A DNA stretch of 64,000 nucleotides, taken from Mangrovibacterium diazotrophicum (GTDB lineage Bacteria > Bacteroidota > Bacteroidia > Bacteroidales > Prolixibacteraceae). Each line of letters opens with the position of its first letter. Position 1 is the stretch's first letter. Where the stretch lies: the NCBI RefSeq assembly GCF_003610535.1, contig NZ_RAPN01000002.1, positions 372,001 through 436,000 on the forward strand. The letters run 5' to 3'. A model generated the notes under the pieces. That model was given only the letters and a program-made list of their open reading frames with translations. It was not told the DNA's origin and did no database searches. This document shows positions 1 through 64,000 of this stretch, piece after piece. The position numbers and the translations under genes are program-made.

Positions 1-43
1 TCTAAAACTAGATATTACCATTCTATATACTTCTTTTATGCTG

Positions 44-1006
44 TTAATACATCCATAAGCGGGTTATCGTGAAACCAAAGGCCAAACCTTCGAATGGTTT
101 GTTCATGTTGTTCATCACGTCCATTTGCGGAAGAATTGCACCTGCGTTTCCAACATAAATTTGGAATGCGTGGGTGAAGGTAGAAATCTCAACACCGAAC
201 TTTAAAGACGGTTTTGGATTGTATGGTCCAGCCCAATCCGGGTGAGGTGGATTGGCATCTGACCAATCAGAGCTTTGCTCCGAGATTTTGTCGATTTTCA
301 GAGGAGCGTCGAAGTTGAAGATAAACGACGACTGACCCGAGAATTTCAACCGACCACTCAAATGCAATGCAATGCGGTCGTGATCGTGCCAGGCTTTAAC
401 GTAGTTGGCATGCGAAAAGCTAATACCTCCCTGAAGAGAAATGCTTTCCGAAAATTTACGACCAATGATCAGCTGGCTGAAATAAGAAAACCGGTCGCCA
501 AATCCCATTGTGAACGTATCGGTTGGGTTCTCGTAGTTATTCAGCTGTCCAAAATCATCTTTCGGACTACCGTCAATACCTACATTTCCAAAGACTGTTA
601 CAAACACCGGGACTGTGTTATTCTCGGTTTGCTCCAGGATCGTCCACTTCGCATTAAAATCGCTCACCATCCGGTTTACGGGACTCTGCTTAGTCAACCC
701 AAACCCAATCTGTAAGCTCTTAATTGGCACATAATTTAATGCCAGGCGAACGTTGGCGGATTGATAAAGACCAAACATGTCAGAAAGTGGAGTCTTATTA
801 CTTTCTTTTTCAATAGCGCCGAATTTATGTTGAATTATAAATTCAAGTGTCTTTGCATCAGGGATAAAAGAGGTTTGTGCATCGATAAGTGTTCCATTAT
901 CAAAGGCAGGACCAACGGGAGTATCTTTTTCTTTGACCTCATCCTGTGCCCACAGGTTAACATTAACCAACAGGCACGATATAATAATTAATAATATTCT
1001 TTTCAT
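44..1006 (-). CDS. DUF5777-like outer-membrane beta-barrel protein
   Basis: A 320-residue protein with a Sec signal peptide (about residues 1-20, ending LWAQ) followed by alternating polar/hydrophobic strands and a C-terminal aromatic residue (LWMY), as expected of an outer-membrane barrel. It resembles the DUF5777 family of Bacteroidota, which is commonly found beside c-type cytochromes; its biochemical role is unknown. It is the last visible gene of a leftward set starting with the six-heme lipoprotein at 1490-2503 and lies 22 bp after the mono-heme lipoprotein, so co-transcription with the latter is likely. My inference is an outer-membrane scaffold or porin for the heme lipoproteins. The cluster may continue beyond the left window edge. 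Confidence 0.7.
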   Translation of the reverse strand: MKRILLIIISCLLVNVNLWAQDEVKEKDTPVGPAFDNGTLIDAQTSFIPDAKTLEFIIQHKFGAIEKESNKTPLSDMFGLYQSANVRLALNYVPIKSLQIGFGLTKQSPVNRMVSDFNAKWTILEQTENNTVPVFVTVFGNVGIDGSPKDDFGQLNNYENPTDTFTMGFGDRFSYFSQLIIGRKFSESISLQGGISFSHANYVKAWHDHDRIALHLSGRLKFSGQSSFIFNFDAPLKIDKISEQSSDWSDANPPHPDWAGPYNPKPSLKFGVEISTFTHAFQIYVGNAGAILPQMDVMNNMNKPFEGLAFGFTITRLWMY

Positions 1007-1028
1007 AGGTTAGTTCTTTCGATGATTA

Positions 1029-1415
1029 CTAATTATCCTGAGCTCCCTGATTGATCCATGCGAGAACAAACGCAGCTTCTTGTCGTGTATACTTTGCACT
1101 GTGACTTCCATCCGGGCTTGGCTTGGTGTAGATCAAGCTGTTTTCCGGGGTGGTCGCGTTAATATATGTCGAAGAATTGATACTATTATACGCATTAGCC
1201 GCTGTCAAATCAGGAACAGGTTTGATCCCGCCTACCTTGTGACAACTGGTACATTTACTTTCAAAAATGGGTATAATCGTTTCGCTGAAGCTAATTACCT
1301 GTGTATCCGGAATCTCCTCGATCACTTCAACAGCCTCAAAATCATAAACACACGCGCTGAATGCTAAGCCAAGTAATGCAATTAAAAGATATACTTTACA
1401 TTTTTTCATACTCAT
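1029..1415 (-). CDS. Mono-heme c-type cytochrome lipoprotein
   Basis: A 128-residue lipoprotein: the signal peptide ends in a lipobox with Cys22 (FSAC), so it should be membrane-anchored through lipid. One heme-binding motif CTSCH occupies residues 55-59. There is no methionine anywhere after the heme motif, so the usual Met sixth ligand is absent; His in DGSHS is a candidate alternative. The C-terminal part (ending AFVLAWINQGAQ) is the short helix seen in small cytochrome c domains of the planctomycete/Bacteroidota type. Met3 is an alternative start. Its neighbours (six-heme lipoprotein upstream, barrel downstream) suggest an electron relay near the outer membrane. Confidence 0.8.
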   Translation of the reverse strand: MSMKKCKVYLLIALLGLAFSACVYDFEAVEVIEEIPDTQVISFSETIIPIFESKCTSCHKVGGIKPVPDLTAANAYNSINSSTYINATTPENSLIYTKPSPDGSHSAKYTRQEAAFVLAWINQGAQDN

Positions 1416-1440
1416 AACTTATAGCTTAGGTATTGTTTAA

Positions 1441-1472
1441 AAAAAAGCTTCTCTTTTTCAAGAAGCTTTTTT
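1441..1472 (-). terminator. Hairpin between the two heme lipoprotein genes
   Basis: A perfect 12-bp inverted repeat (AAAAAAGCTTCT / AGAAGCTTTTTT) with an 8-nt loop, A-rich on one side and T-rich on the other. It can act as an intrinsic terminator on either strand. Lying between the six-heme and the mono-heme genes, it probably attenuates rather than separates them, because no clear promoter for the downstream pair was found. Confidence 0.65.
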
Positions 1473-1489
1473 CTTAAAATTATTTTTAG

Positions 1490-2503
1490 TTATTGAAGAG
1501 CTTCGATTGTATTTTCAAGGATCGCAATCACATAAGCTGGGTTGTGTGCTCCCATACTCTTATCCTCTTCTACAGCTATATAGTTATAAAATCCACGAGC
1601 GACATTCACCGGATAAGTTCCTGTAATCACGTGACCATCCTCACCGAGAACACCATTGGTTACCAGAATACCTGCAAGAGTTGTCATCAACTCTTCAATT
1701 TCTGTTTGCTTGCCGTTGATGTCAAAGTCAGTAGCACTGCTGTGGCACTGATTACACGCTGCCAAATAAGGTTCAGCAAATGTGTGAGCACCTTCATACA
1801 TGTGGCACACTGTACAACCAGCTGTTGCGTGTGTAGCTGCACCTACGCCGGGAACTGTTGCAGAACCATCAAACTTGTACAAGCCGATCCCCATCAATAG
1901 TGTTCCTTGCGGGCCGTGGTGAGGACCATAGTGAGAACTTGTGATTGTGAAATTGCCATCATCATCCGGCGTTGGAGCCCCAGTTCTTGGCTGGTGACAA
2001 TTCGCGCAAAGGTTAGAAGCATTTTCGTAATCAATAGTCATCGTTGGATCGATGATTAATGTTACCGGATCTGTTGTACGAATAAATACTGGATTTCCGT
2101 CTTCATCCTGGAAAGTTGGCATATCGCCATGCGTATGACAAGCATCACAAGATAAATGGTTGGCACTTGTAGTTGTGTCTGCAGCTGCAGTTTCAATAAA
2201 AGTTATAAATCCTTCATTGGAGTGACAACGAGAGCATGACCCACTTGTTCCACGTGCCCAAGAGCTACCGGTTACGTGAAGAGAAGATGCCAGTGCTGTT
2301 TCAATTGGTTCAACAACTGTTGTACTGTGGCAATCCATACAAAATGCCGTGCCATCAGCGCCATCTTCACCATCCAAGCCATCCTGGCCATCGGTACCAT
2401 CGATACCATCCATTCCCGGAGGGCCCTCTTTCACACAAGAAGGGATAACAAATAGCAACAGGGTTGCAACTGTCAATAAGCGAATAATTGTTCTGATCTT
2501 CAT
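1490..2503 (-). CDS. Six-heme c-type cytochrome lipoprotein with collagen-like tether
   Basis: A 337-residue lipoprotein. The signal peptide ends at a lipobox Cys23 (VIPSC). It is followed directly by eight Gly-X-Y triplets (residues 27-51), mostly Gly-X-Asp, a short collagen-like tether. Six CXXCH heme motifs follow: CMDCH (55-59), CSRCH (90-94), CDACH (119-123), CANCH (166-170), CTVCH (230-234) and CNQCH (250-254), with many extra His residues for bis-His ligation. The family is that of multiheme cytochromes in periplasmic or outer-membrane electron transfer; the actual electron donor and acceptor are not predictable here. It heads the leftward cluster and is preceded by an FNR-like palindrome, suggesting anaerobic expression. 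Confidence 0.88.
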   Translation of the reverse strand: MKIRTIIRLLTVATLLLFVIPSCVKEGPPGMDGIDGTDGQDGLDGEDGADGTAFCMDCHSTTVVEPIETALASSLHVTGSSWARGTSGSCSRCHSNEGFITFIETAAADTTTSANHLSCDACHTHGDMPTFQDEDGNPVFIRTTDPVTLIIDPTMTIDYENASNLCANCHQPRTGAPTPDDDGNFTITSSHYGPHHGPQGTLLMGIGLYKFDGSATVPGVGAATHATAGCTVCHMYEGAHTFAEPYLAACNQCHSSATDFDINGKQTEIEELMTTLAGILVTNGVLGEDGHVITGTYPVNVARGFYNYIAVEEDKSMGAHNPAYVIAILENTIEALQ

Positions 2504-2566
2504 AGTATTAGTTTTTTAACACTTCAATTAATTCAGGTCTATAATCGTAGGTTAGATTATAAAGCT

Positions 2567-2645
2567 TAAAGGTATAATTGAAAATATTTCCGCTACTATG
2601 AGGACGGGTGATATAAGAACGAGTAAAAGTTGATATATGTCAACT
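2567..2645 (-). promoter_or_regulatory. FNR/CRP-type operator and possible promoter of the six-heme gene
   Basis: An 18-bp near-perfect palindrome AGTTGATATATGTCAACT lies at 2628-2645; its core TTGAT-N4-GTCAA matches the FNR/Crp consensus with half-sites TTGAY/RTCAA. It overlaps the stop codon of the Crp/Fnr gene and lies about 125 bp upstream of the six-heme start codon. On the minus strand a weak -7-like element TACCTTTA lies at 2567-2574, which would place the operator roughly 70-75 bp upstream of the transcription start, an activator position. Operator seen directly; the promoter position is an inference. Confidence 0.6.
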
Positions 2646-3369
2646 AACCGTTTTTGCTGATAAAAAGAAGATCATCCTCTTTAAGAATCTCGATCTCACG
2701 GCGGTTATGGCGCACAATTCCGGAAATCTCCAATTCTTTCAAACTACGAATGAAGCTCTCTTTTGTCATCCCTGACATTTCGGCCAATTCCTGTTTATTG
2801 AGGTTGCAATTAAACGGGTTGCTTTGGTAAATTTGATTCTTGAGGTAAAGTAAGGTATCCGCTACTCGTCCGGGCATGTACTTCTGCGTGAGTCCGACCA
2901 GGCTTTCGAGCATTTGAATATTTTGGTGGTTATTGTATTTCAGTAGTTCGTAGGCAAATCGGCTGTTTCGTTCCAATAGGTGATGAAGCCGATCCGAATC
3001 GATAAAACAACATTCGACCCGCGTAATGGCCGTTACTGTGAAATGCCTTACATCGTCGCTAACAACGCCTCCTGCAGTAATCAAACTGTGATTAGCCAGT
3101 ATTCGAAGAATTACGTTTTTGCCACGGGAACTCTCGGCAACCATCTTCGCCATTCCCTCCCGAAGACAAACGAAATGGGTGGTCGAGGTTTTTTGCTTAA
3201 TGATTGTTTCACCCGGATTAAAGACAATGTTTTGCTTACACTGCATGAGGTATTCCAATTCATCAGCAGAAAGACTCTTGAAGATGACTGCCTCGTTTTC
3301 GGGAAAACAATTGACGCAGCAATTCTTTCTACAGGTAATACAATCTTTCTTATGTGAATCATCAAACAT
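2644..3369 (-). CDS. Crp/Fnr-family transcription regulator with N-terminal cysteine cluster
   Basis: A 241-residue regulator. Residues 10-21 carry five cysteines in the pattern C-x2-C-x3-C-C-x2-C, then a cyclic-nucleotide-binding-like beta roll (about 30-150) and a C-terminal winged helix-turn-helix (about 185-232). In the recognition helix, TKESFIRSL keeps the Glu and Arg that in FNR contact the operator, with Ile where FNR has Ser. FNR senses oxygen through N-terminal cysteines bound to an iron-sulfur cluster; a similar role here, or redox/metal sensing, is an inference. The gene lies directly upstream of the heme lipoprotein cluster on the same strand, and its stop overlaps the palindromic operator. 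Confidence 0.88.
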   Translation of the reverse strand: MFDDSHKKDCITCRKNCCVNCFPENEAVIFKSLSADELEYLMQCKQNIVFNPGETIIKQKTSTTHFVCLREGMAKMVAESSRGKNVILRILANHSLITAGGVVSDDVRHFTVTAITRVECCFIDSDRLHHLLERNSRFAYELLKYNNHQNIQMLESLVGLTQKYMPGRVADTLLYLKNQIYQSNPFNCNLNKQELAEMSGMTKESFIRSLKELEISGIVRHNRREIEILKEDDLLFISKNG

Positions 3370-3741
3370 GGGCTAACTTCAATTATGTATTAAACTACAT
3401 TTTTGCATAAATACATACTAAAAGTATAAGAATTTATGAGAAAATTCGCCTTATTCTCCTATCCTTGTTTCTGCTGTTTAAGTTAATAATATAATCGTCG
3501 CTGAAACATAACTATTTAGCAAAACACCCTTAGCGTTTCATGCTTTATAACACAACCCGAAAGAATGCAAGTTTGCCGAAAGAAACCGCGATTTCTCCCA
3601 ACATACCGGCAAAAGTTCCCGACAAACGCGCCCTGACTGTTTCAAAAATTATACTTAGAAAGATTAATTGTCTTAACTATAAAATTACCAAAGCAAAGAT
3701 CCGGGTTACCGGTTTGCATATATAGAAGCCGATTGTGCTGG
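3370..3741. other. Intergenic region without a convincing gene
   Basis: AT-rich spacer between the Crp/Fnr gene start and the Arc-like gene end. It should hold the promoter of the Crp/Fnr gene, but no exact TAnnTTTG element is seen on the minus strand. There is an imperfect inverted repeat near 3429-3446 (GAATTT / AAATTC). A 61-codon open frame at 3540-3725 has no recognisable features and is not called. Confidence 0.5.
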
Positions 3742-3942
3742 CTATTCATCGGTATCAGAAACATCGCTCGTCGAGTCTCCCGAATCGCTGGAAGCACGCT
3801 TTCGCCCTGCCTCTTTCAAGGCTTTGTTTAATATCCATTCCAGCTGCCCGTTTACGCTCCGAAATTCATCAGCCGCCCACTTTTCCAGCGCGGCATAGTC
3901 TCTCGGATCAATGCGCAATACGAATGATTTCTTTCCTGCCAT
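3742..3942 (-). CDS. Arc-like ribbon-helix-helix protein
   Basis: A 66-residue protein. Residues about 4-47 fit the ribbon-helix-helix fold: a beta strand (KSFVLRIDP) followed by two amphipathic helices (YAALEKWAADEF and NGQLEWILNKALKEAG), as in Arc-family DNA-binding proteins. The tail is Ser/Asp-rich and probably disordered. It lies 52 bp downstream of the SPFH gene on the same strand; SPFH genes are often accompanied by such a small Arc-like partner, so the two are probably co-transcribed. Its DNA target is unknown. Confidence 0.75.
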   Translation of the reverse strand: MAGKKSFVLRIDPRDYAALEKWAADEFRSVNGQLEWILNKALKEAGRKRASSDSGDSTSDVSDTDE

Positions 3943-3994
3943 AATTCTTTTCCTACACTTATCTCAATTCACTTCCCCAGCAGTGGCCGCCTCA

Positions 3995-4840
3995 TTAATA
4001 GATACTCCCGGTATTCACAATCGGCGTAGCTTCTTTATCTCCGCACAGAACAACCATCAGGTTACTAACCATTGTTGCCTTTTTCTCTTCATCCAGCTCT
4101 ATGATTTCCTTCTTCCGAAGTTCTTGCAAGGCCATTTCAACCATACTCACAGCTCCTTCAACAATCTTAAACCGCGCTGCTACAATTGCAGTAGCTTGCT
4201 GCCTTTTCAACATTGCCTGCGCAATTTCCTGGGCATAAGCCAAATAGTTGATCCGCGCTTCAATCACCTCAATTCCGGCAATCTTCAATCGATCTGTAAC
4301 TTCCCGCTCCAGTTCTTCATTAACTTCTTCACCTCCGCTGCGCAAAGTAATTTCAGCATCTTCATCCTCGAAATTATCATAGGGATACAAGCCAGCTAAT
4401 TTACGAATGGCAGCCTCTGTCTGAATTGTAACGAAGTGTTCATAGTCATTGACGTCGAAAGCCGCTTTGAAGGTTTCCTGTACGCGCCAAACCAAAACGA
4501 CGCCAATCATAACCGGGTTACCGATTTTATCATTCACCTTAATCGGTTCGCTGTCCAGGTTGCGAGCCCGCAACGAAATTTTCTTCTTCGTAAGGAAAGG
4601 ATTCGCCCAAAAGAAACCGTTCTTCCGAATCGTCCCCTTGTAACTACCAAACAGAACCAAAACGGCACTCTCATTTGGATTCACGATCATAAAACCGGGC
4701 GCCAGAAATAAAAACACAATTATCATCAACACGCCAGGAAGAACCATTCCGCGTGTAAAACCAAAAATGATTAACACGGCAAGAATAAATTCAACGACAA
4801 CCAAAACATAACCAGAAATTGCAGAGTAAGACTTTTCCAT
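3995..4840 (-). CDS. SPFH/band 7 (stomatin-like) membrane protein
   Basis: A 281-residue protein with two adjacent N-terminal hydrophobic segments (about residues 8-28 and 32-52) and a band 7 domain (about 53-215) containing the NPNESAVLVLFGSYKGT start typical of SPFH proteins and a long Ala/Gln-rich helix (AYAQEIAQAMLKRQQA). SPFH proteins oligomerise on membranes and organise microdomains or regulate proteases; the specific role here is unknown. It is followed by the Arc-like gene. Usual family length is 250-320 residues. Confidence 0.85.
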   Translation of the reverse strand: MEKSYSAISGYVLVVVEFILAVLIIFGFTRGMVLPGVLMIIVFLFLAPGFMIVNPNESAVLVLFGSYKGTIRKNGFFWANPFLTKKKISLRARNLDSEPIKVNDKIGNPVMIGVVLVWRVQETFKAAFDVNDYEHFVTIQTEAAIRKLAGLYPYDNFEDEDAEITLRSGGEEVNEELEREVTDRLKIAGIEVIEARINYLAYAQEIAQAMLKRQQATAIVAARFKIVEGAVSMVEMALQELRKKEIIELDEEKKATMVSNLMVVLCGDKEATPIVNTGSIY

Positions 4841-4891
4841 GACTATAGATTTAATTCATATTAATATCATTTTGATATCACTAAATTAAAA

Positions 4892-4917
4892 TAAAAAAGC
4901 ATCTTTTTCAAGATGCT
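4892..4917 (-). terminator. Intrinsic terminator of the sigma factor operon
   Basis: A perfect 8-bp stem (AGCATCTT / AAGATGCT) with a 4-nt loop. Read on the minus strand it is followed by six or more T residues. It lies 26 bp past the end of the 73-residue gene and separates the sigma operon from the SPFH gene. Confidence 0.8.
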
Positions 4918-4942
4918 CTACAGTATAAAAATGTCTTAAAAA

Positions 4943-5164
4943 TTAATTCAACATGAGTTCCACAAGCCCGATCGAATCGACCTGCATTGTATCATAAGCC
5001 TTTGCAAAACTTCTGATAGCTGCCAAACTCGATTCTTGAGGTTCAAGAATGTCTACCGGTGAAAAGTACTGTTCAGCATTACCGTCATCACCTACAGAAC
5101 TAGAAAAATCCTCTTCAGACATTGATAAGAGTTCAAACAAGGTAAATGTTCTATCCATAAGCAT
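4943..5164 (-). CDS. Small acidic protein downstream of ECF sigma factor
   Basis: A 73-residue protein with no recognised domain. It is acidic, has no signal peptide or membrane segment, and starts MLMDRTFTLFELL; Met3 is an alternative start. It lies 58 bp behind the ECF sigma factor gene and before a clear terminator, so the two form a two-gene unit. A regulatory partner role for the sigma factor is possible but rests only on position. Confidence 0.6.
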   Translation of the reverse strand: MLMDRTFTLFELLSMSEEDFSSSVGDDGNAEQYFSPVDILEPQESSLAAIRSFAKAYDTMQVDSIGLVELMLN

Positions 5165-5222
5165 TAATGATTTTGTTACATCAATTTAACGCTTTTGAAA
5201 GAGCATTATTGTCCTGTCGAAT

Positions 5223-5816
5223 CTAAATTTTTGTTAAAAGAAGGTTGTTCTTTTCGATGATCTTTCTCAAATTAATCAGGGCGTAACGCATACGGCCCAA
5301 TGCGGTATTGATGCTAACATCGGTACGTTCGGCAATTTCTTTAAAGCTCAAGCCCAAATAGTGGCGCATAATAATTACCTGGCGCTGATCGTCCGGAAGC
5401 TCATCAATCAAACGACGAATGTCTGACGTGATTTGCTCAAATACCAACTTCTCTTCAATATTCTCATCTGAGAATTTAGAAGAATTGAATAGATCGAAAT
5501 CTGAATCCTCGTTTGAAACCGTATTCAACAAGCGTTCTTTCCTAAAGTGGTCGATAATCAGGTTGTGCGAAATTCGCAGTACCCACGAGATAAACTTACC
5601 GTTTTCGGTATATTTACCTGTTTTTAACGAGCGGATCACTTTAATGAAGGTATCCTGGAAGATATCTTCAGCTAACGCTTGGTTTTTTACTATCAAAAAG
5701 ATGTACGTGTAAACACGATTCTTATGACGCTGAATTAAAGTTTCAATGGCAGATTGGTCACCCGCAATGAAGTTTAGAACGAGCATATTGTCGTTCTCTA
5801 CAGTAGTGCTGAACAT
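5223..5816 (-). CDS. ECF-type RNA polymerase sigma factor
   Basis: A 197-residue sigma-70 family protein of the extracytoplasmic-function type. Region 2 (about residues 24-95) contains the NQALAEDIFQDTFIKVIRSL core and the -10 recognition helix (GKFISWVLRISHNLIIDHFR). Region 4 (about 125-185) contains LPDDQRQVIIMRHYLGLSFKEIA and a helix-turn-helix. There is no adjacent membrane anti-sigma gene; instead a 73-residue soluble protein follows. It is divergent from uvrA with a shared 154-bp upstream region. Confidence 0.92.
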   Translation of the reverse strand: MFSTTVENDNMLVLNFIAGDQSAIETLIQRHKNRVYTYIFLIVKNQALAEDIFQDTFIKVIRSLKTGKYTENGKFISWVLRISHNLIIDHFRKERLLNTVSNEDSDFDLFNSSKFSDENIEEKLVFEQITSDIRRLIDELPDDQRQVIIMRHYLGLSFKEIAERTDVSINTALGRMRYALINLRKIIEKNNLLLTKI

Positions 5817-5894
5817 TACTTTCTATTTTAAATTAATACAAAGTAAAATCCTATCAATAGGCAACCAGTTTAAAAGGTGAGTAAAACTATTTCT

Positions 5895-5902
5895 TAAATT
5901 TG
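5895..5902 (+). promoter_or_regulatory. uvrA -7 promoter element
   Basis: TAAATTTG is an exact match to the Bacteroidota housekeeping -7 consensus TAnnTTTG. It would start transcription about 60 nt upstream of the uvrA ATG. No TTG at the -33 position is evident. Confidence 0.6.
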
Positions 5903-5970
5903 CGCTCTGTAAAATTCTTGGATTTCCGTTAAAAAAGCAAATTTTTTGTAAATAAAATTAAAGATTTAGG

Positions 5971-8769
5971 ATGACATTTATCAAAAAAGAACAAAATATC
6001 CACATAAAAGGCGCTCGAGTCCATAATTTGAAGAATATTGAGCTCCAAATTCCGAGGAATAAATTTCTCGTGATAACTGGACTATCGGGTTCCGGTAAGT
6101 CATCTTTGGCGTTTGATACTTTATATGCCGAAGGGCAAAGAAGGTATGTTGAGAGTTTATCGTCGTACGCAAGGCAGTTTTTAGGGCGCATAAACAAGCC
6201 CGAAGTTGACTTTATCAAGGGTATTCCGCCTGCAATTGCTATTGAACAAAAGGTCAACTCGCGAAATCCGCGCTCGACCGTCGGAACCTCGACTGAAATT
6301 TATGATTACTTGAAATTACTATACGCCCGAATCGGAAAAACAATCTCTCCGGTCTCGGGATCTGAAGTAAAAAGACACCAAGTTGGCGATGTGGTCGATT
6401 TCATCAGTTCGCAGACAGAAGAAACCCGCCTGTTAATTTGCGCTCCACTACGTCCAAAAAATGGTCGATCCATTGCAGAGGAAGCAGAGCTCCTTTTGCA
6501 ACAAGGTTTCTCGCGCATTGAAACCAACAACGGCATCGAACGCATCGACGAACTACTGCAGAAAGACACCAATTCGCTATGTGAGGGCAACTGTAATCTG
6601 GTGGTCGACCGGATGACAGCCAGTCGCGACGAAGACAACATTAGCCGAATGGCCGATTCAACCCAAACCGCCTTTTATGAAGGACACGGCGAATGTATTG
6701 TTAAGGTTTATGCGGAAGACGGAGTTAAAGAGGAACACTTTTCAAATTTGTTTGAAGCCGACGGCATTGAGTTCGACGAACCCACCGAGCACATGTTCAG
6801 CTTTAACAACCCGGTTGGCGCCTGCCCCGCTTGCGAAGGCTATGGAAAAGTAATCGGGATTGATGAAGACCTGGTTATTCCCAACAAAGCGCTTTCTGTC
6901 TACCAGGATGCGGTGGCTTGCTGGAAAGGTGAAACTATGAAAGCCTATAAAGAGGAACTGATCCACTCGGCGTCGAAATTTGACTTCCCCATTCACAAGC
7001 CTTATTACGAACTTTCGCAGGAACAGAAGAATTTACTGTGGACGGGCAACGAACATTTCGAAGGCATTAGTGCCTTTTTCAAAATGCTCGAAAGTAACAC
7101 TTACAAAATCCAGTATCGTGTTATGTTGGCTCGATATCGCGGAAAAACAACTTGTCCCGAATGCCACGGCACACGTTTGAAGAAAAGCGCTGGCTATGTA
7201 AAAGTAAGCGGAACGCCGATTCAGGATCTGGTTCTTCTACCTGTAAACGAACTGCGGGATTTTTTCAGGAAACTGGAATTAACAGAACATGAGCAGCAAA
7301 TTGCCCGCCGCATTTTGATCGAGATTACCAGCCGACTGAATTTCCTTTGCGATGTTGGGTTAGGTTATCTTACTTTAAACCGATTGTCGTCTACCCTGTC
7401 CGGTGGCGAGTCGCAGCGAATTAACCTGGCAACATCACTTGGTTCAAGCCTGGTTGGTTCTATTTATATATTGGATGAACCCAGCATCGGCCTTCACCCA
7501 AAAGACACCGAGCGACTAATTGACGTTCTGCGGAAATTGCAAAAAATTGGCAATACCGTTTTGGTTGTCGAGCACGACGAAGAGATAATCCGTGCAGCCG
7601 ACCAAATTATTGATATTGGCCCCAAAGCGGGGACACACGGTGGCGAGTTGGTTTTTCAGGGCGACCATGAAGCTCTTCTTAAAGCAGACAAAAGTTTGAC
7701 CGCCGACTACCTGACCGGACGAAAAAATATTGAAATCCCGAAAATCCGCCGGAAGTGGAACAACTTTATTGAAGTGCTGGGTGCTCGGGAAAACAACCTG
7801 AAAAATGTTTCGGTCAAATTCCCGTTGAACACCATTACTGCCGTAACTGGAGTCAGCGGTTCCGGCAAATCAACCTTGGTCAGCAAAATCCTCTATCCAG
7901 GTGTTGCCAAAATATTTGGCACCTACACCGAGAAAACCGGGCAGCACGATGCAATAAAAGGTGATTTCAAGCGCCTGACCGGAATCGAGTTCGTCGATCA
8001 AAACCCAATTGGGAAATCGTCGCGCTCGAACCCGGTTACCTACCTGAAGGCCTACGACGAAATTCGTAAACTTTATTCCGAGCTGCCCGCTTCGAAATAC
8101 CAAGGCTTCAAACCGGCGCATTTTTCATTCAATGTTGATGGCGGCCGCTGCGAGGAATGCCAGGGAGAAGGAGAAATTAATGTAGAAATGCAGTTTATGG
8201 CCGACGTGCACCTGGTGTGTGAAAGCTGTAATGGCAAGCGTTTCAAGGACGATATTTTGGAGGTCGAATATCGCGGCAAAAACATTTTCGACGTTCTGGA
8301 GATGACGGTGAACGATGCCATCGAGTTCTTTGGTGCGGGCAAAAGCTCCACCGAGAAGAAGATTGCCCACAAACTTCAGCCATTGCAGGACGTTGGTTTA
8401 GGATACGTCAAGTTAGGACAAAGTTCCTCAACCTTATCGGGTGGTGAAAGCCAGCGTGTGAAACTGGCAGCATTCCTGGCGAAAGAAAAGGACAGCCCTA
8501 CCCTCTTCATTTTTGATGAGCCCACAACCGGTTTGCATTTCCACGATATCAACATTTTGCTGGTGTCGTTCAATGCACTGATCTCGCGCGGACACAGCAT
8601 CATTATTATCGAGCACAACCTCGACGTCATCAAATCGGCAGACTGGATTATTGATTTGGGACCTGAGGGAGGAAAAAACGGGGGGCAAATTGTCTTCGAG
8701 GGAACACCTGAAGATTTGGTTAAAACCGAGAACTCGTTCACCGGTCAGGCACTGAAAGAAAAACTATAA
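5971..8769 (+). CDS. uvrA: Excinuclease ABC subunit UvrA
   Basis: A 932-residue protein matching UvrA in length and layout. It is the damage-recognition ATPase of nucleotide excision repair and loads UvrB on damaged DNA. Visible motifs: Walker A GLSGSGKSS near residue 40, RRYVESLSSYARQFLG, a CPAC and a CPEC cysteine pair in the first half, the ABC signature LSGGE near residue 480, a second Walker A GVSGSGKST near 630, a complete zinc finger C-x2-C-x19-C-x2-C around residues 728-754, a second LSGGE, and Walker B regions (YILDEPSIGLH, LFIFDEPTTGLH). The start follows a TAnnTTTG promoter by about 60 nt. Confidence 0.98.
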   Translation: MTFIKKEQNIHIKGARVHNLKNIELQIPRNKFLVITGLSGSGKSSLAFDTLYAEGQRRYVESLSSYARQFLGRINKPEVDFIKGIPPAIAIEQKVNSRNPRSTVGTSTEIYDYLKLLYARIGKTISPVSGSEVKRHQVGDVVDFISSQTEETRLLICAPLRPKNGRSIAEEAELLLQQGFSRIETNNGIERIDELLQKDTNSLCEGNCNLVVDRMTASRDEDNISRMADSTQTAFYEGHGECIVKVYAEDGVKEEHFSNLFEADGIEFDEPTEHMFSFNNPVGACPACEGYGKVIGIDEDLVIPNKALSVYQDAVACWKGETMKAYKEELIHSASKFDFPIHKPYYELSQEQKNLLWTGNEHFEGISAFFKMLESNTYKIQYRVMLARYRGKTTCPECHGTRLKKSAGYVKVSGTPIQDLVLLPVNELRDFFRKLELTEHEQQIARRILIEITSRLNFLCDVGLGYLTLNRLSSTLSGGESQRINLATSLGSSLVGSIYILDEPSIGLHPKDTERLIDVLRKLQKIGNTVLVVEHDEEIIRAADQIIDIGPKAGTHGGELVFQGDHEALLKADKSLTADYLTGRKNIEIPKIRRKWNNFIEVLGARENNLKNVSVKFPLNTITAVTGVSGSGKSTLVSKILYPGVAKIFGTYTEKTGQHDAIKGDFKRLTGIEFVDQNPIGKSSRSNPVTYLKAYDEIRKLYSELPASKYQGFKPAHFSFNVDGGRCEECQGEGEINVEMQFMADVHLVCESCNGKRFKDDILEVEYRGKNIFDVLEMTVNDAIEFFGAGKSSTEKKIAHKLQPLQDVGLGYVKLGQSSSTLSGGESQRVKLAAFLAKEKDSPTLFIFDEPTTGLHFHDINILLVSFNALISRGHSIIIIEHNLDVIKSADWIIDLGPEGGKNGGQIVFEGTPEDLVKTENSFTGQALKEKL

Positions 8770-8903
8770 AGGTGGACTTCCGTAGAGCCAATTAAAATCG
8801 AATTGTAAGTAAAAGGATTTTAGCGGTAACTTATTGAAAGTTGAAACTTGTCAATACCCGTTCAATTTAGACTCATTCAAATAGGCATTACTCTAAAATC
8901 CTG

Positions 8904-8911
8904 TATCTTTG
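8904..8911 (+). promoter_or_regulatory. -7 promoter element of the 593-residue protein gene
   Basis: TATCTTTG matches TAnnTTTG exactly. It predicts a leader of about 75 nt before the ATG at 8993, which contains the hairpin described separately. No -33 TTG at standard spacing is visible. Confidence 0.65.
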
Positions 8912-8935
8912 CGACCAATTGAGTTGATTAGGAAT

Positions 8936-8979
8936 AGAACGAAAAGCGATGATTTCATCGACGAGATCCGCTTGGTTCT
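8936..8979 (+). promoter_or_regulatory. Stem-loop in the 5' leader
   Basis: The predicted leader can fold into a two-part stem: AGAAC (8936-8940) with GTTCT (8975-8979) and AAGCG (8944-8948) with CGCTT (8969-8973). The apex contains a second, alternative hairpin CGATGA-TT-TCATCG. It ends 13 nt before the start codon. It matches no riboswitch I recognise; a regulatory role is inferred only from structure and position. Confidence 0.4.
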
Positions 8980-8992
8980 AAATATGAAATAA

Positions 8993-10774
8993 ATGAATTT
9001 GAAAGCACACTCTTTTCATATTCCGGTCATGGGGCTGGGATATACCGTCGACACGCCGGTGAAAGTTGCACATCTGGGCATCTCTTCAGTGGTTTCTATC
9101 GTCGACGACTTCCTGATGGAAAAAATGCGGGAATTCTACAGTAAAAAGTTCGACCTTCCTTTTAAAGAAATTTCGACTAAAGTAGAAGACTTTCGGGCAA
9201 AACGTGTCACTGCTTATCTGAATTTGGTTGACAAACTGGTTTCTGAGAAATACGAGGAAATGGTCAACAATTTCCAACAAAAAAGCAGCGAACTGGAAAA
9301 ATATTTCGAACTGTTACCGGATGCCAAAAGCATTAAAGAACGGTTTAACCAAATGATCCAGAGTAGTAGTTTGCCCGACGTTAAAAACTGGTTGCGCAAA
9401 AATCTGACAAAAGGCGATATCGACGTCAACATTATGACGAAACTCGATAAGGTCAACTACGCTAACGGCGAGGCACTGCCAACGGAGTTTAACGATGCAC
9501 ATGCGGCGCTGCGCGGCTTTGCCAACAGCACGCTTTGCTCGTCGCTGGTATTGTCTGCCGGGATGAATCCCCGCTTGTACAGCTACATCGAAAATTTCGA
9601 TGATTTTTACCCGAATGCTGAAGGTCAGTTCAAAAAGAAGGTTACGCTGAAGGTAAGCGATTATCGTTCTGCGCTGATCCAAGGTCGCTTTTTGGCGAAA
9701 AAAGGAATCTGGGTATCGGAGTACCGAATCGAATCAGGCTTAAACTGCGGCGGACACGCGTTCGCCACTCAAGGCTACCTGCTGGGACCTATTTTGGATG
9801 AATTCCGTGAAAAACGCGAAGAACTTGAAAAAGCTGTTTTCGACGTTTTCCAAAAAGGACTTGAAGAAAAAGGCAAAAACAAGTTGGAAGCTATCCCTGA
9901 AATGAAAATTACGGCTCAGGGCGGCGTAGGTTCCAGCGAGGAGCACAACTTCTTACTCGACGAGTATAAACTCGACAGCATTGGCTGGGGTAGCCCGTTT
10001 ATGCTGGTTCCCGAGGCTTGCCATATCGACAAGTACAGTCTGGAACTGTTACGCAATTCGGGTGAAGATGACTTCTACCTAAGCGATGCCTCACCACTTG
10101 GTGTTCATTTTAATAATGTACGCCACAGCAGTCAGCAAAAGGCTATTGAGCATACTCGCAAAGACGGGAAAGTCGGTTTTCCATGTACAAAACGCTACCT
10201 GGTTTTCAACACCGAATTTACTGATCAACCAATTTGTACAGCTTCTCGTCGCTATCAAACCTTAAAAATTGAAGAAATTCAGAAAACAGATTTGAGTGAC
10301 GACTGCAAACAATGGCAAATCGACAAACTGGCTGAGAAAGAATGTTTGTGTGAAGGTCTGAGTAATTCAACTTACCTGGCCAACGAAATCACACCGGACA
10401 GTCCGCGCCAAGGCGTAAGTATCTGTCCAGGACCAAACCTGGCGTACTTTAATAAAATTGCCAGTTTGAAAGAAATGGTCGATCACATTTACGGCAAATT
10501 CAATCTGCTGGAAGGCGTTAAACGTCCGAACCTGTTTATGAAAGAATTGAGCATGTACGTTGACTACCTTGAAAAACGGGTTGAAGAATTGCGCCACGCC
10601 AAAGATGAAAAGCAAGCTTCATACTACCGTACATTCCGCAAAAATATGCAGGATGGCATTGTATACTACAAGGATCTTTTTGCCAAGTACGACTCCAAGC
10701 TGCAGGAAATGAAGCAAGGAGTAATTGCCGAATTGGAAAACATTAGCCAAAAAATTGAGGCTTTCCATATTTAA
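8993..10774 (+). CDS. Uncharacterised 593-residue protein, possibly FMN-type TIM barrel
   Basis: I do not recognise a named family. The N-terminus (IPVMGLGYTVDTPVKVAHLG) and two later glycine-rich stretches (GLNCGGHAFATQG near 255 and ITAQGGVGSSEEHNFLL near 310) resemble strands and phosphate loops of nitronate monooxygenase or related FMN-dependent TIM-barrel enzymes; this is a similarity by eye. There is a helical insert (about residues 40-130). The C-terminal third has clustered cysteines (DDCKQW, KECLCEG, SICPGPN near residues 438-490) that could bind metal or an iron-sulfur cluster. There is no signal peptide, so it is cytoplasmic. It is a single-gene unit with its own promoter and terminator. 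Confidence 0.75.
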   Translation: MNLKAHSFHIPVMGLGYTVDTPVKVAHLGISSVVSIVDDFLMEKMREFYSKKFDLPFKEISTKVEDFRAKRVTAYLNLVDKLVSEKYEEMVNNFQQKSSELEKYFELLPDAKSIKERFNQMIQSSSLPDVKNWLRKNLTKGDIDVNIMTKLDKVNYANGEALPTEFNDAHAALRGFANSTLCSSLVLSAGMNPRLYSYIENFDDFYPNAEGQFKKKVTLKVSDYRSALIQGRFLAKKGIWVSEYRIESGLNCGGHAFATQGYLLGPILDEFREKREELEKAVFDVFQKGLEEKGKNKLEAIPEMKITAQGGVGSSEEHNFLLDEYKLDSIGWGSPFMLVPEACHIDKYSLELLRNSGEDDFYLSDASPLGVHFNNVRHSSQQKAIEHTRKDGKVGFPCTKRYLVFNTEFTDQPICTASRRYQTLKIEEIQKTDLSDDCKQWQIDKLAEKECLCEGLSNSTYLANEITPDSPRQGVSICPGPNLAYFNKIASLKEMVDHIYGKFNLLEGVKRPNLFMKELSMYVDYLEKRVEELRHAKDEKQASYYRTFRKNMQDGIVYYKDLFAKYDSKLQEMKQGVIAELENISQKIEAFHI

Positions 10775-10796
10775 TAAAGCCTTTCTGAATACATTG

Positions 10797-10828
10797 AAAA
10801 GCAGGTCTCATAACGGCCTGCTTTTTTA
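10797..10828 (+). terminator. Intrinsic terminator
   Basis: AAAAGCAGG and CCTGCTTTTTT form a 9-bp stem around an 11-nt loop with a following T run, 23 bp beyond the stop codon of the 593-residue protein gene. Confidence 0.85.
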
Positions 10829-10935
10829 TTGCAACAAAACCATGTGTCACGAAGACATAAAAACATTGAACTTTCGGACAGGCCAAGCGTTTCATTATCT
10901 TATTAATTTAATTCACACCCCATATTTTAAAAGCT

Positions 10936-11340
10936 ATGAAAACAAAGAATGTAGATTTAGGACTCCTTATTGTGCGAATTGGTGTTGGTTTACTAATGTT
11001 ATTCCACGGAATCAGCAAATTGTCAGGAGGTTTAGGTTTTATCCAGGGAATGCTTGAAGCAAAAGGCCTGCCCGGATTTATCGCCTATGGTGTAATTGTT
11101 GGCGAAGTTTTGGCTCCGCTTGCCATTCTGGTTGGATTCAGAACCCGGATTGCTGCACTTATTTACGCCTTCAACATGGTCGTGGCAGTCTTAATGGTTC
11201 ACGCCGCTCAATTCTTCACCATGAGTGAGCAAGGAGGTTGGGCATTGGAACTAATTGGTCTGTATTTCCTGGGAGCTATCGCCCTGTTTTTCACCGGTGC
11301 CGGGAAATATGCGGCTTCATCTACCAACACTTGGGATTAA
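10936..11340 (+). CDS. DoxX family membrane protein
   Basis: A 134-residue protein with four hydrophobic segments (starting near residues 8, 45, 72 and 105) and the DoxX-like opening LGLLIVRIGVGLLMLFHGISKL. DoxX-family proteins are small inner-membrane proteins, in some cases tied to quinone oxidation or redox homeostasis, but most members, including this one, have no assigned reaction. Single gene flanked by terminators on both sides. Confidence 0.88.
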   Translation: MKTKNVDLGLLIVRIGVGLLMLFHGISKLSGGLGFIQGMLEAKGLPGFIAYGVIVGEVLAPLAILVGFRTRIAALIYAFNMVVAVLMVHAAQFFTMSEQGGWALELIGLYFLGAIALFFTGAGKYAASSTNTWD

Positions 11341-11365
11341 TTACTGATTGATCGTTAATAATGAT

Positions 11366-11400
11366 AAAAGCAGTTCCGACGACGGAGCTGCTTTTCTTTT
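11366..11400 (+). terminator. Intrinsic terminator of the DoxX gene
   Basis: A 13-bp stem (AAAAGCAGTTCCG with CGGAGCTGCTTTT, one G-T pair) with a 4-nt loop and T-rich tail, 26 bp after the DoxX stop codon. Confidence 0.85.
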
Positions 11401-11466
11401 TTAACCAATCATTAAAACAAGGTGCTTTCTCTTGTATTTTAAAGGGTATGCTCGTAACTTGTTTAG

Positions 11467-11481
11467 GCATGTTGAACATGC
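11467..11481. promoter_or_regulatory. Palindrome upstream of the Omp85-like gene
   Basis: GCATGTTGAACATGC is a perfect 7+1+7 inverted repeat about 87 bp upstream of the Omp85-like start codon. It has no T run, so it resembles a protein-binding site more than a terminator. No known regulator is assigned. Confidence 0.35.
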
Positions 11482-11567
11482 TTGCGAGTTCGATTTTTCA
11501 CTCAAACGCAGCTGATTTATTGTTTTCCGCCTTCAATACGTTTAGCCGCAAATTCAAATGAACCTCT

Positions 11568-12656
11568 ATGAGAAAACACCTGCTAATTCTACTAATGGTG
11601 CTTTGCGCAGCCACAACCAACGCCCAGAACCAAGACAAAAAACAAAAAACCGACAGTATTGCCGAAGCCAAACTCAAAGCAAAAAAGAATGTCGATTTCT
11701 CTGTGATGCCTTACCTGAGCTACAACCGCAACCTCAAGCTGATGCTCGGCGTAATCCCGATGGCCATGTACAAACCTGTTCCAGGCGATACCATTTCACC
11801 CAAATCACTTTCCGGACTTTCGGCTATTTATACCACCAACGGTTCTTATTTTATCGCACTGTTCAACAAATGGTATTTTGCGGAAGATAAATGGCGGGCA
11901 AAGTTTTTTGCCATCACGGGCGACCACTATTCTCAATTCTTCATGGAAGACACCGACGTGCCGGGATTTTACGACTACGGCACGAAAACAACTTTTTTAA
12001 TCTTCGGGATTCAGCGAAAAATCACAACGGGCTTATACGGAGGACTCGCCTACAGTTATGCTCATCACAAAACAACCTACGAAGATAATGTTCAACCTCC
12101 GTCGACGACCAAGAAAAATGGATTGGAATACAGCCTCCTATATGATTCCCGGGATGCCGTTTACTACCCGACAATTGGGACCAATGCAAAACTGAAATGG
12201 AATTCTTTTCCGGAATGGTTCGGGAATGACCTGTCTGCAAACAAAATCTCGATCGAATACAACCGCTACTTCCCGATGCGTGAAAATACTGATGTGTTGG
12301 CGACCCGTTTTTCTGGACAATTCGGCTTGGGGGACATTGCTTTTGAACAACAAGTCACCATTGGCAACAAAGATATTCGCGGGTACTCCGAAGGAAAATA
12401 TCGAGGCGACGGGCTGGTTGCGCTACAAGGTGAATACCGTTACAATTTCAAAGACAAAATGGGATTGGTGGGGTTCTTCGGGTTAGCAACGATTTACGGC
12501 TCGGACAATGACAGCTTCAACAAAAAACTTTACCCCGGCGGTGGAATCGGTTATCGTTATCGCGCGTTTAAAGCGGTAAAATTCAATGTCGGGCTGGATG
12601 CTGCTGTGGGTAAGGAAGATTGGGGAGTCTACTTCCGCATTGGTGAAGCTTTCTAA
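11568..12656 (+). CDS. BamA/TamA-like (Omp85 barrel) outer-membrane protein
   Basis: A 362-residue protein with a signal peptide (about residues 1-20, ending TTNAQ), a short Lys-rich linker and then a beta-barrel domain. The barrel has the Omp85 hallmark RGY motif (KDIRGYSEGKYRGDG near residue 270) and ends in an aromatic residue (GEAF). There are no POTRA repeats, so it is the short surface-antigen type rather than BamA itself. It may insert or export a specific client, but nothing here identifies one. It converges on the MATE gene with a 12-bp gap. Confidence 0.8.
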   Translation: MRKHLLILLMVLCAATTNAQNQDKKQKTDSIAEAKLKAKKNVDFSVMPYLSYNRNLKLMLGVIPMAMYKPVPGDTISPKSLSGLSAIYTTNGSYFIALFNKWYFAEDKWRAKFFAITGDHYSQFFMEDTDVPGFYDYGTKTTFLIFGIQRKITTGLYGGLAYSYAHHKTTYEDNVQPPSTTKKNGLEYSLLYDSRDAVYYPTIGTNAKLKWNSFPEWFGNDLSANKISIEYNRYFPMRENTDVLATRFSGQFGLGDIAFEQQVTIGNKDIRGYSEGKYRGDGLVALQGEYRYNFKDKMGLVGFFGLATIYGSDNDSFNKKLYPGGGIGYRYRAFKAVKFNVGLDAAVGKEDWGVYFRIGEAF

Positions 12657-12668
12657 AAATTGTGGCCG

Positions 12669-14003
12669 CTACTTCAATCGAGCCCACTCACGTCGTAAAA
12701 AGAAAATCACAATCAATGCCGAAACGGCGTCCGAGATTGGCATCGATACCCAGATCCCATTCAATTCGAAAAAGCCGGGTAATACAAATAATAAAGGAAT
12801 CAATACAATCACCTGCCTCAGCAAGGTCAGCAAGGTTGCTATTTTGGCTTTGCCGATTGATTGGAAGAAATTACCTGCAACAACCTGAAATCCGACAATC
12901 GGTAATGCCAACAAACCGAGCCTCAAGCCCATTTGCCCGATAATGAGTAATCCCGGATCTTCGGCGTTAAAAAAACGAACGATGGAATCGGGGAAAACCT
13001 GCACCCCGATAAACGCGAGAATTGAAATAACCGATGATGAAATAATTGCCAGACGCAAAGCCTCTTTCACCCGGTCATTCTGTTTGGCACCATAGTTAAA
13101 CCCGATAATCGGCTGGGTTGACATGTTGATGGCAACCACTGACATGATGATCAACGTCGCGACCGAGTTGACAATTCCCATTGCACCAACCGCCATATCG
13201 CCGCCAAACTGAATCAGTTTTGTATTGATCAGTCCCTGGACTACGGAGTTGGCAATCTGCATAAAGAATGGAGCCATCCCAATCACAAGAATCTCCTTGA
13301 TGATTTCGGGCTCTATTTTAAAATACTGTGGCTTTATTTTCACGACAGAACGATTGCTCCTGAAGTGCAACAACACCCAAACGGCTAGCACCATCATTGA
13401 TATTACGGTGGCGTAAGCAGCACCTTTCACGCCCATTCCCAGACCGAAAATGAAAATCGGGTCGAGCACAATGTTGGTTCCTGCACTAATCAGCATCGAA
13501 TACATGGCGATCCGCGCGTTTCCCTCCGAGCGAATAACATTATTCAATGAAAAACCAACCACCTGGAAAATAACGCCGACTAAAATAATATCAAGGTAAT
13601 CGTTGGCGTAGCCCATTGTCTCGGGCGTTGCGCCAAACATTTTTAGCATGGGTCCTTTGATCAAAAAACCAATCAGAGTGATAAGCAGCGATGCGACGAG
13701 CATGAGAACGAAACTATTTCCCAGCACCCGCTCGGCTTTCGGCATGTCCTTTCGCCCCATGTTAATTGAGACCAAAACACTGGCTCCAATTCCGATCAGC
13801 ATCCCGAACGCGATCATCACCAACATGACCGGAAAGATGACCGAGACACCACTAAGAGCGGTTGCTCCAACCCCTTGCCCTATGAAAATTCGGTCGACGA
13901 TGTTGTACAAAGCATTCACGAAAACACCAATAAATGCCGGGATAAAATATTTCAGCATTAGTTTTCCGACGTTAGTTTCGGCAAGTTCCCTGGTTTTTTC
14001 CAT
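12669..14003 (-). CDS. MATE family efflux transporter
   Basis: A 444-residue inner-membrane protein with about 12 hydrophobic segments in two pseudo-symmetric halves. Typical MATE features include PAFIGVFVNALYNIVDRIFIGQ and FQVVAGNFFQSIGKAKIA. MATE proteins export cationic drugs or metabolites in exchange for sodium or protons; the substrate is not predictable. It is a stand-alone gene convergent with the Omp85-like gene. Confidence 0.93.
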   Translation of the reverse strand: MEKTRELAETNVGKLMLKYFIPAFIGVFVNALYNIVDRIFIGQGVGATALSGVSVIFPVMLVMIAFGMLIGIGASVLVSINMGRKDMPKAERVLGNSFVLMLVASLLITLIGFLIKGPMLKMFGATPETMGYANDYLDIILVGVIFQVVGFSLNNVIRSEGNARIAMYSMLISAGTNIVLDPIFIFGLGMGVKGAAYATVISMMVLAVWVLLHFRSNRSVVKIKPQYFKIEPEIIKEILVIGMAPFFMQIANSVVQGLINTKLIQFGGDMAVGAMGIVNSVATLIIMSVVAINMSTQPIIGFNYGAKQNDRVKEALRLAIISSSVISILAFIGVQVFPDSIVRFFNAEDPGLLIIGQMGLRLGLLALPIVGFQVVAGNFFQSIGKAKIATLLTLLRQVIVLIPLLFVLPGFFELNGIWVSMPISDAVSALIVIFFLRREWARLK

Positions 14004-14147
14004 CTGCTTCAGAAAGTAAGGTAATTAGTCTCAAACGGCCGGCTGCAGAGCACTGGTGACCTGAGACTTTGGGCTTGGTTGAATTTAAAGTGTCGCCGCA
14101 AAAGTAAACATTCGCACTAATAAAACCCGATTTTAAAGTTCTTATTC

Positions 14148-14155
14148 TAAATTTG
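14148..14155 (+). promoter_or_regulatory. -7 promoter element of the HEAT-like gene
   Basis: TAAATTTG matches TAnnTTTG exactly and predicts a leader of roughly 20-25 nt before the ATG at 14185. Confidence 0.6.
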
Positions 14156-14184
14156 CAGGAGAATAGAAATTAGAAACAGCATTC

Positions 14185-14733
14185 ATGACAAAAGAGGATT
14201 CAGCAAAAATCAATCAAGATACAATCACCAACCTGCAATCATCCAACGCGGAGCTGGTAAACGAAACGATCAATCAATTGAGCGAATCAGGCAACTCGGC
14301 CTATCTGCCTTTCCTGTTCGAGCTGCTTCACTCTACGTCGAATGATGAAATTAAAAGACGGATTGCCCGCCTTCTTGCTGAATTGAAACACAGCGATGCA
14401 ATTCCTCTGATTATTGAGGCAATTAAAAACAAAGCGTACACCAAAGAGCTGCAATACTTGGTTTCGGCCTGTTGGGAAAACGGGATGGACTACAGCGAAC
14501 ATTTGTCGCTGTTCATCGACTTGATGATTCAGCACGAATTTATGATTGCGTTCGAGGCGCACACCGTGATCACCAATATGACCGGCAAAATTTCTGCGGC
14601 TACCTGCGAACAGGAAAGCACGAAAATCAAAAATGCCCTTACTCAGGTGTCAGAAGAGAACCGTCAAATGCTGGAAGAAGTGTTGGAATTCCTGCCATTA
14701 CTGGAGGCCGGAATAGAGCCGCAAAGCTTTTAA
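14185..14733 (+). CDS. HEAT-repeat-like alpha-helical protein
   Basis: A 182-residue soluble protein made of helix pairs. Two HEAT-type units are visible: residues about 28-65 (NQLSESGNSAYLPFLFELL) and 60-95 (IKRRIARLLAELKHSDAIPL). Such proteins are scaffolds for protein-protein contact. There is no signal peptide. It lies 99 bp upstream of the PorP/SprF gene in the same orientation, but the latter has its own promoter-like element, so functional coupling is unclear. Confidence 0.75.
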   Translation: MTKEDSAKINQDTITNLQSSNAELVNETINQLSESGNSAYLPFLFELLHSTSNDEIKRRIARLLAELKHSDAIPLIIEAIKNKAYTKELQYLVSACWENGMDYSEHLSLFIDLMIQHEFMIAFEAHTVITNMTGKISAATCEQESTKIKNALTQVSEENRQMLEEVLEFLPLLEAGIEPQSF

Positions 14734-14832
14734 ATTGATCAAAATTCGCACAAAAGACTAGGAATTAATCCAATATCAGTTAAATTTAGGCACGACTTTA
14801 ACTATAAGCCCTCAAACATTTAACTGAGATAC

Positions 14833-15807
14833 GTGAAAAAGGCATTGTATATTCTGAGTTTCTTGCTACCATTTTGCGCAGTCAATGCTCAGGATGCCGA
14901 ATATTCGCAGTTTTATGCCAATCCTGTTTATTTGAATCCCGGTTTTACGGGAACTTCCGAGCAAGGACGGGTTGCCGTGAACTACCGGAATCAATGGCCA
15001 GAGCAAGGCTCAACCTATGTGAATTATTCTGTCTCTTTCGACACTTACATGAAAAAACTGGGCGGTGGGATCGGAGCTCAGATTCACAATAATCGCGAAT
15101 TAAACGGAGTAGTCGAAGCCACAAACTTTAGTCTTTTTTACTCGCACCATGTAAAAGTTAATCCTCGCTTTTTTGTTGATTTGGGTTTACAGGCCGGATT
15201 CACTTATAAGAAGCTCGATTACCGAAACCTGATTTTCCCGGACATGATCAATCAACTAACCGGCGAACGATATGTTGGCAGCGAAACAGTGCAGGAAACG
15301 GCCAGCATCGCCTATCCCGATTTTGGTGTCGGATTTATTGGTCAGTATGATTCGTTTTACGGAGGTGTGAGTATCAACCACCTTACACAGCCCAGCGAAT
15401 CGGTTTTTATTGGCGACAACCGTGGAAAGTTACCGTTAAAAGTGACGGTACACATGGGGGCCAAGAGTTACCGCTGGCATCGTGGCCTTTTATCCCGGCG
15501 TTTCACGCTTTCACCCAATGTGATTTACCAGCGACAAGGCGCTTTCAGTCAGTTAAACATGGGTCTGTACCTACTGGAAAAATCGATTTCCGGAGGACTT
15601 TGGTATCGGCAAACATCCGGCATTCAGCCCGAATCCATGATTGTGATGCTTGGCGTAATGCGCCCCAAGTTTAAATTTGGCTACAGTTACGACTTTAGCC
15701 TCTCAAAATTGAGTAACTACTCCAATTCGGCACACGAAATTTCATTGATTTTCTTTGTTGGCGACAAGCATTCGGATCGCGATGCTCTTCTCATTCCTTC
15801 ACTTTAA
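14833..15807 (+). CDS. Type IX secretion system PorP/SprF family membrane protein
   Basis: A 324-residue protein using a GTG start, with a signal peptide (about 1-19, ending VNAQ) and the PorP/SprF hallmark DAEYSQFYANPVYLNPGFTG just after it, then a beta-barrel. PorP/SprF proteins sit in the outer membrane and help secrete or anchor T9SS cargo; the SprF subgroup serves cargo with type B C-terminal domains. The convergent neighbour encodes exactly such a cargo, and the two genes overlap by 4 bp at their 3' ends, so this is probably its dedicated partner. A -7-like TAAATTTA lies at 14781-14788. Confidence 0.92.
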   Translation: MKKALYILSFLLPFCAVNAQDAEYSQFYANPVYLNPGFTGTSEQGRVAVNYRNQWPEQGSTYVNYSVSFDTYMKKLGGGIGAQIHNNRELNGVVEATNFSLFYSHHVKVNPRFFVDLGLQAGFTYKKLDYRNLIFPDMINQLTGERYVGSETVQETASIAYPDFGVGFIGQYDSFYGGVSINHLTQPSESVFIGDNRGKLPLKVTVHMGAKSYRWHRGLLSRRFTLSPNVIYQRQGAFSQLNMGLYLLEKSISGGLWYRQTSGIQPESMIVMLGVMRPKFKFGYSYDFSLSKLSNYSNSAHEISLIFFVGDKHSDRDALLIPSL

Positions 15808-18533
15808 AATACCAGGGTAACAGTTCCCTGCTGTTTGTGTGGTTTGTCCAAAATATCCAGGAAAGAAAGGATCCAGATGTAGGTGCCGGCAGGTGCATAA
15901 TTTCCGTTTTTCATTTTTCCATCCCAGCCAACCGTCACATCAGTCGTTTCGAAAACCTGCTCTCCCCATCGGTTGTAAATCAACATCTGGTAACCATCTG
16001 CTTTAACGGCTTCGTTCGCCAAAAGAAACACTCGGTTATCCGGATTTACACTGTTGGGATTTAAAGCATTCGGCGCAAAAAGATCATCCGGTGCCACCAA
16101 AACCTGGTGACTAACTGTATCTGTACACCCGAATTCACTTTCAGCAAGCAAATAAACCGTGAACCACCCGAAATCCTGGTACCTGTTTTCCGGATTTTCG
16201 AGGGTGGACGTTTGACCATCGCCAAAATCCCACTCATAGCTTACTCCGCCTGTTGTTTGGTTTGTAAATTGAAAAACCGGATCAGATATTGTTTTATCAC
16301 TCTTATCAACCACGAATTCCGCTACCGGGTCGGAATAAACCTCAATTAAATCATCCATGAGCACCGTATCAGCACATCCTGTAAGCGACGAAATACCTAT
16401 AGCCGAAACCTGGTATTGAGCACCCTGTTCCGAATATTCTTCCGAAACTTGCTGACCATTTTCGGTATTCAATCCGGTATCCCATGTGTATTGCAGCTGA
16501 TCAATAGGGTCCGATACCGCCGCACTCAAAGTTGCCGTAAAAGGCGAACAGCCGCCCAAGGCATCCGCGGTCAACTCGAACCAAGGCTGACGTTTAACGG
16601 TAAACTCTTTTTTAGCGCTCTCGCAGCCGAATTCCGAAATAACCTGAAGCCCGATTGTCGCTTGCGGCTTATTTTTCAGACTGATTCGCACCGGTCCCAA
16701 CATGGTTCCTGGATCGTAAACAATCTCCTCCGCATCCAAATCCGACAAGTCCCAGTAATAACTGTCCTTATCTGTTCCACTTCCGATGTAATTCACATCA
16801 AATTCGTGCGGATAACAAAATTTAGGATCGATATCAGTATAGACAGTGCGGATCGGATGAACAGTTATATAATCTTCCATCGTGCCCGAGTTGGTGCAAC
16901 CATCTGTTGAAAGGACAGTCAGGGTCACATCATAAGTTCCGGCGTAACTGTAGGTGTATTGAATTGTCGGATCAGGGGTACTTAGTCCCAAACCATCACC
17001 GAACTCCCAGGTATAAGTATCAATATCCTCGGTCGTCTGCGCTGTAAAATTCACGGTCAACGGCATACACCCTTCGGTAACATCTGCTGTTATTTCCAAA
17101 TTAGGTATTACCCGAATTGGGGTCCAGCTAAGTTTACTCTGACAACCATTCTCACTAATTTGAAGACCGAGGTTACGCTGGTTGGTTTGTTGAAATCCCA
17201 ACTGAATATTTAAATCGGTCAGCCCTTTCCCCCCAGTGTACAAAGTATCAGCAAAATACCAGCTGAAATCGGCGTCGGCGGTTGCATCTCCTTCATAATT
17301 TACCGTGAGATTATAACCTGAACATTGCGTTGAATCGATACTGATATTCGTCGTGTATACCGGAATCACATTAACCTGGTAAGTTGCAGAATCGATGCAA
17401 CCGTCATAATTCACCAACGCTTTATAAAGCGTCGAATCGAAAGGCGACGCATAAGGCATCGAGCTTGAAACATCACTTACCCCCTCTACCGGCGACCAAT
17501 TGTAATCGCCCTTGAATGCTTGTTGATTCAGTTGAACCGAATCATAACGGCAAATGGTCTGGTCTGCAGTTGCGCCAAAAATGACTTTGCGGATTTTAAT
17601 ATCAAACGCTGTGGAAAGTTGAAGAACCGGATCGCTGGACATTCCACCATACTCGACAAGATAACCTCTCGGCAAATAGTAATTAGGGTTCGTATCATAG
17701 TAGATGTCCCCGGTATTACTCAAATCATTCCAAGAATATGCGGGTTGATCAGGATCTTGTGTAACATGTGCATAATCTTCATCATCTCCATTCGGTTTTA
17801 GTACATTATTCGGTTCTCCGTTTCCCCAGGGCGCGTATGCTCCCGGTTCTTTATAACCACCGTCAGATGTACCTGTCCAAAATAAAGTGCCCGCCTCCGG
17901 ACCTGTCACCCATTTCCATTTTCCTTCCTGAGCAGCATCTGAAGCACCAATCCAACCAACACCTTTGGTTTTTAACCCAATGAATTTGTTTTCTTCTTCG
18001 GATAATATTGTGGCCAAATACCCCTGTAATCCCCGATAATTCTTCAGGGCTGCTGAATCCCGAGCAGCCGTCCATGTTATCAAATCCTGTTCGTAATAGC
18101 GGTAGAAATGTCCAGTTTCCGGCAGAAAATCGGCATCGATTAAACTGATGGCGATTTGACGGGTTGTTGTATCGGGAACTGGTGTCAGATTGTAGTACCA
18201 AATATTTTCGATAGCATCCTGGTATTCCTGTGCAGTGGCTGCTCCGCGCAATTCAAGGGTTCCGGTAGTTGTCAACCAAGTCTGCGATAAAGAAGAACTC
18301 AGATTTTCACTTTTCAGGCTTTCTGCGCCAACATTATAGTTCGCAATCGAGATTTTTAAACCGTCGTAGATTGAATCGCCTTCCACCTTGACCATCGCCC
18401 CGAACTGAAGCGAGTCCTTACAAAAAGTGATCGACGATGTACCATTCAGATCAATCGTCAAATCTCCCGACTGGGCATAAGAAAAGCCGGATGTTAATAT
18501 CATCATTAAAAAAATCAACATCCGGCTTCTCAT
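15804..18533 (-). CDS. T9SS-secreted surface protein with C-type lectin-like and PKD domains
   Basis: A 909-residue exported protein. In order: signal peptide (about 1-21, ending SYAQ); an N-terminal region; a C-type lectin-like domain (about 137-292, with WTAARDSA, GWIGASDAAQEGKWKW and NGEPNN, the last typical of the sugar/calcium loop); several Ig/PKD-like domains (YTWEFGDG near 510 and YEWDFGDG near 765); and a C-terminal type B sorting domain (about 820-909, with YNRWGEQVF and GWDGKMKNG). The last domain directs secretion through the type IX system. It is probably a carbohydrate-binding adhesin. It starts 15 bp after the DHODH-like gene, whose apparent terminator lies within its own first codons. 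Confidence 0.88.
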   Translation of the reverse strand: MRSRMLIFLMMILTSGFSYAQSGDLTIDLNGTSSITFCKDSLQFGAMVKVEGDSIYDGLKISIANYNVGAESLKSENLSSSLSQTWLTTTGTLELRGAATAQEYQDAIENIWYYNLTPVPDTTTRQIAISLIDADFLPETGHFYRYYEQDLITWTAARDSAALKNYRGLQGYLATILSEEENKFIGLKTKGVGWIGASDAAQEGKWKWVTGPEAGTLFWTGTSDGGYKEPGAYAPWGNGEPNNVLKPNGDDEDYAHVTQDPDQPAYSWNDLSNTGDIYYDTNPNYYLPRGYLVEYGGMSSDPVLQLSTAFDIKIRKVIFGATADQTICRYDSVQLNQQAFKGDYNWSPVEGVSDVSSSMPYASPFDSTLYKALVNYDGCIDSATYQVNVIPVYTTNISIDSTQCSGYNLTVNYEGDATADADFSWYFADTLYTGGKGLTDLNIQLGFQQTNQRNLGLQISENGCQSKLSWTPIRVIPNLEITADVTEGCMPLTVNFTAQTTEDIDTYTWEFGDGLGLSTPDPTIQYTYSYAGTYDVTLTVLSTDGCTNSGTMEDYITVHPIRTVYTDIDPKFCYPHEFDVNYIGSGTDKDSYYWDLSDLDAEEIVYDPGTMLGPVRISLKNKPQATIGLQVISEFGCESAKKEFTVKRQPWFELTADALGGCSPFTATLSAAVSDPIDQLQYTWDTGLNTENGQQVSEEYSEQGAQYQVSAIGISSLTGCADTVLMDDLIEVYSDPVAEFVVDKSDKTISDPVFQFTNQTTGGVSYEWDFGDGQTSTLENPENRYQDFGWFTVYLLAESEFGCTDTVSHQVLVAPDDLFAPNALNPNSVNPDNRVFLLANEAVKADGYQMLIYNRWGEQVFETTDVTVGWDGKMKNGNYAPAGTYIWILSFLDILDKPHKQQGTVTLVF
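18484..18528 (-). repeat. 12-bp inverted repeat inside signal-peptide codons
   Basis: AAGCCGGATGTT (18484-18495) and AACATCCGGCTT (18517-18528) form a perfect, GC-rich 12-bp stem with a 21-nt loop. On the minus strand the stem is followed by TTTTC. It covers codons about 2-17 of the 909-residue protein. It may be the terminator of the upstream DHODH-like gene or an element controlling expression of the surface protein. Confidence 0.7.
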
Positions 18534-18548
18534 GTATCTTCGATTTGG

Positions 18549-19535
18549 TTATGCTTTATTTGAAAAATACTTCATGAATTGCGCGCGCTCATACATTTGC
18601 GGATCCTCTATTTTAGCATACGACAAGCGACCACGGAACTCTTCAATCGTCTTAAAGTTCCATTTTTGCATGAACTTTTCCAAATCTTTTAGCATTCCGC
18701 TTATAACTTGTGCACCATTAATATAAACTGATGAGCAAATTTGTGTTACCTGAGCACCGGCCAGCAGTTGCTTAATCACAGCTTCGCCATCGTGAATACC
18801 GGTTGAAGCAGCGATTTCCAATTTGGGAAGTGCAGCGCTAACCAGGCCAACCCAACGCAACGAACGACGAATATCAGCTGGCGAACTGAATACTTCAGAA
18901 GCGCTCAATTCCAGTTTTTCGATATTGATGTCGGGTTCGTAAAAACGATTAAACATTGTCACGGCTGAGGCACCATTGGCCATCAATCGTTCTGAAAAAG
19001 CAATCAGGTTGGTGAAATAGAACCCTATTTTCACCGAAACAGGAATCGATACTTCCGCTTTTACTTTTTTCAAAACATCAATATACAACTGTTCTATTTC
19101 TTCCGGCTTTTCGTTACGGCCAGTCGGCACGTAGAAAATATTTAGTTCCAGCGCATCGGCTCCTGCCTTTTCAAAATCCTTGGCAAAGCCTGTCCACTCG
19201 TTTGCTGTTACGGCGTTGATGGATGCAATAACAGGAATTGATACTTCAGCTTTCACTTTACGAAGCAATTCCAGATGCTCAGTCACCGTATTTTGACGTG
19301 TGTAATTGTGAATGTAATCTTCAGCTTCAGGATAAGTATTTTGCGGATCTTTTGCGATCAGGTGGCTTACCTCACTGTTTATTTGTTCTTCAAACAACGA
19401 CTTCAGCACCACGGCTCCCGCACCGGCTTCTTCCAATGACTTGATTTTGTCAACACTGTTCGTTAGGCCCGAACTGGCCACAACAATCGGGTTCTTCAAG
19501 TTCAAACCCAAATATGTCGTATCTAACTTTTTCAT
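18549..19535 (-). CDS. Dihydroorotate dehydrogenase-like protein
   Basis: A 328-residue FMN-type TIM-barrel protein related to class 1 dihydroorotate dehydrogenases (start TTYLGLNLKNPIVVASSGLT; later SIPVSVKIGFYFTNL and IAASTGIHDGEAVIKQLLAGA). True class 1 enzymes have a catalytic Cys in an N-x-S-C-P-N motif; here the matching segment is NIFYVPTG, with no Cys. It is therefore probably not the pyrimidine enzyme PyrD but the paralogue common in Bacteroidota, of unknown substrate. It lies between yggS (82 bp upstream) and the T9SS surface protein gene. Confidence 0.85.
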   Translation of the reverse strand: MKKLDTTYLGLNLKNPIVVASSGLTNSVDKIKSLEEAGAGAVVLKSLFEEQINSEVSHLIAKDPQNTYPEAEDYIHNYTRQNTVTEHLELLRKVKAEVSIPVIASINAVTANEWTGFAKDFEKAGADALELNIFYVPTGRNEKPEEIEQLYIDVLKKVKAEVSIPVSVKIGFYFTNLIAFSERLMANGASAVTMFNRFYEPDINIEKLELSASEVFSSPADIRRSLRWVGLVSAALPKLEIAASTGIHDGEAVIKQLLAGAQVTQICSSVYINGAQVISGMLKDLEKFMQKWNFKTIEEFRGRLSYAKIEDPQMYERAQFMKYFSNKA

Positions 19536-19616
19536 AACGCTCTTTCGTTAATTATTCTTGGTTTTTATTTTTCATTTTGCGAAACGGTTTGTTCGGCATT
19601 TGCCAACCGTTTTATT

Positions 19617-20288
19617 TTAGTGATAGTTCCGCTCTCCAAAAATAGAACTACCAACCCGAACCATGGTACTTCCTTCGGCTACTGCCAGCTTGTAATCGCC
19701 CGACATACCCATGGAAATTTCTGAAAAAGAATTTTTGTCTCCAAAGAATTCCTGTTTCAATTGCTCAAATATGTTTTTAAGCTGATGGAACTCGCGACGG
19801 ATTTGCGTTTCATCATCGGTATAAGTTGCCATGCCCATCACGCCCCGAACATCAACCCAATCCAGTCCGGCAAAGTCTGAAGAACTCAGCAGTTCGCGTG
19901 CTTCTTCCTGGTTCAGCCCAAACTTGGTTTCTTCTTCTGCGATGTGGAATTGCAGCAAAACCGGTATTTTCCGGTTGTTTTTTTGCCCTTCTTTATCGAC
20001 TGTCTTCAGCAATTTCAAGGAATCAACACCGTGCAAAAGACTGACAAAAGGCGCAATGTATTTCACTTTATTGGTTTGCAGATGCCCGATAAAATGCCAT
20101 TCAATGTCTTTCGGAAGTTCGTCGTATTTAGCTGTTAATTCCTGTACTTTGTTCTCGCCAAATACGCGCTGACCGGCTTCATAAGCCTCCAGAATAGCTT
20201 CGTTGGGCTTTGTTTTCGACACAGCTACCAGCGTTACCTTCGGTTCGAGTTCGTTTTTTAGTTCAGTAATTTTATCTGCAATGCTCAT
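19617..20288 (-). CDS. yggS: YggS family pyridoxal-phosphate-binding protein
   Basis: A 223-residue member of the PLP homeostasis protein family (YggS/PROSC). It binds pyridoxal 5'-phosphate through a Lys in VAVSKTKP near residue 25 and has the family segments GENKVQELTAKY, IEWHFIGHLQTNKVKY and the C-terminal phosphate-binding VRVGSSIFGER. The family buffers vitamin B6 and affects amino acid pools, without a known catalytic reaction. It is the first gene of a leftward set with the DHODH-like gene. Confidence 0.94.
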   Translation of the reverse strand: MSIADKITELKNELEPKVTLVAVSKTKPNEAILEAYEAGQRVFGENKVQELTAKYDELPKDIEWHFIGHLQTNKVKYIAPFVSLLHGVDSLKLLKTVDKEGQKNNRKIPVLLQFHIAEEETKFGLNQEEARELLSSSDFAGLDWVDVRGVMGMATYTDDETQIRREFHQLKNIFEQLKQEFFGDKNSFSEISMGMSGDYKLAVAEGSTMVRVGSSIFGERNYH

Positions 20289-20309
20289 AACTTCTTTTTA
20301 AAGGCGTTA

Positions 20310-20317
20310 CAAAACTA
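20310..20317 (-). promoter_or_regulatory. yggS -7 promoter element
   Basis: TAGTTTTG on the minus strand matches TAnnTTTG exactly and would give a short leader of about 15 nt before the yggS ATG. The -33 element is not evident. Confidence 0.55.
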
Positions 20318-20430
20318 CAAAAGCAAGCGAAAAAGAAGGATGATTTTTACTGTTTTTTAGGGGATAAACTGACGATAAACCAGCGGGAGCATTGGAACGA
20401 ACCCACAATTTCAACAATCAATGCGAACAT

Positions 20431-20456
20431 AAAAAACCCCGACTGAAAAGCCGGGG
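20431..20456 (-). terminator. Intrinsic terminator of the TPR gene
   Basis: CCCCGACT / AGCCGGGG stem (one mismatch) with a GAAA-type loop; on the minus strand it is followed by six T residues. It lies 21 bp past the TPR gene stop codon. Confidence 0.85.
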
Positions 20457-20477
20457 CAAATTATATTGGCATAAATA

Positions 20478-22706
20478 TTACTTCTCTACAAAGTAACGGA
20501 GCTGATCAAGCATAATGGGAACATCATCTTTGTCGATTCCCCGGCGGAGCAGCTGCGGTAGGTCCTCCTCAAAAACGGCCATAAAATCAGCCTCGGTGAA
20601 ATCGGGCTGCGAAATGGATCTCATGTAATAATCGAGCGCGGCTTTACGGTTACCCAAACTCCACTGCACGTGTCCCATGTTCATCAGGTCGTGCTGGGTT
20701 GGCTCATCCTCAACTAGCTTCTTGAAGTAATTTTCAGCCTGCTCCGTTTTTCCGGTCAGGAAGGAGCACCAGCCAATCGGACGCCACACTTTTTTATTGC
20801 CGGGCTTCAGGTACTCCACTTTGAAATAGTATTTCAGGGCCTCGTCGAAACGCCCCAACTCCAGCAGACAATGGCCAATGTTCAAATGATTGGTCAAATC
20901 CTCCGGATCAAGCGCTTCGGCCGCCTGGTAATATTCCAGCGCTTTTTCGGGCTGCTTCAGGTTGCGGTAGCACAAGGCAATCTTTTTGAGATTCCACAGC
21001 CGATTCAACTCAAACAACTCAGCTTTGCGGTAGGCATCCAGCGCCTTTTCGTAGTCGCCGAGCTTTTGGTAGCAAAACGCCAATTTCTGATACAGCTCCC
21101 CGCTCTGCTCCTGCGCCAGCATATATTCAAAAATTTCAATCGCTTCGTTATAGCGGTTCTGCGCGAAATAATATTCGCCAATGTTGCGAACAACGGCTTT
21201 ATCTTCTTTCAGGATTGAACCCAGAATTGTTTTGTTGTAGAAGTCGAACCGCCAGCTGAACAGGTCGTCAAAATCGGCCCGACGCGGATGAAGCTTGTAA
21301 AAACGATACAAATCCTGGATATATTGATTGGAAACAAAGCCGGCTTTCTTGCCCGGATCGCTCAGCTCTTCGTCTTCCTCAATCTCATGAAACTGATCCA
21401 TCTCGGCTCGCAATCCCTGCAACATAAACTCCCGGTTTTCTTTCGGAATCTGCTGCATGCTCAGGCAAAACGAATATTTATCCGAGTCGCACAAAACGGG
21501 TGCTTTTGCAATAACTTCAACAAAACCACGGGTTAAGTCATCCGAGAGATCGAGCGCCCGGTCCAACTCCGGATTTTCGGCAAAGAAGGGCACAAACCAG
21601 TTAGCCGGTTCGTTGAAGAAAGGATAAGATTTCAGCATCGCGAACGATCCCATAAAAACGTCGGCACCTTCCATTTGCAGTTCCGAAAACTCTTGCATTT
21701 TATCCATCAAGCCCGGCGAATCTTCAAAAATATCCTGCCACTCCGGATTCTTGTCTTCCGACAAACCTTCCTCCATCAAACTGTCCAGGTTGATTTTGTC
21801 CTTCAGGTTAGCACTAATTTTAATCATTTCCGGCATCAGCTCATCGCGGATGCGTTGCTGCAGTTTCTCGGTTTCCTTGCTGCGGATCAACTGAATAATT
21901 ACCCGTTCAAGGTTACGTTTGAACTCAGGATCGTCATTCAGCAATTTCAGACGCCCGGTTATCTCCGGATAATATGACAGGCGCGAATCATATTGGTAAA
22001 GCGTGAGCAACAACCCCACCAATGCCCGTTGCCGGATCAGCGCTGCGTCTGTTTCATAGGCGTCAAAAAGCAGGTTGAATTTCTTCGTATCAAAATAACG
22101 CTGCAAACTCAGTGTAATGCCGGTCACCATAAAAGCTTTGTAATCGGCCTGAATCGTTTCGCTATTCAGTAACTTCTGCAGAAACTTAACTTCTTCCTCA
22201 CTCAAGCGATCGCGAAACCACAGATGGTAAAACAGCTTCATGAGCTGTTTGTGGTGAAGCTCTGTTTTCACCAGCCGGTCTTCGTTTCCTCCCTCGCCGC
22301 CAGTCGCAAACTCCGCCAAATCGTTTGGCGCATAAAAAGCTTCCAGTTCCCCTAGGGTTAAATCAAAATCGTTTATAAACTGATCTTTAAATACCCGCTT
22401 TTTCTCGTACTCGAGTGAGGAAGCATATTTCAACCGAACGGCCTCATTTACCTTGTCGGCGAGCTCGTAGGCCGAATCGATCAACTTCAGGTAGACTTTT
22501 TGTCGCTCCGGGTCCTGAGTTCCCTCCATGGTATACTGAAGCATATAATGATAAGTCTGATTCATTTCACGCAATTCGTCGTTGAAATGCCCCAATCCGT
22601 TTTCCAGGATGAGTTGTTTCAGCAAATCGAAAGCTGGTTTTAATTGACGGGCTGCCAAGTAATTGCAGATATCGATGTATTGTTTCTTGATTTCCTTATT
22701 CGTCAT
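20478..22706 (-). CDS. Large tetratricopeptide repeat protein
   Basis: A 742-residue soluble protein. The first two thirds are helical with no clear motif; the C-terminal third (about residues 520-700) holds consecutive TPR units, for example YYFAQNRYNEAIEIFEYML, YQKLAFCYQKLGDYEKALDA, ALCYRNLKQPEKALEYYQAA, NIGHCLLELGRFDEALKYYF and PIGWCSFLTGKTEQAENYFK. TPRs bind other proteins, so this is likely a scaffold. No signal peptide or membrane segment. Its own terminator lies downstream; it is not clearly linked to its neighbours. Confidence 0.85.
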   Translation of the reverse strand: MTNKEIKKQYIDICNYLAARQLKPAFDLLKQLILENGLGHFNDELREMNQTYHYMLQYTMEGTQDPERQKVYLKLIDSAYELADKVNEAVRLKYASSLEYEKKRVFKDQFINDFDLTLGELEAFYAPNDLAEFATGGEGGNEDRLVKTELHHKQLMKLFYHLWFRDRLSEEEVKFLQKLLNSETIQADYKAFMVTGITLSLQRYFDTKKFNLLFDAYETDAALIRQRALVGLLLTLYQYDSRLSYYPEITGRLKLLNDDPEFKRNLERVIIQLIRSKETEKLQQRIRDELMPEMIKISANLKDKINLDSLMEEGLSEDKNPEWQDIFEDSPGLMDKMQEFSELQMEGADVFMGSFAMLKSYPFFNEPANWFVPFFAENPELDRALDLSDDLTRGFVEVIAKAPVLCDSDKYSFCLSMQQIPKENREFMLQGLRAEMDQFHEIEEDEELSDPGKKAGFVSNQYIQDLYRFYKLHPRRADFDDLFSWRFDFYNKTILGSILKEDKAVVRNIGEYYFAQNRYNEAIEIFEYMLAQEQSGELYQKLAFCYQKLGDYEKALDAYRKAELFELNRLWNLKKIALCYRNLKQPEKALEYYQAAEALDPEDLTNHLNIGHCLLELGRFDEALKYYFKVEYLKPGNKKVWRPIGWCSFLTGKTEQAENYFKKLVEDEPTQHDLMNMGHVQWSLGNRKAALDYYMRSISQPDFTEADFMAVFEEDLPQLLRRGIDKDDVPIMLDQLRYFVEK

Positions 22707-22848
22707 TGTTTTCTATTAATAATGATAAGTTACGAAAACAGTAATAATCAAAAAACACTCCATCAAATTATAACTGACAGATGGGCAGACAAATGCTCCG
22801 TCGTCTGTTTTTTGTACCTTTCAACAATTAACTGAAAAACAGATTCGA

Positions 22849-23256
22849 ATGAAACACACAGGATCGTGCCTTTGCGGGGCCGTAACATTTGAAATTGAAG
22901 GTGATTTTGATCGCTTCTTTTTGTGCCATTGCAGCCGTTGCCGGAAGGATACCGGATCAGCTCATGCGGCGAACCTGTTTTCGTCAACTGCCAATCTCCA
23001 ATGGCTATCGGGCGAAGAAAAGGTTAAAACCTTCCAATTACCTGGAAGCCGACACAGCAAAAGCTTTTGTATGGAATGTGGATCGGCTCTTCCGAAGTCG
23101 CTAATGGGCGGAAAACTGCTGGTTGTACCCGCCGGTTGTCTCAATACAGATGTTGACATGAAACCAGTGGCCCATATTTTTATGGATAGCAAGGCAAACT
23201 GGGACGATCATCTCGAAGAAGTGCCAAAATTTGACCAATTACCAAATCAAAGCTGA
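22849..23256 (+). CDS. GFA/CENP-V domain zinc-binding protein
   Basis: A 135-residue protein of the glutathione-dependent formaldehyde-activating (GFA) family. Zinc ligands are visible as SCLCG (residues 7-10), CHCSRC (near 26-31) and CMEC (near 75-78). Family members bind zinc; the proposed glutathione/formaldehyde reaction is established for few, and in Bacteroidota the role is unknown. The gene ends 15 bp before the end of the convergent VTT membrane protein gene. Confidence 0.88.
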   Translation: MKHTGSCLCGAVTFEIEGDFDRFFLCHCSRCRKDTGSAHAANLFSSTANLQWLSGEEKVKTFQLPGSRHSKSFCMECGSALPKSLMGGKLLVVPAGCLNTDVDMKPVAHIFMDSKANWDDHLEEVPKFDQLPNQS

Positions 23257-23271
23257 TTTGAAACCGCAGTC

Positions 23272-23901
23272 TTAAAAAATCCGGAAAATGAGAAGACCGT
23301 AAATAATAAATCGAACGAAACGGAACAAAGCCCAAAGCAGGTAACTGCCAAAGTTGTATTTCACCAATCCACAAGCCATGCTGACAATGGAATGCGGCAG
23401 CGGCAACATGGCTCCAATAAATACAAACAGTCCTCCCCACTTCTTCAGGTTGGTGATGTGGGTTTTTATTTTCGTTTCCAAATGAATTCGAATGGTTGGA
23501 ATCATCGTGATCCTATTACCGATGAAGTACGCTAAAATTCCTCCTAAATACGAAAGGCTTGCCAGGATCATCAGAAAGGTCCAAGGGGTTGAAGCTTTGG
23601 CCGACCAGGCAATAAAAACCTCGGGCGGCAACAAACCCAAAAATGTTTCGGACGCAAAGAAAGTCGAGAAAACCACTGCCGGAGAATAGGTTTCCACCAA
23701 GGTATTCAGCAGCACATCGAAATCGAGCACAAAGTATTCCAGTGCCACCAAAACGGCCACAGCTAAGGCCATAATCACGCCTCCCTTGATTGAGGTATCA
23801 CGAATAAACTCGTAAAAACGGGTGATGCGGTAGTAACGGTTCAACAATACCAGTCGTTTCACGGCAACCGGACTTGCTTTGACTTTTCTGTTTGGCTTCA
23901 T
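23272..23901 (-). CDS. VTT-domain (DedA-like) inner-membrane protein
   Basis: A 209-residue protein with a basic N-terminus and about five hydrophobic segments. The core SETFLGLLPPEVFIAWSA with the later LSYLGGILAYFIGNRI and GAMLPLPHSIVSMACGLV fits the VTT/SNARE-associated fold of DedA/YqaA proteins, which move lipids or maintain the membrane potential. The substrate is unknown. Single gene on the minus strand. Confidence 0.85.
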   Translation of the reverse strand: MKPNRKVKASPVAVKRLVLLNRYYRITRFYEFIRDTSIKGGVIMALAVAVLVALEYFVLDFDVLLNTLVETYSPAVVFSTFFASETFLGLLPPEVFIAWSAKASTPWTFLMILASLSYLGGILAYFIGNRITMIPTIRIHLETKIKTHITNLKKWGGLFVFIGAMLPLPHSIVSMACGLVKYNFGSYLLWALFRFVRFIIYGLLIFRIF

Positions 23902-24054
23902 GGGGCGAGGATTACATTGTTTCTTTGTTTCTGCTTTGACACTTATCCTAAAGGACGATGGAATAATTAACCAATAACACAGAGAGAAGGTTTAGCAAAA
24001 TAGAAGTCATACGCCTATTTATTTCAAAAAAAGCAGGTAGCTCATTCGAATCAA

Positions 24055-24093
24055 AAACAATCCCCTTGACAGCTACAGCTATTCACGGGGATT
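24055..24093 (-). terminator. Probable terminator of the TlpA-like gene
   Basis: AATCCCC (24059-24065) pairs with GGGGATT (24087-24093) around a loop containing AGCTACAGCT; on the minus strand it is followed by the T-rich GTTTTTG. It is 21 bp beyond the stop codon. Confidence 0.55.
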
Positions 24094-24113
24094 ATTCGAC
24101 CAGCGAAAACTGA

Positions 24114-25331
24114 CTATTCTGCAATCAGTCGCTGAATCAAGTTATCAAAACCAGCTTGATAAGCCGTATATTTTTCGCCCGTTGCGGGGCCATCAAAACC
24201 AGTATGAATACGACGAACTTTGCCTTGTTTATCGATAATGATACTAGTTGGGTACGACATAATGCGGTTTAGCTGAGGTAGCTTCTCTGAAGCCAATTTA
24301 CGATCCTCAGAGCCATTCATTGCCAGCAAAATGGGGTAATCCACTCCCACCGATTTCTTTAAACGGTTGATGGCGGCAAAGCAAGCCGAATCGGTTTTCG
24401 CATATTCAAAAGCCAAGCCCACAAAAGCCAGGGGCTCATCGGCATGCTTCTTTTGGTAGTCAACAAAAAAGCGGGTTTCATCCAGGCAGTTCGGGCACCA
24501 GGTTCCCATAATCTGCACCACCACCACTTTGTTGCGGAACTGCTCGTCGGAAAGCGATACCAGCTTGCCATCAGCATCCGGGAAACTGAAATCAATGCTC
24601 TCATATCCCTCTTTTAAGCTTGTCAGGCTTTCCGGATCGGGCAATTCGTAGCTGTCATTTCGAACTCCGCTAAAGCCTTCCGTCCATGTATTTCTTGAAT
24701 AGAACTGTCCGTTCATTGTGCTGTCGGAAACATTGGCAGTAAACAACATGAGGTGTACACCGTCAAAAGACGACAGCTTCAATTGATTACCGTCAAGCAC
24801 ACCTTCCAGGAAACGATAATCGCCGGTTGGCGTTCTGAACGTTCCTGTTACTTTATTTCCTTTCTGTTCAAAAAGTCCTTTCGCCCAGCTGTTTTGGTCG
24901 GTCGAATCCTTGCCAAACAACACTTCCCAGCCACCGGCAATATTCGCTGCCGGTCCGCTGGCCACGTCGAATCTTTCCGAACCAACTTCGGCATGAAACG
25001 GCACCTTGTAAGTAGCGGTTTTCTTAGTGAAATAGCCGTTCAGACGTCCGCTTTCTTCAATCTTTGCGCGGATGTAGCTATCGAATACCGGCATGTAAAT
25101 CGAAACCGAATCGTCGGCATAAGTGATTTCATCCACGGTAATCACTTCTTCTCCATTGTAAACTTCAAGACTTGTTGGCGAGTTTACGCGAAACAAAAAA
25201 GGTATTTCCTGCTGATCCTTCGCCTCAAAAACACCCCGATACATTTCGGGACTCAACTTCCTTTCACTGTTCGGCTGACACGCGGCTAAAGCCATGGCCA
25301 GAACTCCTGCCAAATAAAAACGAATGCGCAT
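24114..25331 (-). CDS. TlpA-like thiol-disulfide oxidoreductase lipoprotein
   Basis: A 405-residue lipoprotein: signal peptide with lipobox Cys18 (ALAAC). An N-terminal beta-rich domain (about 30-235) precedes a thioredoxin-like domain (about 255-405) with the redox motif WCPNC. TlpA/ResA-type proteins reduce disulfides in exported proteins, including apocytochromes c. The protein would act outside the inner membrane. Cytochromes at the left window edge are possible clients, but that link is only a thought. It is a single-gene unit. Confidence 0.9.
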   Translation of the reverse strand: MRIRFYLAGVLAMALAACQPNSERKLSPEMYRGVFEAKDQQEIPFLFRVNSPTSLEVYNGEEVITVDEITYADDSVSIYMPVFDSYIRAKIEESGRLNGYFTKKTATYKVPFHAEVGSERFDVASGPAANIAGGWEVLFGKDSTDQNSWAKGLFEQKGNKVTGTFRTPTGDYRFLEGVLDGNQLKLSSFDGVHLMLFTANVSDSTMNGQFYSRNTWTEGFSGVRNDSYELPDPESLTSLKEGYESIDFSFPDADGKLVSLSDEQFRNKVVVVQIMGTWCPNCLDETRFFVDYQKKHADEPLAFVGLAFEYAKTDSACFAAINRLKKSVGVDYPILLAMNGSEDRKLASEKLPQLNRIMSYPTSIIIDKQGKVRRIHTGFDGPATGEKYTAYQAGFDNLIQRLIAE

Positions 25332-25476
25332 AGTTTTCTGTGTTTAATTCGTCGCCTAAATTAATAGAAGTTATTCCGTTCTGAAATTACAACTTCCCAA
25401 ACATTCGAAAACGTAAAAAACAAATAACAGTGTTCGCCCCACTTGACTAGTCACTTCTTATCCCCAAGGCTTTTTC

Positions 25477-25484
25477 TATCTTTG
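25477..25484 (+). promoter_or_regulatory. pabB -7 promoter element
   Basis: TATCTTTG matches TAnnTTTG exactly. It overlaps the GTG at 25484 that would open the longest frame, so transcription should start near 25490. This argues for initiation at the ATG at 25493 (almost leaderless) or at 25526. Confidence 0.65.
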
Positions 25485-25492
25485 TGCACCTC

Positions 25493-26476
25493 ATGTATAC
25501 CATTGGAAGCGATATTATCCAGCAAATGAACGAACTGGGACAAAAAAGACGTCCTTTTGTGTTCCTGTTCGATTTTGAATGCCAGCGAGCCAAAGTGCTC
25601 GAATGGGGCCAATGTCTGCCGGAATTGCTATGGCGAACACCTCAACGCAGCAACTTCATGAAAAAGGATTTGCCTGCACACGCGGTAAAATGGGAAACGG
25701 AGCCTGTAAGCTTCAGTCGCTACGAGGAAGCTTTCGAGCTGGTGCAAAAACACATTCACGGTGGCGATAGCTACCTGTTGAACCTAACCATGCCCACGAA
25801 GGTGAAAACCAACCTGACATTGGAGGAGATCGCTCATAAAAGCCAATCGCCCTACCTGGTTTACCTGAAAAACGAGTTTGTTTGTTTCTCACCCGAGATC
25901 TTCGTTCGGATTGAAAATGGTGAAATTTCGTCGTACCCGATGAAAGGTACCATTGACGCCAGCATACCGGATGCTGCCAATAGACTGAAGACAGACCGGA
26001 AAGAACTGGCCGAACATCATACCATTGTCGATTTGATTCGGAATGATTTGAGTCGCGTTGCGGAGCAAGTAGAAGTGAAGCGTTTTTGTTACATGGACGA
26101 GATCGTATCCAACCAAGGCCGTTTGCTACAGATGAGTTCCGAAATCAGCGGGAAATTACCAGGCGATTATCGCGAACATTTGGGCGATCTGTTTGCCGGT
26201 TTGCTTCCGGCAGGCTCCATCAGCGGGGCGCCAAAAAAGAAAACAGTTGAGATTATTCATGCTGCCGAGCAATACGAGCGGGGTTGGTACACCGGAATTT
26301 TCGGAATGTTCGATGGTGAAAAAGTTGACAGTTGCGTCCTGATTCGTTACCTTGAGCAAAACGAAGATCATTTTACCTTTAAGAGCGGCGGTGGCATCAC
26401 CCACCTGAGCAACTGCCTTGAGGAATATGACGAACTGATAAAAAAGGTGTATGTCCCAATTGCTGGAAACCATTAA
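25493..26476 (+). CDS. pabB: Aminodeoxychorismate synthase component I
   Basis: A protein of about 327 residues of the chorismate-binding family (ADC synthase/anthranilate synthase/salicylate synthase). The C-terminal catalytic domain shows YPMKGTIDA, HHTIVDLIRNDLSRVA, LPAGSISGAPKKKTVEII and the final FKSGGGIT. The length, short for TrpE, and the partner gene for aminodeoxychorismate lyase support PabB, which makes 4-amino-4-deoxychorismate for folate. The glutamine amidotransferase PabA is not in the window. Start: the GTG at 25484 lies inside the -7 box, so ATG 25493 is used here; ATG 25526 (MNELGQKRRPF) is equally plausible. It overlaps the next gene by 26 bp. Confidence 0.9.
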   Translation: MYTIGSDIIQQMNELGQKRRPFVFLFDFECQRAKVLEWGQCLPELLWRTPQRSNFMKKDLPAHAVKWETEPVSFSRYEEAFELVQKHIHGGDSYLLNLTMPTKVKTNLTLEEIAHKSQSPYLVYLKNEFVCFSPEIFVRIENGEISSYPMKGTIDASIPDAANRLKTDRKELAEHHTIVDLIRNDLSRVAEQVEVKRFCYMDEIVSNQGRLLQMSSEISGKLPGDYREHLGDLFAGLLPAGSISGAPKKKTVEIIHAAEQYERGWYTGIFGMFDGEKVDSCVLIRYLEQNEDHFTFKSGGGITHLSNCLEEYDELIKKVYVPIAGNH

Positions 26477-27047
26477 GCTTGAAAATGGCCGACTGTTCGA
26501 TCTCGAATACCACAACCGACGGATGAATGCTGCCCGACGGGAACTATTCGGTACCCTACCGCCCGTCGATCTTGCTGACATTATCCAAGTACCCGAAGAA
26601 TGTTGCGACGGACTTTACCGCTGCCGCATTGTCTATTCCAACCAAATTGAGTCGATTGAGTTTATCCCGCAAAAGGAACGCACATTTTCGAGTCTCAAAC
26701 TGGTCGTCTGCGACCACCTTGATTACCATTTGAAATACGCCAACCGCAGTTTGCTGAATGAACTGTACGCGCAACGCGGTGAAGCGGATGAAATCATCAT
26801 TGTTCGCAACAATGAAATTACCGATTGCAGCATTGGCAACCTGCTGTTTTACGATGGTGAAAGTTGGGTGACTCCGGCCGACCCGCTTTTGCAGGGAACG
26901 CAACGCCAAAAACTGTTGGAAACCGGCCATATTCAGGAAGAATTCATCGTTGTTCAAGACCTCAAAAACTACTCAAAAGTGGCAATTATCAACACCTTTT
27001 TCGACCTAAAAAACATGCCAATTATTGAAATTGAGAATATTTTCTAA
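26451..27047 (+). CDS. pabC: Aminotransferase class IV, probable aminodeoxychorismate lyase
   Basis: A 198-residue fold-type IV PLP enzyme, shorter than usual PabC (about 270). Visible parts are LENGRLFDLEYHNRRM at the start, the PLP-region KYANRSLLNELYAQRGEADEIIIVRN and ITDCSIGNLLFYDGESWVTP, and LLQGTQRQKLLE. PabC releases 4-aminobenzoate and pyruvate from aminodeoxychorismate. Its start lies 26 bp inside pabB, indicating translational coupling and supporting the pathway assignment. Confidence 0.85.
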   Translation: MSQLLETIKLENGRLFDLEYHNRRMNAARRELFGTLPPVDLADIIQVPEECCDGLYRCRIVYSNQIESIEFIPQKERTFSSLKLVVCDHLDYHLKYANRSLLNELYAQRGEADEIIIVRNNEITDCSIGNLLFYDGESWVTPADPLLQGTQRQKLLETGHIQEEFIVVQDLKNYSKVAIINTFFDLKNMPIIEIENIF

Positions 27048-27238
27048 ACATTAAAATTAGTGTAACAAACTATTCATCAATGGGGTAAACAGCAAACAAA
27101 AGCGAGCGAAAGTCAATATTCCGATATTTTTTCGAGGAATGTTTTTCAAGCTATTTTTTTATTACTTCATTTTTGTATTTTGCGACCATAATTGAAACAC
27201 AAAAAACGATTGACCAACGCCTTTATGGCCAAGATGAT

Positions 27239-27246
27239 AAGGAGGA
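27239..27246 (+). promoter_or_regulatory. Strong Shine-Dalgarno sequence
   Basis: AAGGAGGA lies 7 nt upstream of the ATG at 27254. Such a strong site is exceptional in Bacteroidota, where most genes lack it, and it fixes the start 27 codons inside the longest open frame. Confidence 0.75.
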
Positions 27247-27253
27247 AATTAAT

Positions 27254-27655
27254 ATGGCACCCATCAGCAAACCAAGAGTAATTAAGGACTACGAGAAGTT
27301 AGAAGATTCAATCAAGGAACAAATTAAACTGGAGTATCCAAACGGCTTCAGTCAAAACCTGATCACCTTTACCAATAAGGACGGGATGTTGGTCAGCGCG
27401 CTTCCTTTTGAAACGGAAGATAAATACTATTTGGTTCGTATGACAACTCAGGAAGCAATCGATATCATCAGCGAGGATGAGGATTACGATGACGAAGGTA
27501 CATTGAAAGATGAATCTCGTGAAGCTTACGAAGACAAGTATTCGGAAGAAATGGACATTCCGGAAGACGAAGAGGAAGATGACGATTCGTACGATGATGA
27601 CGACGAAGACGATGATGAAGGAGACGACGAGGACGAAGACGACGACAAATTTTAA
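27254..27655 (+). CDS. Small protein with hyperacidic C-terminal tail
   Basis: A 133-residue protein, start chosen at the ATG with the AAGGAGGA site rather than the upstream in-frame start at 27173. The first 85 residues look folded (KDYEKLEDSIKEQIKLEYP, DKYYLVRMTTQEAIDII). The last 50 or so are almost all Asp/Glu, giving a strongly negative tail. There is no signal peptide. Function not recognised; acidic tails can mimic DNA or bind basic proteins such as histone-like or ribosomal proteins. It has its own terminator and stands alone between pabC and the DUF1015 gene. Confidence 0.8.
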   Translation: MAPISKPRVIKDYEKLEDSIKEQIKLEYPNGFSQNLITFTNKDGMLVSALPFETEDKYYLVRMTTQEAIDIISEDEDYDDEGTLKDESREAYEDKYSEEMDIPEDEEEDDDSYDDDDEDDDEGDDEDEDDDKF

Positions 27656-27663
27656 TCAAATAC

Positions 27664-27693
27664 AAAAAAGCCCGGTTTTTTAGCCGGGCTTTT
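27664..27693. terminator. Bidirectional terminator
   Basis: GCCCGG / CCGGGC stem with an 8-nt loop, flanked by A6 on the left and T4 on the right. It can end both the acidic-tail gene and the convergent DUF1015 gene. Confidence 0.88.
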
Positions 27694-27717
27694 CTATTAT
27701 TGTTATTTTTTGCTTTC

Positions 27718-28968
27718 CTAATCCAGCTTGTGAATGACGAGACCGGAACGAAGTTTTGGTTCGAACCAGGTTGTTTTGGGAGGCATAATGTTGCCCGTAT
27801 CAGCAATGTCAATAAGTTGCTTCATCGATACCGGGAACAGCGCGAAAGCAACTTTCATTTCGCCACTGTCAACACGTTTCTGCAGCGCTCCCAGTCCGCG
27901 GATTCCGCCGACGAAATCAATTCGTTTGGATATTCTCAAATCACGGATATTCAGAATAGGTTCCAAAACCTGTTTCGACAGAATGGTCACGTCGAGCACG
28001 CTGATCGGATCTTCGTCGTGGTAAGTGCCTTCTTTGGCTTTCAGCTTATACCACGAACCATCCAAATACATACTCATTTCGTGTAGTTCGCCGGGCTTGC
28101 AAATTTTGGAGCCAATCTTCTCAAGCTCAAAACCATCCTGAAGTTTTTCAAGGAATTCAGTTTCTGTTAATCCGTTCAGATCCTTCACCACCCTGTTGTA
28201 ATCAATAATTTGCAGTTGATTATCGGGGAAGTGCACCGCCATGAAGAAGTTATAAGCTTCATCGCCGGTATGATTTGGATTCTGCGCTTTACGCTCTGCG
28301 CCGATGCGGGCTGCTGCAGCGGTGCGGTGGTGGCCATCGGCCACATAAGTTGCCGGTACTTGCGTCTCAAACAACTGCTCGATCCGGGCATTCAGGGCCT
28401 GATCCCGAATCACCCAGAAATGATGTCCAAATCCATCTTCAGCCACAAAATCATATTCAGGTTCTGTATTTTGAACGACGGAGTTCACAATCTCATCAAT
28501 CGCAGGAACCGCTTTATACGAAAAGAAAACCGGCTCGATGTTCGCACTCAGGTAGCGAGTTAAAACCATTCGGTCCTCTTCCTTGTCCGGCCTGGTTAGC
28601 TCGTGTTTTTTGATGACCCCGTTATGGTAATCTTCACAGGCCGCTGCGCCAACGATGCCATACTGCGTGCGACCATTCATCGTCTGTGCATAAATGTAGA
28701 AACGGGCTTCCTCATCCTGAACCAGCCAGCCTTGTTGCTGAAAAGCCTGGAAACTTTCAACAGCCTTGTTGTACACCTCCGCACTGTGAATATCAACTCC
28801 GGCGGGGCAATCAATTTCGGCACGGGTAATATGAAGCAGGGAATTTTCTTTTCCGGAAGCCATTGCGGCAGCTTCTTCCGAATTCATCACATCATACGGA
28901 AGACAAGCAAGGTCGCTGACAATGGCTTTTGGTGGTCGCAAGCCTTTAAAAGCTTTTACAATTGCCAT
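27718..28968 (-). CDS. DUF1015 family protein
   Basis: A 416-residue protein of the DUF1015 family, found next to serine biosynthesis genes in many Bacteroidota and other bacteria. Family-typical parts include FKGLRPPKAIVSDLACLPYDV at the start (a slightly longer stretch marks the family) and ATYVADGHHRTAAAARIGAE near residue 200. The function is not established; kinase-like activity on small metabolites has been proposed for homologues. It lies 65 bp behind serA on the same strand, likely the last gene of serC-serA-DUF1015. Confidence 0.9.
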   Translation of the reverse strand: MAIVKAFKGLRPPKAIVSDLACLPYDVMNSEEAAAMASGKENSLLHITRAEIDCPAGVDIHSAEVYNKAVESFQAFQQQGWLVQDEEARFYIYAQTMNGRTQYGIVGAAACEDYHNGVIKKHELTRPDKEEDRMVLTRYLSANIEPVFFSYKAVPAIDEIVNSVVQNTEPEYDFVAEDGFGHHFWVIRDQALNARIEQLFETQVPATYVADGHHRTAAAARIGAERKAQNPNHTGDEAYNFFMAVHFPDNQLQIIDYNRVVKDLNGLTETEFLEKLQDGFELEKIGSKICKPGELHEMSMYLDGSWYKLKAKEGTYHDEDPISVLDVTILSKQVLEPILNIRDLRISKRIDFVGGIRGLGALQKRVDSGEMKVAFALFPVSMKQLIDIADTGNIMPPKTTWFEPKLRSGLVIHKLD

Positions 28969-29033
28969 GATCTGTAATTTTAGTTCGGTTTGATTTTCCT
29001 AAAAATACAAATTCCACTCAAGGAAGTGAAAGA

Positions 29034-29954
29034 TTATTTATTAACCTGGAAGCTGCGGTCGTCGTTTTCGAAGAACGAAACGATCTGCTCAGCTGCAGCA
29101 ACACCCGCATTTGTATTAGCCTCTTCGGTTTGTGCCCCTATTTTTTTTGGTGTAAAATAGTATCGACCAGCAAACTTTTCAGCGAAAACAGCAGCACAAT
29201 CCGGCGTTATATCCGACAGGTATTTCACGTCCGTACGCTCCTCCATAAACGCACACAGATCTTCTTCGTGAATCACCTCTTTACGGGCTGTATTTACAAT
29301 GATGGCATTTTCTTTCAGGTGCTTCAGCACGTCCATGCTCACCGATTTCAAATGTTCACCTCGAGCCGGAACATGAATTGAAACCACATCTGACAAAGCG
29401 TACAATTCTTCCAGCGAACTGGCCACTTCCAATCCTTCTGAAGTGGCTTGTGCTTTACTGTAACGAGTGTACACAATCACCCTCATGCCGAACGCCCGGG
29501 CAATGCGGTGCACGTTACGCGCCACATAGCCATAGCCGTGCAGACCCAAAGTACGTCCACGCAACTCGCCGCCTGATTTGCCGCTGAAGAATTCGCGAAT
29601 ACCGTAAATAGCCAGGCCAATTGCCAGTTCTGCCACTGCATTCGAGTTCTGCCCGGGGGTGTTCATTACCACCACCGATTTTTCTTTGGCGTAGGCGGTA
29701 TCCACATTGTCGTATCCGGCACCTGCGCGAACAACAATCTTCAAATCTGTTGCTGCATCCAGCACTTCGCGATCAACAATGTCGCTGCGGACAATGAGCG
29801 CTTCTGCTGATTTCACAGCCTCTAGCAGTTCTGTTTTGGATTGATATTTTTCGAGTAAATGTAATTCGTAACCGGACTGGCGAATTACCTCTGAGATTTT
29901 ACTCAAAGCCGAATGAGCAAACGGCTTTTCCGTTGCAATTAATACCCTTTTCAT
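29034..29954 (-). CDS. serA: D-3-phosphoglycerate dehydrogenase (short, Lys-type)
   Basis: A 306-residue D-2-hydroxyacid dehydrogenase that starts serine synthesis by oxidising 3-phosphoglycerate. It has a Rossmann fold (GLHGYGYVARNVHRIAR), the catalytic Arg region (VNTARKEVI) and no ACT or regulatory C-terminal domain, so it is the short type. Where most family members have a catalytic His in TPHxG, this protein has TPKKIGAQT, matching the lysine-type enzymes found in Bacteroidota. Neighbouring serC confirms the pathway. A hairpin lies between the two genes. Confidence 0.92.
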   Translation of the reverse strand: MKRVLIATEKPFAHSALSKISEVIRQSGYELHLLEKYQSKTELLEAVKSAEALIVRSDIVDREVLDAATDLKIVVRAGAGYDNVDTAYAKEKSVVVMNTPGQNSNAVAELAIGLAIYGIREFFSGKSGGELRGRTLGLHGYGYVARNVHRIARAFGMRVIVYTRYSKAQATSEGLEVASSLEELYALSDVVSIHVPARGEHLKSVSMDVLKHLKENAIIVNTARKEVIHEEDLCAFMEERTDVKYLSDITPDCAAVFAEKFAGRYYFTPKKIGAQTEEANTNAGVAAAEQIVSFFENDDRSFQVNK

Positions 29955-29981
29955 ACCTGTTTAGTTTTGATTAGAAAAAGA

Positions 29982-30007
29982 AAAAGCAGGACCCCCATCC
30001 TGCTTTT
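29982..30007 (-). terminator. Hairpin between serC and serA
   Basis: AAAAGCAGGA / TCCTGCTTTT forms a 10-bp stem with a CCCCCA loop; on the minus strand it is followed by TTTTTC and further T residues. Between serC and serA it may lower serA expression relative to serC (attenuation). Confidence 0.65.
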
Positions 30008-30021
30008 CCTTTGTATTTCGA

Positions 30022-31092
30022 TTAATGGTTTGCTTCGAACTCTGCCATCACGTCGATCAGTGCCTGAACACTTTCAACCGGCATTGCATTGTAGATTGAA
30101 GCGCGGAAACCACCAACTGAACGGTGTCCTTTCAGACCAATCATTCCTTTTGATGTAGCGAATTCGTTGAATTCTTTTTCCAAAGCTTCATATCCTTCAG
30201 CCATTACGAAAGTCACGTTCATGCGTGAACGATCTTCTGCTGCAGGAACTGTAGGAACAAACAATTTGTTGCGATCCAATTCAGCGTACAACAGGTCAGC
30301 TTTTTCGATGTTGATTTTTTCCATTGCTTCAACACCACCTTTGTCTTTCAACCAGATCAGTGTTTGCAAACAAGCATAAACTGCGATCGTTGAAGGAGTA
30401 TTGAACATTGAATCGTTTTTGATGTGTGTTTGGAAATCCAACATAGTCGGGATTGTGCGACCTGTTTTGTCCAACGCTTCATCTTTAATGATTACCAGTG
30501 TAGCACCTGAAGGTCCCAGGTTCTTTTGAGCACCAGCGTAAATCATGTCATATTTAGCAACATCAATCGGACGGCTGAAGATGTCTGAAGACATATCGGC
30601 AATCATTGGAACAGGAACGTCCAAGTCAGTTTTAATTTCAGTACCGAAGATTGTATTGTTTGTTGTGATGTGCAAATAATCAGCATCAGCAGGCACTTCA
30701 AACGCTTTCGGGATATAGTTGAAATTTTTATCTTTTGAAGAAGCTACCTCAACAACTTCACCAAAATATTTTGCTTCTTTCATGGCTTTCGAAGCCCAAG
30801 AACCTGTAACCAAATAAGCTGCTTTTGACTTCATCAGGTTGTACGGAGCCATCAAGAATGAGAGGCTGGCACCACCTTGCAAAAACAACACCGAGTAACC
30901 TTCCGGAACTTTCAACAATTCCTTCACCAAGGCAACCGCTTCGTCCATAACCGCAACGAACTCTTTACTACGGTGCGACACTTCCATTACAGAAAGTCCG
31001 GTACCGGCAAAGTCAACAGCTGCTTCGGCAGTTTTTTGTTTGGTAAATTCTGGTAGGATTGAGGGTCCTGCATAAAAATTATGCTTCTTCAT
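30022..31092 (-). CDS. serC: Phosphoserine aminotransferase
   Basis: A 356-residue fold-type I PLP enzyme. Family landmarks are [12 protein letters not shown] at the start, [24 protein letters not shown], and the PLP-binding Lys in [12 protein letters not shown] near residue 193. It converts 3-phosphohydroxypyruvate and glutamate to phosphoserine, the second step of serine synthesis. It is first in the serC-serA-DUF1015 set. The upstream region carries an inverted repeat AGAACC (31195-31200) / GGTTCT (31216-31221) that could be an operator. Confidence 0.96.
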
Positions 31093-31291
31093 GGTATGTT
31101 ATTTTAGGGTTAAAAATTAATTATACGTTTTGTTTTTTAATTTTCGCTTCCTCAAAATAAAAGAATTCAGAATCAATTTCCTGTGAGAAAAATCAGAACC
31201 TGCAATTAAATGACTGGTTCTATAACATGTCTACCATTCAGGAATTCAATTGGATAAGTATCATTTTAAAGGTTGCGATTTTTAAGCAAAG

Positions 31292-32017
31292 TTAACTAAC
31301 GGGAACCAAATCACCATCGGCAAAAACCGGAATGACCGAGGTGAAATCAGGCTGGTGACAGAATTCAATACAGTCGTCCAAACCTTTAGCCGCCAAACGA
31401 CCTTTCTGGGCCGCTTTTTGGATGTATCCGTTCAAATCGGGGCTGGCCAGCGACCACAAATCCAGCGATGCCGTAACAGCATCACAGATGGTTTCGAACT
31501 TGCCCGACGCCAATAATTTTTCAGCTAAAGCTCCGGCAAAAACCGTGTCTTCCAAACTGAAACGATCCTTCCACGAAGCGCAGAAAATCAACACCGGCGA
31601 ATCCTGTCCAATCAACCAATTGGCAAGAGCTGTCAAATTCAGGAACGAACCGACAACAACCGCTTTGGAGTGTGCAGCCATATGAATGCAGCGCGTTCCG
31701 TTAGTCGTTGAATAAACAATCTCCTTGTCCTTCACTTTATCAGCGGTAAAGTTGAACGGCGAATTTCCGAAGTCCGCAAAATCCAGCACATAGCCATCCC
31801 GTTCGGAGGCCACAATATAACCTTCGTCTTTTTTAGCCTTCGCTTCTTCAACCGTGGAAACCGGAATAATTCGTTTTACACCGTTGTGCAGGGCAGTACA
31901 TATTGTAGAGGTAGCGCGGAGAATATCAACAACAACAACAATGTTATCGTCGTTGGCGTGCTTCGAATACATTGCAGGAGATAAACAGGTTTCTAACCTG
32001 AGTTTCGCATTTTTCAT
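31292..32017 (-). CDS. comB: 2-phosphosulfolactate phosphatase (ComB family)
   Basis: A protein of 241 residues from the ATG at 32017 (the longest frame opens with TTG, four codons earlier). ComB-family features: VVVVDILRATSTICTAL near residue 30, YVLDFADFGNSPF, VYSTTNGTRC and the C-terminal DxxxxxxFCHQPD. In methanogens ComB acts in coenzyme M synthesis; in Bacteroidota it may take part in sulfolactate metabolism or sulfonolipid pathways, which is not shown here. It has its own -7 promoter element. Confidence 0.88.
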   Translation of the reverse strand: MKNAKLRLETCLSPAMYSKHANDDNIVVVVDILRATSTICTALHNGVKRIIPVSTVEEAKAKKDEGYIVASERDGYVLDFADFGNSPFNFTADKVKDKEIVYSTTNGTRCIHMAAHSKAVVVGSFLNLTALANWLIGQDSPVLIFCASWKDRFSLEDTVFAGALAEKLLASGKFETICDAVTASLDLWSLASPDLNGYIQKAAQKGRLAAKGLDDCIEFCHQPDFTSVIPVFADGDLVPVS

Positions 32018-32043
32018 CTTCAGCTTCAACGTTATTTGGAGCG

Positions 32044-32051
32044 CAAAGATA
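32044..32051 (-). promoter_or_regulatory. comB -7 promoter element
   Basis: TATCTTTG on the minus strand, an exact TAnnTTTG match, with the comB ATG about 27 bp further on. No standard -33 TTG is seen. Confidence 0.6.
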
Positions 32052-32067
32052 ATTGAAGTACAGATAT

Positions 32068-32096
32068 AAAAAAACCCGCCAAAATAATTTGACGGG
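32068..32096 (-). terminator. Intrinsic terminator of gcvT
   Basis: CCCGCCAAA / TTTGACGGG stem with one mismatch and a 4-nt loop; on the minus strand seven T residues follow. It separates gcvT from comB. Confidence 0.88.
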
Positions 32097-32134
32097 CCAA
32101 GGTTAAGTATAGTTGTAAGTTCGTTCCTTTCCGG

Positions 32135-33220
32135 TTAATTCAGAAAAGGAACCTTTACAATTTTCGCTTTCAGTTTCTTGTTACGAACGCCGACATAAAT
32201 TTCTGTTCCAATGGCTGAGTATTCTTTGGCAATGTAGCCCATTCCAATACCTTGATTCAATGAGGGCGACTGGGTGCCCGAAGTTACTTCTCCGATTTTG
32301 TTACCAGCCTCATCAAACAACTCGTAGCCATGACGGGGAATACCGCGATCAATCATTTCGAAGCCTCTCAATTTACGACTAACTCCCTCCGTTTTTTGCA
32401 TCAGGAACAAGTCTTTGTTGATGAAATCATTCCGGTCATTAAACTTGGTAATCCATCCCAAACCGGCTTCAATTGGCGAGGTTGTATCGTCAATATCATT
32501 TCCGTACAGGCAATAGCCCATCTCCAGGCGCAAGGTGTCGCGCGCCCCCAAGCCAATTGGCTGAATATTGAACTCGGCACCGGCTTCGAAAATGGCGTTG
32601 TAAATGGTTTCTGCATCTTTGTTATAAAAATACAGTTCGTAACCACCCGCGCCCGTGTAACCGGTTGCTGAAATGATTACATCGGCAACTCCCGCGAATT
32701 CGTCTGTTGTAAACGTGTAATATTTTAAGTCAGTCAATTTCACTGACGTTAATTTCTGCATAACAGCTGTTGCATTCGGCCCCTGGATTGCCAACTGGCT
32801 GATTGAATCAGAAGCATTTTCCAATTCGGCACCGAATTTATTTTGAGAAACAACCCATGCCCAGTCCTTGTCAATGTTCGCCGCATTCACCACAAGCATA
32901 TATTTCTCGGGCTCGTAATAGTAAACCAGCAAATCGTCAACAATTCCGCCTTTGCCATTTGGGAAGCTAGAATATTGCGCTTGTCCCGGTGTCAAAACCG
33001 AAATGTCGTTGGTTGTAATGTACTGCACCAGTTCTGCAGCATGAGGCCCCTTCACCCAAAATTCACCCATGTGCGAAACATCGAAAACACCAACGTTTTC
33101 GCGAACAGCCATGTGTTCTGTTTTAATCCCGGCAAATTCGACAGGCATTTCGTATCCTGCAAATTCGACCATTTTTCCACCTGAGTTTTTATGAATTTGA
33201 TTGAAAGCTGTGGTTTTCAT
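32135..33220 (-). CDS. gcvT: Aminomethyltransferase, glycine cleavage T protein
   Basis: A 361-residue folate-binding enzyme of the glycine cleavage system; it takes the aminomethyl group from the H protein and produces ammonia and 5,10-methylene-tetrahydrofolate. Visible family parts: [25 protein letters not shown] with the conserved Asp of the active site region, [12 protein letters not shown], and the C-terminal [20 protein letters not shown]. Other gcv genes are not in the window, as is usual in Bacteroidota, where the genes are scattered. Confidence 0.96.
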
Positions 33221-33386
33221 GCAATATTTTTTGGGTCGGTAAAACTAAAGGTTAGAATCCCTCTAAATTATGAAATAAATCAGGAAAACTGCCACGAATA
33301 AATTTTTTAACAGCCCTGCCCCGGATGATTCTAAATAAATTTTTTTTACTATCATTGTCTTGCAGAATGCCAATTAACTATACGTG

Positions 33387-33755
33387 ATGGAAGATCAAAA
33401 AATAACCAGTTTGGCTTATTTGGATGAGGTGACTGGCGGAGATCCGGAAATTACCAAAGAATTCATTGAAATGTTCTTCGAACAAATCGTTGAATTTAAA
33501 ACCGGACTCAGAGAATACTTATCGCAAAAGCTATACAAAGAATTAGGGGAACTGGCTCACAAAGCCAAGTCGTCGGTCATGACTTTCGGCATGAATGATT
33601 TGGGAATGCATTTGAAGCAGCTGCAGTTAAAAACCCAAAAACTGGAAGAAATTGATAGCTATGAAGATCATGTTGTCGAGTTTGAGACGCTGATCGATCA
33701 AGCCCAAAAAGAACTGACAGAAGTTTTAGAAAAAATAGAAAAAGAGACACTTTAA
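33387..33755 (+). CDS. Hpt-domain phosphotransfer protein
   Basis: A 122-residue protein from the ATG at 33387 (a GTG precedes it directly). It is a single histidine phosphotransfer domain; the phospho-accepting His lies in ELGELAHKAKSSVMTFG near residue 56. Such proteins shuttle phosphate between hybrid sensor kinases and response regulators. No kinase or regulator gene is in the window, so this is an orphan. Its stop codon lies at the centre of a palindromic terminator. Confidence 0.85.
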   Translation: MEDQKITSLAYLDEVTGGDPEITKEFIEMFFEQIVEFKTGLREYLSQKLYKELGELAHKAKSSVMTFGMNDLGMHLKQLQLKTQKLEEIDSYEDHVVEFETLIDQAQKELTEVLEKIEKETL

Positions 33756-33770
33756 AGTGTCTCTTTTTTT
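33739..33770. terminator. Bidirectional terminator overlapping the Hpt stop codon
   Basis: GAGACACTTT / AAAGTGTCTC is a perfect 20-bp palindrome at 33744-33763 flanked by A5 and T7 or more. The TAA stop at 33753-33755 is at its centre. It can end both the Hpt gene and the convergent clpB gene, which stops at 33777. Confidence 0.9.
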
Positions 33771-33776
33771 TTGGCA

Positions 33777-36365
33777 TTATACTGTTCTAAAAACCAAATC
33801 CTCGTCTTTCAAATCGATCTGTATTTCCTGATCGGCCGAAACCTTACCGGACAAGATCTCTTTCGACAACTCATTCAGCACGTATTTCTGCAATAACCGG
33901 TTCACCGGTCGAGCTCCAAACTGCGGATCGTATCCAACCGTTGCCAGCCATTGAACTGCTTCATCCGAAATACTGATTCGGATATTTTGATTGCCCAATC
34001 GTTTAATGATCCGGTTAAACTGAATCCGAACAATTCCTTTCATGTCCTCACGCCCAAGTGGCGTAAACATGATTGTTTCGTCAATCCGGTTCAGGAATTC
34101 CGGCCGGATGGTTTTCCGTAAAAGGTTCATCACCTGCGCCCGTGTTTGTTCAAAAACCTCCACCCGGTTACTGTCATTCATTCGTTCAAATCCCTCCTGG
34201 ATCAGATGAGATCCAAGATTCGAAGTCATGATAATAATGGTGTTCTTGAAATTCACCAAACGCCCTTTATTGTCAGTCAAACGGCCGTCGTCCAATACCT
34301 GGAGCAGCACATTAAACACATCGGGATGCGCTTTTTCAATTTCGTCGAACAACACAACCGAGTATGGTTTACGCCGAACAGCTTCAGTCAGCTGACCTCC
34401 TTCGTCGTAGCCAACATATCCCGGAGGCGAACCAATCAAACGGGTTACCGAGAATTTTTCCTGGTACTCCGACATGTCGATCCGTGTCATCATATTTTCG
34501 TCGTCGAACAGGTATTCAGCCAGGGCTTTTGCCAGCTCGGTTTTACCAACACCGGTTGTTCCAAGAAAAATAAATGATCCAATCGGTCGCTTTTCGTCCT
34601 GCAAACCGGCACGACTCCTACGAACTGCATCAGCAACTGCACGAATTGCTTCATCCTGGCCAATCACCCGATTATGAAGCTCTTCTTCCAGGTGAAGTAA
34701 CTTTTCGCGTTCGCTTTGAAGCATTTTGCTCACAGGAATACCGGTCCAACGTGCAACAACTTCTGCAATATCTTCAGAATCGACTTCTTCCTTAATCAAT
34801 GAATCGCCCTGAATTTCCTGCAACTCTTTTTGAAGGCGCTCGATTTCAGCTTCAGCTTCTTTGATTTTGCCATAGCGAATTTCAGCTACTTTTCCGTAAT
34901 CGCCCGAACGTTCTGCCTGATCGGCTTCAAACTTGAAGTTTTCGATATCCGTTTTGTTCTGCTGAATGCCATCGATCACCGATTTCTCCATTTCCCATTG
35001 AGCGCGGTAACGCGACTGCTCTTCCTTCAGGTTCGCAATCTCCTCATTCAGCACAGCTAGCTTTGACTCGTCCTTTTCGCGTTTAATGGCCTCACGTTCA
35101 ATTTCGAGTTGCTTGATTTTACGTTCGATTTCGTCCAGTTCTTCCGGTACTGAGTCCATCTCCAAACGCAACTTAGCCGCAGCCTCGTCCATCAGGTCAA
35201 TGGCTTTATCCGGCAGGAAACGATCCGAAATATAGCGTTGCGACAATTCAACCGCTGCGATAATCGCATTATCCTTAATCCGAACTTTGTGGTGCGATTC
35301 GTAACGTTCTTTCAAACCACGCAAAATGGAAATCGCGCTCAACGTGTCTGGTTCGTTCACCATTACTATCTGGAAACGACGCTCCAAGGCTTTGTCCTTT
35401 TCAAAGTATTTTTGATACTCATCCAGCGTAGTTGCACCAATCGAACGCAACTCGCCTCTGGCCAACGCAGGCTTCAGAATATTGGCAGCATCCATTGCTC
35501 CCTCGCCTTTCCCGGCGCCAACCAGCGTGTGAATTTCATCGATAAACAGGATCACCTCTCCATCGGATTTGATTACCTCATTAACGACCGCCTTCAAACG
35601 TTCCTCAAACTCACCTTTGTATTTGGCTCCGGCGATCAACGCTCCCATATCCAAAGAGAAAAGCTGTTTCGACTTCAGGTTTTCGGGAACGTCACCGCGC
35701 ACAATGCGGTGAGCCAAACCTTCAGCAATAGCCGTTTTACCGGTACCTGGTTCTCCAATAAGTACCGGGTTGTTTTTCGTACGGCGCGACAAGATTTGCA
35801 AAACCCGCCGAATCTCGTCATCACGACCGATCACCGGATCGAGCTTCCCGCTGCGGGCACGTTCGTTCAGGTTGATGGCAAAACGGCTCAACGAGTTGAA
35901 CTGATCTTCGGCAGTCTGGCTTTCCACTTTTGCACCTTTCCGCAATTCATTAATGGCAGCCTCCAGATCCTTCCGATTCACGCCGTTATCTTTCAACATA
36001 CTGGCAATGGTGTCTCCCCCATCAAGCAAACCCAATAAAATGTGTTCGACCGATACAAACTGGTCACCCATTTTTTTAGAATGCTCCAGTGCCTTTTGCA
36101 AAACCTTGTTTGCAGTCGACGATAAATATTGTTCACCACCGGTCACTTTCGGATAGCCGTCGACAACACGATCGAGTGCCTGTTGAAAAACCGGAACATT
36201 AACCCCCAGTTTTTTCAAAAGGAATCCCGAAATATTTTCTGCTGCGTGAAGCAAGCCTTTTAATATATGTCCGCTTTCTATAGCTTGCTGCTGCTTGCCC
36301 TGCGCTACTTCGAAAGCATGCTGCAGAGCTTCCTGCGATTTAATTGTGAAATTATTAAAGTTCAT
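33777..36365 (-). CDS. clpB: ATP-dependent chaperone ClpB
   Basis: An 862-residue Hsp100 disaggregase with the full family layout: Clp N domain (1-145), first AAA+ module (Walker [10 protein letters not shown] near 206), a coiled-coil middle domain (about 410-525, Glu/Lys-rich), second AAA+ module (Walker [10 protein letters not shown] near 605, Walker [13 protein letters not shown]) and the C-terminal D2-small domain. Works with DnaK to dissolve protein aggregates. The middle domain and the lack of a ClpP-binding loop separate it from ClpA/ClpC. The upstream region holds two palindromes and the tandem small-RNA-like units. Confidence 0.98.
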
Positions 36366-36472
36366 AGTTTCTCCTTTCTACTGTAAAATCTACTTTCCGA
36401 TCATTAATAACCCGTAATCTTACGCAGCGAACTGATCAATTTAGAGACCATAGAGAGTCGAAGTATTATGAT

Positions 36473-36521
36473 AAGACAATTTGTCTTGATTTGAGAAACG
36501 AAGCTGAAAATACGTCGTATT
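36473..36521. promoter_or_regulatory. Two palindromes upstream of clpB
   Basis: AAGACAA-T-TTGTCTT (36473-36487) and AATACG-T-CGTATT (36509-36521) are both perfect inverted repeats around a central T, 108-156 bp upstream of the clpB start codon. Neither matches the CIRCE consensus of HrcA. They are candidate operators for heat-shock control of clpB; no exact TAnnTTTG element was found in this stretch. Confidence 0.45.
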
Positions 36522-36560
36522 ATAGGAAAGCGCGAGCGAACTTTTGTCAGTTTAGAGCAT

Positions 36561-36642
36561 AAAAAAAGGATGGTGTCCCATCCTTTTTCTTAACCAAACT
36601 TATCTCTATGAAAAAATTATGCTTATTACTTTGCTCATTGTC
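36561..36642 (-). ncRNA. Putative small RNA, unit 1 of 3
   Basis: On the minus strand, the -7 element TATCTTTG at 36648-36655 is followed by about 80 nt ending in a strong intrinsic terminator (GGATGG-GACA-CCATCC then T7). No good open frame exists in that direction. The segment CATAGAGATAAGTTTGGTTAAG region is shared with unit 2. A TTG lies 24 nt upstream of the -7 box, longer than the usual spacing. Promoter plus terminator spacing suggests a short independent transcript; not matched to any known RNA family. Confidence 0.5.
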
Positions 36643-36785
36643 TATTACAAAGATACGCTGTCATTCAGTTAAGAGATGACAAGCAATGTTAACAAACGTT
36701 ATAAATCGTCTTAACTGGTAATTTGAAAAAGGATTCATCATGTGTTTGGAAAGAAATATTTAGGTGCATCTCAAAGTAAACACAT

Positions 36786-36871
36786 AAAAAAAAGGATGGG
36801 GGTCCATCCTTTTATACTTAACCAAACCTATCTCTATGAAAAAAATTATGCTTATTACTTTGCTTATTGTC
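36786..36871 (-). ncRNA. Putative small RNA, unit 2 of 3
   Basis: Same layout as unit 1: -7 element TATCTTTG at 36877-36884, a transcript of about 85 nt, and a terminator GGATGG / CCATCC followed by T8. The stem sequence and the central segment are conserved between units 1 and 2 while bases in loops and spacer vary, as expected if the RNA is under selection. Confidence 0.5.
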
Positions 36872-37009
36872 TTTTACAAAGATACGTTGTCTCTCAGTTA
36901 AGAGATGACAAGCAACGTTAACAAACGTTAATTTACAACTAATAACTCCCCGAGTTATGATAAAATAAATCATTATTAAGCCAGCTAACGGGCCAAAAAC
37001 GGGTTCAAT

Positions 37010-37087
37010 AAAAAAGAAGGATTTCCTCCTCCTTCTCAATATAATCCTACATCAATGAAAAAATTAAGGCTTCCGTCTTATTTTTTT
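37010..37087 (-). ncRNA. Putative small RNA, unit 3 of 3 (diverged)
   Basis: A third unit with the same order of elements but different sequence: -7 element TATATTTG at 37093-37100, about 78 nt, and a hairpin GAAGGA / TCCTTC followed by T6 on the minus strand. A GTTAAC block and a TTTG lie at the same distance upstream as in units 1 and 2. Its relationship to the other two is inferred from layout. Confidence 0.35.
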
Positions 37088-37306
37088 CAACTCAAATATA
37101 CACCGCACTTTTGTTACGAAGCCTCAAACAAGGTTAACAAGACTAAAATGGAAATTTGAACCGGAAAGAACCCGAAAATATAGCAATTGAAATTGATTTT
37201 TTCAACATAAACATATTGCAAAACATACCCGATAATCCCCTTAAAATCAATAGCTGTACAACAGCTTTTGTCTCCAAACAGATTCTTCAGATTTAAAAAA
37301 ATTACG

Positions 37307-37320
37307 GTTACATTAGTAAC
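37307..37320. promoter_or_regulatory. Palindrome upstream of ppdK
   Basis: GTTACATTAGTAAC is a perfect 5+4+5 inverted repeat about 49 bp upstream of the ppdK ATG, in promoter-like position. It is a candidate operator; I cannot name the regulator. Confidence 0.4.
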
Positions 37321-37368
37321 TCAAAAATTGACTTTACTTAATAATCCAATCAACCAAAAACTAAAATT

Positions 37369-40071
37369 ATGGCAAAATACGTTTATACTTTTGGAAACGG
37401 AAAAGCCGAAGGAAAGGCAGATATGAAGAATCTGCTGGGTGGAAAAGGAGCGAATTTAGCAGAGATGAACCTAATCGGTGTTCCAGTGCCTCCGGGCTTT
37501 ACAATCACAACCGAAGTTTGCACAATTTACAATCAAGAGGGCCGGGATGCTGCCGTTGCAGCCATTAAGCCCGAAGTTGAAAAAGCCGTAGCCCTCATTG
37601 AAGAACTGACCGCTACAAAATTTGGAGATAAAGATAATCCCTGTTTAGTTTCTGTACGATCCGGTGCGCGGGTTTCCATGCCCGGGATGATGGACACTGT
37701 TTTGAACCTCGGGTTGAATGACCTCGCAGTTCAGGGTGTTGCCAAGAAGTCGGGCAACGAACGTTTCGCCTGGGACTCATACCGCCGCTTCGTACAAATG
37801 TACGGCGACGTGGTTTTAGGGATGAAACCGGAAAGTAAAGAAGACATCGATCCGTTTGAGGCGATCATGGATTCGCTGAAAGAAGATAAAGGCATTGAAC
37901 TCGATACTGATTTTTCAACCGAAGACCTGCAGCAACTGGTTGTTCTGTTTAAGCAAGCTGTTTTAAAAGTAACCGGCAAAAGCTTCCCCGACGATCCCTG
38001 GGAACAACTATGGGGAGCCGTTTACGCTGTATTCGACAGTTGGATGAACGACCGTGCCATCTATTACCGCAAGTTAAACGCGATCCCGGCTGAATGGGGA
38101 ACAGCGGTTAACGTGCAGGCGATGGTATTCGGCAACATGGGTAACTCGTCAGCTACGGGAGTTGCGTTTACCCGCGATGCCGGAACCGGTGAAGATATTT
38201 TCAATGGTGAATACCTGATAAACGCACAGGGTGAAGACGTTGTGGCCGGTATCCGTACGCCACAGCAGATTACCTTGGAAGGAAGTAAACGTTGGGCAGA
38301 ATTGGCTGGCATTGATGAAGAACTACGCAAATCACATTTCCCCTCACTGGAAGAAACCATGCCCGGACTTTACGCCGAACTAAATTCGGTTCAGGAAAAA
38401 CTAGAAGATCATTACCGTGACATGCAGGATCTGGAATTTACCATCCAGGAAGGCAAATTATGGCTGCTTCAAACTCGCAACGGGAAACGTACAGGAGCAG
38501 CCATGGTCAAAATTGCCGTCGACATGCTGGAGCAAGGAATGATCGATAAAAAAACAGCCTTGAAACGTATTGAGCCCAACAAACTCGACGAATTATTGCA
38601 CCCTGTTTTCGACAAGGAAGCCATGAAACGTGCTACAATCCTGGCCAAAGGTCTTCCGGCATCTCCGGGCGCTGCAACCGGCCAAATCGTGTTCTTCGCC
38701 GATGAAGCATCGAAATACGAATCGTCAGTCCTGGTTCGTATCGAAACCTCACCCGAAGATTTGGAAGGGATGAACATTGCCCGCGGCATTTTGACCGCCC
38801 GTGGAGGGATGACCTCACACGCTGCGGTCGTAGCCCGTGGAATGGGTAAATGCTGCGTTTCGGGTGCCGGCACAGTTCGCATCGACTATCGAGCCCGCAC
38901 CATGACTGTTTCCGGGAAAGTTTTAAAAGAAGGTGACTGGATCTCGCTGAACGGCTCTACCGGAGAAGTTTGCGAAGGTAAAGTGGCTACTCAAAATCCG
39001 GATCTGGGAGGCGATTTCGGAAAAATCATGGATTTGGCTGATGAGTTTACCAGGATGACTGTTCGCACCAATGCCGATACACCACACGATGCTCAAGTTG
39101 CCAGCAAGTTCGGCGCAAAAGGTATTGGGCTTTGCCGTACCGAGCACATGTTCTTCGAAGGAGAACGCATAAAGGCAATGCGCGAAATGATTTTGGCAAA
39201 CAATACTGCCGACCGTGAAAAAGCTTTAGCCAAACTGCTGCCTTACCAAAGAAGCGACTTCGAGGGTATTTTCGAAGCGATGGCTGGTTACGGTGTTACC
39301 GTTCGTTTACTCGACCCTCCATTGCACGAGTTTGTTCCGCACAACGCATCTGCTCAACAGGAATTAGCAGAAGAAATGGGTATTACAATGGACGCCATTT
39401 TATCGAAGATTGAAGACCTGTCCGAATTCAACCCGATGCTTGGCCACCGTGGTTGCCGTTTGGGAATCACCTACCCGGAAATTACAGCCATGCAGGCCAG
39501 AGCTATTATTGAAGCTGCACTTAACCTGAAGAAAAAAGGAATCGACGCCAAACCTGAAATTATGGTTCCGCTGGTTGGTACCATCGCTGAGCTGAAAAAC
39601 CAGGCTGCGATTATCCGTCAGACTGCAGAAAAAGTCTTCGAAGAAAAAGGCGATAAAATTGACTTCCTGCTGGGAACAATGATCGAGATTCCGCGTGCTG
39701 CACTAACCGCTGACCTGATTGCAGAAGAAGCAGAATTCTTCTCTTTCGGCACAAACGACCTCACGCAAATGACTTTCGGTTATTCTCGCGACGACGCCGG
39801 CAAATTCTTACCGGACTACCTCGACAAAGGAATTCTGAAAAATGATCCGTTCCAGGTGCTCGACCAAACCGGTGTCGGTCAGCTGGTAAAAATGGGAGTT
39901 GAAAAAGGACGTTCATCCAAACCAAAACTGAAAGTAGGCATTTGCGGCGAACACGGTGGTGAACCTAGTTCCGTGATGTTCTGCGACAGTGTTGGGCTCG
40001 ACTACGTAAGCTGCTCACCTTATCGCGTACCGATTGCTCGGGTTGCCGCAGCTCTGGCAAACATTTCTTAG
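37369..40071 (+). CDS. ppdK: Pyruvate, phosphate dikinase
   Basis: A 900-residue enzyme interconverting pyruvate, ATP and phosphate with phosphoenolpyruvate, AMP and pyrophosphate. Domain order is typical: N-terminal ATP-grasp domain (LLGGKGANLAEM at 22, SVRSGARVSMPGMMDTVLNLG near 90), the swivelling phospho-histidine domain (GGMTSHAAVVARGMGKCCVSG centred on the catalytic His near 478) and a C-terminal PEP-binding TIM barrel (GLCRTEHMFF, GICGEHGGEPSSV with the catalytic Cys/His-rich end). In anaerobic Bacteroidota it serves glycolysis or gluconeogenesis with pyrophosphate economy. Single gene with its own terminator. Confidence 0.98.
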   Translation: MAKYVYTFGNGKAEGKADMKNLLGGKGANLAEMNLIGVPVPPGFTITTEVCTIYNQEGRDAAVAAIKPEVEKAVALIEELTATKFGDKDNPCLVSVRSGARVSMPGMMDTVLNLGLNDLAVQGVAKKSGNERFAWDSYRRFVQMYGDVVLGMKPESKEDIDPFEAIMDSLKEDKGIELDTDFSTEDLQQLVVLFKQAVLKVTGKSFPDDPWEQLWGAVYAVFDSWMNDRAIYYRKLNAIPAEWGTAVNVQAMVFGNMGNSSATGVAFTRDAGTGEDIFNGEYLINAQGEDVVAGIRTPQQITLEGSKRWAELAGIDEELRKSHFPSLEETMPGLYAELNSVQEKLEDHYRDMQDLEFTIQEGKLWLLQTRNGKRTGAAMVKIAVDMLEQGMIDKKTALKRIEPNKLDELLHPVFDKEAMKRATILAKGLPASPGAATGQIVFFADEASKYESSVLVRIETSPEDLEGMNIARGILTARGGMTSHAAVVARGMGKCCVSGAGTVRIDYRARTMTVSGKVLKEGDWISLNGSTGEVCEGKVATQNPDLGGDFGKIMDLADEFTRMTVRTNADTPHDAQVASKFGAKGIGLCRTEHMFFEGERIKAMREMILANNTADREKALAKLLPYQRSDFEGIFEAMAGYGVTVRLLDPPLHEFVPHNASAQQELAEEMGITMDAILSKIEDLSEFNPMLGHRGCRLGITYPEITAMQARAIIEAALNLKKKGIDAKPEIMVPLVGTIAELKNQAAIIRQTAEKVFEEKGDKIDFLLGTMIEIPRAALTADLIAEEAEFFSFGTNDLTQMTFGYSRDDAGKFLPDYLDKGILKNDPFQVLDQTGVGQLVKMGVEKGRSSKPKLKVGICGEHGGEPSSVMFCDSVGLDYVSCSPYRVPIARVAAALANIS

Positions 40072-40096
40072 TAAATCGACTCATTCAAAAATAGAG

Positions 40097-40128
40097 AAAG
40101 CCGCTTTCCCTCTGGAAGGCGGCTTTTG
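40097..40128 (+). terminator. Intrinsic terminator of ppdK
   Basis: AAAGCCGCTTTCC / GGAAGGCGGCTTT, a 13-bp stem with one wobble pair and a 4-nt loop, followed by TTTTG. It starts 26 bp after the ppdK stop codon. Confidence 0.88.
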
Positions 40129-40184
40129 TTTTGAGTATTAACGTATAGAATGTGGAATGAAAGATAAAATTTCTTTTTTGGGCA

Positions 40185-40610
40185 TCAAAGCAAGGTAGCT
40201 TCCATGCTGACATCAATGGCCGACAAGGCTTGCGACACCGGGCAACCAACCTTTGCTTGCTCGGCAATTTCAAAAAACTTCTCTTCTGAAATTCCCGGCA
40301 CCACAGCCTGAACAACCAGGTGACTTCCGGTAATTCTAAAGCCACCATCTACTGAATCCAGCTTGACTTCGGCCGTTGTTGCTACTTTTTCAGGTTCGTA
40401 ACCTGCCTCGCTGAGCATGTTTGAGAAAGCCATCGAGAAACAGCCTGCATGAGCAGCACCGATCAACATTTCAGGGTTCGCTCCTTCCCCTTCCTCAAAT
40501 CGAGATTTAAAACTGAACGGGAAATTGGTTTTACTTTCTTCGAATCCCATTTCACCTGTACCTTTTTTCAAATTCCCTTCCCAAGTTGCATGTGCTTTAT
40601 TGATTTTCAT
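40185..40610 (-). CDS. OsmC family peroxiredoxin
   Basis: A 141-residue protein from the ATG at 40610 (MKINKAHATWEG), the normal OsmC start; the longer frame to 40679 adds a tail unlike the family. The two redox cysteines are visible in AHAGCFSMAFSNML (near 57) and VGCPVSQALSAI (near 124). OsmC/Ohr proteins reduce organic hydroperoxides. The YEPEKVATTAEVKLD segment places it in the OsmC rather than Ohr group. Single gene. Confidence 0.93.
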   Translation of the reverse strand: MKINKAHATWEGNLKKGTGEMGFEESKTNFPFSFKSRFEEGEGANPEMLIGAAHAGCFSMAFSNMLSEAGYEPEKVATTAEVKLDSVDGGFRITGSHLVVQAVVPGISEEKFFEIAEQAKVGCPVSQALSAIDVSMEATLL

Positions 40611-40826
40611 GACGTAGATTTTTAGACTTCTACCCGCAAAGAAGCAATCCCGGTGCCAAAATGCGGAGAGAATAGTCACGCTATTTTACAAATCACTAAA
40701 ATGCAATGCATTACGTTAAAACCCGTTCAAAAATACCGTTTCAAAACGTCACGTTTCATTCAGCCATAACGTGGTCAAACCGCCACAGAAAGCTTATTTT
40801 CGAGGGAGACGCTCCACACTTGACAC

Positions 40827-40868
40827 AAAAAAAAAGCCGGCGGCGAATCCCCCAATTCACCAGCCGGC
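40827..40868 (-). terminator. Intrinsic terminator
   Basis: GCCGGC (40836-40841) pairs with GCCGGC (40863-40868), extended by GGCGAAT / ATTCACC inside; nine T residues follow on the minus strand. It lies 29 bp past the end of the DUF6515-like gene. Confidence 0.9.
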
Positions 40869-40896
40869 ACGATAAGTAAACTATCGACTTAAAATC

Positions 40897-41433
40897 TTAA
40901 AACCTGGCAGAAAAGCTCACATTAAACTGTGGAGCTAATCGGTACCCGTGTCCGCAGCGTTCAAACATCATATCGCCTACCCGAAAATACAGATGACCTC
41001 CATAGTGCACTCTTTCATATCGCCCGGGTAAAGTAGCGAATACGTAGCCGGACGGCATCGCGATCTGCACATATCCTACTTGCGGGTAATAAGAATAATA
41101 GTGGCCCGAGTGGTAGTAGACATCTCCTTGGGTATGTCTCAAATGCACTGGTGCGGAGCTAAACTGGCGATAAACATTTCCGTATCGCGGATGACGGTAC
41201 GCGTATCGCTCGTTTTCATAATGACGCTGCACTGGCTTGCGATCATAATACCTGTGATCATCGTATTTATAGGATTTATTCGCATATTTTTGACGATCAT
41301 TCTTCTTGTATTTGTACTCCTTCTTATTTCCCTTGTGCGAATCATTCCGTTCAGCCTGAACCGAAAAACTACTTAGACCTAATCCCAACATCAACGTAAC
41401 TGCTACTATCTGAAATTTATTCGGTGCTTTCAT
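40897..41433 (-). CDS. Exported Tyr/His-rich protein, DUF6515-like
   Basis: A 178-residue protein from the ATG at 41433, chosen because a clear signal peptide follows (about 1-28, MLGLGLSSFSVQAE); the longer frame adds an unlikely extension. The middle is very rich in Tyr, His, Lys and Arg (residues 29-80). The C-terminal part shows repeated G-x-x-Y/H patterns (DVYYHSGHYYSYYPQVGYV, PGRYERVHYGGHLYF) resembling DUF6515 proteins of Bacteroidota. Periplasmic or surface-located; function unknown. Confidence 0.75.
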   Translation of the reverse strand: MKAPNKFQIVAVTLMLGLGLSSFSVQAERNDSHKGNKKEYKYKKNDRQKYANKSYKYDDHRYYDRKPVQRHYENERYAYRHPRYGNVYRQFSSAPVHLRHTQGDVYYHSGHYYSYYPQVGYVQIAMPSGYVFATLPGRYERVHYGGHLYFRVGDMMFERCGHGYRLAPQFNVSFSARF

Positions 41434-41582
41434 GACTTTAAAGTTTACAGGTTTAACAATAAATTGTTTGTCTCTTTTACCGGTATAAGCTATCCAGTGA
41501 AATGCAAACGACATGCCAAAATAGAAAAACACTACCAATCAACCACTTGCACTCAGTATATTTGCACTGTTTTTTCAAACCA

Positions 41583-41616
41583 TTGTGAGGAGAATGCAAA
41601 TAGAATGTTATTTTTG
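41583..41616 (+). promoter_or_regulatory. ruvX promoter
   Basis: -33 TTG at 41583-41585 and -7 TATTTTTG at 41609-41616 (exact TAnnTTTG), 23 nt apart. The predicted start point near 41622 lies about 12 nt before the GTG at 41634, supporting that start rather than the TTG at 41625. Confidence 0.55.
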
Positions 41617-41633
41617 CAGCAAATTTGAAGCAG

Positions 41634-42053
41634 GTGGCACGTATTTTAGCAATCGATTTTGGAAAGAAACGCGTTGGATTGGCAGTAACCGACCCCTTGC
41701 AACTTATTGCAAGTAAGTTAACCACTGTCCCCAGTCACCAGATTTTTGACTTTCTGAAAGATTACTTCCAGAAAGAACAGGTTGAAAAGGTGATTATCGG
41801 TTACCCGTTGCAGATGAACAATGAAGCATCGGAAGCCGTTTTGTATATCAATCCGTTTTTGAAGCGCTTCCAAAAGTTGTACCCGGACATGCCCTTAGAA
41901 CAAGTAGATGAACGATTTACGTCGCGAATGGCATTCCAGACAATGATTGACGCTGGTTTAAAAAAGAAAGACAGACAGAACAAAGCAACGATTGATGCTG
42001 TTAGTGCAACAATTATTTTGCAGTCGTATTTAGAACAAAAAAAATTCAGATAA
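41634..42053 (+). CDS. ruvX: Holliday junction resolvase RuvX (YqgF)
   Basis: A 139-residue RNase H-fold protein from the GTG at 41634 (ARILAIDFGKKRVGLAV), the normal family start. Acidic catalytic residues are seen in AIDFG (near 7), VDERFTS (near 97) and IDAVSATIIL (near 122). YqgF/RuvX is implicated in 16S rRNA 5' processing and in resolving junctions; the physiological role differs between species. Its TAA stop overlaps the def ATG by one base, so the two genes are translationally coupled. Confidence 0.92.
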   Translation: MARILAIDFGKKRVGLAVTDPLQLIASKLTTVPSHQIFDFLKDYFQKEQVEKVIIGYPLQMNNEASEAVLYINPFLKRFQKLYPDMPLEQVDERFTSRMAFQTMIDAGLKKKDRQNKATIDAVSATIILQSYLEQKKFR

Positions 42054-42616
42054 TGATTTACCCGATTACTGTTTACGGTGAGCCTTTGTTACGAAAAGTA
42101 GCGAAACCTATTGATAAAGATTATCCTGGCTTTGACCAATTGGTGAAAGACATGTTTGAGACCATGTACCACTCGGACGGTGTAGGACTGGCCGCTCCTC
42201 AAATCGGGTTGTCTATCCGTATGTTTGTTATTGATGCATCGGCTGCAGCCGATGAAGAACCGGAATTGGAAGGCTTCAAGAAAGCGTTCATCAATCCTGA
42301 GATTATCGAGTTTAAAGGTGACGAATGGATTATGAATGAAGGTTGCCTGAGCTTGCCGGAGATTCGCGAGGATGTTTCGAGACCGGAATTCGTAAAAATC
42401 AAATACTACGACGAAAACTTCGTTGAGCATATTGAAGAGTACGGTGGTTTTGCAGCCCGAGTCATTCAACACGAATACGACCACCTGGAAGGAAAGCTCT
42501 TAATCGACTACCTGAGCCCGTTGAAAAAACGAATGCTTAAAAGTCGACTGACCAATATCACCAAAGGAAAGGTGAAAACGAGCTACCGGATCATCATTCC
42601 CGGAACAAAAAAATAA
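42053..42616 (+). CDS. def: Peptide deformylase
   Basis: A 187-residue iron/zinc metalloenzyme that removes the formyl group from new N-termini. All three signature motifs are present: GVGLAAPQIGLS near 44, EGCLSLPEI near 102 and QHEYDHLEGKL near 143, giving the Cys and two His metal ligands and the catalytic Glu. It overlaps ruvX by one base. The stretch EELEGFKKAF region has a short insert typical of Bacteroidota enzymes. Confidence 0.97.
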   Translation: MIYPITVYGEPLLRKVAKPIDKDYPGFDQLVKDMFETMYHSDGVGLAAPQIGLSIRMFVIDASAAADEEPELEGFKKAFINPEIIEFKGDEWIMNEGCLSLPEIREDVSRPEFVKIKYYDENFVEHIEEYGGFAARVIQHEYDHLEGKLLIDYLSPLKKRMLKSRLTNITKGKVKTSYRIIIPGTKK

Positions 42617-42630
42617 CGCTTCATGATAAA

Positions 42631-42663
42631 AACGACGGGGTTCTTCATCAGAATCCCGTCGTT
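42631..42663. terminator. Terminator-like hairpin after def
   Basis: AACGACGGGGTTCT and AGAATCCCGTCGTT form a 14-bp stem with one mismatch. On the plus strand it lacks a T run; on the minus strand five T residues follow. It may still end or stabilise the ruvX-def transcript. Confidence 0.5.
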
Positions 42664-42741
42664 CATCAAATAGGCGCCCCAAGCCACTGGAATTCAATCC
42701 TATTTTTACTGTAACTTATAGTTTATTTGCGAGTTACGGTG

Positions 42742-44664
42742 ATGTTTTTCTCAAATAACCCTTTTGTTAAAATCCTCGGATTTTGGCTCCTTGGATTGAT
42801 GCTGTCCCGATTTTATCCACTCCTGCTCATCCCTTTTGCACTGTGGATCATCATTGGTCTGGGTTGGTATGCAAAACTATTTAGCCGAAAAAGATACCCG
42901 TTCGATCTCATCGCATCATCTTTATTGGCGACGGCGCTGGTTCTGATCTCCAGTGTCAACTATCGAATTCAACATCCGCCGCTTCCAACATCTTCTTCCA
43001 AAGAGATCTGCTTTTGGGCGACAGTTGTTGAAAAGCCAGCAGAAAAGGAAAACAGTTTTCAACTCAAACTCAGGATCGAACAAGCGGAAAACGACAGTTT
43101 GAATAAGCAAACAATGATGGGTTGGCTTCAAAAGTCGGACAATGCTGCAAAGCTGGAAGCAGGCGACCTACTTTTTTGCCAAAGTCGGATTAGCCGGATT
43201 GAAAACCGGGGAAATCCGTTTGAATTTGATTACCGCGACTATCTTGCAAATCAAGGCATTTATTTTAGCTGCTATTTGAAGTCTGGCAAATTTGAAAAAG
43301 CAGGAAAAAGCCATTTCCGGATCCGACTCGCAGCCGAAAAATTCAGGGAAAAACTCCTAACAATTCTCCGTTCTAACCTGAAAAAGACGGAAAGCTTTGA
43401 GGTAATTTCAGCACTGAGTCTGGGATACCGAAAAGAGCTGACTCCGGAAACCCGAGCCGCCTTCGTTGAAACAGGGGGCATGCATGTTTTAGCAGTCAGT
43501 GGGTTGCATGTGGGGCTGATCTACTTCTTTCTTCTCAAGCTCTTTTCATTCCTGAAACGTTCGCATAAAGGGAAATGGATTCGTTGTTGCCTGATTTTAT
43601 CCATCCTTTGGGCCTACGCGCTTTTGACAGGTCTGTCGCCATCGGTGCAACGCGCCACGCTAATGTTCACTTTCTTGCTTTTAGCCGAAAGCATCAACCG
43701 GACAAATTCCATTTACAACTCCATCGCCGCCTCCGCTTTTGCACTGCTGCTAATTGATTCCGATATTCTTTTTGCAGTCGGCTTTCAGCTTTCGTATGCG
43801 GCCGTTTTGAGCATCGTCTATTTTTACCCGTTAATAAACGGCCTGGTGCCTTCAAAAAATCCTATTGTCAAAAAGCCGTGGCAGTTGCTCTGCGTGTCGC
43901 TGGCCGCACAAATCGGCACTTTCCCGCTAAGCATTTACTATTTCAACCAATTTCCGTTCTATTTCTGGCTCAGTAACTTTGTCGTCATTCCGGCGGCATT
44001 TGTCTTGTTAGCCGGAACATTTTCACTTTTTATAGCCACTCCGCTCCCGGCACTTCAACACGGAATCGCCTTTTTGCTCGAAGGAACCAACTCCGCTGTT
44101 TTAATCGCGTTGAAATTCATCAGCCGATTACCGGGTGCAGTCGTTTCGGGCATTTCAATTACACCAGGGCAATTAACGGCAATCATTCTAGCAATCTTGT
44201 TCATCATACTATTCATCAACCTAAAGCAAGTGAAGTTCATTCGATACGCACTTATATCTTTAATTGCTTTCCTTGTGATAGGCATCAACGAAAAAAGACA
44301 ATTGTTCAACCAGCACCGCCTTCTGGTGTACGAGAATAAACAAGCTGTTTTTCATTTTATCGACGGTCGTTCCAACTTCATTTTAACATCAGATACCACC
44401 GAACTTTCGCCCTATGTCTATTCAAATACGTTGACGAAACTACAGTTGGATGAGCCTCAAATTATACTTATCAGTGACTTCTTGCAACTTCGGGAGAAGC
44501 AGTTGTTCATTGAAAATGACATCTATCAATTCGGCCTCGAAACCTATATTTTGTCACCTGAAAACAAAAAACCGAAACTAACCGAACTCAGAAATGCTGT
44601 CGAAAATCCACCACCTTCGAATTCCTCAAACAAAAGTGAATCAGAAGCCAAAACACTACCATAG
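42742..44664 (+). CDS. comEC: ComEC/Rec2 family DNA-uptake membrane protein (short form)
   Basis: A 640-residue protein from the ATG at 42742 (the longer frame starts with TTG). It has N-terminal hydrophobic segments, a soluble DUF4131-type OB region (about 90-190), and a central competence domain with the GGMHVLAVSGLHVGLIY core near residue 250 and LLTGLSPSVQRATLMF. About ten membrane segments. The C-terminal metallo-beta-lactamase domain of full ComEC is missing; only a short 120-residue tail follows. ComEC forms the inner-membrane channel for transforming DNA. Confidence 0.9.
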   Translation: MFFSNNPFVKILGFWLLGLMLSRFYPLLLIPFALWIIIGLGWYAKLFSRKRYPFDLIASSLLATALVLISSVNYRIQHPPLPTSSSKEICFWATVVEKPAEKENSFQLKLRIEQAENDSLNKQTMMGWLQKSDNAAKLEAGDLLFCQSRISRIENRGNPFEFDYRDYLANQGIYFSCYLKSGKFEKAGKSHFRIRLAAEKFREKLLTILRSNLKKTESFEVISALSLGYRKELTPETRAAFVETGGMHVLAVSGLHVGLIYFFLLKLFSFLKRSHKGKWIRCCLILSILWAYALLTGLSPSVQRATLMFTFLLLAESINRTNSIYNSIAASAFALLLIDSDILFAVGFQLSYAAVLSIVYFYPLINGLVPSKNPIVKKPWQLLCVSLAAQIGTFPLSIYYFNQFPFYFWLSNFVVIPAAFVLLAGTFSLFIATPLPALQHGIAFLLEGTNSAVLIALKFISRLPGAVVSGISITPGQLTAIILAILFIILFINLKQVKFIRYALISLIAFLVIGINEKRQLFNQHRLLVYENKQAVFHFIDGRSNFILTSDTTELSPYVYSNTLTKLQLDEPQIILISDFLQLREKQLFIENDIYQFGLETYILSPENKKPKLTELRNAVENPPPSNSSNKSESEAKTLP

Positions 44665-44851
44665 CATCAGTCAATTGGGTAAACTCCGTAAAATAGGCCC
44701 TATTACCATTAGAAAGCCGGTAAACACTCTAATCTTAAGCTAACGTTCACAGCCCTACCGTTTTCCAAAAAACTGGAATAATCGCATGGTTATTGTTTAT
44801 TTTATACTTTACTTTGCTTGGCTATTTTTAACGTAGAATTACTAAAACTCA

Positions 44852-46186
44852 ATGAAAATTGTTATCGTTGGAGCGGGAGAAGTAGGAACTCACCTTGCTA
44901 AAATGTTGAGCCGGGAAGATCATGACATCGTATTGATGGATGACGATACTGAAAAGCTGAATAAACTATCGAGCCAGGTAGACCTGCTGACCATTACCGG
45001 GTATGCAAACTCATTCAAAGACCTCAAAGACGCCGGGGTAGCCAAATCAGACTTGCTGATTGCTGTTACACCTTATGAAGAGCGAAACATCATGGCCAGC
45101 ATCATGGCTAAGGACATGGGAGTTGGACGAACAGTTGCCCGGATTAACAACGGAGAATACCTCGAAGAAAAATACAAAGAGAAACTTCGAAACCTCGGCG
45201 TGGACGAGTTGATTTACCCGGAAAGTCTTGCCGGTAAAGAGGTCGCTTCATCAGTAAAACAGGTAGGTACCCGCCAGTTAATTGAGTTTTCAGGAGGCAA
45301 ACTAATCCTGATGGGGATTAAAATCCGCGAGAACGCCCCGGTACTAAATAAGTCTTTTGAAGAGCTTTCCTATATTGAATCTGAGATTAGAGCGGTTGCA
45401 ATAAATCGCGAAGCCAAAACAATCATTCCACACGGACGTGATTATGTACGGGCCGGTGATATCATTTTCTTCATCACTACGCGCACCTACATGAACAAGG
45501 TTTTCGAATTGACAGGAAAAGAAATCTTCCCGGTTCGGAATATCATGATTCTGGGTGGTAGCCGTATCGCTCAGAAAACAGTAGAACGTTTAGGCGACAA
45601 CTACAATATCAAAATAATCGAATCGGATAAAATCCGCAGCCAAAAAGTGGCCGACCGGTTTGAAAACGTGCTCGTAATTAACGGCGACGGACGAAACCTG
45701 GATCTGCTGAAAGAAGAGCGCATTGAGCGTATGGACGCTTTCATTGCGGTGACCGGAAACTCCGAGACCAACATCCTTTCGTGCCACATGGCCAAAAAAC
45801 TGGGCATCAAGCGCACGGTTGCCGAGGTTGAGAATATCGACTTCATGGGAATCGCTGAAAGTATGGATATTGGTAGTTTGATCAATAAAAAGCTGATCGC
45901 CGCGAGCTACATTTACAAATACACTTTGGGCGCCCAGGTTAACCAGGCAAAATGCCTGACTGCATCTGAAGCGGAAGTTTTTGAATTGATCGCAACAGAA
46001 GGCTCAAAAATAACCCAGACTCCAATTAAGGACATCGGCTTCCCAGAAGATGCGATCCTGGGAGGGATCATTCGCGGGCAAATGTCATTTGTGGTCAAGG
46101 GCGACTCGGAAATACAGCCTGGCGATAAAGTGGTTGTCTTCGCACTGCCTTCAGCCATTCGGAAACTCGATAAATTTTTCAAATAA
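44852..46186 (+). CDS. trkA: Trk potassium uptake protein TrkA
   Basis: A 444-residue cytoplasmic regulator with two RCK units, each a Rossmann NAD-binding domain (VGAGEVGTHLAKML at 5 and ILGGSRIAQKTVERL near 232) plus an RCK_C domain. It gates the TrkH channel in response to NAD(H)/ATP. It lies 18 bp upstream of trkH on the same strand, so the pair is one operon. Confidence 0.96.
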   Translation: MKIVIVGAGEVGTHLAKMLSREDHDIVLMDDDTEKLNKLSSQVDLLTITGYANSFKDLKDAGVAKSDLLIAVTPYEERNIMASIMAKDMGVGRTVARINNGEYLEEKYKEKLRNLGVDELIYPESLAGKEVASSVKQVGTRQLIEFSGGKLILMGIKIRENAPVLNKSFEELSYIESEIRAVAINREAKTIIPHGRDYVRAGDIIFFITTRTYMNKVFELTGKEIFPVRNIMILGGSRIAQKTVERLGDNYNIKIIESDKIRSQKVADRFENVLVINGDGRNLDLLKEERIERMDAFIAVTGNSETNILSCHMAKKLGIKRTVAEVENIDFMGIAESMDIGSLINKKLIAASYIYKYTLGAQVNQAKCLTASEAEVFELIATEGSKITQTPIKDIGFPEDAILGGIIRGQMSFVVKGDSEIQPGDKVVVFALPSAIRKLDKFFK

Positions 46187-46204
46187 TCACTTGGATTTCT
46201 GCAT

Positions 46205-47653
46205 ATGTTCAACCTCAAAGCAATTATAAAGATTCTTGGATTTTTATTGGTCGTTGAAGGTTTCTTTATGCTGATCTCCATGCTGGTGGCTCTGTTGTAC
46301 AGCGGCCCCGATGTGTTGCCCCTGTTGTATTCGTCGCTGATAACAATGGGGACTGGTGGTCTTACCGTCGGAGCCATGTGGAAAGCTGAGAAGAAAATCA
46401 GCAAAAACGATGGATTCATCATCGTTACCATGGTCTGGATTGTTTTTTCGTTTTTCGGAAGTCTCCCCTATTTGATGAGCCATTCCATCCCTAATTTGAC
46501 CGATGCTTTTTTCGAAACCATGTCCGGTTTCACCACAACCGGTTCTTCAATTTTGAATGATATTGAAGCGCTGCCACATGGAATTCTCTTTTGGCGAAGC
46601 CTCACACAGTGGCTAGGTGGTATGGGAATCATCGTGTTGTCGTTGGCAATTCTCCCGGTTTTTGGGATTGGCGGCATGCAGTTGTTTGCAGCCGAAGTAC
46701 CAGGGCCGGTTCCTGATAAATTAAATCCGCGCATTCAGCAAACCGCCAAAAACCTGTGGGCAATTTATGTGCTGTTTACGGTAGTTGAATCTCTGCTTCT
46801 GTGGGGTGGTGGTATGACTTTATTCGACGCAATCAACCACTCATTTACAACAATGGCAACCGGTGGCTACTCGACTAAACAAGCATCAGTTGCCTATTGG
46901 AATTCTCCGTTCATACAATATGTCATTATTTTCTTCATGTTTCTTGCAGGAACCAACTTCACATTGACTTACAGTGCGTTGGCGGGGAAATTCGACAAGG
47001 TTTACAAGAATGAAGAATTCAAATATTACGTCCTTTTTGTAGTGATTTTCACGGCAATCATCTTTTCCGGATTGCTTTTGACAACACAACTCGGTTACGA
47101 ACAAGCTTTCCGCGATACACTTTTTCAGGTGGTTTCCATCATTACAACGACCGGCTTTGCAACCGCCGACTATTTGACCTGGACACCATTCCTGATGGTC
47201 TTGATTTTTACCCTGTTCTTCTTTGGTGGAAGCGCCGGTTCAACCGGTGGTGGTATCAAAATCATGCGGATCGTGTTATTGCTGAAAAACAGCTACTACG
47301 AACTTCGTCGCTTATTGCACCCCAACGCGATTATCCCCGTTCGTTTTAACAAGCGCTCCGTTTCCGAGCAGATCATCACCAACGTACTGGCTTTTTTCAT
47401 GATCTACCTGATTATCTTCTTTGTAAGCACGATTCTGTTTACACTGATTGAGCCGGACCTGAATTCTTCGATGGGTGCTGTTGCCACTTGCTTGGGGAAC
47501 ATAGGACCGGGTTTGGGTAATTACGGACCGGCTGAGAACTTCTTCCAGGTACCGGCAATTGGTAAATGGTTTTTATCGTTTTTGATGTTGCTGGGACGTT
47601 TGGAACTGTTCACCGTATTGGTACTGTTCTCACCGGCTTTCTGGAAAAAATAA
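46205..47653 (+). CDS. trkH: Trk potassium uptake channel subunit TrkH
   Basis: A 482-residue inner-membrane protein of the TrkH/KtrB potassium transporter family, with four pore-loop repeats typified by MSGFTTTGSSIL, TTMATGGYSTK, ITTTGFATADY and ATCLGNIGPGLGNYG. It imports K+ under control of TrkA. It follows trkA by 18 bp. The C-terminus lies 19 bp from the end of the convergent Sua5-type gene, leaving no room for a separate terminator. Confidence 0.95.
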   Translation: MFNLKAIIKILGFLLVVEGFFMLISMLVALLYSGPDVLPLLYSSLITMGTGGLTVGAMWKAEKKISKNDGFIIVTMVWIVFSFFGSLPYLMSHSIPNLTDAFFETMSGFTTTGSSILNDIEALPHGILFWRSLTQWLGGMGIIVLSLAILPVFGIGGMQLFAAEVPGPVPDKLNPRIQQTAKNLWAIYVLFTVVESLLLWGGGMTLFDAINHSFTTMATGGYSTKQASVAYWNSPFIQYVIIFFMFLAGTNFTLTYSALAGKFDKVYKNEEFKYYVLFVVIFTAIIFSGLLLTTQLGYEQAFRDTLFQVVSIITTTGFATADYLTWTPFLMVLIFTLFFFGGSAGSTGGGIKIMRIVLLLKNSYYELRRLLHPNAIIPVRFNKRSVSEQIITNVLAFFMIYLIIFFVSTILFTLIEPDLNSSMGAVATCLGNIGPGLGNYGPAENFFQVPAIGKWFLSFLMLLGRLELFTVLVLFSPAFWKK

Positions 47654-47672
47654 CTGTCGAATTAATTTCAAT

Positions 47673-48290
47673 TTACAATTCCACTTTTCCTTTTCCCTGT
47701 CGTGTGATTTCGGGAATATCGCTGGTGCAGTCGATAATCGTTGAAGGTACATTACCGCCGTAACCACCATCGATGACCAAATCAACCAAATCGCCGAATT
47801 TTTCGTGAATCAGTTCCGGATCGGTTGTATATTCCACAATCTCGTCTTCATCCTTCACCGACGCCGAAAGAATCGGGTTTCCCAGCTCTTTCACAATCTC
47901 CAGGATGATTGAGTTGTCGGGCACACGAATACCAACTGTCTTCTTTTTGCCCTTAAAATATTTTGGTACATTGTTATTGGCTTCTAAAATGAAAGTGAAA
48001 GCCCCGGGTAAACAGCGTTTCATCAGCTTGAAAATCGGGTTCGAAATGGGCTTGGCATATATCGACAAATGCCCTAAGTCGCTGCAAATAAATGAGAAAT
48101 TCGATTTCGATACATCAGAAACACCTTTTATGCGAGCAACCCGCTCCACGGCCTTCGCTTGCGTAAGGTCGCAACCAACTCCGTAAATAGTATCAGTGGG
48201 GTAAATGATGACGCCGCCGTCGCGCAGAATACTGACGACCTTTTGGACTTCCCGTTCGTTCGGGTTCTCCTCATAAATTTTAATAAGCAT
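47673..48290 (-). CDS. Threonylcarbamoyl-AMP synthase-like protein (Sua5/YciO/YrdC)
   Basis: A 205-residue protein from the ATG at 48290 (the longer frame starts with TTG). YrdC-fold features: [45 protein letters not shown] and VGIRVPDN. Members with this layout make threonylcarbamoyl-AMP for tRNA t6A or belong to the related YciO group, which lacks full activity; sequence here cannot separate them. KRxxxKP-type tRNA-binding motif (KxR...SxN) is partly present (SKSNFSF). Confidence 0.88.
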
Positions 48291-48377
48291 AACAAGCAAA
48301 TTTGGTTATCTAAAAGTAACCTAAATTTATGGGGCACTCAAATAAATTGCCGAAATTCGCCGTCCGGAGACACAAAC

Positions 48378-49040
48378 ATGGAACGAAAAATTATTTTAAC
48401 TGCCGACGGTTCCCACACCTTATTTGTTCCCGAATTGGACGAACATTTTCATTCTGTTCACGGAGCGATCCAGGAATCGATGCACGTGTTCATTCAAAAC
48501 GGGCTGAATGCTTCGACCAAAAAGGAACTCTGCATTTTTGAAGTCGGTTTTGGCACCGGATTAAACGCGCTGCTCACGCTGGCGAACCAAGACGAAAAAC
48601 ACATTCGCTACTTCAGTATTGAGAAATATCCGCTCAACGAAGCCGAATACAGTAAACTTAATTTTGCGAATTTGCTTTCGGAAGAATTGGCCGGAAAGTT
48701 TCAAAAAATGCACGCTGGTAGTTGGAACCAACCTCACTTAATCGCTCCAAATTTCGAGCTGACCAAGCTCAATTCAGATTTAACAACTTTTAATGTTTCG
48801 TCACTCCCGACATTCGACCTCATTTATTTCGATGCCTTTGCCCCTAACAAGCAAGCCGATATGTGGTCGGAAGACATCTTTCGTAAACTGGCGTCACACA
48901 CCAACTTCGGCGGAATATTTGTGACCTATTGTGCTCAAGGAGAGGTTCGCCGCAAACTCATCAGAAGCGGCTTCAACATGAAACGAATCCCCGGACCACC
49001 CGGAAAAAAAGAAATGTTATTCGGCGAGAAAATGGAGTAG
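48378..49040 (+). CDS. mnmD: tRNA 5-methylaminomethyl-2-thiouridine methyltransferase MnmD
   Basis: A 220-residue SAM-dependent methyltransferase from the ATG at 48378; the frame is open further upstream but the family starts here (RKIILTADGSHTLFVPELDEH). Motifs: IFEVGFGTGLNALL (SAM binding) and DLIYFDAFAPNKQADMWSEDIF (active-site region). It is a stand-alone MnmD without the FAD domain found in enterobacterial MnmC, so another enzyme must supply nm5s2U. It is divergent from the Sua5-type tRNA modification gene. Confidence 0.9.
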   Translation: MERKIILTADGSHTLFVPELDEHFHSVHGAIQESMHVFIQNGLNASTKKELCIFEVGFGTGLNALLTLANQDEKHIRYFSIEKYPLNEAEYSKLNFANLLSEELAGKFQKMHAGSWNQPHLIAPNFELTKLNSDLTTFNVSSLPTFDLIYFDAFAPNKQADMWSEDIFRKLASHTNFGGIFVTYCAQGEVRRKLIRSGFNMKRIPGPPGKKEMLFGEKME

Positions 49041-49094
49041 ATTGAGTCTGTTTCAAAATTTAACCTATCTTCGTAGTTCATAAAAAATTAGGAT

Positions 49095-49706
49095 ATGTCA
49101 GAACAAAAAGAAAACAAACGTTTGGAAGATTTTAGCTATGCACTTGGACTAAGCATTGCCAGCAATCTGATCCAATCGGGTGTAAAAACTGTGGACCCGG
49201 TAAACTTTATGAACGCAATTGAAGATGCGTTTGCCGGAAAACAGCCAAAATTAAGTGTACAACAAGCCAACCAAATTCTGCAGGAGTTCATGTCGGAACA
49301 ACAAAGCGGCGACGCTGCCAACAACCTGGAAGAAGGCTTGAAATTTTTAGCTGAAAACTTAAACGATCCGAAGGTAACAGAAACTGCCAGCGGATTGCAA
49401 TATAAAGTATTGACTGACGGAGATGGTGAAAAACCATCAGCAACCGACGAAGTACGTTGTCACTACCACGGTACGCTGATTGACGGAACTGTGTTCGACA
49501 GCTCTGTTCAACGTGGCGAACCGGCAGTATTCCCGGTAAACGGCGTTATTCAAGGTTGGGTTGAAGCACTGCAAATGATGGCAGTTGGTTCAAAATGGAG
49601 ACTATTCATTCCTTCAGACTTGGCTTACGGCGAACGTGGCGCCGGTGGTTCTATCGGACCAAACACAACATTGATTTTTGACGTGGAATTATTGGAAATT
49701 GTCTAA
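49095..49706 (+). CDS. FKBP-type peptidyl-prolyl isomerase, cytoplasmic
   Basis: A 203-residue protein without a signal peptide: an N-terminal helical dimerisation domain (about 1-90) of the FkpA/Mip type and a C-terminal FKBP domain (about 115-203) with GTVFDSSVQRGEPAVFPVNGV and YGERGAGGSIGPN. It catalyses cis-trans isomerisation of Xaa-Pro bonds. It lies 16 bp upstream of a second FKBP gene, with which it shares layout, so the pair is a tandem duplication. Confidence 0.93.
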   Translation: MSEQKENKRLEDFSYALGLSIASNLIQSGVKTVDPVNFMNAIEDAFAGKQPKLSVQQANQILQEFMSEQQSGDAANNLEEGLKFLAENLNDPKVTETASGLQYKVLTDGDGEKPSATDEVRCHYHGTLIDGTVFDSSVQRGEPAVFPVNGVIQGWVEALQMMAVGSKWRLFIPSDLAYGERGAGGSIGPNTTLIFDVELLEIV

Positions 49707-49722
49707 TATAATAATCGAAAAA

Positions 49723-50424
49723 ATGAATTTTAAACCTGTTCTTGCTGCAGTAGCTTTGGCAACTGTATTTGCATCCTGCCAACCGGGTGGGTCGTCTACT
49801 GCAAAATTGACCAATGCATCCGATTCAACCGCTTACGCTTTAGGCGTTTTAATTGCTGATAACCAAAAACACAACATCGAAGCCACTCCTGGTGCCAGCG
49901 ATTTGAATATGGATATTTTGGTTGCAGCCTTCGGTAAGCAATTAAAAGGAGAAGAAGCTCAAATTAAAGCGGAAGACGCCCGTCAAATTGTTCAAGCTTA
50001 TTTCCAAAATATGGCTGAAAAAGAAGCGGACGAAAACGCGAAAAAAGGAGAAGAATTCCTGGCTGCCAATAAAGAAAAACCAGGTATCGTAACAACAGAG
50101 AGCGGACTTCAATACGAAGTTATTACGGAAGGAACGGGTCCAAAACCAACCATCGACCAAACAGTAAAATGCGATTATGTTGGTACAACAATCGATGGTA
50201 CAGAATTCGACAGCTCTGTTAAACGTGGCGAACCTGCTACTTTCCCATTGAAAGGTGTAATTCCGGGATGGACAGAAGCATTGCAATTAATGCCAGTTGG
50301 ATCAAAATGGAAATTGTACATTCCTGGCGACTTAGCTTACGGAAAACGTGGTGCCGGAAACGATATCGGCCCGAACGAAACTTTGATTTTCGAAGTTGAG
50401 TTACACGAAATTGTTGAGAAATAG
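49723..50424 (+). CDS. FKBP-type peptidyl-prolyl isomerase, lipoprotein
   Basis: A 233-residue protein from the ATG at 49723, where a lipoprotein signal peptide begins (Cys19 in FASC). Layout mirrors the preceding protein: helical N-domain, then FKBP domain with GTEFDSSVKRGEPATFPLKGV and YGKRGAGNDIGPN. Because of its lipid anchor it should fold proteins in the periplasm. It shares an operon with the cytoplasmic paralogue and ends before a strong terminator. Confidence 0.93.
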   Translation: MNFKPVLAAVALATVFASCQPGGSSTAKLTNASDSTAYALGVLIADNQKHNIEATPGASDLNMDILVAAFGKQLKGEEAQIKAEDARQIVQAYFQNMAEKEADENAKKGEEFLAANKEKPGIVTTESGLQYEVITEGTGPKPTIDQTVKCDYVGTTIDGTEFDSSVKRGEPATFPLKGVIPGWTEALQLMPVGSKWKLYIPGDLAYGKRGAGNDIGPNETLIFEVELHEIVEK

Positions 50425-50444
50425 AAACTCTTGATAACTTTTCA

Positions 50445-50483
50445 AAATCCCTCCGAAATTCACTTTCGGGGGGATTTTTTTAT
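50445..50483 (+). terminator. Intrinsic terminator of the FKBP pair
   Basis: AAATCCCTCCGAAA / TTTCGGGGGGATTT, a 14-bp stem with one mismatch, a 5-nt loop and T7, beginning 20 bp past the second FKBP stop codon. Confidence 0.92.
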
Positions 50484-50524
50484 CCGTACTTTTGAGCTTC
50501 GTTTGACAATTTTGAACAAGAAAT

Positions 50525-50878
50525 ATGGAAATTAAAGGAAAAATCAACCATCTCCTCCCCGTTCAGTCTGGTGTTAGCAAAGCTGGCAACGAGTGGAAAA
50601 AACAGGAATTTGTTATTGAAACGCAGGATCAATTCCCGAAGCAAGTGTGTTTTACAGTTTTCGGCGATAAACTGAGCCTGATTGAAGGTCTTCAGCCCGG
50701 CATGGATGTTAACGTGTTTTTCGATGTGGAAAGCCGCGAATTCAATGGCCGTTGGTATCACAACATCAACGCGTGGAAAGTTGAAAAAGCAGGTGCGGAA
50801 GCAGGATCAGTTCCTCCGCCTTTTTCAGTAGACGACATGCCGCCGGAACCGGCAGAAGGCGACGATTTGCCATTCTAA
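50525..50878 (+). CDS. DUF3127 protein with SSB-like acidic tail
   Basis: A 117-residue protein of the DUF3127 family, predicted OB-fold-like (about residues 1-90, with MEIKGKINHLLPVQSG, VCFTVFGDKLSLIEGLQPG and NGRWYHNINAWKVEK). The linker is Pro-rich and the last residues, GDDLPF, resemble the DDDIPF tip by which single-stranded DNA-binding protein SSB recruits repair enzymes. No function is established for the family. Single gene between two terminators. Confidence 0.85.
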   Translation: MEIKGKINHLLPVQSGVSKAGNEWKKQEFVIETQDQFPKQVCFTVFGDKLSLIEGLQPGMDVNVFFDVESREFNGRWYHNINAWKVEKAGAEAGSVPPPFSVDDMPPEPAEGDDLPF

Positions 50879-50891
50879 GATCAAATCAATA

Positions 50892-50938
50892 TAAAAAAGC
50901 AAGAGCGGCTCTTTTCGGAACCGCTCTTGTTTTTTTTA
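50892..50938. terminator. Bidirectional terminator
   Basis: CAAGAGCGG / CCGCTCTTG stem (9 bp) with A-rich and T-rich flanks, between the convergent DUF3127 and membrane protein genes; the T run ends in the latter's stop codon region. Confidence 0.9.
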
Positions 50939-51349
50939 TGCTTTGCGCGTATGATAATGTTTCCCAAAATACCGATCGAGTAGCAGCAGTCCAATTACCC
51001 CTGCTAAAGCCAAAACAAGCACCATCGGAATCTGTTCGAACCATCCTACAAAACTCTGATTAGCACTATCCAGAACCTGCAAATCGGCTTTTGGCAGCTT
51101 AGCAAAAATAGTAGCCGAATTACCTGATTGCGCTCCGCTTTCGCCCCACAACAGAAATGTAACGGAAACAAACACCACCAATACAGCGGCAGCAAAAGGC
51201 AAAAACCATTTGCCAAAAATCGGCTTGATTTTGGTCAATACCGGTAAGCTGTGAATCTCGTCCATTACCCGTTTCGAAAAATCCACCGGGGCCTTCCGCG
51301 GCCGATAGTTTTTCATGATTTCCCGGAATTGTTCTTCTTGCTTATTCAT
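50936..51349 (-). CDS. Membrane protein downstream of sigma factor, probable anti-sigma factor
   Basis: A 137-residue protein with a cytoplasmic N-terminal region (about 1-45, MNKQEEQFREIMKNYRPRKA), a hydrophobic segment (about 46-69), an external stretch and a second segment (about 104-126). It begins 12 bp after the ECF sigma factor gene. Its position and topology fit an anti-sigma factor that holds the sigma factor at the membrane; there is no zinc-finger motif (HxxxCxxC), so its family is uncertain. Confidence 0.7.
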   Translation of the reverse strand: MNKQEEQFREIMKNYRPRKAPVDFSKRVMDEIHSLPVLTKIKPIFGKWFLPFAAAVLVVFVSVTFLLWGESGAQSGNSATIFAKLPKADLQVLDSANQSFVGWFEQIPMVLVLALAGVIGLLLLDRYFGKHYHTRKA

Positions 51350-51361
51350 GATTTCCCGTTT

Positions 51362-51934
51362 TTAAACGCTACTAAAAATACCTTCCTCGTAGCTTTGGTG
51401 CAATAAATCGTACATTTTTTTGCGAGCGCGATGAATCTTTACCTTTACATTGCTTTCGCTCAAGCCGGTAATCTGGCTGATTTCTTCCATCTTCTGCTCT
51501 TCAAAATAATACAAGGTGATTAAAACCTGCTCCAGCTCAGGAAGCTTTTCCATCGCCTCCTGAAGCAGTTTTTCAACCAACGCCTTGTCCATTTCTATCA
51601 GCTGCGCATTCAACTGCGCCTCATCTTTGTCCGTCAGCTGTTGCTCATCCATCGACCGCACTTCCAGCTTCCGCTTGCGAAGAAGCGTAATACAACCGTT
51701 GTACGTAATCCGATAGATCCAGGTCGAAAATTTCGACTGCTGCCGGTACGAATTCAAAGAACGATATGCTTTTACAAAGCTGTCCTGGGCCATTTCTTCA
51801 GCATCTTCTTCATTCCGAAGCAACTTAAATGCCAAGCCATAGACCATGTCCTGGTAGCGATCGACCAAATACGAGAAAGATGCCACATCTCCCTCCAACA
51901 CCTTTGTTATATAATATTCGTCCGGTTGACTCAT
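51362..51934 (-). CDS. ECF-type RNA polymerase sigma factor
   Basis: A 190-residue ECF sigma factor. Region 2 (about 20-90): RYQDMVYGLAFKLLRNEEDAEEMAQDSF and FSTWIYRITYNGCITLLRKR. Region 4 (about 125-180): KLPELEQVLITLYYFEEQKMEEISQI and VKIHRARKKM. It is followed by a putative membrane anti-sigma gene. Immediately upstream is a promoter of ECF type that is repeated, inverted, in front of the divergent DUF6249 gene; this indicates autoregulation. The TGTAACC/CGTC pattern gives an almost leaderless transcript. Confidence 0.94.
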   Translation of the reverse strand: MSQPDEYYITKVLEGDVASFSYLVDRYQDMVYGLAFKLLRNEEDAEEMAQDSFVKAYRSLNSYRQQSKFSTWIYRITYNGCITLLRKRKLEVRSMDEQQLTDKDEAQLNAQLIEMDKALVEKLLQEAMEKLPELEQVLITLYYFEEQKMEEISQITGLSESNVKVKIHRARKKMYDLLHQSYEEGIFSSV

Positions 51935-51941
51935 ACATGCG

Positions 51942-51971
51942 TTATGACGCCGAATTAATGAGTTGGTTACA
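51942..51971 (-). promoter_or_regulatory. ECF promoter of the sigma factor gene
   Basis: On the minus strand, TGTAACC (51965-51971) and CGGCGTCATAA (51942-51952) are separated by 12 nt. This has the form of an ECF -35/-10 promoter (AAC-type -35 and CGTC-type -10). The predicted start point is only a few nt from the sigma ATG at 51934. Confidence 0.75.
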
Positions 51972-52003
51972 GAATATTTAAAAATAAAAAAATGAAATGA
52001 GTT

Positions 52004-52033
52004 TGTAACCGAAAAGGCAGAACGGCGTCATAA
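52004..52033 (+). promoter_or_regulatory. ECF promoter of the DUF6249 gene
   Basis: TGTAACC (52004-52010) and CGGCGTCATAA (52023-52033), separated by 12 nt, identical at all 18 defined positions to the promoter on the other strand, while the spacers differ. It precedes the DUF6249 start by about 40 nt. Two such exact matches in divergent orientation are unlikely by chance. Confidence 0.78.
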
Positions 52034-52074
52034 GGTCGGAATTCGAAATTAATAACAATTAAAAATAAGAAGTC

Positions 52075-52407
52075 ATGTTAGCAGGTATTTTAATCCCATT
52101 AAGCTTTTTCGCATTGGTATTTGGTCTGATGTATATGTATTGGACAACGCGTCACAAAGAACGCTTAACCATGCTTGAAAAAGGTGCCGACCCGAGTTTA
52201 TTCCGTGCAAAAATGCCAAACACCATGTTCTTTACATTGAAACTTGGTTTACTTTTTATCGGTGTAGCACTCGGTGTCCTGTTCGGAAGTATTCTGGAAG
52301 CAAACACGAACCTGGATGAAGGAGCGGCCTATGTCTCTATGATCTTCCTCTTTGGAGGTATCGGATTGGTGGTCGGTTACATTTTCCAGTCGAAGAAAAC
52401 AGAATAA
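52075..52407 (+). CDS. DUF6249 small membrane protein
   Basis: A 110-residue protein with three hydrophobic segments (about 3-23, 52-72 and 83-102) and a conserved RHKERLTMLEKGADPSLF loop, as in the DUF6249 family of Bacteroidota. Its function is unknown. It is divergent from an ECF sigma factor and carries the same promoter as that gene, so it is probably in the sigma's regulon, perhaps as a membrane stress component. Confidence 0.85.
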   Translation: MLAGILIPLSFFALVFGLMYMYWTTRHKERLTMLEKGADPSLFRAKMPNTMFFTLKLGLLFIGVALGVLFGSILEANTNLDEGAAYVSMIFLFGGIGLVVGYIFQSKKTE

Positions 52408-52442
52408 GCAACAACGAAATCCTTTCTTGCGTCAGGAGAAGG

Positions 52443-52476
52443 AAAAAGCAGCATCAGATCGATGCTGCTTTTTTTT
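52443..52476 (+). terminator. Intrinsic terminator
   Basis: GCAGCATC / GATGCTGC stem (8 bp, 5-nt loop) flanked by AAAAA and T8, downstream of the DUF6249 gene. Confidence 0.92.
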
Positions 52477-52569
52477 GTGCGCCCTCCTAAACGACCTATC
52501 AGAAAACGCAACTTTGAGCAGTTCTATTCAGAAAATCAAAAACATTTTTTCGACAGGCTTGTTTTAAAA

Positions 52570-52585
52570 TTTAAGCATACTTAAA
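52570..52585. promoter_or_regulatory. DtxR/MntR-type operator of the feo locus
   Basis: TTTAAG-CATA-CTTAAA is a perfect 6+4+6 palindrome 21 bp upstream of the first regulator ATG at 52606. Its AT-rich symmetric form resembles the operators bound by DtxR-family metal repressors. Binding by either DtxR-like protein of this locus is an inference. Confidence 0.55.
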
Positions 52586-52605
52586 AATAAACTTACTCTA
52601 CTGAT

Positions 52606-53274
52606 ATGAGCTCCATTGCAAGCGAAAATTTCATCAAAGCAATTTATAAATTCGAGCAGGGCGAAGGCTTCGACACCCGCCCGGGTTCCATTGCCAAAGA
52701 ATTGGGCATAACCAACGCCGCCGCAACTGATATGGCACGAAAACTTGCCGACAAGAAGCTGATTGATTACGAAAAATACAAAGCGCTAAAACTGACGACC
52801 AATGGCGAAAAGCTAGCTCTGAATATAGTGCGCAAACATCGTTTGTGGGAAACATTTCTCCATCAGGTATTTGGCATGACGATGCACGAAATACATCGCG
52901 AAGCAGAACTACTGGAACACCTCACGTCTGACTTTTTAGCAGACAAAATCAGCCTGTTCTTGGGACACCCTACGACTGATCCTCATGGAGATCCGATTCC
53001 GGACGTTGAAGGAATGTTACCTATTGCCGACAACGCCTTCATCCTCTCGACTGCTGAAGACGGGAAAGAATATCAAATAAGTCGGTTAGCCGGCTCCGAT
53101 AAAGAGTTTTTCGACTTCTGTCACTCAAATGAGCTAGCTGTTGGCGCCACCATCAAAGTGAACCGGCAATACCCCAAAAACCGGATGACCGAAATTGAAA
53201 TCAACGGGACCAAATTGCTGCTCAATGCAGAACTAACGAACACTATTTATATCAAAGAATTGATCGAAGAGTGA
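52606..53274 (+). CDS. MntR/DtxR-family metal-dependent regulator
   Basis: A 222-residue regulator: winged helix-turn-helix (about 5-65), dimerisation domain (about 70-135) and a C-terminal SH3-like domain (about 150-220). Metal ligands can be compared by eye: the His in VRKHRLWETF (His78) and ELLEH (Glu101, Glu104, His105). The position that is Cys102 in iron-type DtxR is Glu here, as in manganese-type MntR. It should repress or sense Mn/Fe. It is the first gene of the feo locus, 53 bp ahead of a membrane-anchored relative, and is preceded by the palindromic operator. Confidence 0.9.
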   Translation: MSSIASENFIKAIYKFEQGEGFDTRPGSIAKELGITNAAATDMARKLADKKLIDYEKYKALKLTTNGEKLALNIVRKHRLWETFLHQVFGMTMHEIHREAELLEHLTSDFLADKISLFLGHPTTDPHGDPIPDVEGMLPIADNAFILSTAEDGKEYQISRLAGSDKEFFDFCHSNELAVGATIKVNRQYPKNRMTEIEINGTKLLLNAELTNTIYIKELIEE

Positions 53275-53327
53275 TAAATTACATTCGCTACTCGCTAGAC
53301 AAATAAGAAAATAGAGAAGCTTAAAAT

Positions 53328-54377
53328 ATGAAAACACTAATCGTTTTAATTATAAAAGCCAGCTGGATGATTTTGATTGCGCTTGCGCTGATCGGATTAC
53401 TGGCCTGGATTTTTTGGCCTAAAAAAGGTTTAATTGCTTTCATCTCGAAACGCAAGCTGAACGACGAGCGCGTATTACTGGAAGACGCACTAAAGTACCT
53501 TTTCGAATGTGAGTACCGGAAAAGTAGCTGCGAAATGAACAGCCTGGCAGGCGCACTCAATATCTCGGGCGATCGAGTCAGCAAATTGATTCAGCACCTG
53601 CAGGGAATGGGACTGATCAACCTGAATGATAACTTGATTAGCCTGACCGATAGCGGACGATCTTACTCACTTCGGGTTATTCGCGTTCACCGGATCTGGG
53701 AGCGCTACCTGGCTGATGAAACCGGAACCGCTCAACCCGACTGGCACGAGAAAGCCTGCGAAATAGAACATTTTGTAACCGATGCCGACACCGAAAAGAT
53801 AGCGGCTCAGATGGGCAACCCGGTCTTCGACCCGCACGGCGATCCGATACCAACCGCTGAAGGTGAATTGCCCGAGTCAAAAGGAAAATCGCTGAGTACG
53901 TTGCAGGAGGGCGAAATTGGCCGGATCATCCACATTGAAGATGAACCACGCAGCATTTACGAGCAACTGGTTGTGCTGGGCTTGTATCCCGGTATGCAGG
54001 TTTATGTAACCGACGTGACCGCCGATAAAATCACATTTGCAGCCGACGGTGACGAGTGCACACTCACGCCGCTGTTTGCCACGCACATCACGGTTGAACC
54101 GCTATCGAGCAAAACCCGGGTTACACAAAAACAAGACATTCTTTCGGAACTGAAAGTTGGCGAAAAGGCTGAAGTTATTGGAATATCACCAAACTGCCGA
54201 GGGCAGCAACGCCGCCGCCTGATGGACATGGGCATTGTACCGGGAAGCCTAATCACAGCGCAAATGATCAGTGCATCCGGCGACCCGATTGGCTATCGAG
54301 TGATGGGAACAACCGTTGGCATCAGAAGGCAGCAGGCCGATCTCATTTTCATCAACAAAAACATCAACCATGAATAA
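53328..54377 (+). CDS. Membrane-anchored DtxR-like protein fused to two FeoA domains
   Basis: A 349-residue protein. In order: one hydrophobic segment (about 5-30); a DtxR-like winged helix and dimerisation region (about 45-160) with His121, and the triad Cys144, Glu147, His148 as in iron-type DtxR; then two FeoA-type SH3 domains (about 188-258 and 270-342), the second with [13 protein letters not shown] and [10 protein letters not shown] close to free-standing FeoA. FeoA is the small partner of the ferrous-iron transporter FeoB. An iron-sensing DNA-binding-type module tied to the membrane next to FeoA is unusual; whether it still binds DNA is unknown. It overlaps the FeoB GTPase gene by 8 bp. 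Confidence 0.88.
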
Positions 54378-55176
54378 TCCAACAAATTGCAATAGCTGTC
54401 CGGCTCACAACCGGGAAAACCTGGTGAAATTGGGGGTCGACATGACCGAGACCGATTATGTGATCGCCCTGGCCGGCAACCCGAATGTTGGCAAAAGTAC
54501 GGTTTTCAACAACCTGACCGGCTTGAGGCAACACACAGGGAACTGGCCTGGCAAAACCGTCAGCCGCGCCGAAGGAGCTTTCAGTTTCAACGATAAACGC
54601 TACAAAATAGTGGATTTGCCCGGCACCTACTCGCTGCTTTCAACCAGCACCGACGAAGAAGTTGCCCGTAATTTTATCCTGTTCGGACAACCCGATGTGA
54701 CCCTGATTGTAGTCGATGCCACCCGCCTGGAACGGAATTTAAACCTGGTGCTGCAAATACTGGAAATTACCGACCGCGCTGTACTTTGCCTTAACCTAAT
54801 GGATGAAGCCAAACGCAACAACGTGGAGATCGATGAACGTGCGTTGTCGCGGGAACTGGGTATTCCAGTCATTCCGGCATCTGCCCGCCGACGGGTTGGC
54901 ATGAATGAGGTACTGGCAGCGCTAGAGGATGTCGCTACCGGCAAATACGTTTGCAAACCGCATAAAATCAAAAGCCACTCGCCCAAACTCAACCATGCCA
55001 TCGAAACAGTATCGGCAAAACTAAACGAACAGTTCCCGAACCTCCCCAACCTGAAATGGGTGGCGCTGCGACTGCTTGAAGGCGACAATAGCATTATGGA
55101 GGCCGTTCGGAACGGCGAATTGGGCAACTTAAATCCAAACATTTCAACCACAGCAGAAGTCTTAAGTTATGAATAA
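54370..55176 (+). CDS. feoB: FeoB GTPase domain protein (N-terminal half of split FeoB)
   Basis: A 268-residue protein from the ATG at 54370. A short Cys-rich start (CNSCPAH, residues 7-13) precedes a complete G domain: G1 GNPNVGKS (36-43), G3 DLPG (82-85), G4 NLMD (142-145), G5 SAR (171-173), then a helical guanine-dissociation-inhibitor-like region. The membrane part of FeoB is encoded separately by the next gene. Both borders of this gene are 8-bp ATGAATAA overlaps, showing translational coupling on both sides. It powers or gates ferrous iron import. Confidence 0.93.
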
Positions 55177-56599
55177 GCAAACAGCAAACGATCGCGAAGA
55201 AATACTTTCGGTAGTCAACAAGGCCCGGTGGGATTTGGGTGTCAATTTTCACGATACGGTTATCGAATCCATTTATGCCGACGCCTCAAAAATCGCCCGA
55301 AAAACGGTGCACCAAAAAGGCGACAAAGAAGCCTACAGCCTCGATATAAAAATTGACAAAATTGTGACCAGCCGCTGGCTTGGATTCCCGCTCATGTTCC
55401 TGATTTTAGCACTGGTATTCTGGATCACAGTGGCCGGAGCAAACTATCCATCGGGACTTTTGGCCTCGCTGCTGATTGATTACATGCACCCCATTCTGAA
55501 AAGCGGTGCAGCAGCAATTCATCTGCCCTGGTGGCTTGATGGCGTATTGATCGACGGCGCTTACCTGGCAATGGCTTGGGTGATCGCTGTGATGTTGCCA
55601 CCAATGGCTATCTTCTTTCCGCTATTTACACTGATGGAAGATCTGGGCTATTTGCCGCGCGTCGCATTCAACATGGACAACCTATTCCGCCGTGCCGGAG
55701 CACATGGCAAACAGGCGCTAACCATGAGCATGGGCTTTGGATGTAACGCCGCGGGCGTTGTTGCAGCCCGGGTGATCGACTCTCCACGCGAACGATTGGT
55801 CGCGATCATCACCAACAACTTTTCGCTCTGCAACGGCCGCTGGCCCACGCAGATTCTAATTGCTTCAATTTTCATAGGAGGACTGGTTCCAGCAAGCTTC
55901 GCGGGGATTGTTTCTGCCGGTGCAGTTGTTGGAGTCGCCGTATTGGGAATCTTCTTCAGTCTGGTTGTGTCGTGGGGATTGAGTAAATCGGTGTTAAAAG
56001 GCGAAGCTTCCGCCTTCAGTCTGGAGCTTCCCCCCTATCGTCCGCCACGCATCTGGCAAACGCTATATACGTCGCTCATCGATCGCACTATTTTTGTACT
56101 GTGGCGTGCCATTGTTTTTGCCGTTCCGGCAGGTATTGTCATTTGGGTTGTCGCCAATGTAAAAATTGACGGAATCAGCCTGGCCGAACACTTCATTGAT
56201 TGGTCCAATCCGTTTGCATTTGTATTCGGGTTGAACGGCGTTATTTTGCTGGCATATATCATTGCCATCCCAGCGAACGAGATTGTTATTCCAACCGTAC
56301 TGATGCTGACCGTTCTGAGCAGTAAACTTGCCGGTATGGGGTCCGGAACCGGTGTCATGTTCGAACTCGATTCTACTGCCGACACCGCTGCTGTGCTAAA
56401 GGCCGGCGGCTGGACGCTGCTAACCGGAATCAACCTGATGCTTTTCAGCTTGCTGCACAACCCCTGTTCAACAACAATTGTGACCATTTACAAAGAAACC
56501 AAGAGCCTAAAGTGGACACTGGTATCAACCTTCTTACCAATCGCACTGGGATTGATCGTTTGCTTCTTTACCACTCAAATTTGGTTCCTGCTACAGTAG
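55169..56599 (+). CDS. feoB: FeoB membrane permease domain protein (C-terminal half of split FeoB)
   Basis: A 476-residue protein with about eight membrane segments holding the two Gate (nucleoside-recognition) motifs of Feo[27 protein letters not shown] and the GFGCNAAGV Cys motif in the first, and NEIVIPTV in the second; the C-terminal NPCSTT contains another conserved Cys. The N-terminal 60 residues match the linker that in one-piece FeoB joins GTPase and membrane parts. Together with the preceding gene the full FeoB (about 744 residues) is present, so this is a clean split, not a deletion. A frameshift linking them is not excluded. Confidence 0.93.
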
Positions 56600-56627
56600 C
56601 TTTTCGGAAAACACGATAAAATGAAAG

Positions 56628-56656
56628 ATGTCGCCCCAACCGGAGCGGCATTTTTT
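56628..56656 (+). terminator. Intrinsic terminator of the feo locus
   Basis: ATGTCGCCCC / GGAGCGGCAT stem (one mismatch, one wobble) with a 4-nt loop and T6, 28 bp beyond the permease gene. Confidence 0.85.
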
Positions 56657-56955
56657 ATTTACTTTTCAATTCATCACACCAAAGAAAAGCTGATCCAAAC
56701 TAATTTCATTCGAGTTGACAGAAACTCCGTCAATTAACAAAAAAGACATCGAAATCTTTTTCTAATTAAAGTAAAACTCTCATTGTCAGCGATGATAATC
56801 CCCCAAACCTTAGACTTACAATCTTCCTGTTATTTATGATCACCTAAATACATGATTAAGAAATTATTAACTCCGAATTCTCTTTAAAATAAATACATCT
56901 ATTGCCTGTTTATCTATTTACATATTCAAATAATCATTTAACAATTATCTCAATA
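56657..56955. other. Non-coding spacer before the VCBS gene
   Basis: AT-rich region with no recognisable gene. It contains an inverted repeat TTGAC (56715-56719) / GTCAA (56729-56733) with a 9-nt spacer, too wide for a standard FNR box. It probably holds the promoter of the VCBS-repeat lipoprotein, but no exact TAnnTTTG was seen. Confidence 0.4.
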
Positions 56956-58146
56956 ATGAAAAACAGTATTATTCTTTTTAGCTTTTTAATACCCGTATTT
57001 TTCGCTTCTTGTTCCAAAGATGATCCGGGCGGTGGCAGTAGCTCGACTGTCGACCTCGGGATAACAGCCAGCGCAGACGCCGATGCGGGAAGTTCAAACG
57101 CGTATTCGAACCAAGTCGATATTCAGGTATATTATTGGAATATGCCGGGTGATGCGTCTGTCTACGGTAACTTACGAGATGCGATCGCCTATCTGGATGC
57201 CAATCACGACGGACTGACCGACGTATTTATGGCAACCGGCGAGTATTTACTAGAAGGCAACGTGGATTGTATTCTCGCGCTGAATGACGGGAATGGCGAT
57301 TTTTACAATTCGCGTACTGAGTTCAACGATGATATGCCACCGGCAACACATGCGCGGAAAACGATCTGCGCCGATTTTAACAACGATGGATTGACAGACC
57401 TCTTCATTTTCGATCATGGCTACGACGCCTCTCCGTACCCGGGCAACAACTGCAAGCTAATCATCCAGGATTCTGAAGGCTCATTCAGCTGGACAAAAAT
57501 GAGCGAAACTGGATTCTTCCATGGTGGTGCAGCTGCGGATATCGATAACGACGGCGACCTGGATATCTTCGTTGGCGGACATGACCCGTTTTTCTACATC
57601 AACGATGGTAATGCCAATTTCACAGCAGCAACCGATCGATTTGACGACAGTATTGACAAAGTGTTTTCGGCAGAATTGATTGATGTTGACAAAGACGGCT
57701 ACGTGGATTTATTAGTGGGTGCGCATGAGCAAGATGGCGATGAAACCTCAATCTATTGGGGAAGCAGCACGGGTAGTTATACGAAAAGTAATCGCACGGT
57801 TATACCTGAATACACAGGCTACGGAACTGTACTGGATTTTGATGCAGCAGACTTCGACGATGACGGCGACCGCGACCTGGCAGTTAACCGCACGGGCGGC
57901 GGTAACAGCAACTTTTATACCGGAAGCATCATTCAATTGCTGAAGAATAATGGAAGCAGAACCTTTACTGATGCCACCAGCCAAATCGATAATCCGGGAG
58001 GGTCAGACATCAACTGGTTCCCTTGGGTGCGCGTGCAGGATATCGACAATGACGGCGACATCGACATCTTCCCCGATGATTTGGGCGACAATTTCAAACT
58101 GGTAAACGACGGTTCAGGAAACTTTACAAGACAGGTAAAATATTAG
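56956..58146 (+). CDS. VCBS/FG-GAP repeat lipoprotein
   Basis: A 396-residue lipoprotein from the ATG at 56956 (signal peptide with lipobox Cys19 in FFASC). Six calcium-binding-type repeats follow, each with a DxDxDG core: DANHDGLTDVF, DFNNDGLTDLF, DIDNDGDLDIF, DVDKDGYVDLL, DFDDDGDRDLA and DIDNDGDIDIF, typical of a FG-GAP beta-propeller. Such proteins are surface-exposed and often bind ligands or carbohydrates. There is no T9SS sorting domain; the lipid anchor holds it to the membrane. Confidence 0.9.
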   Translation: MKNSIILFSFLIPVFFASCSKDDPGGGSSSTVDLGITASADADAGSSNAYSNQVDIQVYYWNMPGDASVYGNLRDAIAYLDANHDGLTDVFMATGEYLLEGNVDCILALNDGNGDFYNSRTEFNDDMPPATHARKTICADFNNDGLTDLFIFDHGYDASPYPGNNCKLIIQDSEGSFSWTKMSETGFFHGGAAADIDNDGDLDIFVGGHDPFFYINDGNANFTAATDRFDDSIDKVFSAELIDVDKDGYVDLLVGAHEQDGDETSIYWGSSTGSYTKSNRTVIPEYTGYGTVLDFDAADFDDDGDRDLAVNRTGGGNSNFYTGSIIQLLKNNGSRTFTDATSQIDNPGGSDINWFPWVRVQDIDNDGDIDIFPDDLGDNFKLVNDGSGNFTRQVKY

Positions 58147-58166
58147 TCGATAAGAGACAACAGACG

Positions 58167-58203
58167 AAGATGGAATTTCAAGCATGATTTTCCATCTTTT
58201 TTT
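58167..58203 (+). terminator. Intrinsic terminator of the VCBS gene
   Basis: AAGATGGAA / TTCCATCTT stem (9 bp) with a 14-nt loop and a T run of eight, 20 bp after the stop codon. Confidence 0.8.
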
Positions 58204-58226
58204 TATTACCGTAATTTTTATTAAAC

Positions 58227-58260
58227 AAAAAAGAGGAACACTCTGATGAATGTTCCTCTT
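58227..58260 (-). terminator. Terminator of the tRNA-Asp operon
   Basis: AAGAGGAACA / TGTTCCTCTT stem (10 bp, 10-nt loop), followed on the minus strand by TTTTTTG. It lies 5 bp after the 3' end of the second tRNA in the transcript. Confidence 0.85.
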
Positions 58261-58264
58261 TAAG

Positions 58265-58338
58265 CGGTGCGGACGGGATTCGAACCCGCGACCCCCGGCG
58301 TGACAGGCCGATATTCTAACCAGCTGAACTACCGCACC
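58265..58338 (-). tRNA. tRNA-Asp (GTC), distal copy
   Basis: Cloverleaf on the minus strand: acceptor GGTGCGG / CCGCACC with G as discriminator, anticodon loop CTGTCAC giving anticodon GTC, and T arm GCGGG-TTCGAAT-CCCGT. CCA is not encoded. Identical in sequence to the copy at 58365-58438. Confidence 0.97.
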
Positions 58339-58364
58339 AGTAGTGCTTTTTTCTAATCGATTTG

Positions 58365-58438
58365 CGGTGCGGACGGGATTCGAACCCGCGACCCCCGGCG
58401 TGACAGGCCGATATTCTAACCAGCTGAACTACCGCACC
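58365..58438 (-). tRNA. tRNA-Asp (GTC), proximal copy
   Basis: Same 74-nt sequence as the other copy, exactly 100 bp away, with a 26-bp AT-rich spacer between them. It is transcribed first from the promoter at 58519-58548. Confidence 0.97.
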
Positions 58439-58518
58439 AATTGTGTTTTTTCAATCGATTTTTGAAAGCACCATTTTAAAGAACTTGCCTCGTGAAATCC
58501 GTTTCTCAAAAGGCTCTG

Positions 58519-58548
58519 CAAATATAGAGCTTCTTTTTTTGTCTGCAA
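58519..58548 (-). promoter_or_regulatory. tRNA-Asp operon promoter
   Basis: On the minus strand: -33 TTG (58546-58548), 19-nt spacer, -7 TATATTTG (58519-58526), an exact match to the Bacteroidota housekeeping promoter. The predicted leader before the first tRNA is about 74 nt. Confidence 0.8.
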
Positions 58549-58639
58549 TACCCTTTGAAAAAAAAATTGCCTAAAAATAACCGACCAATTCTTGAAACGA
58601 AAATAACAGTCTTATTTTCAGAGCCAAGCTAAAAACACT

Positions 58640-59548
58640 TTATTGAATAAAATTTTCAGCGATCAGCTCTTTTTCTCCGCTCCACCTGTAAGCCGTGAGT
58701 TTTCCCTTGCGGCTAACGCAGGAATCGAGGCAACAAATATTCGATTTAACGATATTTTCGGCTTCCTTCATACAATAGTGTCCAAAGAAAACGATTGGAT
58801 CTGACTCCGAATATGGCGCCCGATAAGAGGTAATTTCGTCCGGAATTCGATAAGACGGCAATTCGAAGCGACTCTCGAACGACAATTCGCGGAATGTTTT
58901 CCCTTGCGGGTTTTCCCACCAACGGGAACGGAACGAACGGTGAGCACATCCTTCTTTGTCGAAAATGAGTAAATCCTTGGGCAATTGAAAATCGATCCCT
59001 TTACAGGTTTCCCAAAATGCCTTGGAAAGCGGACTGCCGTTTTTGGCAATCGCTTTTAACTGTTTTTTCTTCAACTTGGGCTCCGTCAAAGTTTCTTTCA
59101 GCAATTGTATGTTTTCGTCCTGCCAACAGGCGTGAACCACACGTATTCCGTCCAGTTCCAAAAACAGAGGCAAGGTGCGCATCCAGTCAATATGATCGCG
59201 CCACAGTTCGCGCTCACCTTTAAATTCGGCTAAAGTAGGGTTCAAATCCAGCCTCAGGCGTGACCACTTTTTGCTGATATGCTGCCCTTGCTTGTCGAGC
59301 AAAGTATAGAAAAGCGCATTGACTTCGTGATTCCCTAAAATAGCAAACGCGGCATCATTCTCCACCATTTTGCGGACAATGCTTATTGTGCGTTTGATTG
59401 ATGGCCCCCGATTAATAAAATCGCCGACAAAAATCACCTTCCTCGATGGGTGGCTGAAATATCCTTTATTTGCCACATAGCCCATTTGGTTGAGCAATTC
59501 TTCCAGCATATCGGCTTGGCCGTGTATATCTCCGATAATATCGTACAT
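58640..59548 (-). CDS. Metallophosphoesterase, Ser/Thr phosphatase-like
   Basis: A 302-residue protein from the ATG at 59548, where the family begins (MYDIIGDIHGQADMLEELL); the longer frame runs into a terminator hairpin. Metal-site motifs of the calcineurin-like superfamily are GDIHG (6-10), GDFINRGP (near 42-49), GNHE (near 72-75), and two later His. It hydrolyses phosphate esters; similar small PPP-type enzymes include PrpA and ApaH-like proteins; substrate unknown. It lies immediately downstream of the ara terminator. Confidence 0.9.
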   Translation of the reverse strand: MYDIIGDIHGQADMLEELLNQMGYVANKGYFSHPSRKVIFVGDFINRGPSIKRTISIVRKMVENDAAFAILGNHEVNALFYTLLDKQGQHISKKWSRLRLDLNPTLAEFKGERELWRDHIDWMRTLPLFLELDGIRVVHACWQDENIQLLKETLTEPKLKKKQLKAIAKNGSPLSKAFWETCKGIDFQLPKDLLIFDKEGCAHRSFRSRWWENPQGKTFRELSFESRFELPSYRIPDEITSYRAPYSESDPIVFFGHYCMKEAENIVKSNICCLDSCVSRKGKLTAYRWSGEKELIAENFIQ

Positions 59549-59552
59549 AACG

Positions 59553-59576
59553 AAAAAAGCCCGGTTTTTGCCGGGC
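59553..59576 (-). terminator. Terminator of the ara operon
   Basis: GCCCGG / CCGGGC stem (6 bp, 6-nt loop) followed by T6 on the minus strand. Its T run ends 4 bp before the ATG of the phosphoesterase gene. Confidence 0.85.
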
Positions 59577-59632
59577 AATTTATTACTTTTTTTAGGAAAT
59601 GCAATCTTTAACTGAATTGTAATAATTCAATT

Positions 59633-61309
59633 TTAACGAGTCAGATTCGCTTCAATAAACTGACCCAGTTTCATGTATTTCTCGTAAATAACCTGATACT
59701 TTGCAGCGTTCTCCGGAATTGGATGGTATTCAGTCTCGAAACCGCCACCCATTTTTTCCTGTGCTTCGTGCGTGGTTGCATACACTCCGGCAACAACAGC
59801 CGCAGCCATTGCAGAACCCAAAGCACAAGCCTGCTCTGAACGGGCCACTTTAATCGGCATGTTCAACACATCGCAAACGATCTGCATCACCAGCTTCGAT
59901 TTTTTAGCCACACCGCCCAAGGCAATTACTCCTTTAATCGGTACGCCTTGCTCGATGAAACGGTCAACAATCGCTTTCGATCCGAATGCTGTTGCTTCAA
60001 CCAACGAACGGAAAATACGGGGTGCATCAGTTCCCAGGTTCAAACCGGCAATTGCACCTTTCAGGTTTTGATTGGCATCCGGCGTACGGCGACCGTTCAT
60101 CCAGTCAATGGCCAACACACCTTTTTCGTCGATTGGCAACGCTTCGGCAGCCTTGGCCAATTCCATGATCATTTTGTCCGAAAGTTCATCAAGCAGTTTA
60201 GCACGAGTTGCTTCGTCAACCAATTCAGTTTGACCAATGATTTGCTGTGCCGGCCACATCAATACTTTTTTGAACCAGGCATAAATATCGCCGAATGCAG
60301 ATTGACCAGCTTCCATTCCGAGCATGCCCGGAACAACCGATCCGTCAACCTGTCCGCAAATACCGGCAATCAGCTTATCTCCTACTTCTTCGGTCGGTGC
60401 AACCAACATGTCGCAAGTTGATGTTCCCATCACTTTACTCAGGTAATAAGGCTCAATTTGAGCACCAACAGCACCCAAGTGCGCATCGAAGGCACCAACA
60501 CCAACCACAACGTCGGTTGACAAGCCCAATTTTTCAGCCCATTCCGGTGTTAGTTTACCAACGGCAACATCGCAAGTGTAAGTTTCTTTAAACATGCGGT
60601 CGCGCAGGCCACTTAGAATTGGATCCAGTGCTACCAAAAATTCTTCAGTTGGCAAACCACCGAATGCTTCGTGCCACATCGCTTTGTGACCGGCAGCACA
60701 ACGGCTACGTTTCAAAATCTGCGGACGAGTCGTACCTGTCAATACAGCCGGAATCCAGTCGCAGTGCTCTACCCATGAATTGGCAGCTCGCAAAACGCCT
60801 GCATCAGCACGCGATACATGTAAAATTTTCGACCAGAACCATTCTGAAGAATAGATTCCACCTTCGTATTTTGTGAAGTCAATCTCCCATTTCTTCGCCA
60901 GTTCGTTGATTTGGTCAGCTTCTTTTACTGCCGTGTGGTCTTTCCACAAAACGAACATCGCATTCGGGTTTTCCTCGAAACCGGGCGTCAATGCCAATGG
61001 TGTTCCTTTTTCGTCAACAGCAACAGGTGTTGAACCGGTTGTGTCGATAGAAATACCTACTACATTTTCAGCGACACCGGCAGGAGCTTGCTTTAACGCT
61101 TCAACAACGGTATATTCCAAACCTTCCAGGTAATCCAGCGGGTGCTGACGGAATTGGTTTTCGTGAGGAACACAGTACATTCCTTTTGCCCAACGGGGGT
61201 AAGGGAAAACCACGCTGGCGATTTCTTCTCCGGTTGCAACGTCTACAATCAACGAACGTACCGAATCAGAACCATAATCTAGTCCAATAGTATATTTAGC
61301 TTGGGTCAT
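59633..61309 (-). CDS. araB: Ribulokinase
   Basis: A 558-residue FGGY-family kinase phosphorylating L-ribulose at O-5. The start YTIGLDYGSDSVRSLIVD and the ATP-binding GGVAKKSKLVMQIVCDVL near 455, with QACALGSAMAAAV, are typical; length matches AraB (about 560). The gene is 23 bp downstream of araD on the same strand. It completes L-arabinose conversion to L-ribulose-5-phosphate with AraA. Confidence 0.97.
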   Translation of the reverse strand: MTQAKYTIGLDYGSDSVRSLIVDVATGEEIASVVFPYPRWAKGMYCVPHENQFRQHPLDYLEGLEYTVVEALKQAPAGVAENVVGISIDTTGSTPVAVDEKGTPLALTPGFEENPNAMFVLWKDHTAVKEADQINELAKKWEIDFTKYEGGIYSSEWFWSKILHVSRADAGVLRAANSWVEHCDWIPAVLTGTTRPQILKRSRCAAGHKAMWHEAFGGLPTEEFLVALDPILSGLRDRMFKETYTCDVAVGKLTPEWAEKLGLSTDVVVGVGAFDAHLGAVGAQIEPYYLSKVMGTSTCDMLVAPTEEVGDKLIAGICGQVDGSVVPGMLGMEAGQSAFGDIYAWFKKVLMWPAQQIIGQTELVDEATRAKLLDELSDKMIMELAKAAEALPIDEKGVLAIDWMNGRRTPDANQNLKGAIAGLNLGTDAPRIFRSLVEATAFGSKAIVDRFIEQGVPIKGVIALGGVAKKSKLVMQIVCDVLNMPIKVARSEQACALGSAMAAAVVAGVYATTHEAQEKMGGGFETEYHPIPENAAKYQVIYEKYMKLGQFIEANLTR

Positions 61310-61332
61310 GTTAATTTCGTTTTTTTCAGTTT

Positions 61333-62025
61333 TTATTTTTGGCCATAATAGGCATTCGCGCCATGTTTGCGCAGGAAGTGTTTATCCAGCAACAACTGAT
61401 CCATTTCGGTGTCCGGATTCAGTTGGAAAGAACGGAAAGTCATTTTCGCTACTTCTTCCAACACCACCGCATTATGAACGGCATTGTGTGCATCGGTACC
61501 CCACGAGAACGGAGCGTGATTATTCACCAACACACCCGGCACATAATCCGGATTGATATTTTGCGACTGGAAACACTCAACAATTACATTACCGGTTTCC
61601 AATTCGTAAGCGGTTTTAATTTCTTCGGCAGTCATTTTGCGGGTACAGGGAACTGTTCCGTAAAAATAGTCTGCATGAGTTGTACCTACTGCCGGGATTG
61701 ATTTACCAGCCTGTGCCCAGCTTGTTGCCCATTCTGAGTGCGTGTGAACCACACCGCCGATATTCGGGAAATTCTTGTAAAGCACAAGGTGTGTAGCGGT
61801 ATCTGAAGAAGGTTTGTATTTGCCTTCAACAACATTACCTTCCAGGTCAACAACAACCATATCTTCGGGGCTCATACCGTCGTACGAAACACCACTGGGT
61901 TTAATGACAACCAAACCCGACTCGCGGTCGATTGCACTCACATTACCCCAGGTAAAAATCACCAGGCCATGATCAACCAAATCCAGGTTAGCCTGGCAAA
62001 CCTCTTCTTTTAATTTTTCTAACAT
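61333..62025 (-). CDS. araD: L-ribulose-5-phosphate 4-epimerase
   Basis: A 230-residue class II aldolase-fold epimerase giving D-xylulose-5-phosphate. Features: [12 protein letters not shown] (phosphate binding), zinc-binding [13 protein letters not shown] and the later [10 protein letters not shown], where the His ligands lie. The length and genes around (araB, transporter, araA) set it apart from fuculose aldolases. It follows the transporter gene after a 166-bp gap with a hairpin. Confidence 0.96.
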
Positions 62026-62113
62026 CTTTTCTTCTTTTAAAATTTGAGACAGAAATCAACTACATCTGAACCAACTTTACTGCACCACCAGTTTGAATTC
62101 AAATCAGAAAATG

Positions 62114-62141
62114 AACCGGACGCCCAGACGGACGCCCGGTT
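62114..62141 (-). terminator. Hairpin between transporter and araD
   Basis: AACCGGACGCCC / GGACGCCCGGTT, a 12-bp stem with two mismatches and a 4-nt loop. The tail (CATTTTC) is weakly T-rich, so it may act as an attenuator or protect the transporter mRNA rather than fully stop transcription. Confidence 0.5.
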
Positions 62142-62191
62142 TTCTGTCCTTATTGAAAATAGTTACTCATGATTCTTAGTTCCGGTTTCGA

Positions 62192-63913
62192 TTACCAGAA
62201 ATAAATATAGAAGACAACAGTAATACCAATAATAATCAGGGAGTGAACAACATCCCATTTGTTCCAGCTTGCGCGGGTTGCTGCTTTGTCTTCAGCTGAA
62301 GCCGAAGCGAAGGTCAAGCCTTTCAGCTGTTCTGCCGGAGCTGGTTTGGTAAATTTACTTACCACCATCACGACAATCATACTGAACACCAACATACCTC
62401 CTGAGAAGAACAACCAGTTCACATCGTAGAACAAGGTATAGAAGAAATTATTTACACCCTTTTCAGCTGCCCAAAGTTTCACATCGGTGTAGCCAGCGTT
62501 GCCTGCCATTGATGAATACAACACTTTTGCGCCCAGGCGAAGTACACCAATAATGAAACCGGCGATCATACCCCACATACCACCTTTAGGCGTTGGTTTT
62601 GACGACAGGATACCCAGCAGGAAGGCCGCTGCAATACCCGGTGCCAGCACCGACTGAACGTCTTGCAAGTAAGTGTAAAGTACATCACCAATGCTACGCA
62701 TAATCGGAATCCAAAGAATACCCAGGATCACGATAACAACCGTTGCAACACGACCTACACGAAGCAATTTGGATTCGCTTGTATTTGGACGATACTTTTT
62801 ATAGAAGTCGATGGTAAACAACATCGCTGATGAGTTGAACAATGAAGCCAACGAGCTCATCAAAGCAGCCAGGATACCACAAACCACCAAACCTTTCACA
62901 CCGGCAGGCAACAGTTTCGCAACCATGGTTGGGAAAGCCGCATCAGCATTTGGCGTTCCGTTATCCATCATTGGCAAGAAGCTACCAGTTTTTTGGTGTA
63001 AGGCGAAAGCGATCATACCCGGGATCAGGAATAGGAATACAGGAGTCAGTTTCAGGTAAGCGCCGAAGATCGTACCACGACGAGCTTCCTTTTCATCCTT
63101 TCCTGAAAGTACACGTTGCACGATGAACTGGTCGGTACACCAGTACCAGAAACCAATTACCGCCGAACCGATAAATACTCCTAACCAAGGGAAGTCTGAG
63201 TCGCGGTTACTGCGAATCAGGTTGGTCATCGTATCGCCGTAATCGTTCACCGGAGTAGCGCTACAAATCCGCATCATTTCATCCCAGCCTCCCAATTCTC
63301 TCAAACCAAGAACAACGATGATGATGGAACCGAGCAACAAGATCGGTGTTTGCAAAACAGAGGTGTAAAGAACGGATTTCATACCACCGATTACCGTGTA
63401 AACAGCGGTCAACAGTACCAGGCCGATGGCCGAGATCCAGAAGAAATCGATTCCCCACATCGTGTCGATACCGAACACCTGTTGGAATACCAAACCACCA
63501 GCATAAACCGTTACAGCAACTTTAGTCAGCACGTAGCTAATCAACGAAATCATCGACAAAATTGTACGCGACTCTTTGTTGTAGCGACGTTCAAGGAATT
63601 CGGGCATGGTAGAAACCATGCTTCGGGTATAGAATGGTACGAACACCCAGCCGAGAATCAGGATCATCCATCCCTGGATTTCCCAGTGAGCCATCGCCAT
63701 ACCGCTAGAAGCGCCGGCGCCGGCCAAGCCGATTAAGTGTTCTGATCCAATATTCGATGCAAAAATTGACGCACCGATCGCGATCCATGTAGCGTCGCGT
63801 CCAGCCAGGAAGTAGTCACCCGAGGTTTCTTCTTTTTGCATGAAAACCCAGGTAATGATCCCGATCAAAGCCAGTGCGAAGACTCCAATAACGATCCAGT
63901 CTAGTAATGCCAT
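62192..63913 (-). CDS. Sodium:sugar symporter, SSS/SGLT family
   Basis: A 573-residue inner-membrane protein with about 14 hydrophobic segments. SGLT-type features: SGDYFLAGRDATWIAIGASIFASNIGSEHLIGLAG, spanning the first two helices (longer than shown motif WIAIGASIFASNIGSEH), and GYWYWCTDQFIVQR-type FWYWCTDQFIVQRVLSG. It imports a sugar with sodium; in this operon the substrate is most likely L-arabinose. It lies 33 bp downstream of araA. Confidence 0.93.
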   Translation of the reverse strand: MALLDWIVIGVFALALIGIITWVFMQKEETSGDYFLAGRDATWIAIGASIFASNIGSEHLIGLAGAGASSGMAMAHWEIQGWMILILGWVFVPFYTRSMVSTMPEFLERRYNKESRTILSMISLISYVLTKVAVTVYAGGLVFQQVFGIDTMWGIDFFWISAIGLVLLTAVYTVIGGMKSVLYTSVLQTPILLLGSIIIVVLGLRELGGWDEMMRICSATPVNDYGDTMTNLIRSNRDSDFPWLGVFIGSAVIGFWYWCTDQFIVQRVLSGKDEKEARRGTIFGAYLKLTPVFLFLIPGMIAFALHQKTGSFLPMMDNGTPNADAAFPTMVAKLLPAGVKGLVVCGILAALMSSLASLFNSSAMLFTIDFYKKYRPNTSESKLLRVGRVATVVIVILGILWIPIMRSIGDVLYTYLQDVQSVLAPGIAAAFLLGILSSKPTPKGGMWGMIAGFIIGVLRLGAKVLYSSMAGNAGYTDVKLWAAEKGVNNFFYTLFYDVNWLFFSGGMLVFSMIVVMVVSKFTKPAPAEQLKGLTFASASAEDKAATRASWNKWDVVHSLIIIGITVVFYIYFW

Positions 63914-63946
63914 TAGTTTTAGTTTTAGTTTATTTTGAATGAATAA

Positions 63947-64000
63947 TTACAGTCCTTTAGCCAGGTGATAGTACAAGTCGTTCCAGCGCAACTCGTTTTT
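63947..64000 (-). CDS. araA: L-arabinose isomerase, C-terminal end (partial)
   Basis: The last 17 codons of a gene entering from the right edge on the minus strand, ending ELRWNDLYYHLAKGL and TAA. The ending matches AraA of Bacteroidota (L/M-R-W-N-x-x-Y-Y) and the position at the head of an ara operon fits. Only the tail is visible, so the call leans on context. Confidence 0.7.
   Translation of the reverse strand, partial: KNELRWNDLYYHLAKGL

Follow-up and report, generated by a model that had tools for sequence, protein, structure and literature searches.

Gene content of the locus

The window, a stretch of 64,000 nucleotides of Mangrovibacterium diazotrophicum DNA, contains a set of four genes on the forward strand. 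Their products are, in order, a cytosolic DtxR/MntR-type protein (P0001, 222 aa; 52606–53274), a DtxR–FeoA protein with a predicted membrane anchor (P0002, 349 aa; 53328–54377), a FeoB GTPase piece (P0003, 268 aa from the ATG at 54370; 54370–55176) and a FeoB permease piece (P0004, 476 aa; 55169–56599). A putative operator, the palindrome TTTAAGCATACTTAAA, lies ahead of the set at 52570–52585, 20 bases 5′ of the first gene. Two 8-base overlaps of identical sequence, ATGAATAA, can be read in the DNA: one (54370–54377, forward strand) holds the P0002 stop and the GTPase start, the other (55169–55176, forward strand) the GTPase stop and the permease start. Terminator and sigma-70 promoter scans of the locus gave matches no more numerous than in shuffled sequences; therefore, we claim neither element.

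A four-gene set with the same layout recurs in distantly related bacteria and may serve import of a metal, manganese or iron. The original prediction had described a rearranged feo locus; the four ORFs, their domains, the palindrome and the split FeoB are indeed present, and several details are corrected below. Gene neighborhoods were compared in 80 loci, the best of at least 521 confirmed matches, a sample that thereby favours close relatives. Rows of the alignments and of the locus set are not independent (L048 and L117 are seemingly one locus counted twice).

A DtxR-like protein with FeoA and a predicted membrane anchor

The N-terminal part of P0002 (residues 1–31; 53328–53420) comprises a helix (residues 2–28) predicted to be transmembrane and a WPKKGL turn; in the structure model this block has a pLDDT of 85–94. 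The anchor is conserved: 19-residue hydropathy is at least 1.6 in 78 of the 80 loci (best 80 of 521 matches), the exceptions being L071, which ends at a contig end, and L084, with a value of 1.51. Mean net charge is +4.9 over the 20 residues after the turn and −0.2 before the helix, and charge inside exceeds charge outside in all 84 anchored proteins scored (two of 86, lacking the motif, were dropped). The membrane segment proposed earlier from the sequence is thus upheld as a prediction, and we infer that it is inserted into the membrane.

The P0002 model has a DtxR fold (Foldseek match to 5zr6, E-value 5.3e-17, TM-score 0.91 normalised by target), and its Pfam matches are Fe_dep_repr_C and two FeoA stretches. 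Both stretches had been counted as FeoA domains. The first (53895–54101; H202, D205, E206) occupies the position of the SH3-like domain in DtxR-type regulators, with full-length regulators from the PDB aligning up to profile position 256, so only the second (residues 272–343; 54141–54356) is an extra FeoA domain. The latter matches solved FeoA proteins (e.g. 7r7b, E-value 3.1e-14, and 2k4y, E-value 2.6e-13) and is basic (mean net charge +4.5); FeoA was present in every anchored protein aligned (17/17). Nor are these the only FeoA domains, as had been stated: residues 147–217 of P0001 form a FeoA-type domain, and the same genome encodes two further one-piece FeoA–FeoB proteins (open frames 851 and 822).

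The metal-binding and dimerisation domain (residues 107–176; 53646–53855), with H121, E125, H140, C144, E147 and H148, scores 79.1 bits against Fe_dep_repr_C (cut-off 27; 99.5 bits for P0001). Residues E52, D53, H121, E125, H140, H148, H202, D205 and E206 are present in 86 of 86 aligned sequences, and E147 in 85. The iron-type triad Cys144/Glu147/His148 of the original prediction does exist here, but the column of position 144 holds Glu 46 times, Asp 34, Cys 5 and Arg once. With Glu or Asp usual at this position and D53 a manganese-type ligand, the ligand set of the anchored family is mostly of manganese type.

By comparison, the winged helix-turn-helix (HTH; residues 52–106, 53481–53645) is degenerate, with a Fe_dep_repress score of 14.5 bits, under the Pfam cut-off of 26. 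In 62 matched loci the ratio of HTH to metal-domain entropy is 1.93 (1.85–2.01) for the anchored proteins versus 1.17 (1.13–1.21) for their cytosolic paralogues. The HTH core carries a mean net charge of −1.9 in the anchored family (85 of 86 scored), while it is +2.5 in the cytosolic set (57 of 62), +3.3 in MntR-type proteins (22/22) and +3.8 in fusions of an ABC permease to DtxR (5/5); the one anchored and five cytosolic proteins left out of the count lack the anchor motif. The core is no more basic in loci lacking an adjacent paralogue (−1.7, n = 18, versus −2.0, n = 61, with one), and it reaches +0.3 in three divergent loci. Still, the HTH fold is predicted with high confidence, and HTH cores of two soluble PgMntR-type relatives are equally acidic (−3 and −3), so charge alone does not decide against DNA binding.

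The cytosolic paralogue and the operator

P0001, the cytosolic MntR-type paralogue said to precede P0002, is where it was expected. It matches Fe_dep_repress (36.6 bits versus the Pfam cut-off of 26, i.e. an intact DNA-binding domain), Fe_dep_repr_C and FeoA/SH3 (35.6 bits), all above cut-off; its top NCBIfam match is MntR (NF047407) at 147.5 bits, below the cut-off of 350 for that family.

The exact operator, TTTAAGnnnnCTTAAA, was found once in the 5.8-Mb genome, at 52570–52585, and a reversed control pattern three times. A regulon beyond the operon was considered and rejected, as the exact pattern search gave this single genome-wide site; the metal is thus not readable from co-regulated genes. 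A looser form, TTARRnnnnYYTAA, was sought within 120 bases upstream of the first gene of each locus. It was detected in 41 of 57 loci where a cytosolic DtxR is the first gene (shuffled mean 1.58, maximum 5) and in four of 26 loci led by the anchored protein (shuffled 0.55, maximum 3). The operator is therefore associated with the cytosolic paralogue, and these patterns speak for metal-dependent DNA binding by P0001 only. In 18 of the 80 loci (best 80 of 521 matches) the anchored gene has no adjoining cytosolic paralogue.

A FeoB split within its GDI domain

P0003 matches FeoB_N with 205 bits (cut-off 27). Among the GTPase motifs read in its sequence is NLMDEA; we take these stretches to be the G motifs of the FeoB GTPase. 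A CxxC motif (Cys7 and Cys10; 54388–54399, forward strand) precedes the GTPase, and CxxC was present upstream of G1 in all 85 rows where G1 was found, out of 86. P0004 matches Gate (78.2 bits) and FeoB_C (49.7 bits), both above cut-off, and has CNGRWP in place of the canonical SARLP/GARLP pore signature. Against the FeoB equivalog TIGR00437 (cut-off 315.65 bits) P0003 scores 214.5 and P0004 162.1 bits, each alone being below. FeoB is, as predicted, divided into a GTPase and a permease protein, but the break falls within the GDI (FeoB_Cyto) domain rather than between the two parts: P0003 retains its first half, the match covering only profile positions 2–47 of 90. A search of PDB sequences with the P0004 family profile gave no match up to an E-value of 1.

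Sequencing error or an assembly break, raised as a possible cause of the split, is excluded: in 76 of 80 loci (best 80 of 521 matches) both FeoB pieces follow the anchored protein, two loci have a one-piece FeoB and two are cut by contig ends. The split is thus inherited. In the FeoB tree, 28 FB2-like rows stand apart from six canonical rows by a 100/100 branch (the FeoB and DtxR trees were drawn with midpoint rooting, and the program flagged long branches in both). One-piece FeoBs of Mariniphaga and Thermophagus are nested among the split forms (96/94), which forces at least three changes and suggests that the two proteins work together as a unit. Split-FeoB relatives lacking an anchored DtxR have a free FeoA instead (genome G555, with a 92-aa FeoA, and plasmids of Metabacillus and Cytobacillus); this replacement suggests that the FeoA domain of P0002 is the FeoA of the transporter.

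Canonical FeoA–FeoB systems and fusions, such as that of Bacteroides fragilis, have the same GTPase motifs including G1, GDI, Gate and FeoB_C, as well as a FeoA partner. Unlike canonical FeoB, the one described here consists of two polypeptides broken within GDI, carries CNGRWP and is distant in the tree; unlike in the canonical fusions, FeoA is fused to a sensor rather than to FeoB.

Relation to PgMntR and to permease–DtxR fusions

With its DtxR domain, two FeoA-type domains and ligand pattern, P0002 fits the twin-FeoA subfamily of PgMntR from Porphyromonas gingivalis. PgMntR (PG1044) shares an operon with FB2 (PG1043), a manganese transporter, and is reported to bind its own promoter in vitro; this binding is stronger in the presence of Mn and lost without the second FeoA domain. 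Having the same Cys as P0002, PgMntR also binds Fe(II) tightly (PMC4805248, partial text). Eleven of 12 candidate ligands published there recur as the same residue in P0002 at an offset of +36, and Asp19 corresponds to Asp53 at an offset of +34 (residue numbers from PMC4805248, partial text). A well-studied family with a known soluble role had been named as a finding that would speak against the original prediction. This is partly borne out: PgMntR is a relative that was produced in soluble form (35 kDa), and the word ‘transmembrane’ is not used in PMC4805248, which mentions no transmembrane helix for it.

Soluble PgMntR-like proteins with a one-piece FeoB were found in Prevotella oral taxon 299 (L192) and in two further genomes (G511 and G614). 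These look-alike loci represent FB2 in our tree, and their FeoBs share a clade with P0004-type FeoB; the P0003/P0004 FeoB probably groups with FB2. The locus described here differs from them in three respects: its DtxR–FeoA protein has a predicted transmembrane anchor, its FeoB is split, and a cytosolic DtxR is encoded as well.

Fusions of the YtgC–YtgR type, in which a DtxR domain also lies behind a transmembrane helix of an ABC permease, form another known group. Their last transmembrane helix and linker match P0002 in sequence and spacing: the distance from PxxG to EDxLK is 21 in 85 of 86 anchored family members (one had no pattern match) and in 5/5 fusions. A 100/100 branch groups anchored with ABC-fusion DtxR domains in the DtxR tree, from which four of 62 rows had been dropped beforehand and whose MntR-type rows are those recovered by the anchored-protein search. 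In contrast to the fusions, P0002 has one transmembrane helix, an added FeoA and FeoB instead of ABC as partner, and the HTH core is acidic in its family but basic in the five fusions compared. In a profile search of 4202 ORFs, permease–DtxR fusions ranked 1, 2 and 4 (E-values 0.019, 0.87 and 2.7), the other two not being near the top. Among the first 25 of 38 families listed for the 17 aligned anchored proteins there was no ABC-3 match, and the PxxGL turn is missing from the single clear ABC-3 permease encoded in the genome. By profile alone the case for the P0002 helix as an ABC-permease remnant is weak; it draws on the constant spacing and the tree as further support.

Proposed mechanism and its alternatives

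We propose, with a probability of about 0.55, that a FeoA subunit anchored in the membrane senses metal and controls the gating of a FeoB2-type importer made in two pieces, and that repression of the operon falls to the paralogue. The P0004 permease would be the pore, and the P0003 GTPase a separate subunit docking on it by completing the shared GDI helical bundle. P0002 would act as the FeoA subunit, its FeoA domain being attached to a DtxR-like sensor that a single transmembrane helix holds near the pore. Cytosolic metal filling the conserved DtxR sites would change the shape of the sensor dimer, upon which the FeoA domain would engage or release the GTPase piece; metal uptake may in this way be throttled at the transporter itself. 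P0001 would provide slow control by binding the palindrome. Contact between FeoA and NFeoB reportedly stabilises FeoB in its GTP-bound state (PMC8980893, partial text), which would give a sensor attached to FeoA a point of action. Of the two roles first suggested, sensing that feeds into gating and a tethered repressor, the former is favoured, short of proof, by the ligands, HTH drift, FeoA, synteny and the operator's partner. Against gating count the in vitro DNA binding of PgMntR, the retained HTH fold and the 18 of 80 paralogue-free loci, whose regulation is not accounted for.

The first two points lend some weight to a repressor that is membrane-tethered or released, P0002 reaching DNA by way of metal or a protease, and its FeoA domains serving folding and metal binding as reported for PgMntR. 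PgMntR needs its second FeoA domain to bind DNA (PMC4805248, partial text), the extra FeoA domain is basic, and the tree places the P0002 DtxR domain with permease–DtxR fusions; in chlamydial YtgC–YtgR, cleavage reportedly separates YtgR from YtgC, and YtgR acts as a repressor (PMC5599777, a review, partial text). Nevertheless, we consider this reading unlikely: the HTH core and wing are acidic and vary fast relative to the cytosolic set, charge does not rise where the adjacent paralogue is missing, few loci led by the anchored gene carry the operator, and the adjoining paralogue has an intact DNA-binding domain. Less probable still is an assembly scaffold, with P0002 doing no more than providing FeoA and holding the separate GTPase at the membrane; its DtxR part would be a structural dimeriser with non-regulatory metal. 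A separate GTPase piece would need tethering, and all 17 anchored proteins aligned carry FeoA; however, no residues are better conserved than the ligands even though the HTH drifts, and split-FeoB lineages with free FeoA lack the anchor, which indicates that tethering is not always needed.

An iron-specific Feo system, with Cys144 setting iron sensing, is the least plausible of the readings and was the one assumed originally. The triad is that of DtxR, Cys is kept in five related sequences, and tight Fe(II) binding by PgMntR, with the same Cys, would fit (PMC4805248, partial text). Opposed to it are the scarcity of Cys among the 86 sequences, the manganese-type D53, the separation from canonical FeoB and the manganese role of PgMntR/FB2 (PMC4805248, partial text). 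An importer for manganese, or for manganese and iron, is more likely than one for plain iron. Manganese by elimination fails as an argument, since the genome has four Nramp matches beside its two FeoA–FeoB proteins.

FeoC has a winged-helix fold and, to our knowledge, no DtxR-type metal sites. This small regulator is reported to bind NFeoB (PMC8749426, partial text) and may illustrate how an HTH could be reused to contact FeoB; the FeoC family gave no match to P0002 at an E-value of 0.1.

Tentatively, and at somewhat less than even odds, P0002 may be a DtxR repressor turned transporter subunit: the last transmembrane helix of an ABC metal permease and its DtxR domain would have separated from the rest of the protein, gained FeoA and become part of a FeoB2-type importer with a detachable GTPase sharing the GDI bundle. 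One sensor fold in one operon would then provide both fast gating, with metal sensed at the membrane inside a single complex, and slow repression through the adjacent paralogue. FeoB control and the role of FeoA are described as open questions (PMC8980893 and PMC8749426, partial texts). The locus offers natural dissections, namely a FeoB whose GTPase and permease are separated inside GDI, a FeoA–sensor fusion, re-fusion of FeoB in two genera and free-FeoA relatives, which make metal-sensor gating of a Feo transporter at the membrane directly testable. A survey of FeoA fusions removed FeoA–DtxR proteins by hand (PMC8980893, partial text), which makes the group easy to overlook. The anchored-sensor/split-FeoB system is also uncommon: evenly drawn scans detected full-length anchored proteins in five of 395 genomes of the class and an FB2-like permease in seven of 344 genomes of the order.

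Organization of the operon

The operon consists of four open reading frames on the + strand, P0001 (52606-53274), P0002 (53328-54377), P0003 (54370-55176) and P0004 (55169-56599); the same 8-base overlap, ATGAATAA, is present at both the P0002/P0003 and P0003/P0004 junctions. The layout of the original prediction stands with corrections. Its cytosolic MntR-type paralogue ahead of P0002 is recovered as P0001 (222 aa), with the DNA-binding, metal and FeoA/SH3 domains of a complete DtxR-type regulator in Pfam. Pfam recognizes two FeoA stretches besides the metal domain in P0002 (349 aa), whose DNA-binding domain scores under the cut-off. P0003 (268 aa) carries FeoB_N and the first half of FeoB_Cyto (GDI), and P0004 (476 aa) carries Gate and FeoB_C. 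FeoB is indeed in two pieces, cut not between GTPase and permease parts as proposed but inside GDI, since the FeoB_Cyto profile is covered only at 2-47 of 90 in P0003 (versus 4-89 in L061, a one-piece FeoB locus). A tandem pair of tRNA-Asp (gtc) genes (58264-58338 and 58364-58438, - strand) is located downstream of the operon.

Feo-type import and DtxR-type sensing are both known; their combination in P0001-P0004 is new and conserved across phyla. Among the openly licensed papers listed by literature searches, no title or displayed abstract describes a FeoB in two pieces or a membrane-anchored DtxR-FeoA protein. The closest studied protein to P0002 is PgMntR of Porphyromonas gingivalis, described as a soluble twin-FeoA regulator that binds Mn and Fe and shares an operon with the manganese transporter FB2; its authors put forward a subfamily with two FeoA domains (41 database matches), and the word 'transmembrane' was not found in the paper text (PMC4805248). 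Neither 'split' nor 'DtxR' was found in the main text of an evolutionary Feo survey (PMC8749426), and a FeoA-fusion survey reports that FeoA-DtxR proteins were taken out by hand (PMC8980893).

Distribution

A scan of named genomes gave 521 confirmed matches, and the best 80 were used as loci. Among these best 80 of 521, split FeoB follows the anchored protein in 76, one-piece FeoB follows it in two (Mariniphaga anaerophila and Thermophagus xiamenensis) and two loci end at contig ends. By record titles the 80 loci span Bacteroidota, Ignavibacteria, Calditrichota, KSB1 and Anaerolineales. A cytosolic DtxR gene is upstream on the same strand in 55 of the 80, divergent in three and absent nearby in 18; four have too little flanking sequence to judge.

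The system is uncommon: 5 of 395 class genomes encode a full-length anchored protein, and 7 of 344 order genomes an FB2-like permease. Among the 61 nearest genomes four have the complete system and one (G023) has remnants of the anchored protein and permease, so one relative of the family is in the course of losing it. The G023 pieces, in locus L010, are 87 aa (1474-1737) and 199 aa (2066-2665) in size, respectively.

The anchored protein

The predicted N-terminal membrane segment reappears in the AlphaFold2 model of P0002 (mean pLDDT 88.9) as a TM helix at 2-28, followed by a helix at 35-63 entering the DNA-binding domain and by the DtxR fold; top Foldseek matches are manganese-type and iron-type DtxR regulators (5zr6). 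Columns E52, D53, H121, E125, H140, H148, H202, D205 and E206 are invariant in all 86 aligned anchored proteins. Of the iron-type ligands initially proposed, H148 is among these columns and E147 is conserved in 85/86; position 144, Cys in P0002, is Glu in 46 proteins, Asp in 34, Cys in five and Arg in one.

The HTH region, unlike the ligand columns, is not fixed. The HTH/metal-domain entropy ratio is 1.93 (1.85-2.01) in anchored versus 1.17 (1.13-1.21) in cytosolic proteins from 62 matched loci, and the mean charge of the HTH core is −1.9, versus +2.5 in cytosolic, +3.3 in other MntR-type and +3.8 in ABC-fused proteins. Against this, however, PgMntR itself is described as binding DNA (PMC4805248), and in two soluble PgMntR-like relatives the HTH is as acidic as in the anchored protein.

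We read the anchor of P0002 as a probable remnant of an ABC-3 permease-DtxR fusion, whose helix and linker ahead of the DtxR domain it matches. In the DtxR-domain tree, a 100/100 branch sets anchored proteins, these fusions and soluble twin-FeoA proteins apart from cytosolic and other MntR-type proteins. The ABC-3 Pfam match in the fusions stops one or two residues ahead of an APxxGL turn, the place occupied by WPKKGL in the anchored protein; a PxxG-to-EDxLK spacing of 21 is common to all five fusions and 85 of 86 anchored proteins, the remaining one lacking a pattern match. With a 39-column helix/linker profile, three of the five fusions rank 1st, 2nd and 4th among 4202 ORFs, at marginal E-values. 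A known fusion of this kind, chlamydial YtgC-YtgR, is reported in a review to be cleaved, freeing the repressor, and to have relatives in 11 phyla (PMC5599777). Bacteroidota loci L121/L160, L122, L134, L170 and L171 encode an ABC-3 permease with C-terminal DtxR and FeoA/SH3 domains; the phylum scan for such fusions gave matches, many of them shorter, in 20 of 296 genomes.

Control of the operon

A palindrome 20 bases ahead of the P0001 gene (52570-52585) occurs once in the whole genome. Its looser form, TTARRnnnnYYTAA, lies ahead of the cytosolic DtxR gene in 41 of 57 loci and ahead of the anchored gene in 4 of the 26 loci that begin with it. This tie to the cytosolic gene, with P0001 and P0002 the only proteins in the genome having a DtxR metal domain, makes P0001 the likely repressor of the operon.

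In the proposed mechanism, which is testable and which we consider the most likely, P0001 would exert slow control, while the anchored sensor P0002 would act fast via FeoA and the GTPase piece P0003 and might thereby gate transport. The FeoA-to-GTPase link is proposed because FeoA is described as stabilizing GTP-bound FeoB (PMC8980893).

The split FeoB transporter

The claim that P0002 holds the only FeoA domains was incorrect: the genome also encodes two ordinary FeoA-FeoB proteins and, with four Nramp matches besides, the split-FeoB operon is therefore an extra system. Among 34 FeoB proteins placed in a tree, a 100/100 branch separates 28 of the P0003/P0004 kind (22 split, six one-piece) from six canonical ones, with at least three changes between split and one-piece states on well-supported branches. 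The Mariniphaga/Thermophagus one-piece pair is nested inside split forms, and its joint is ∼28 residues longer than in Prevotella and G511 one-piece proteins, as expected for re-fusion. The break maps to a low-confidence loop (249-262) of the L061 model, itself moderate (mean pLDDT 71), between helices three and four of the GDI region.

A CxxC upstream of the GTPase (P0003 residues 7-10, 54388-54399) is present in 85/85 rows with a recognized G1 motif and might serve the GTPase as a metal or redox site. Free FeoA with split FeoB occurs in G555 and on Metabacillus and Cytobacillus plasmids. In the Metabacillus locus (L193) the GTPase match begins at residue 6, leaving no space for CxxC. The plasmid genes adjoin cation diffusion facilitator and ArsR/SmtB genes in both L193 and the Cytobacillus locus (L195), the latter also having a ZIP transporter nearby.
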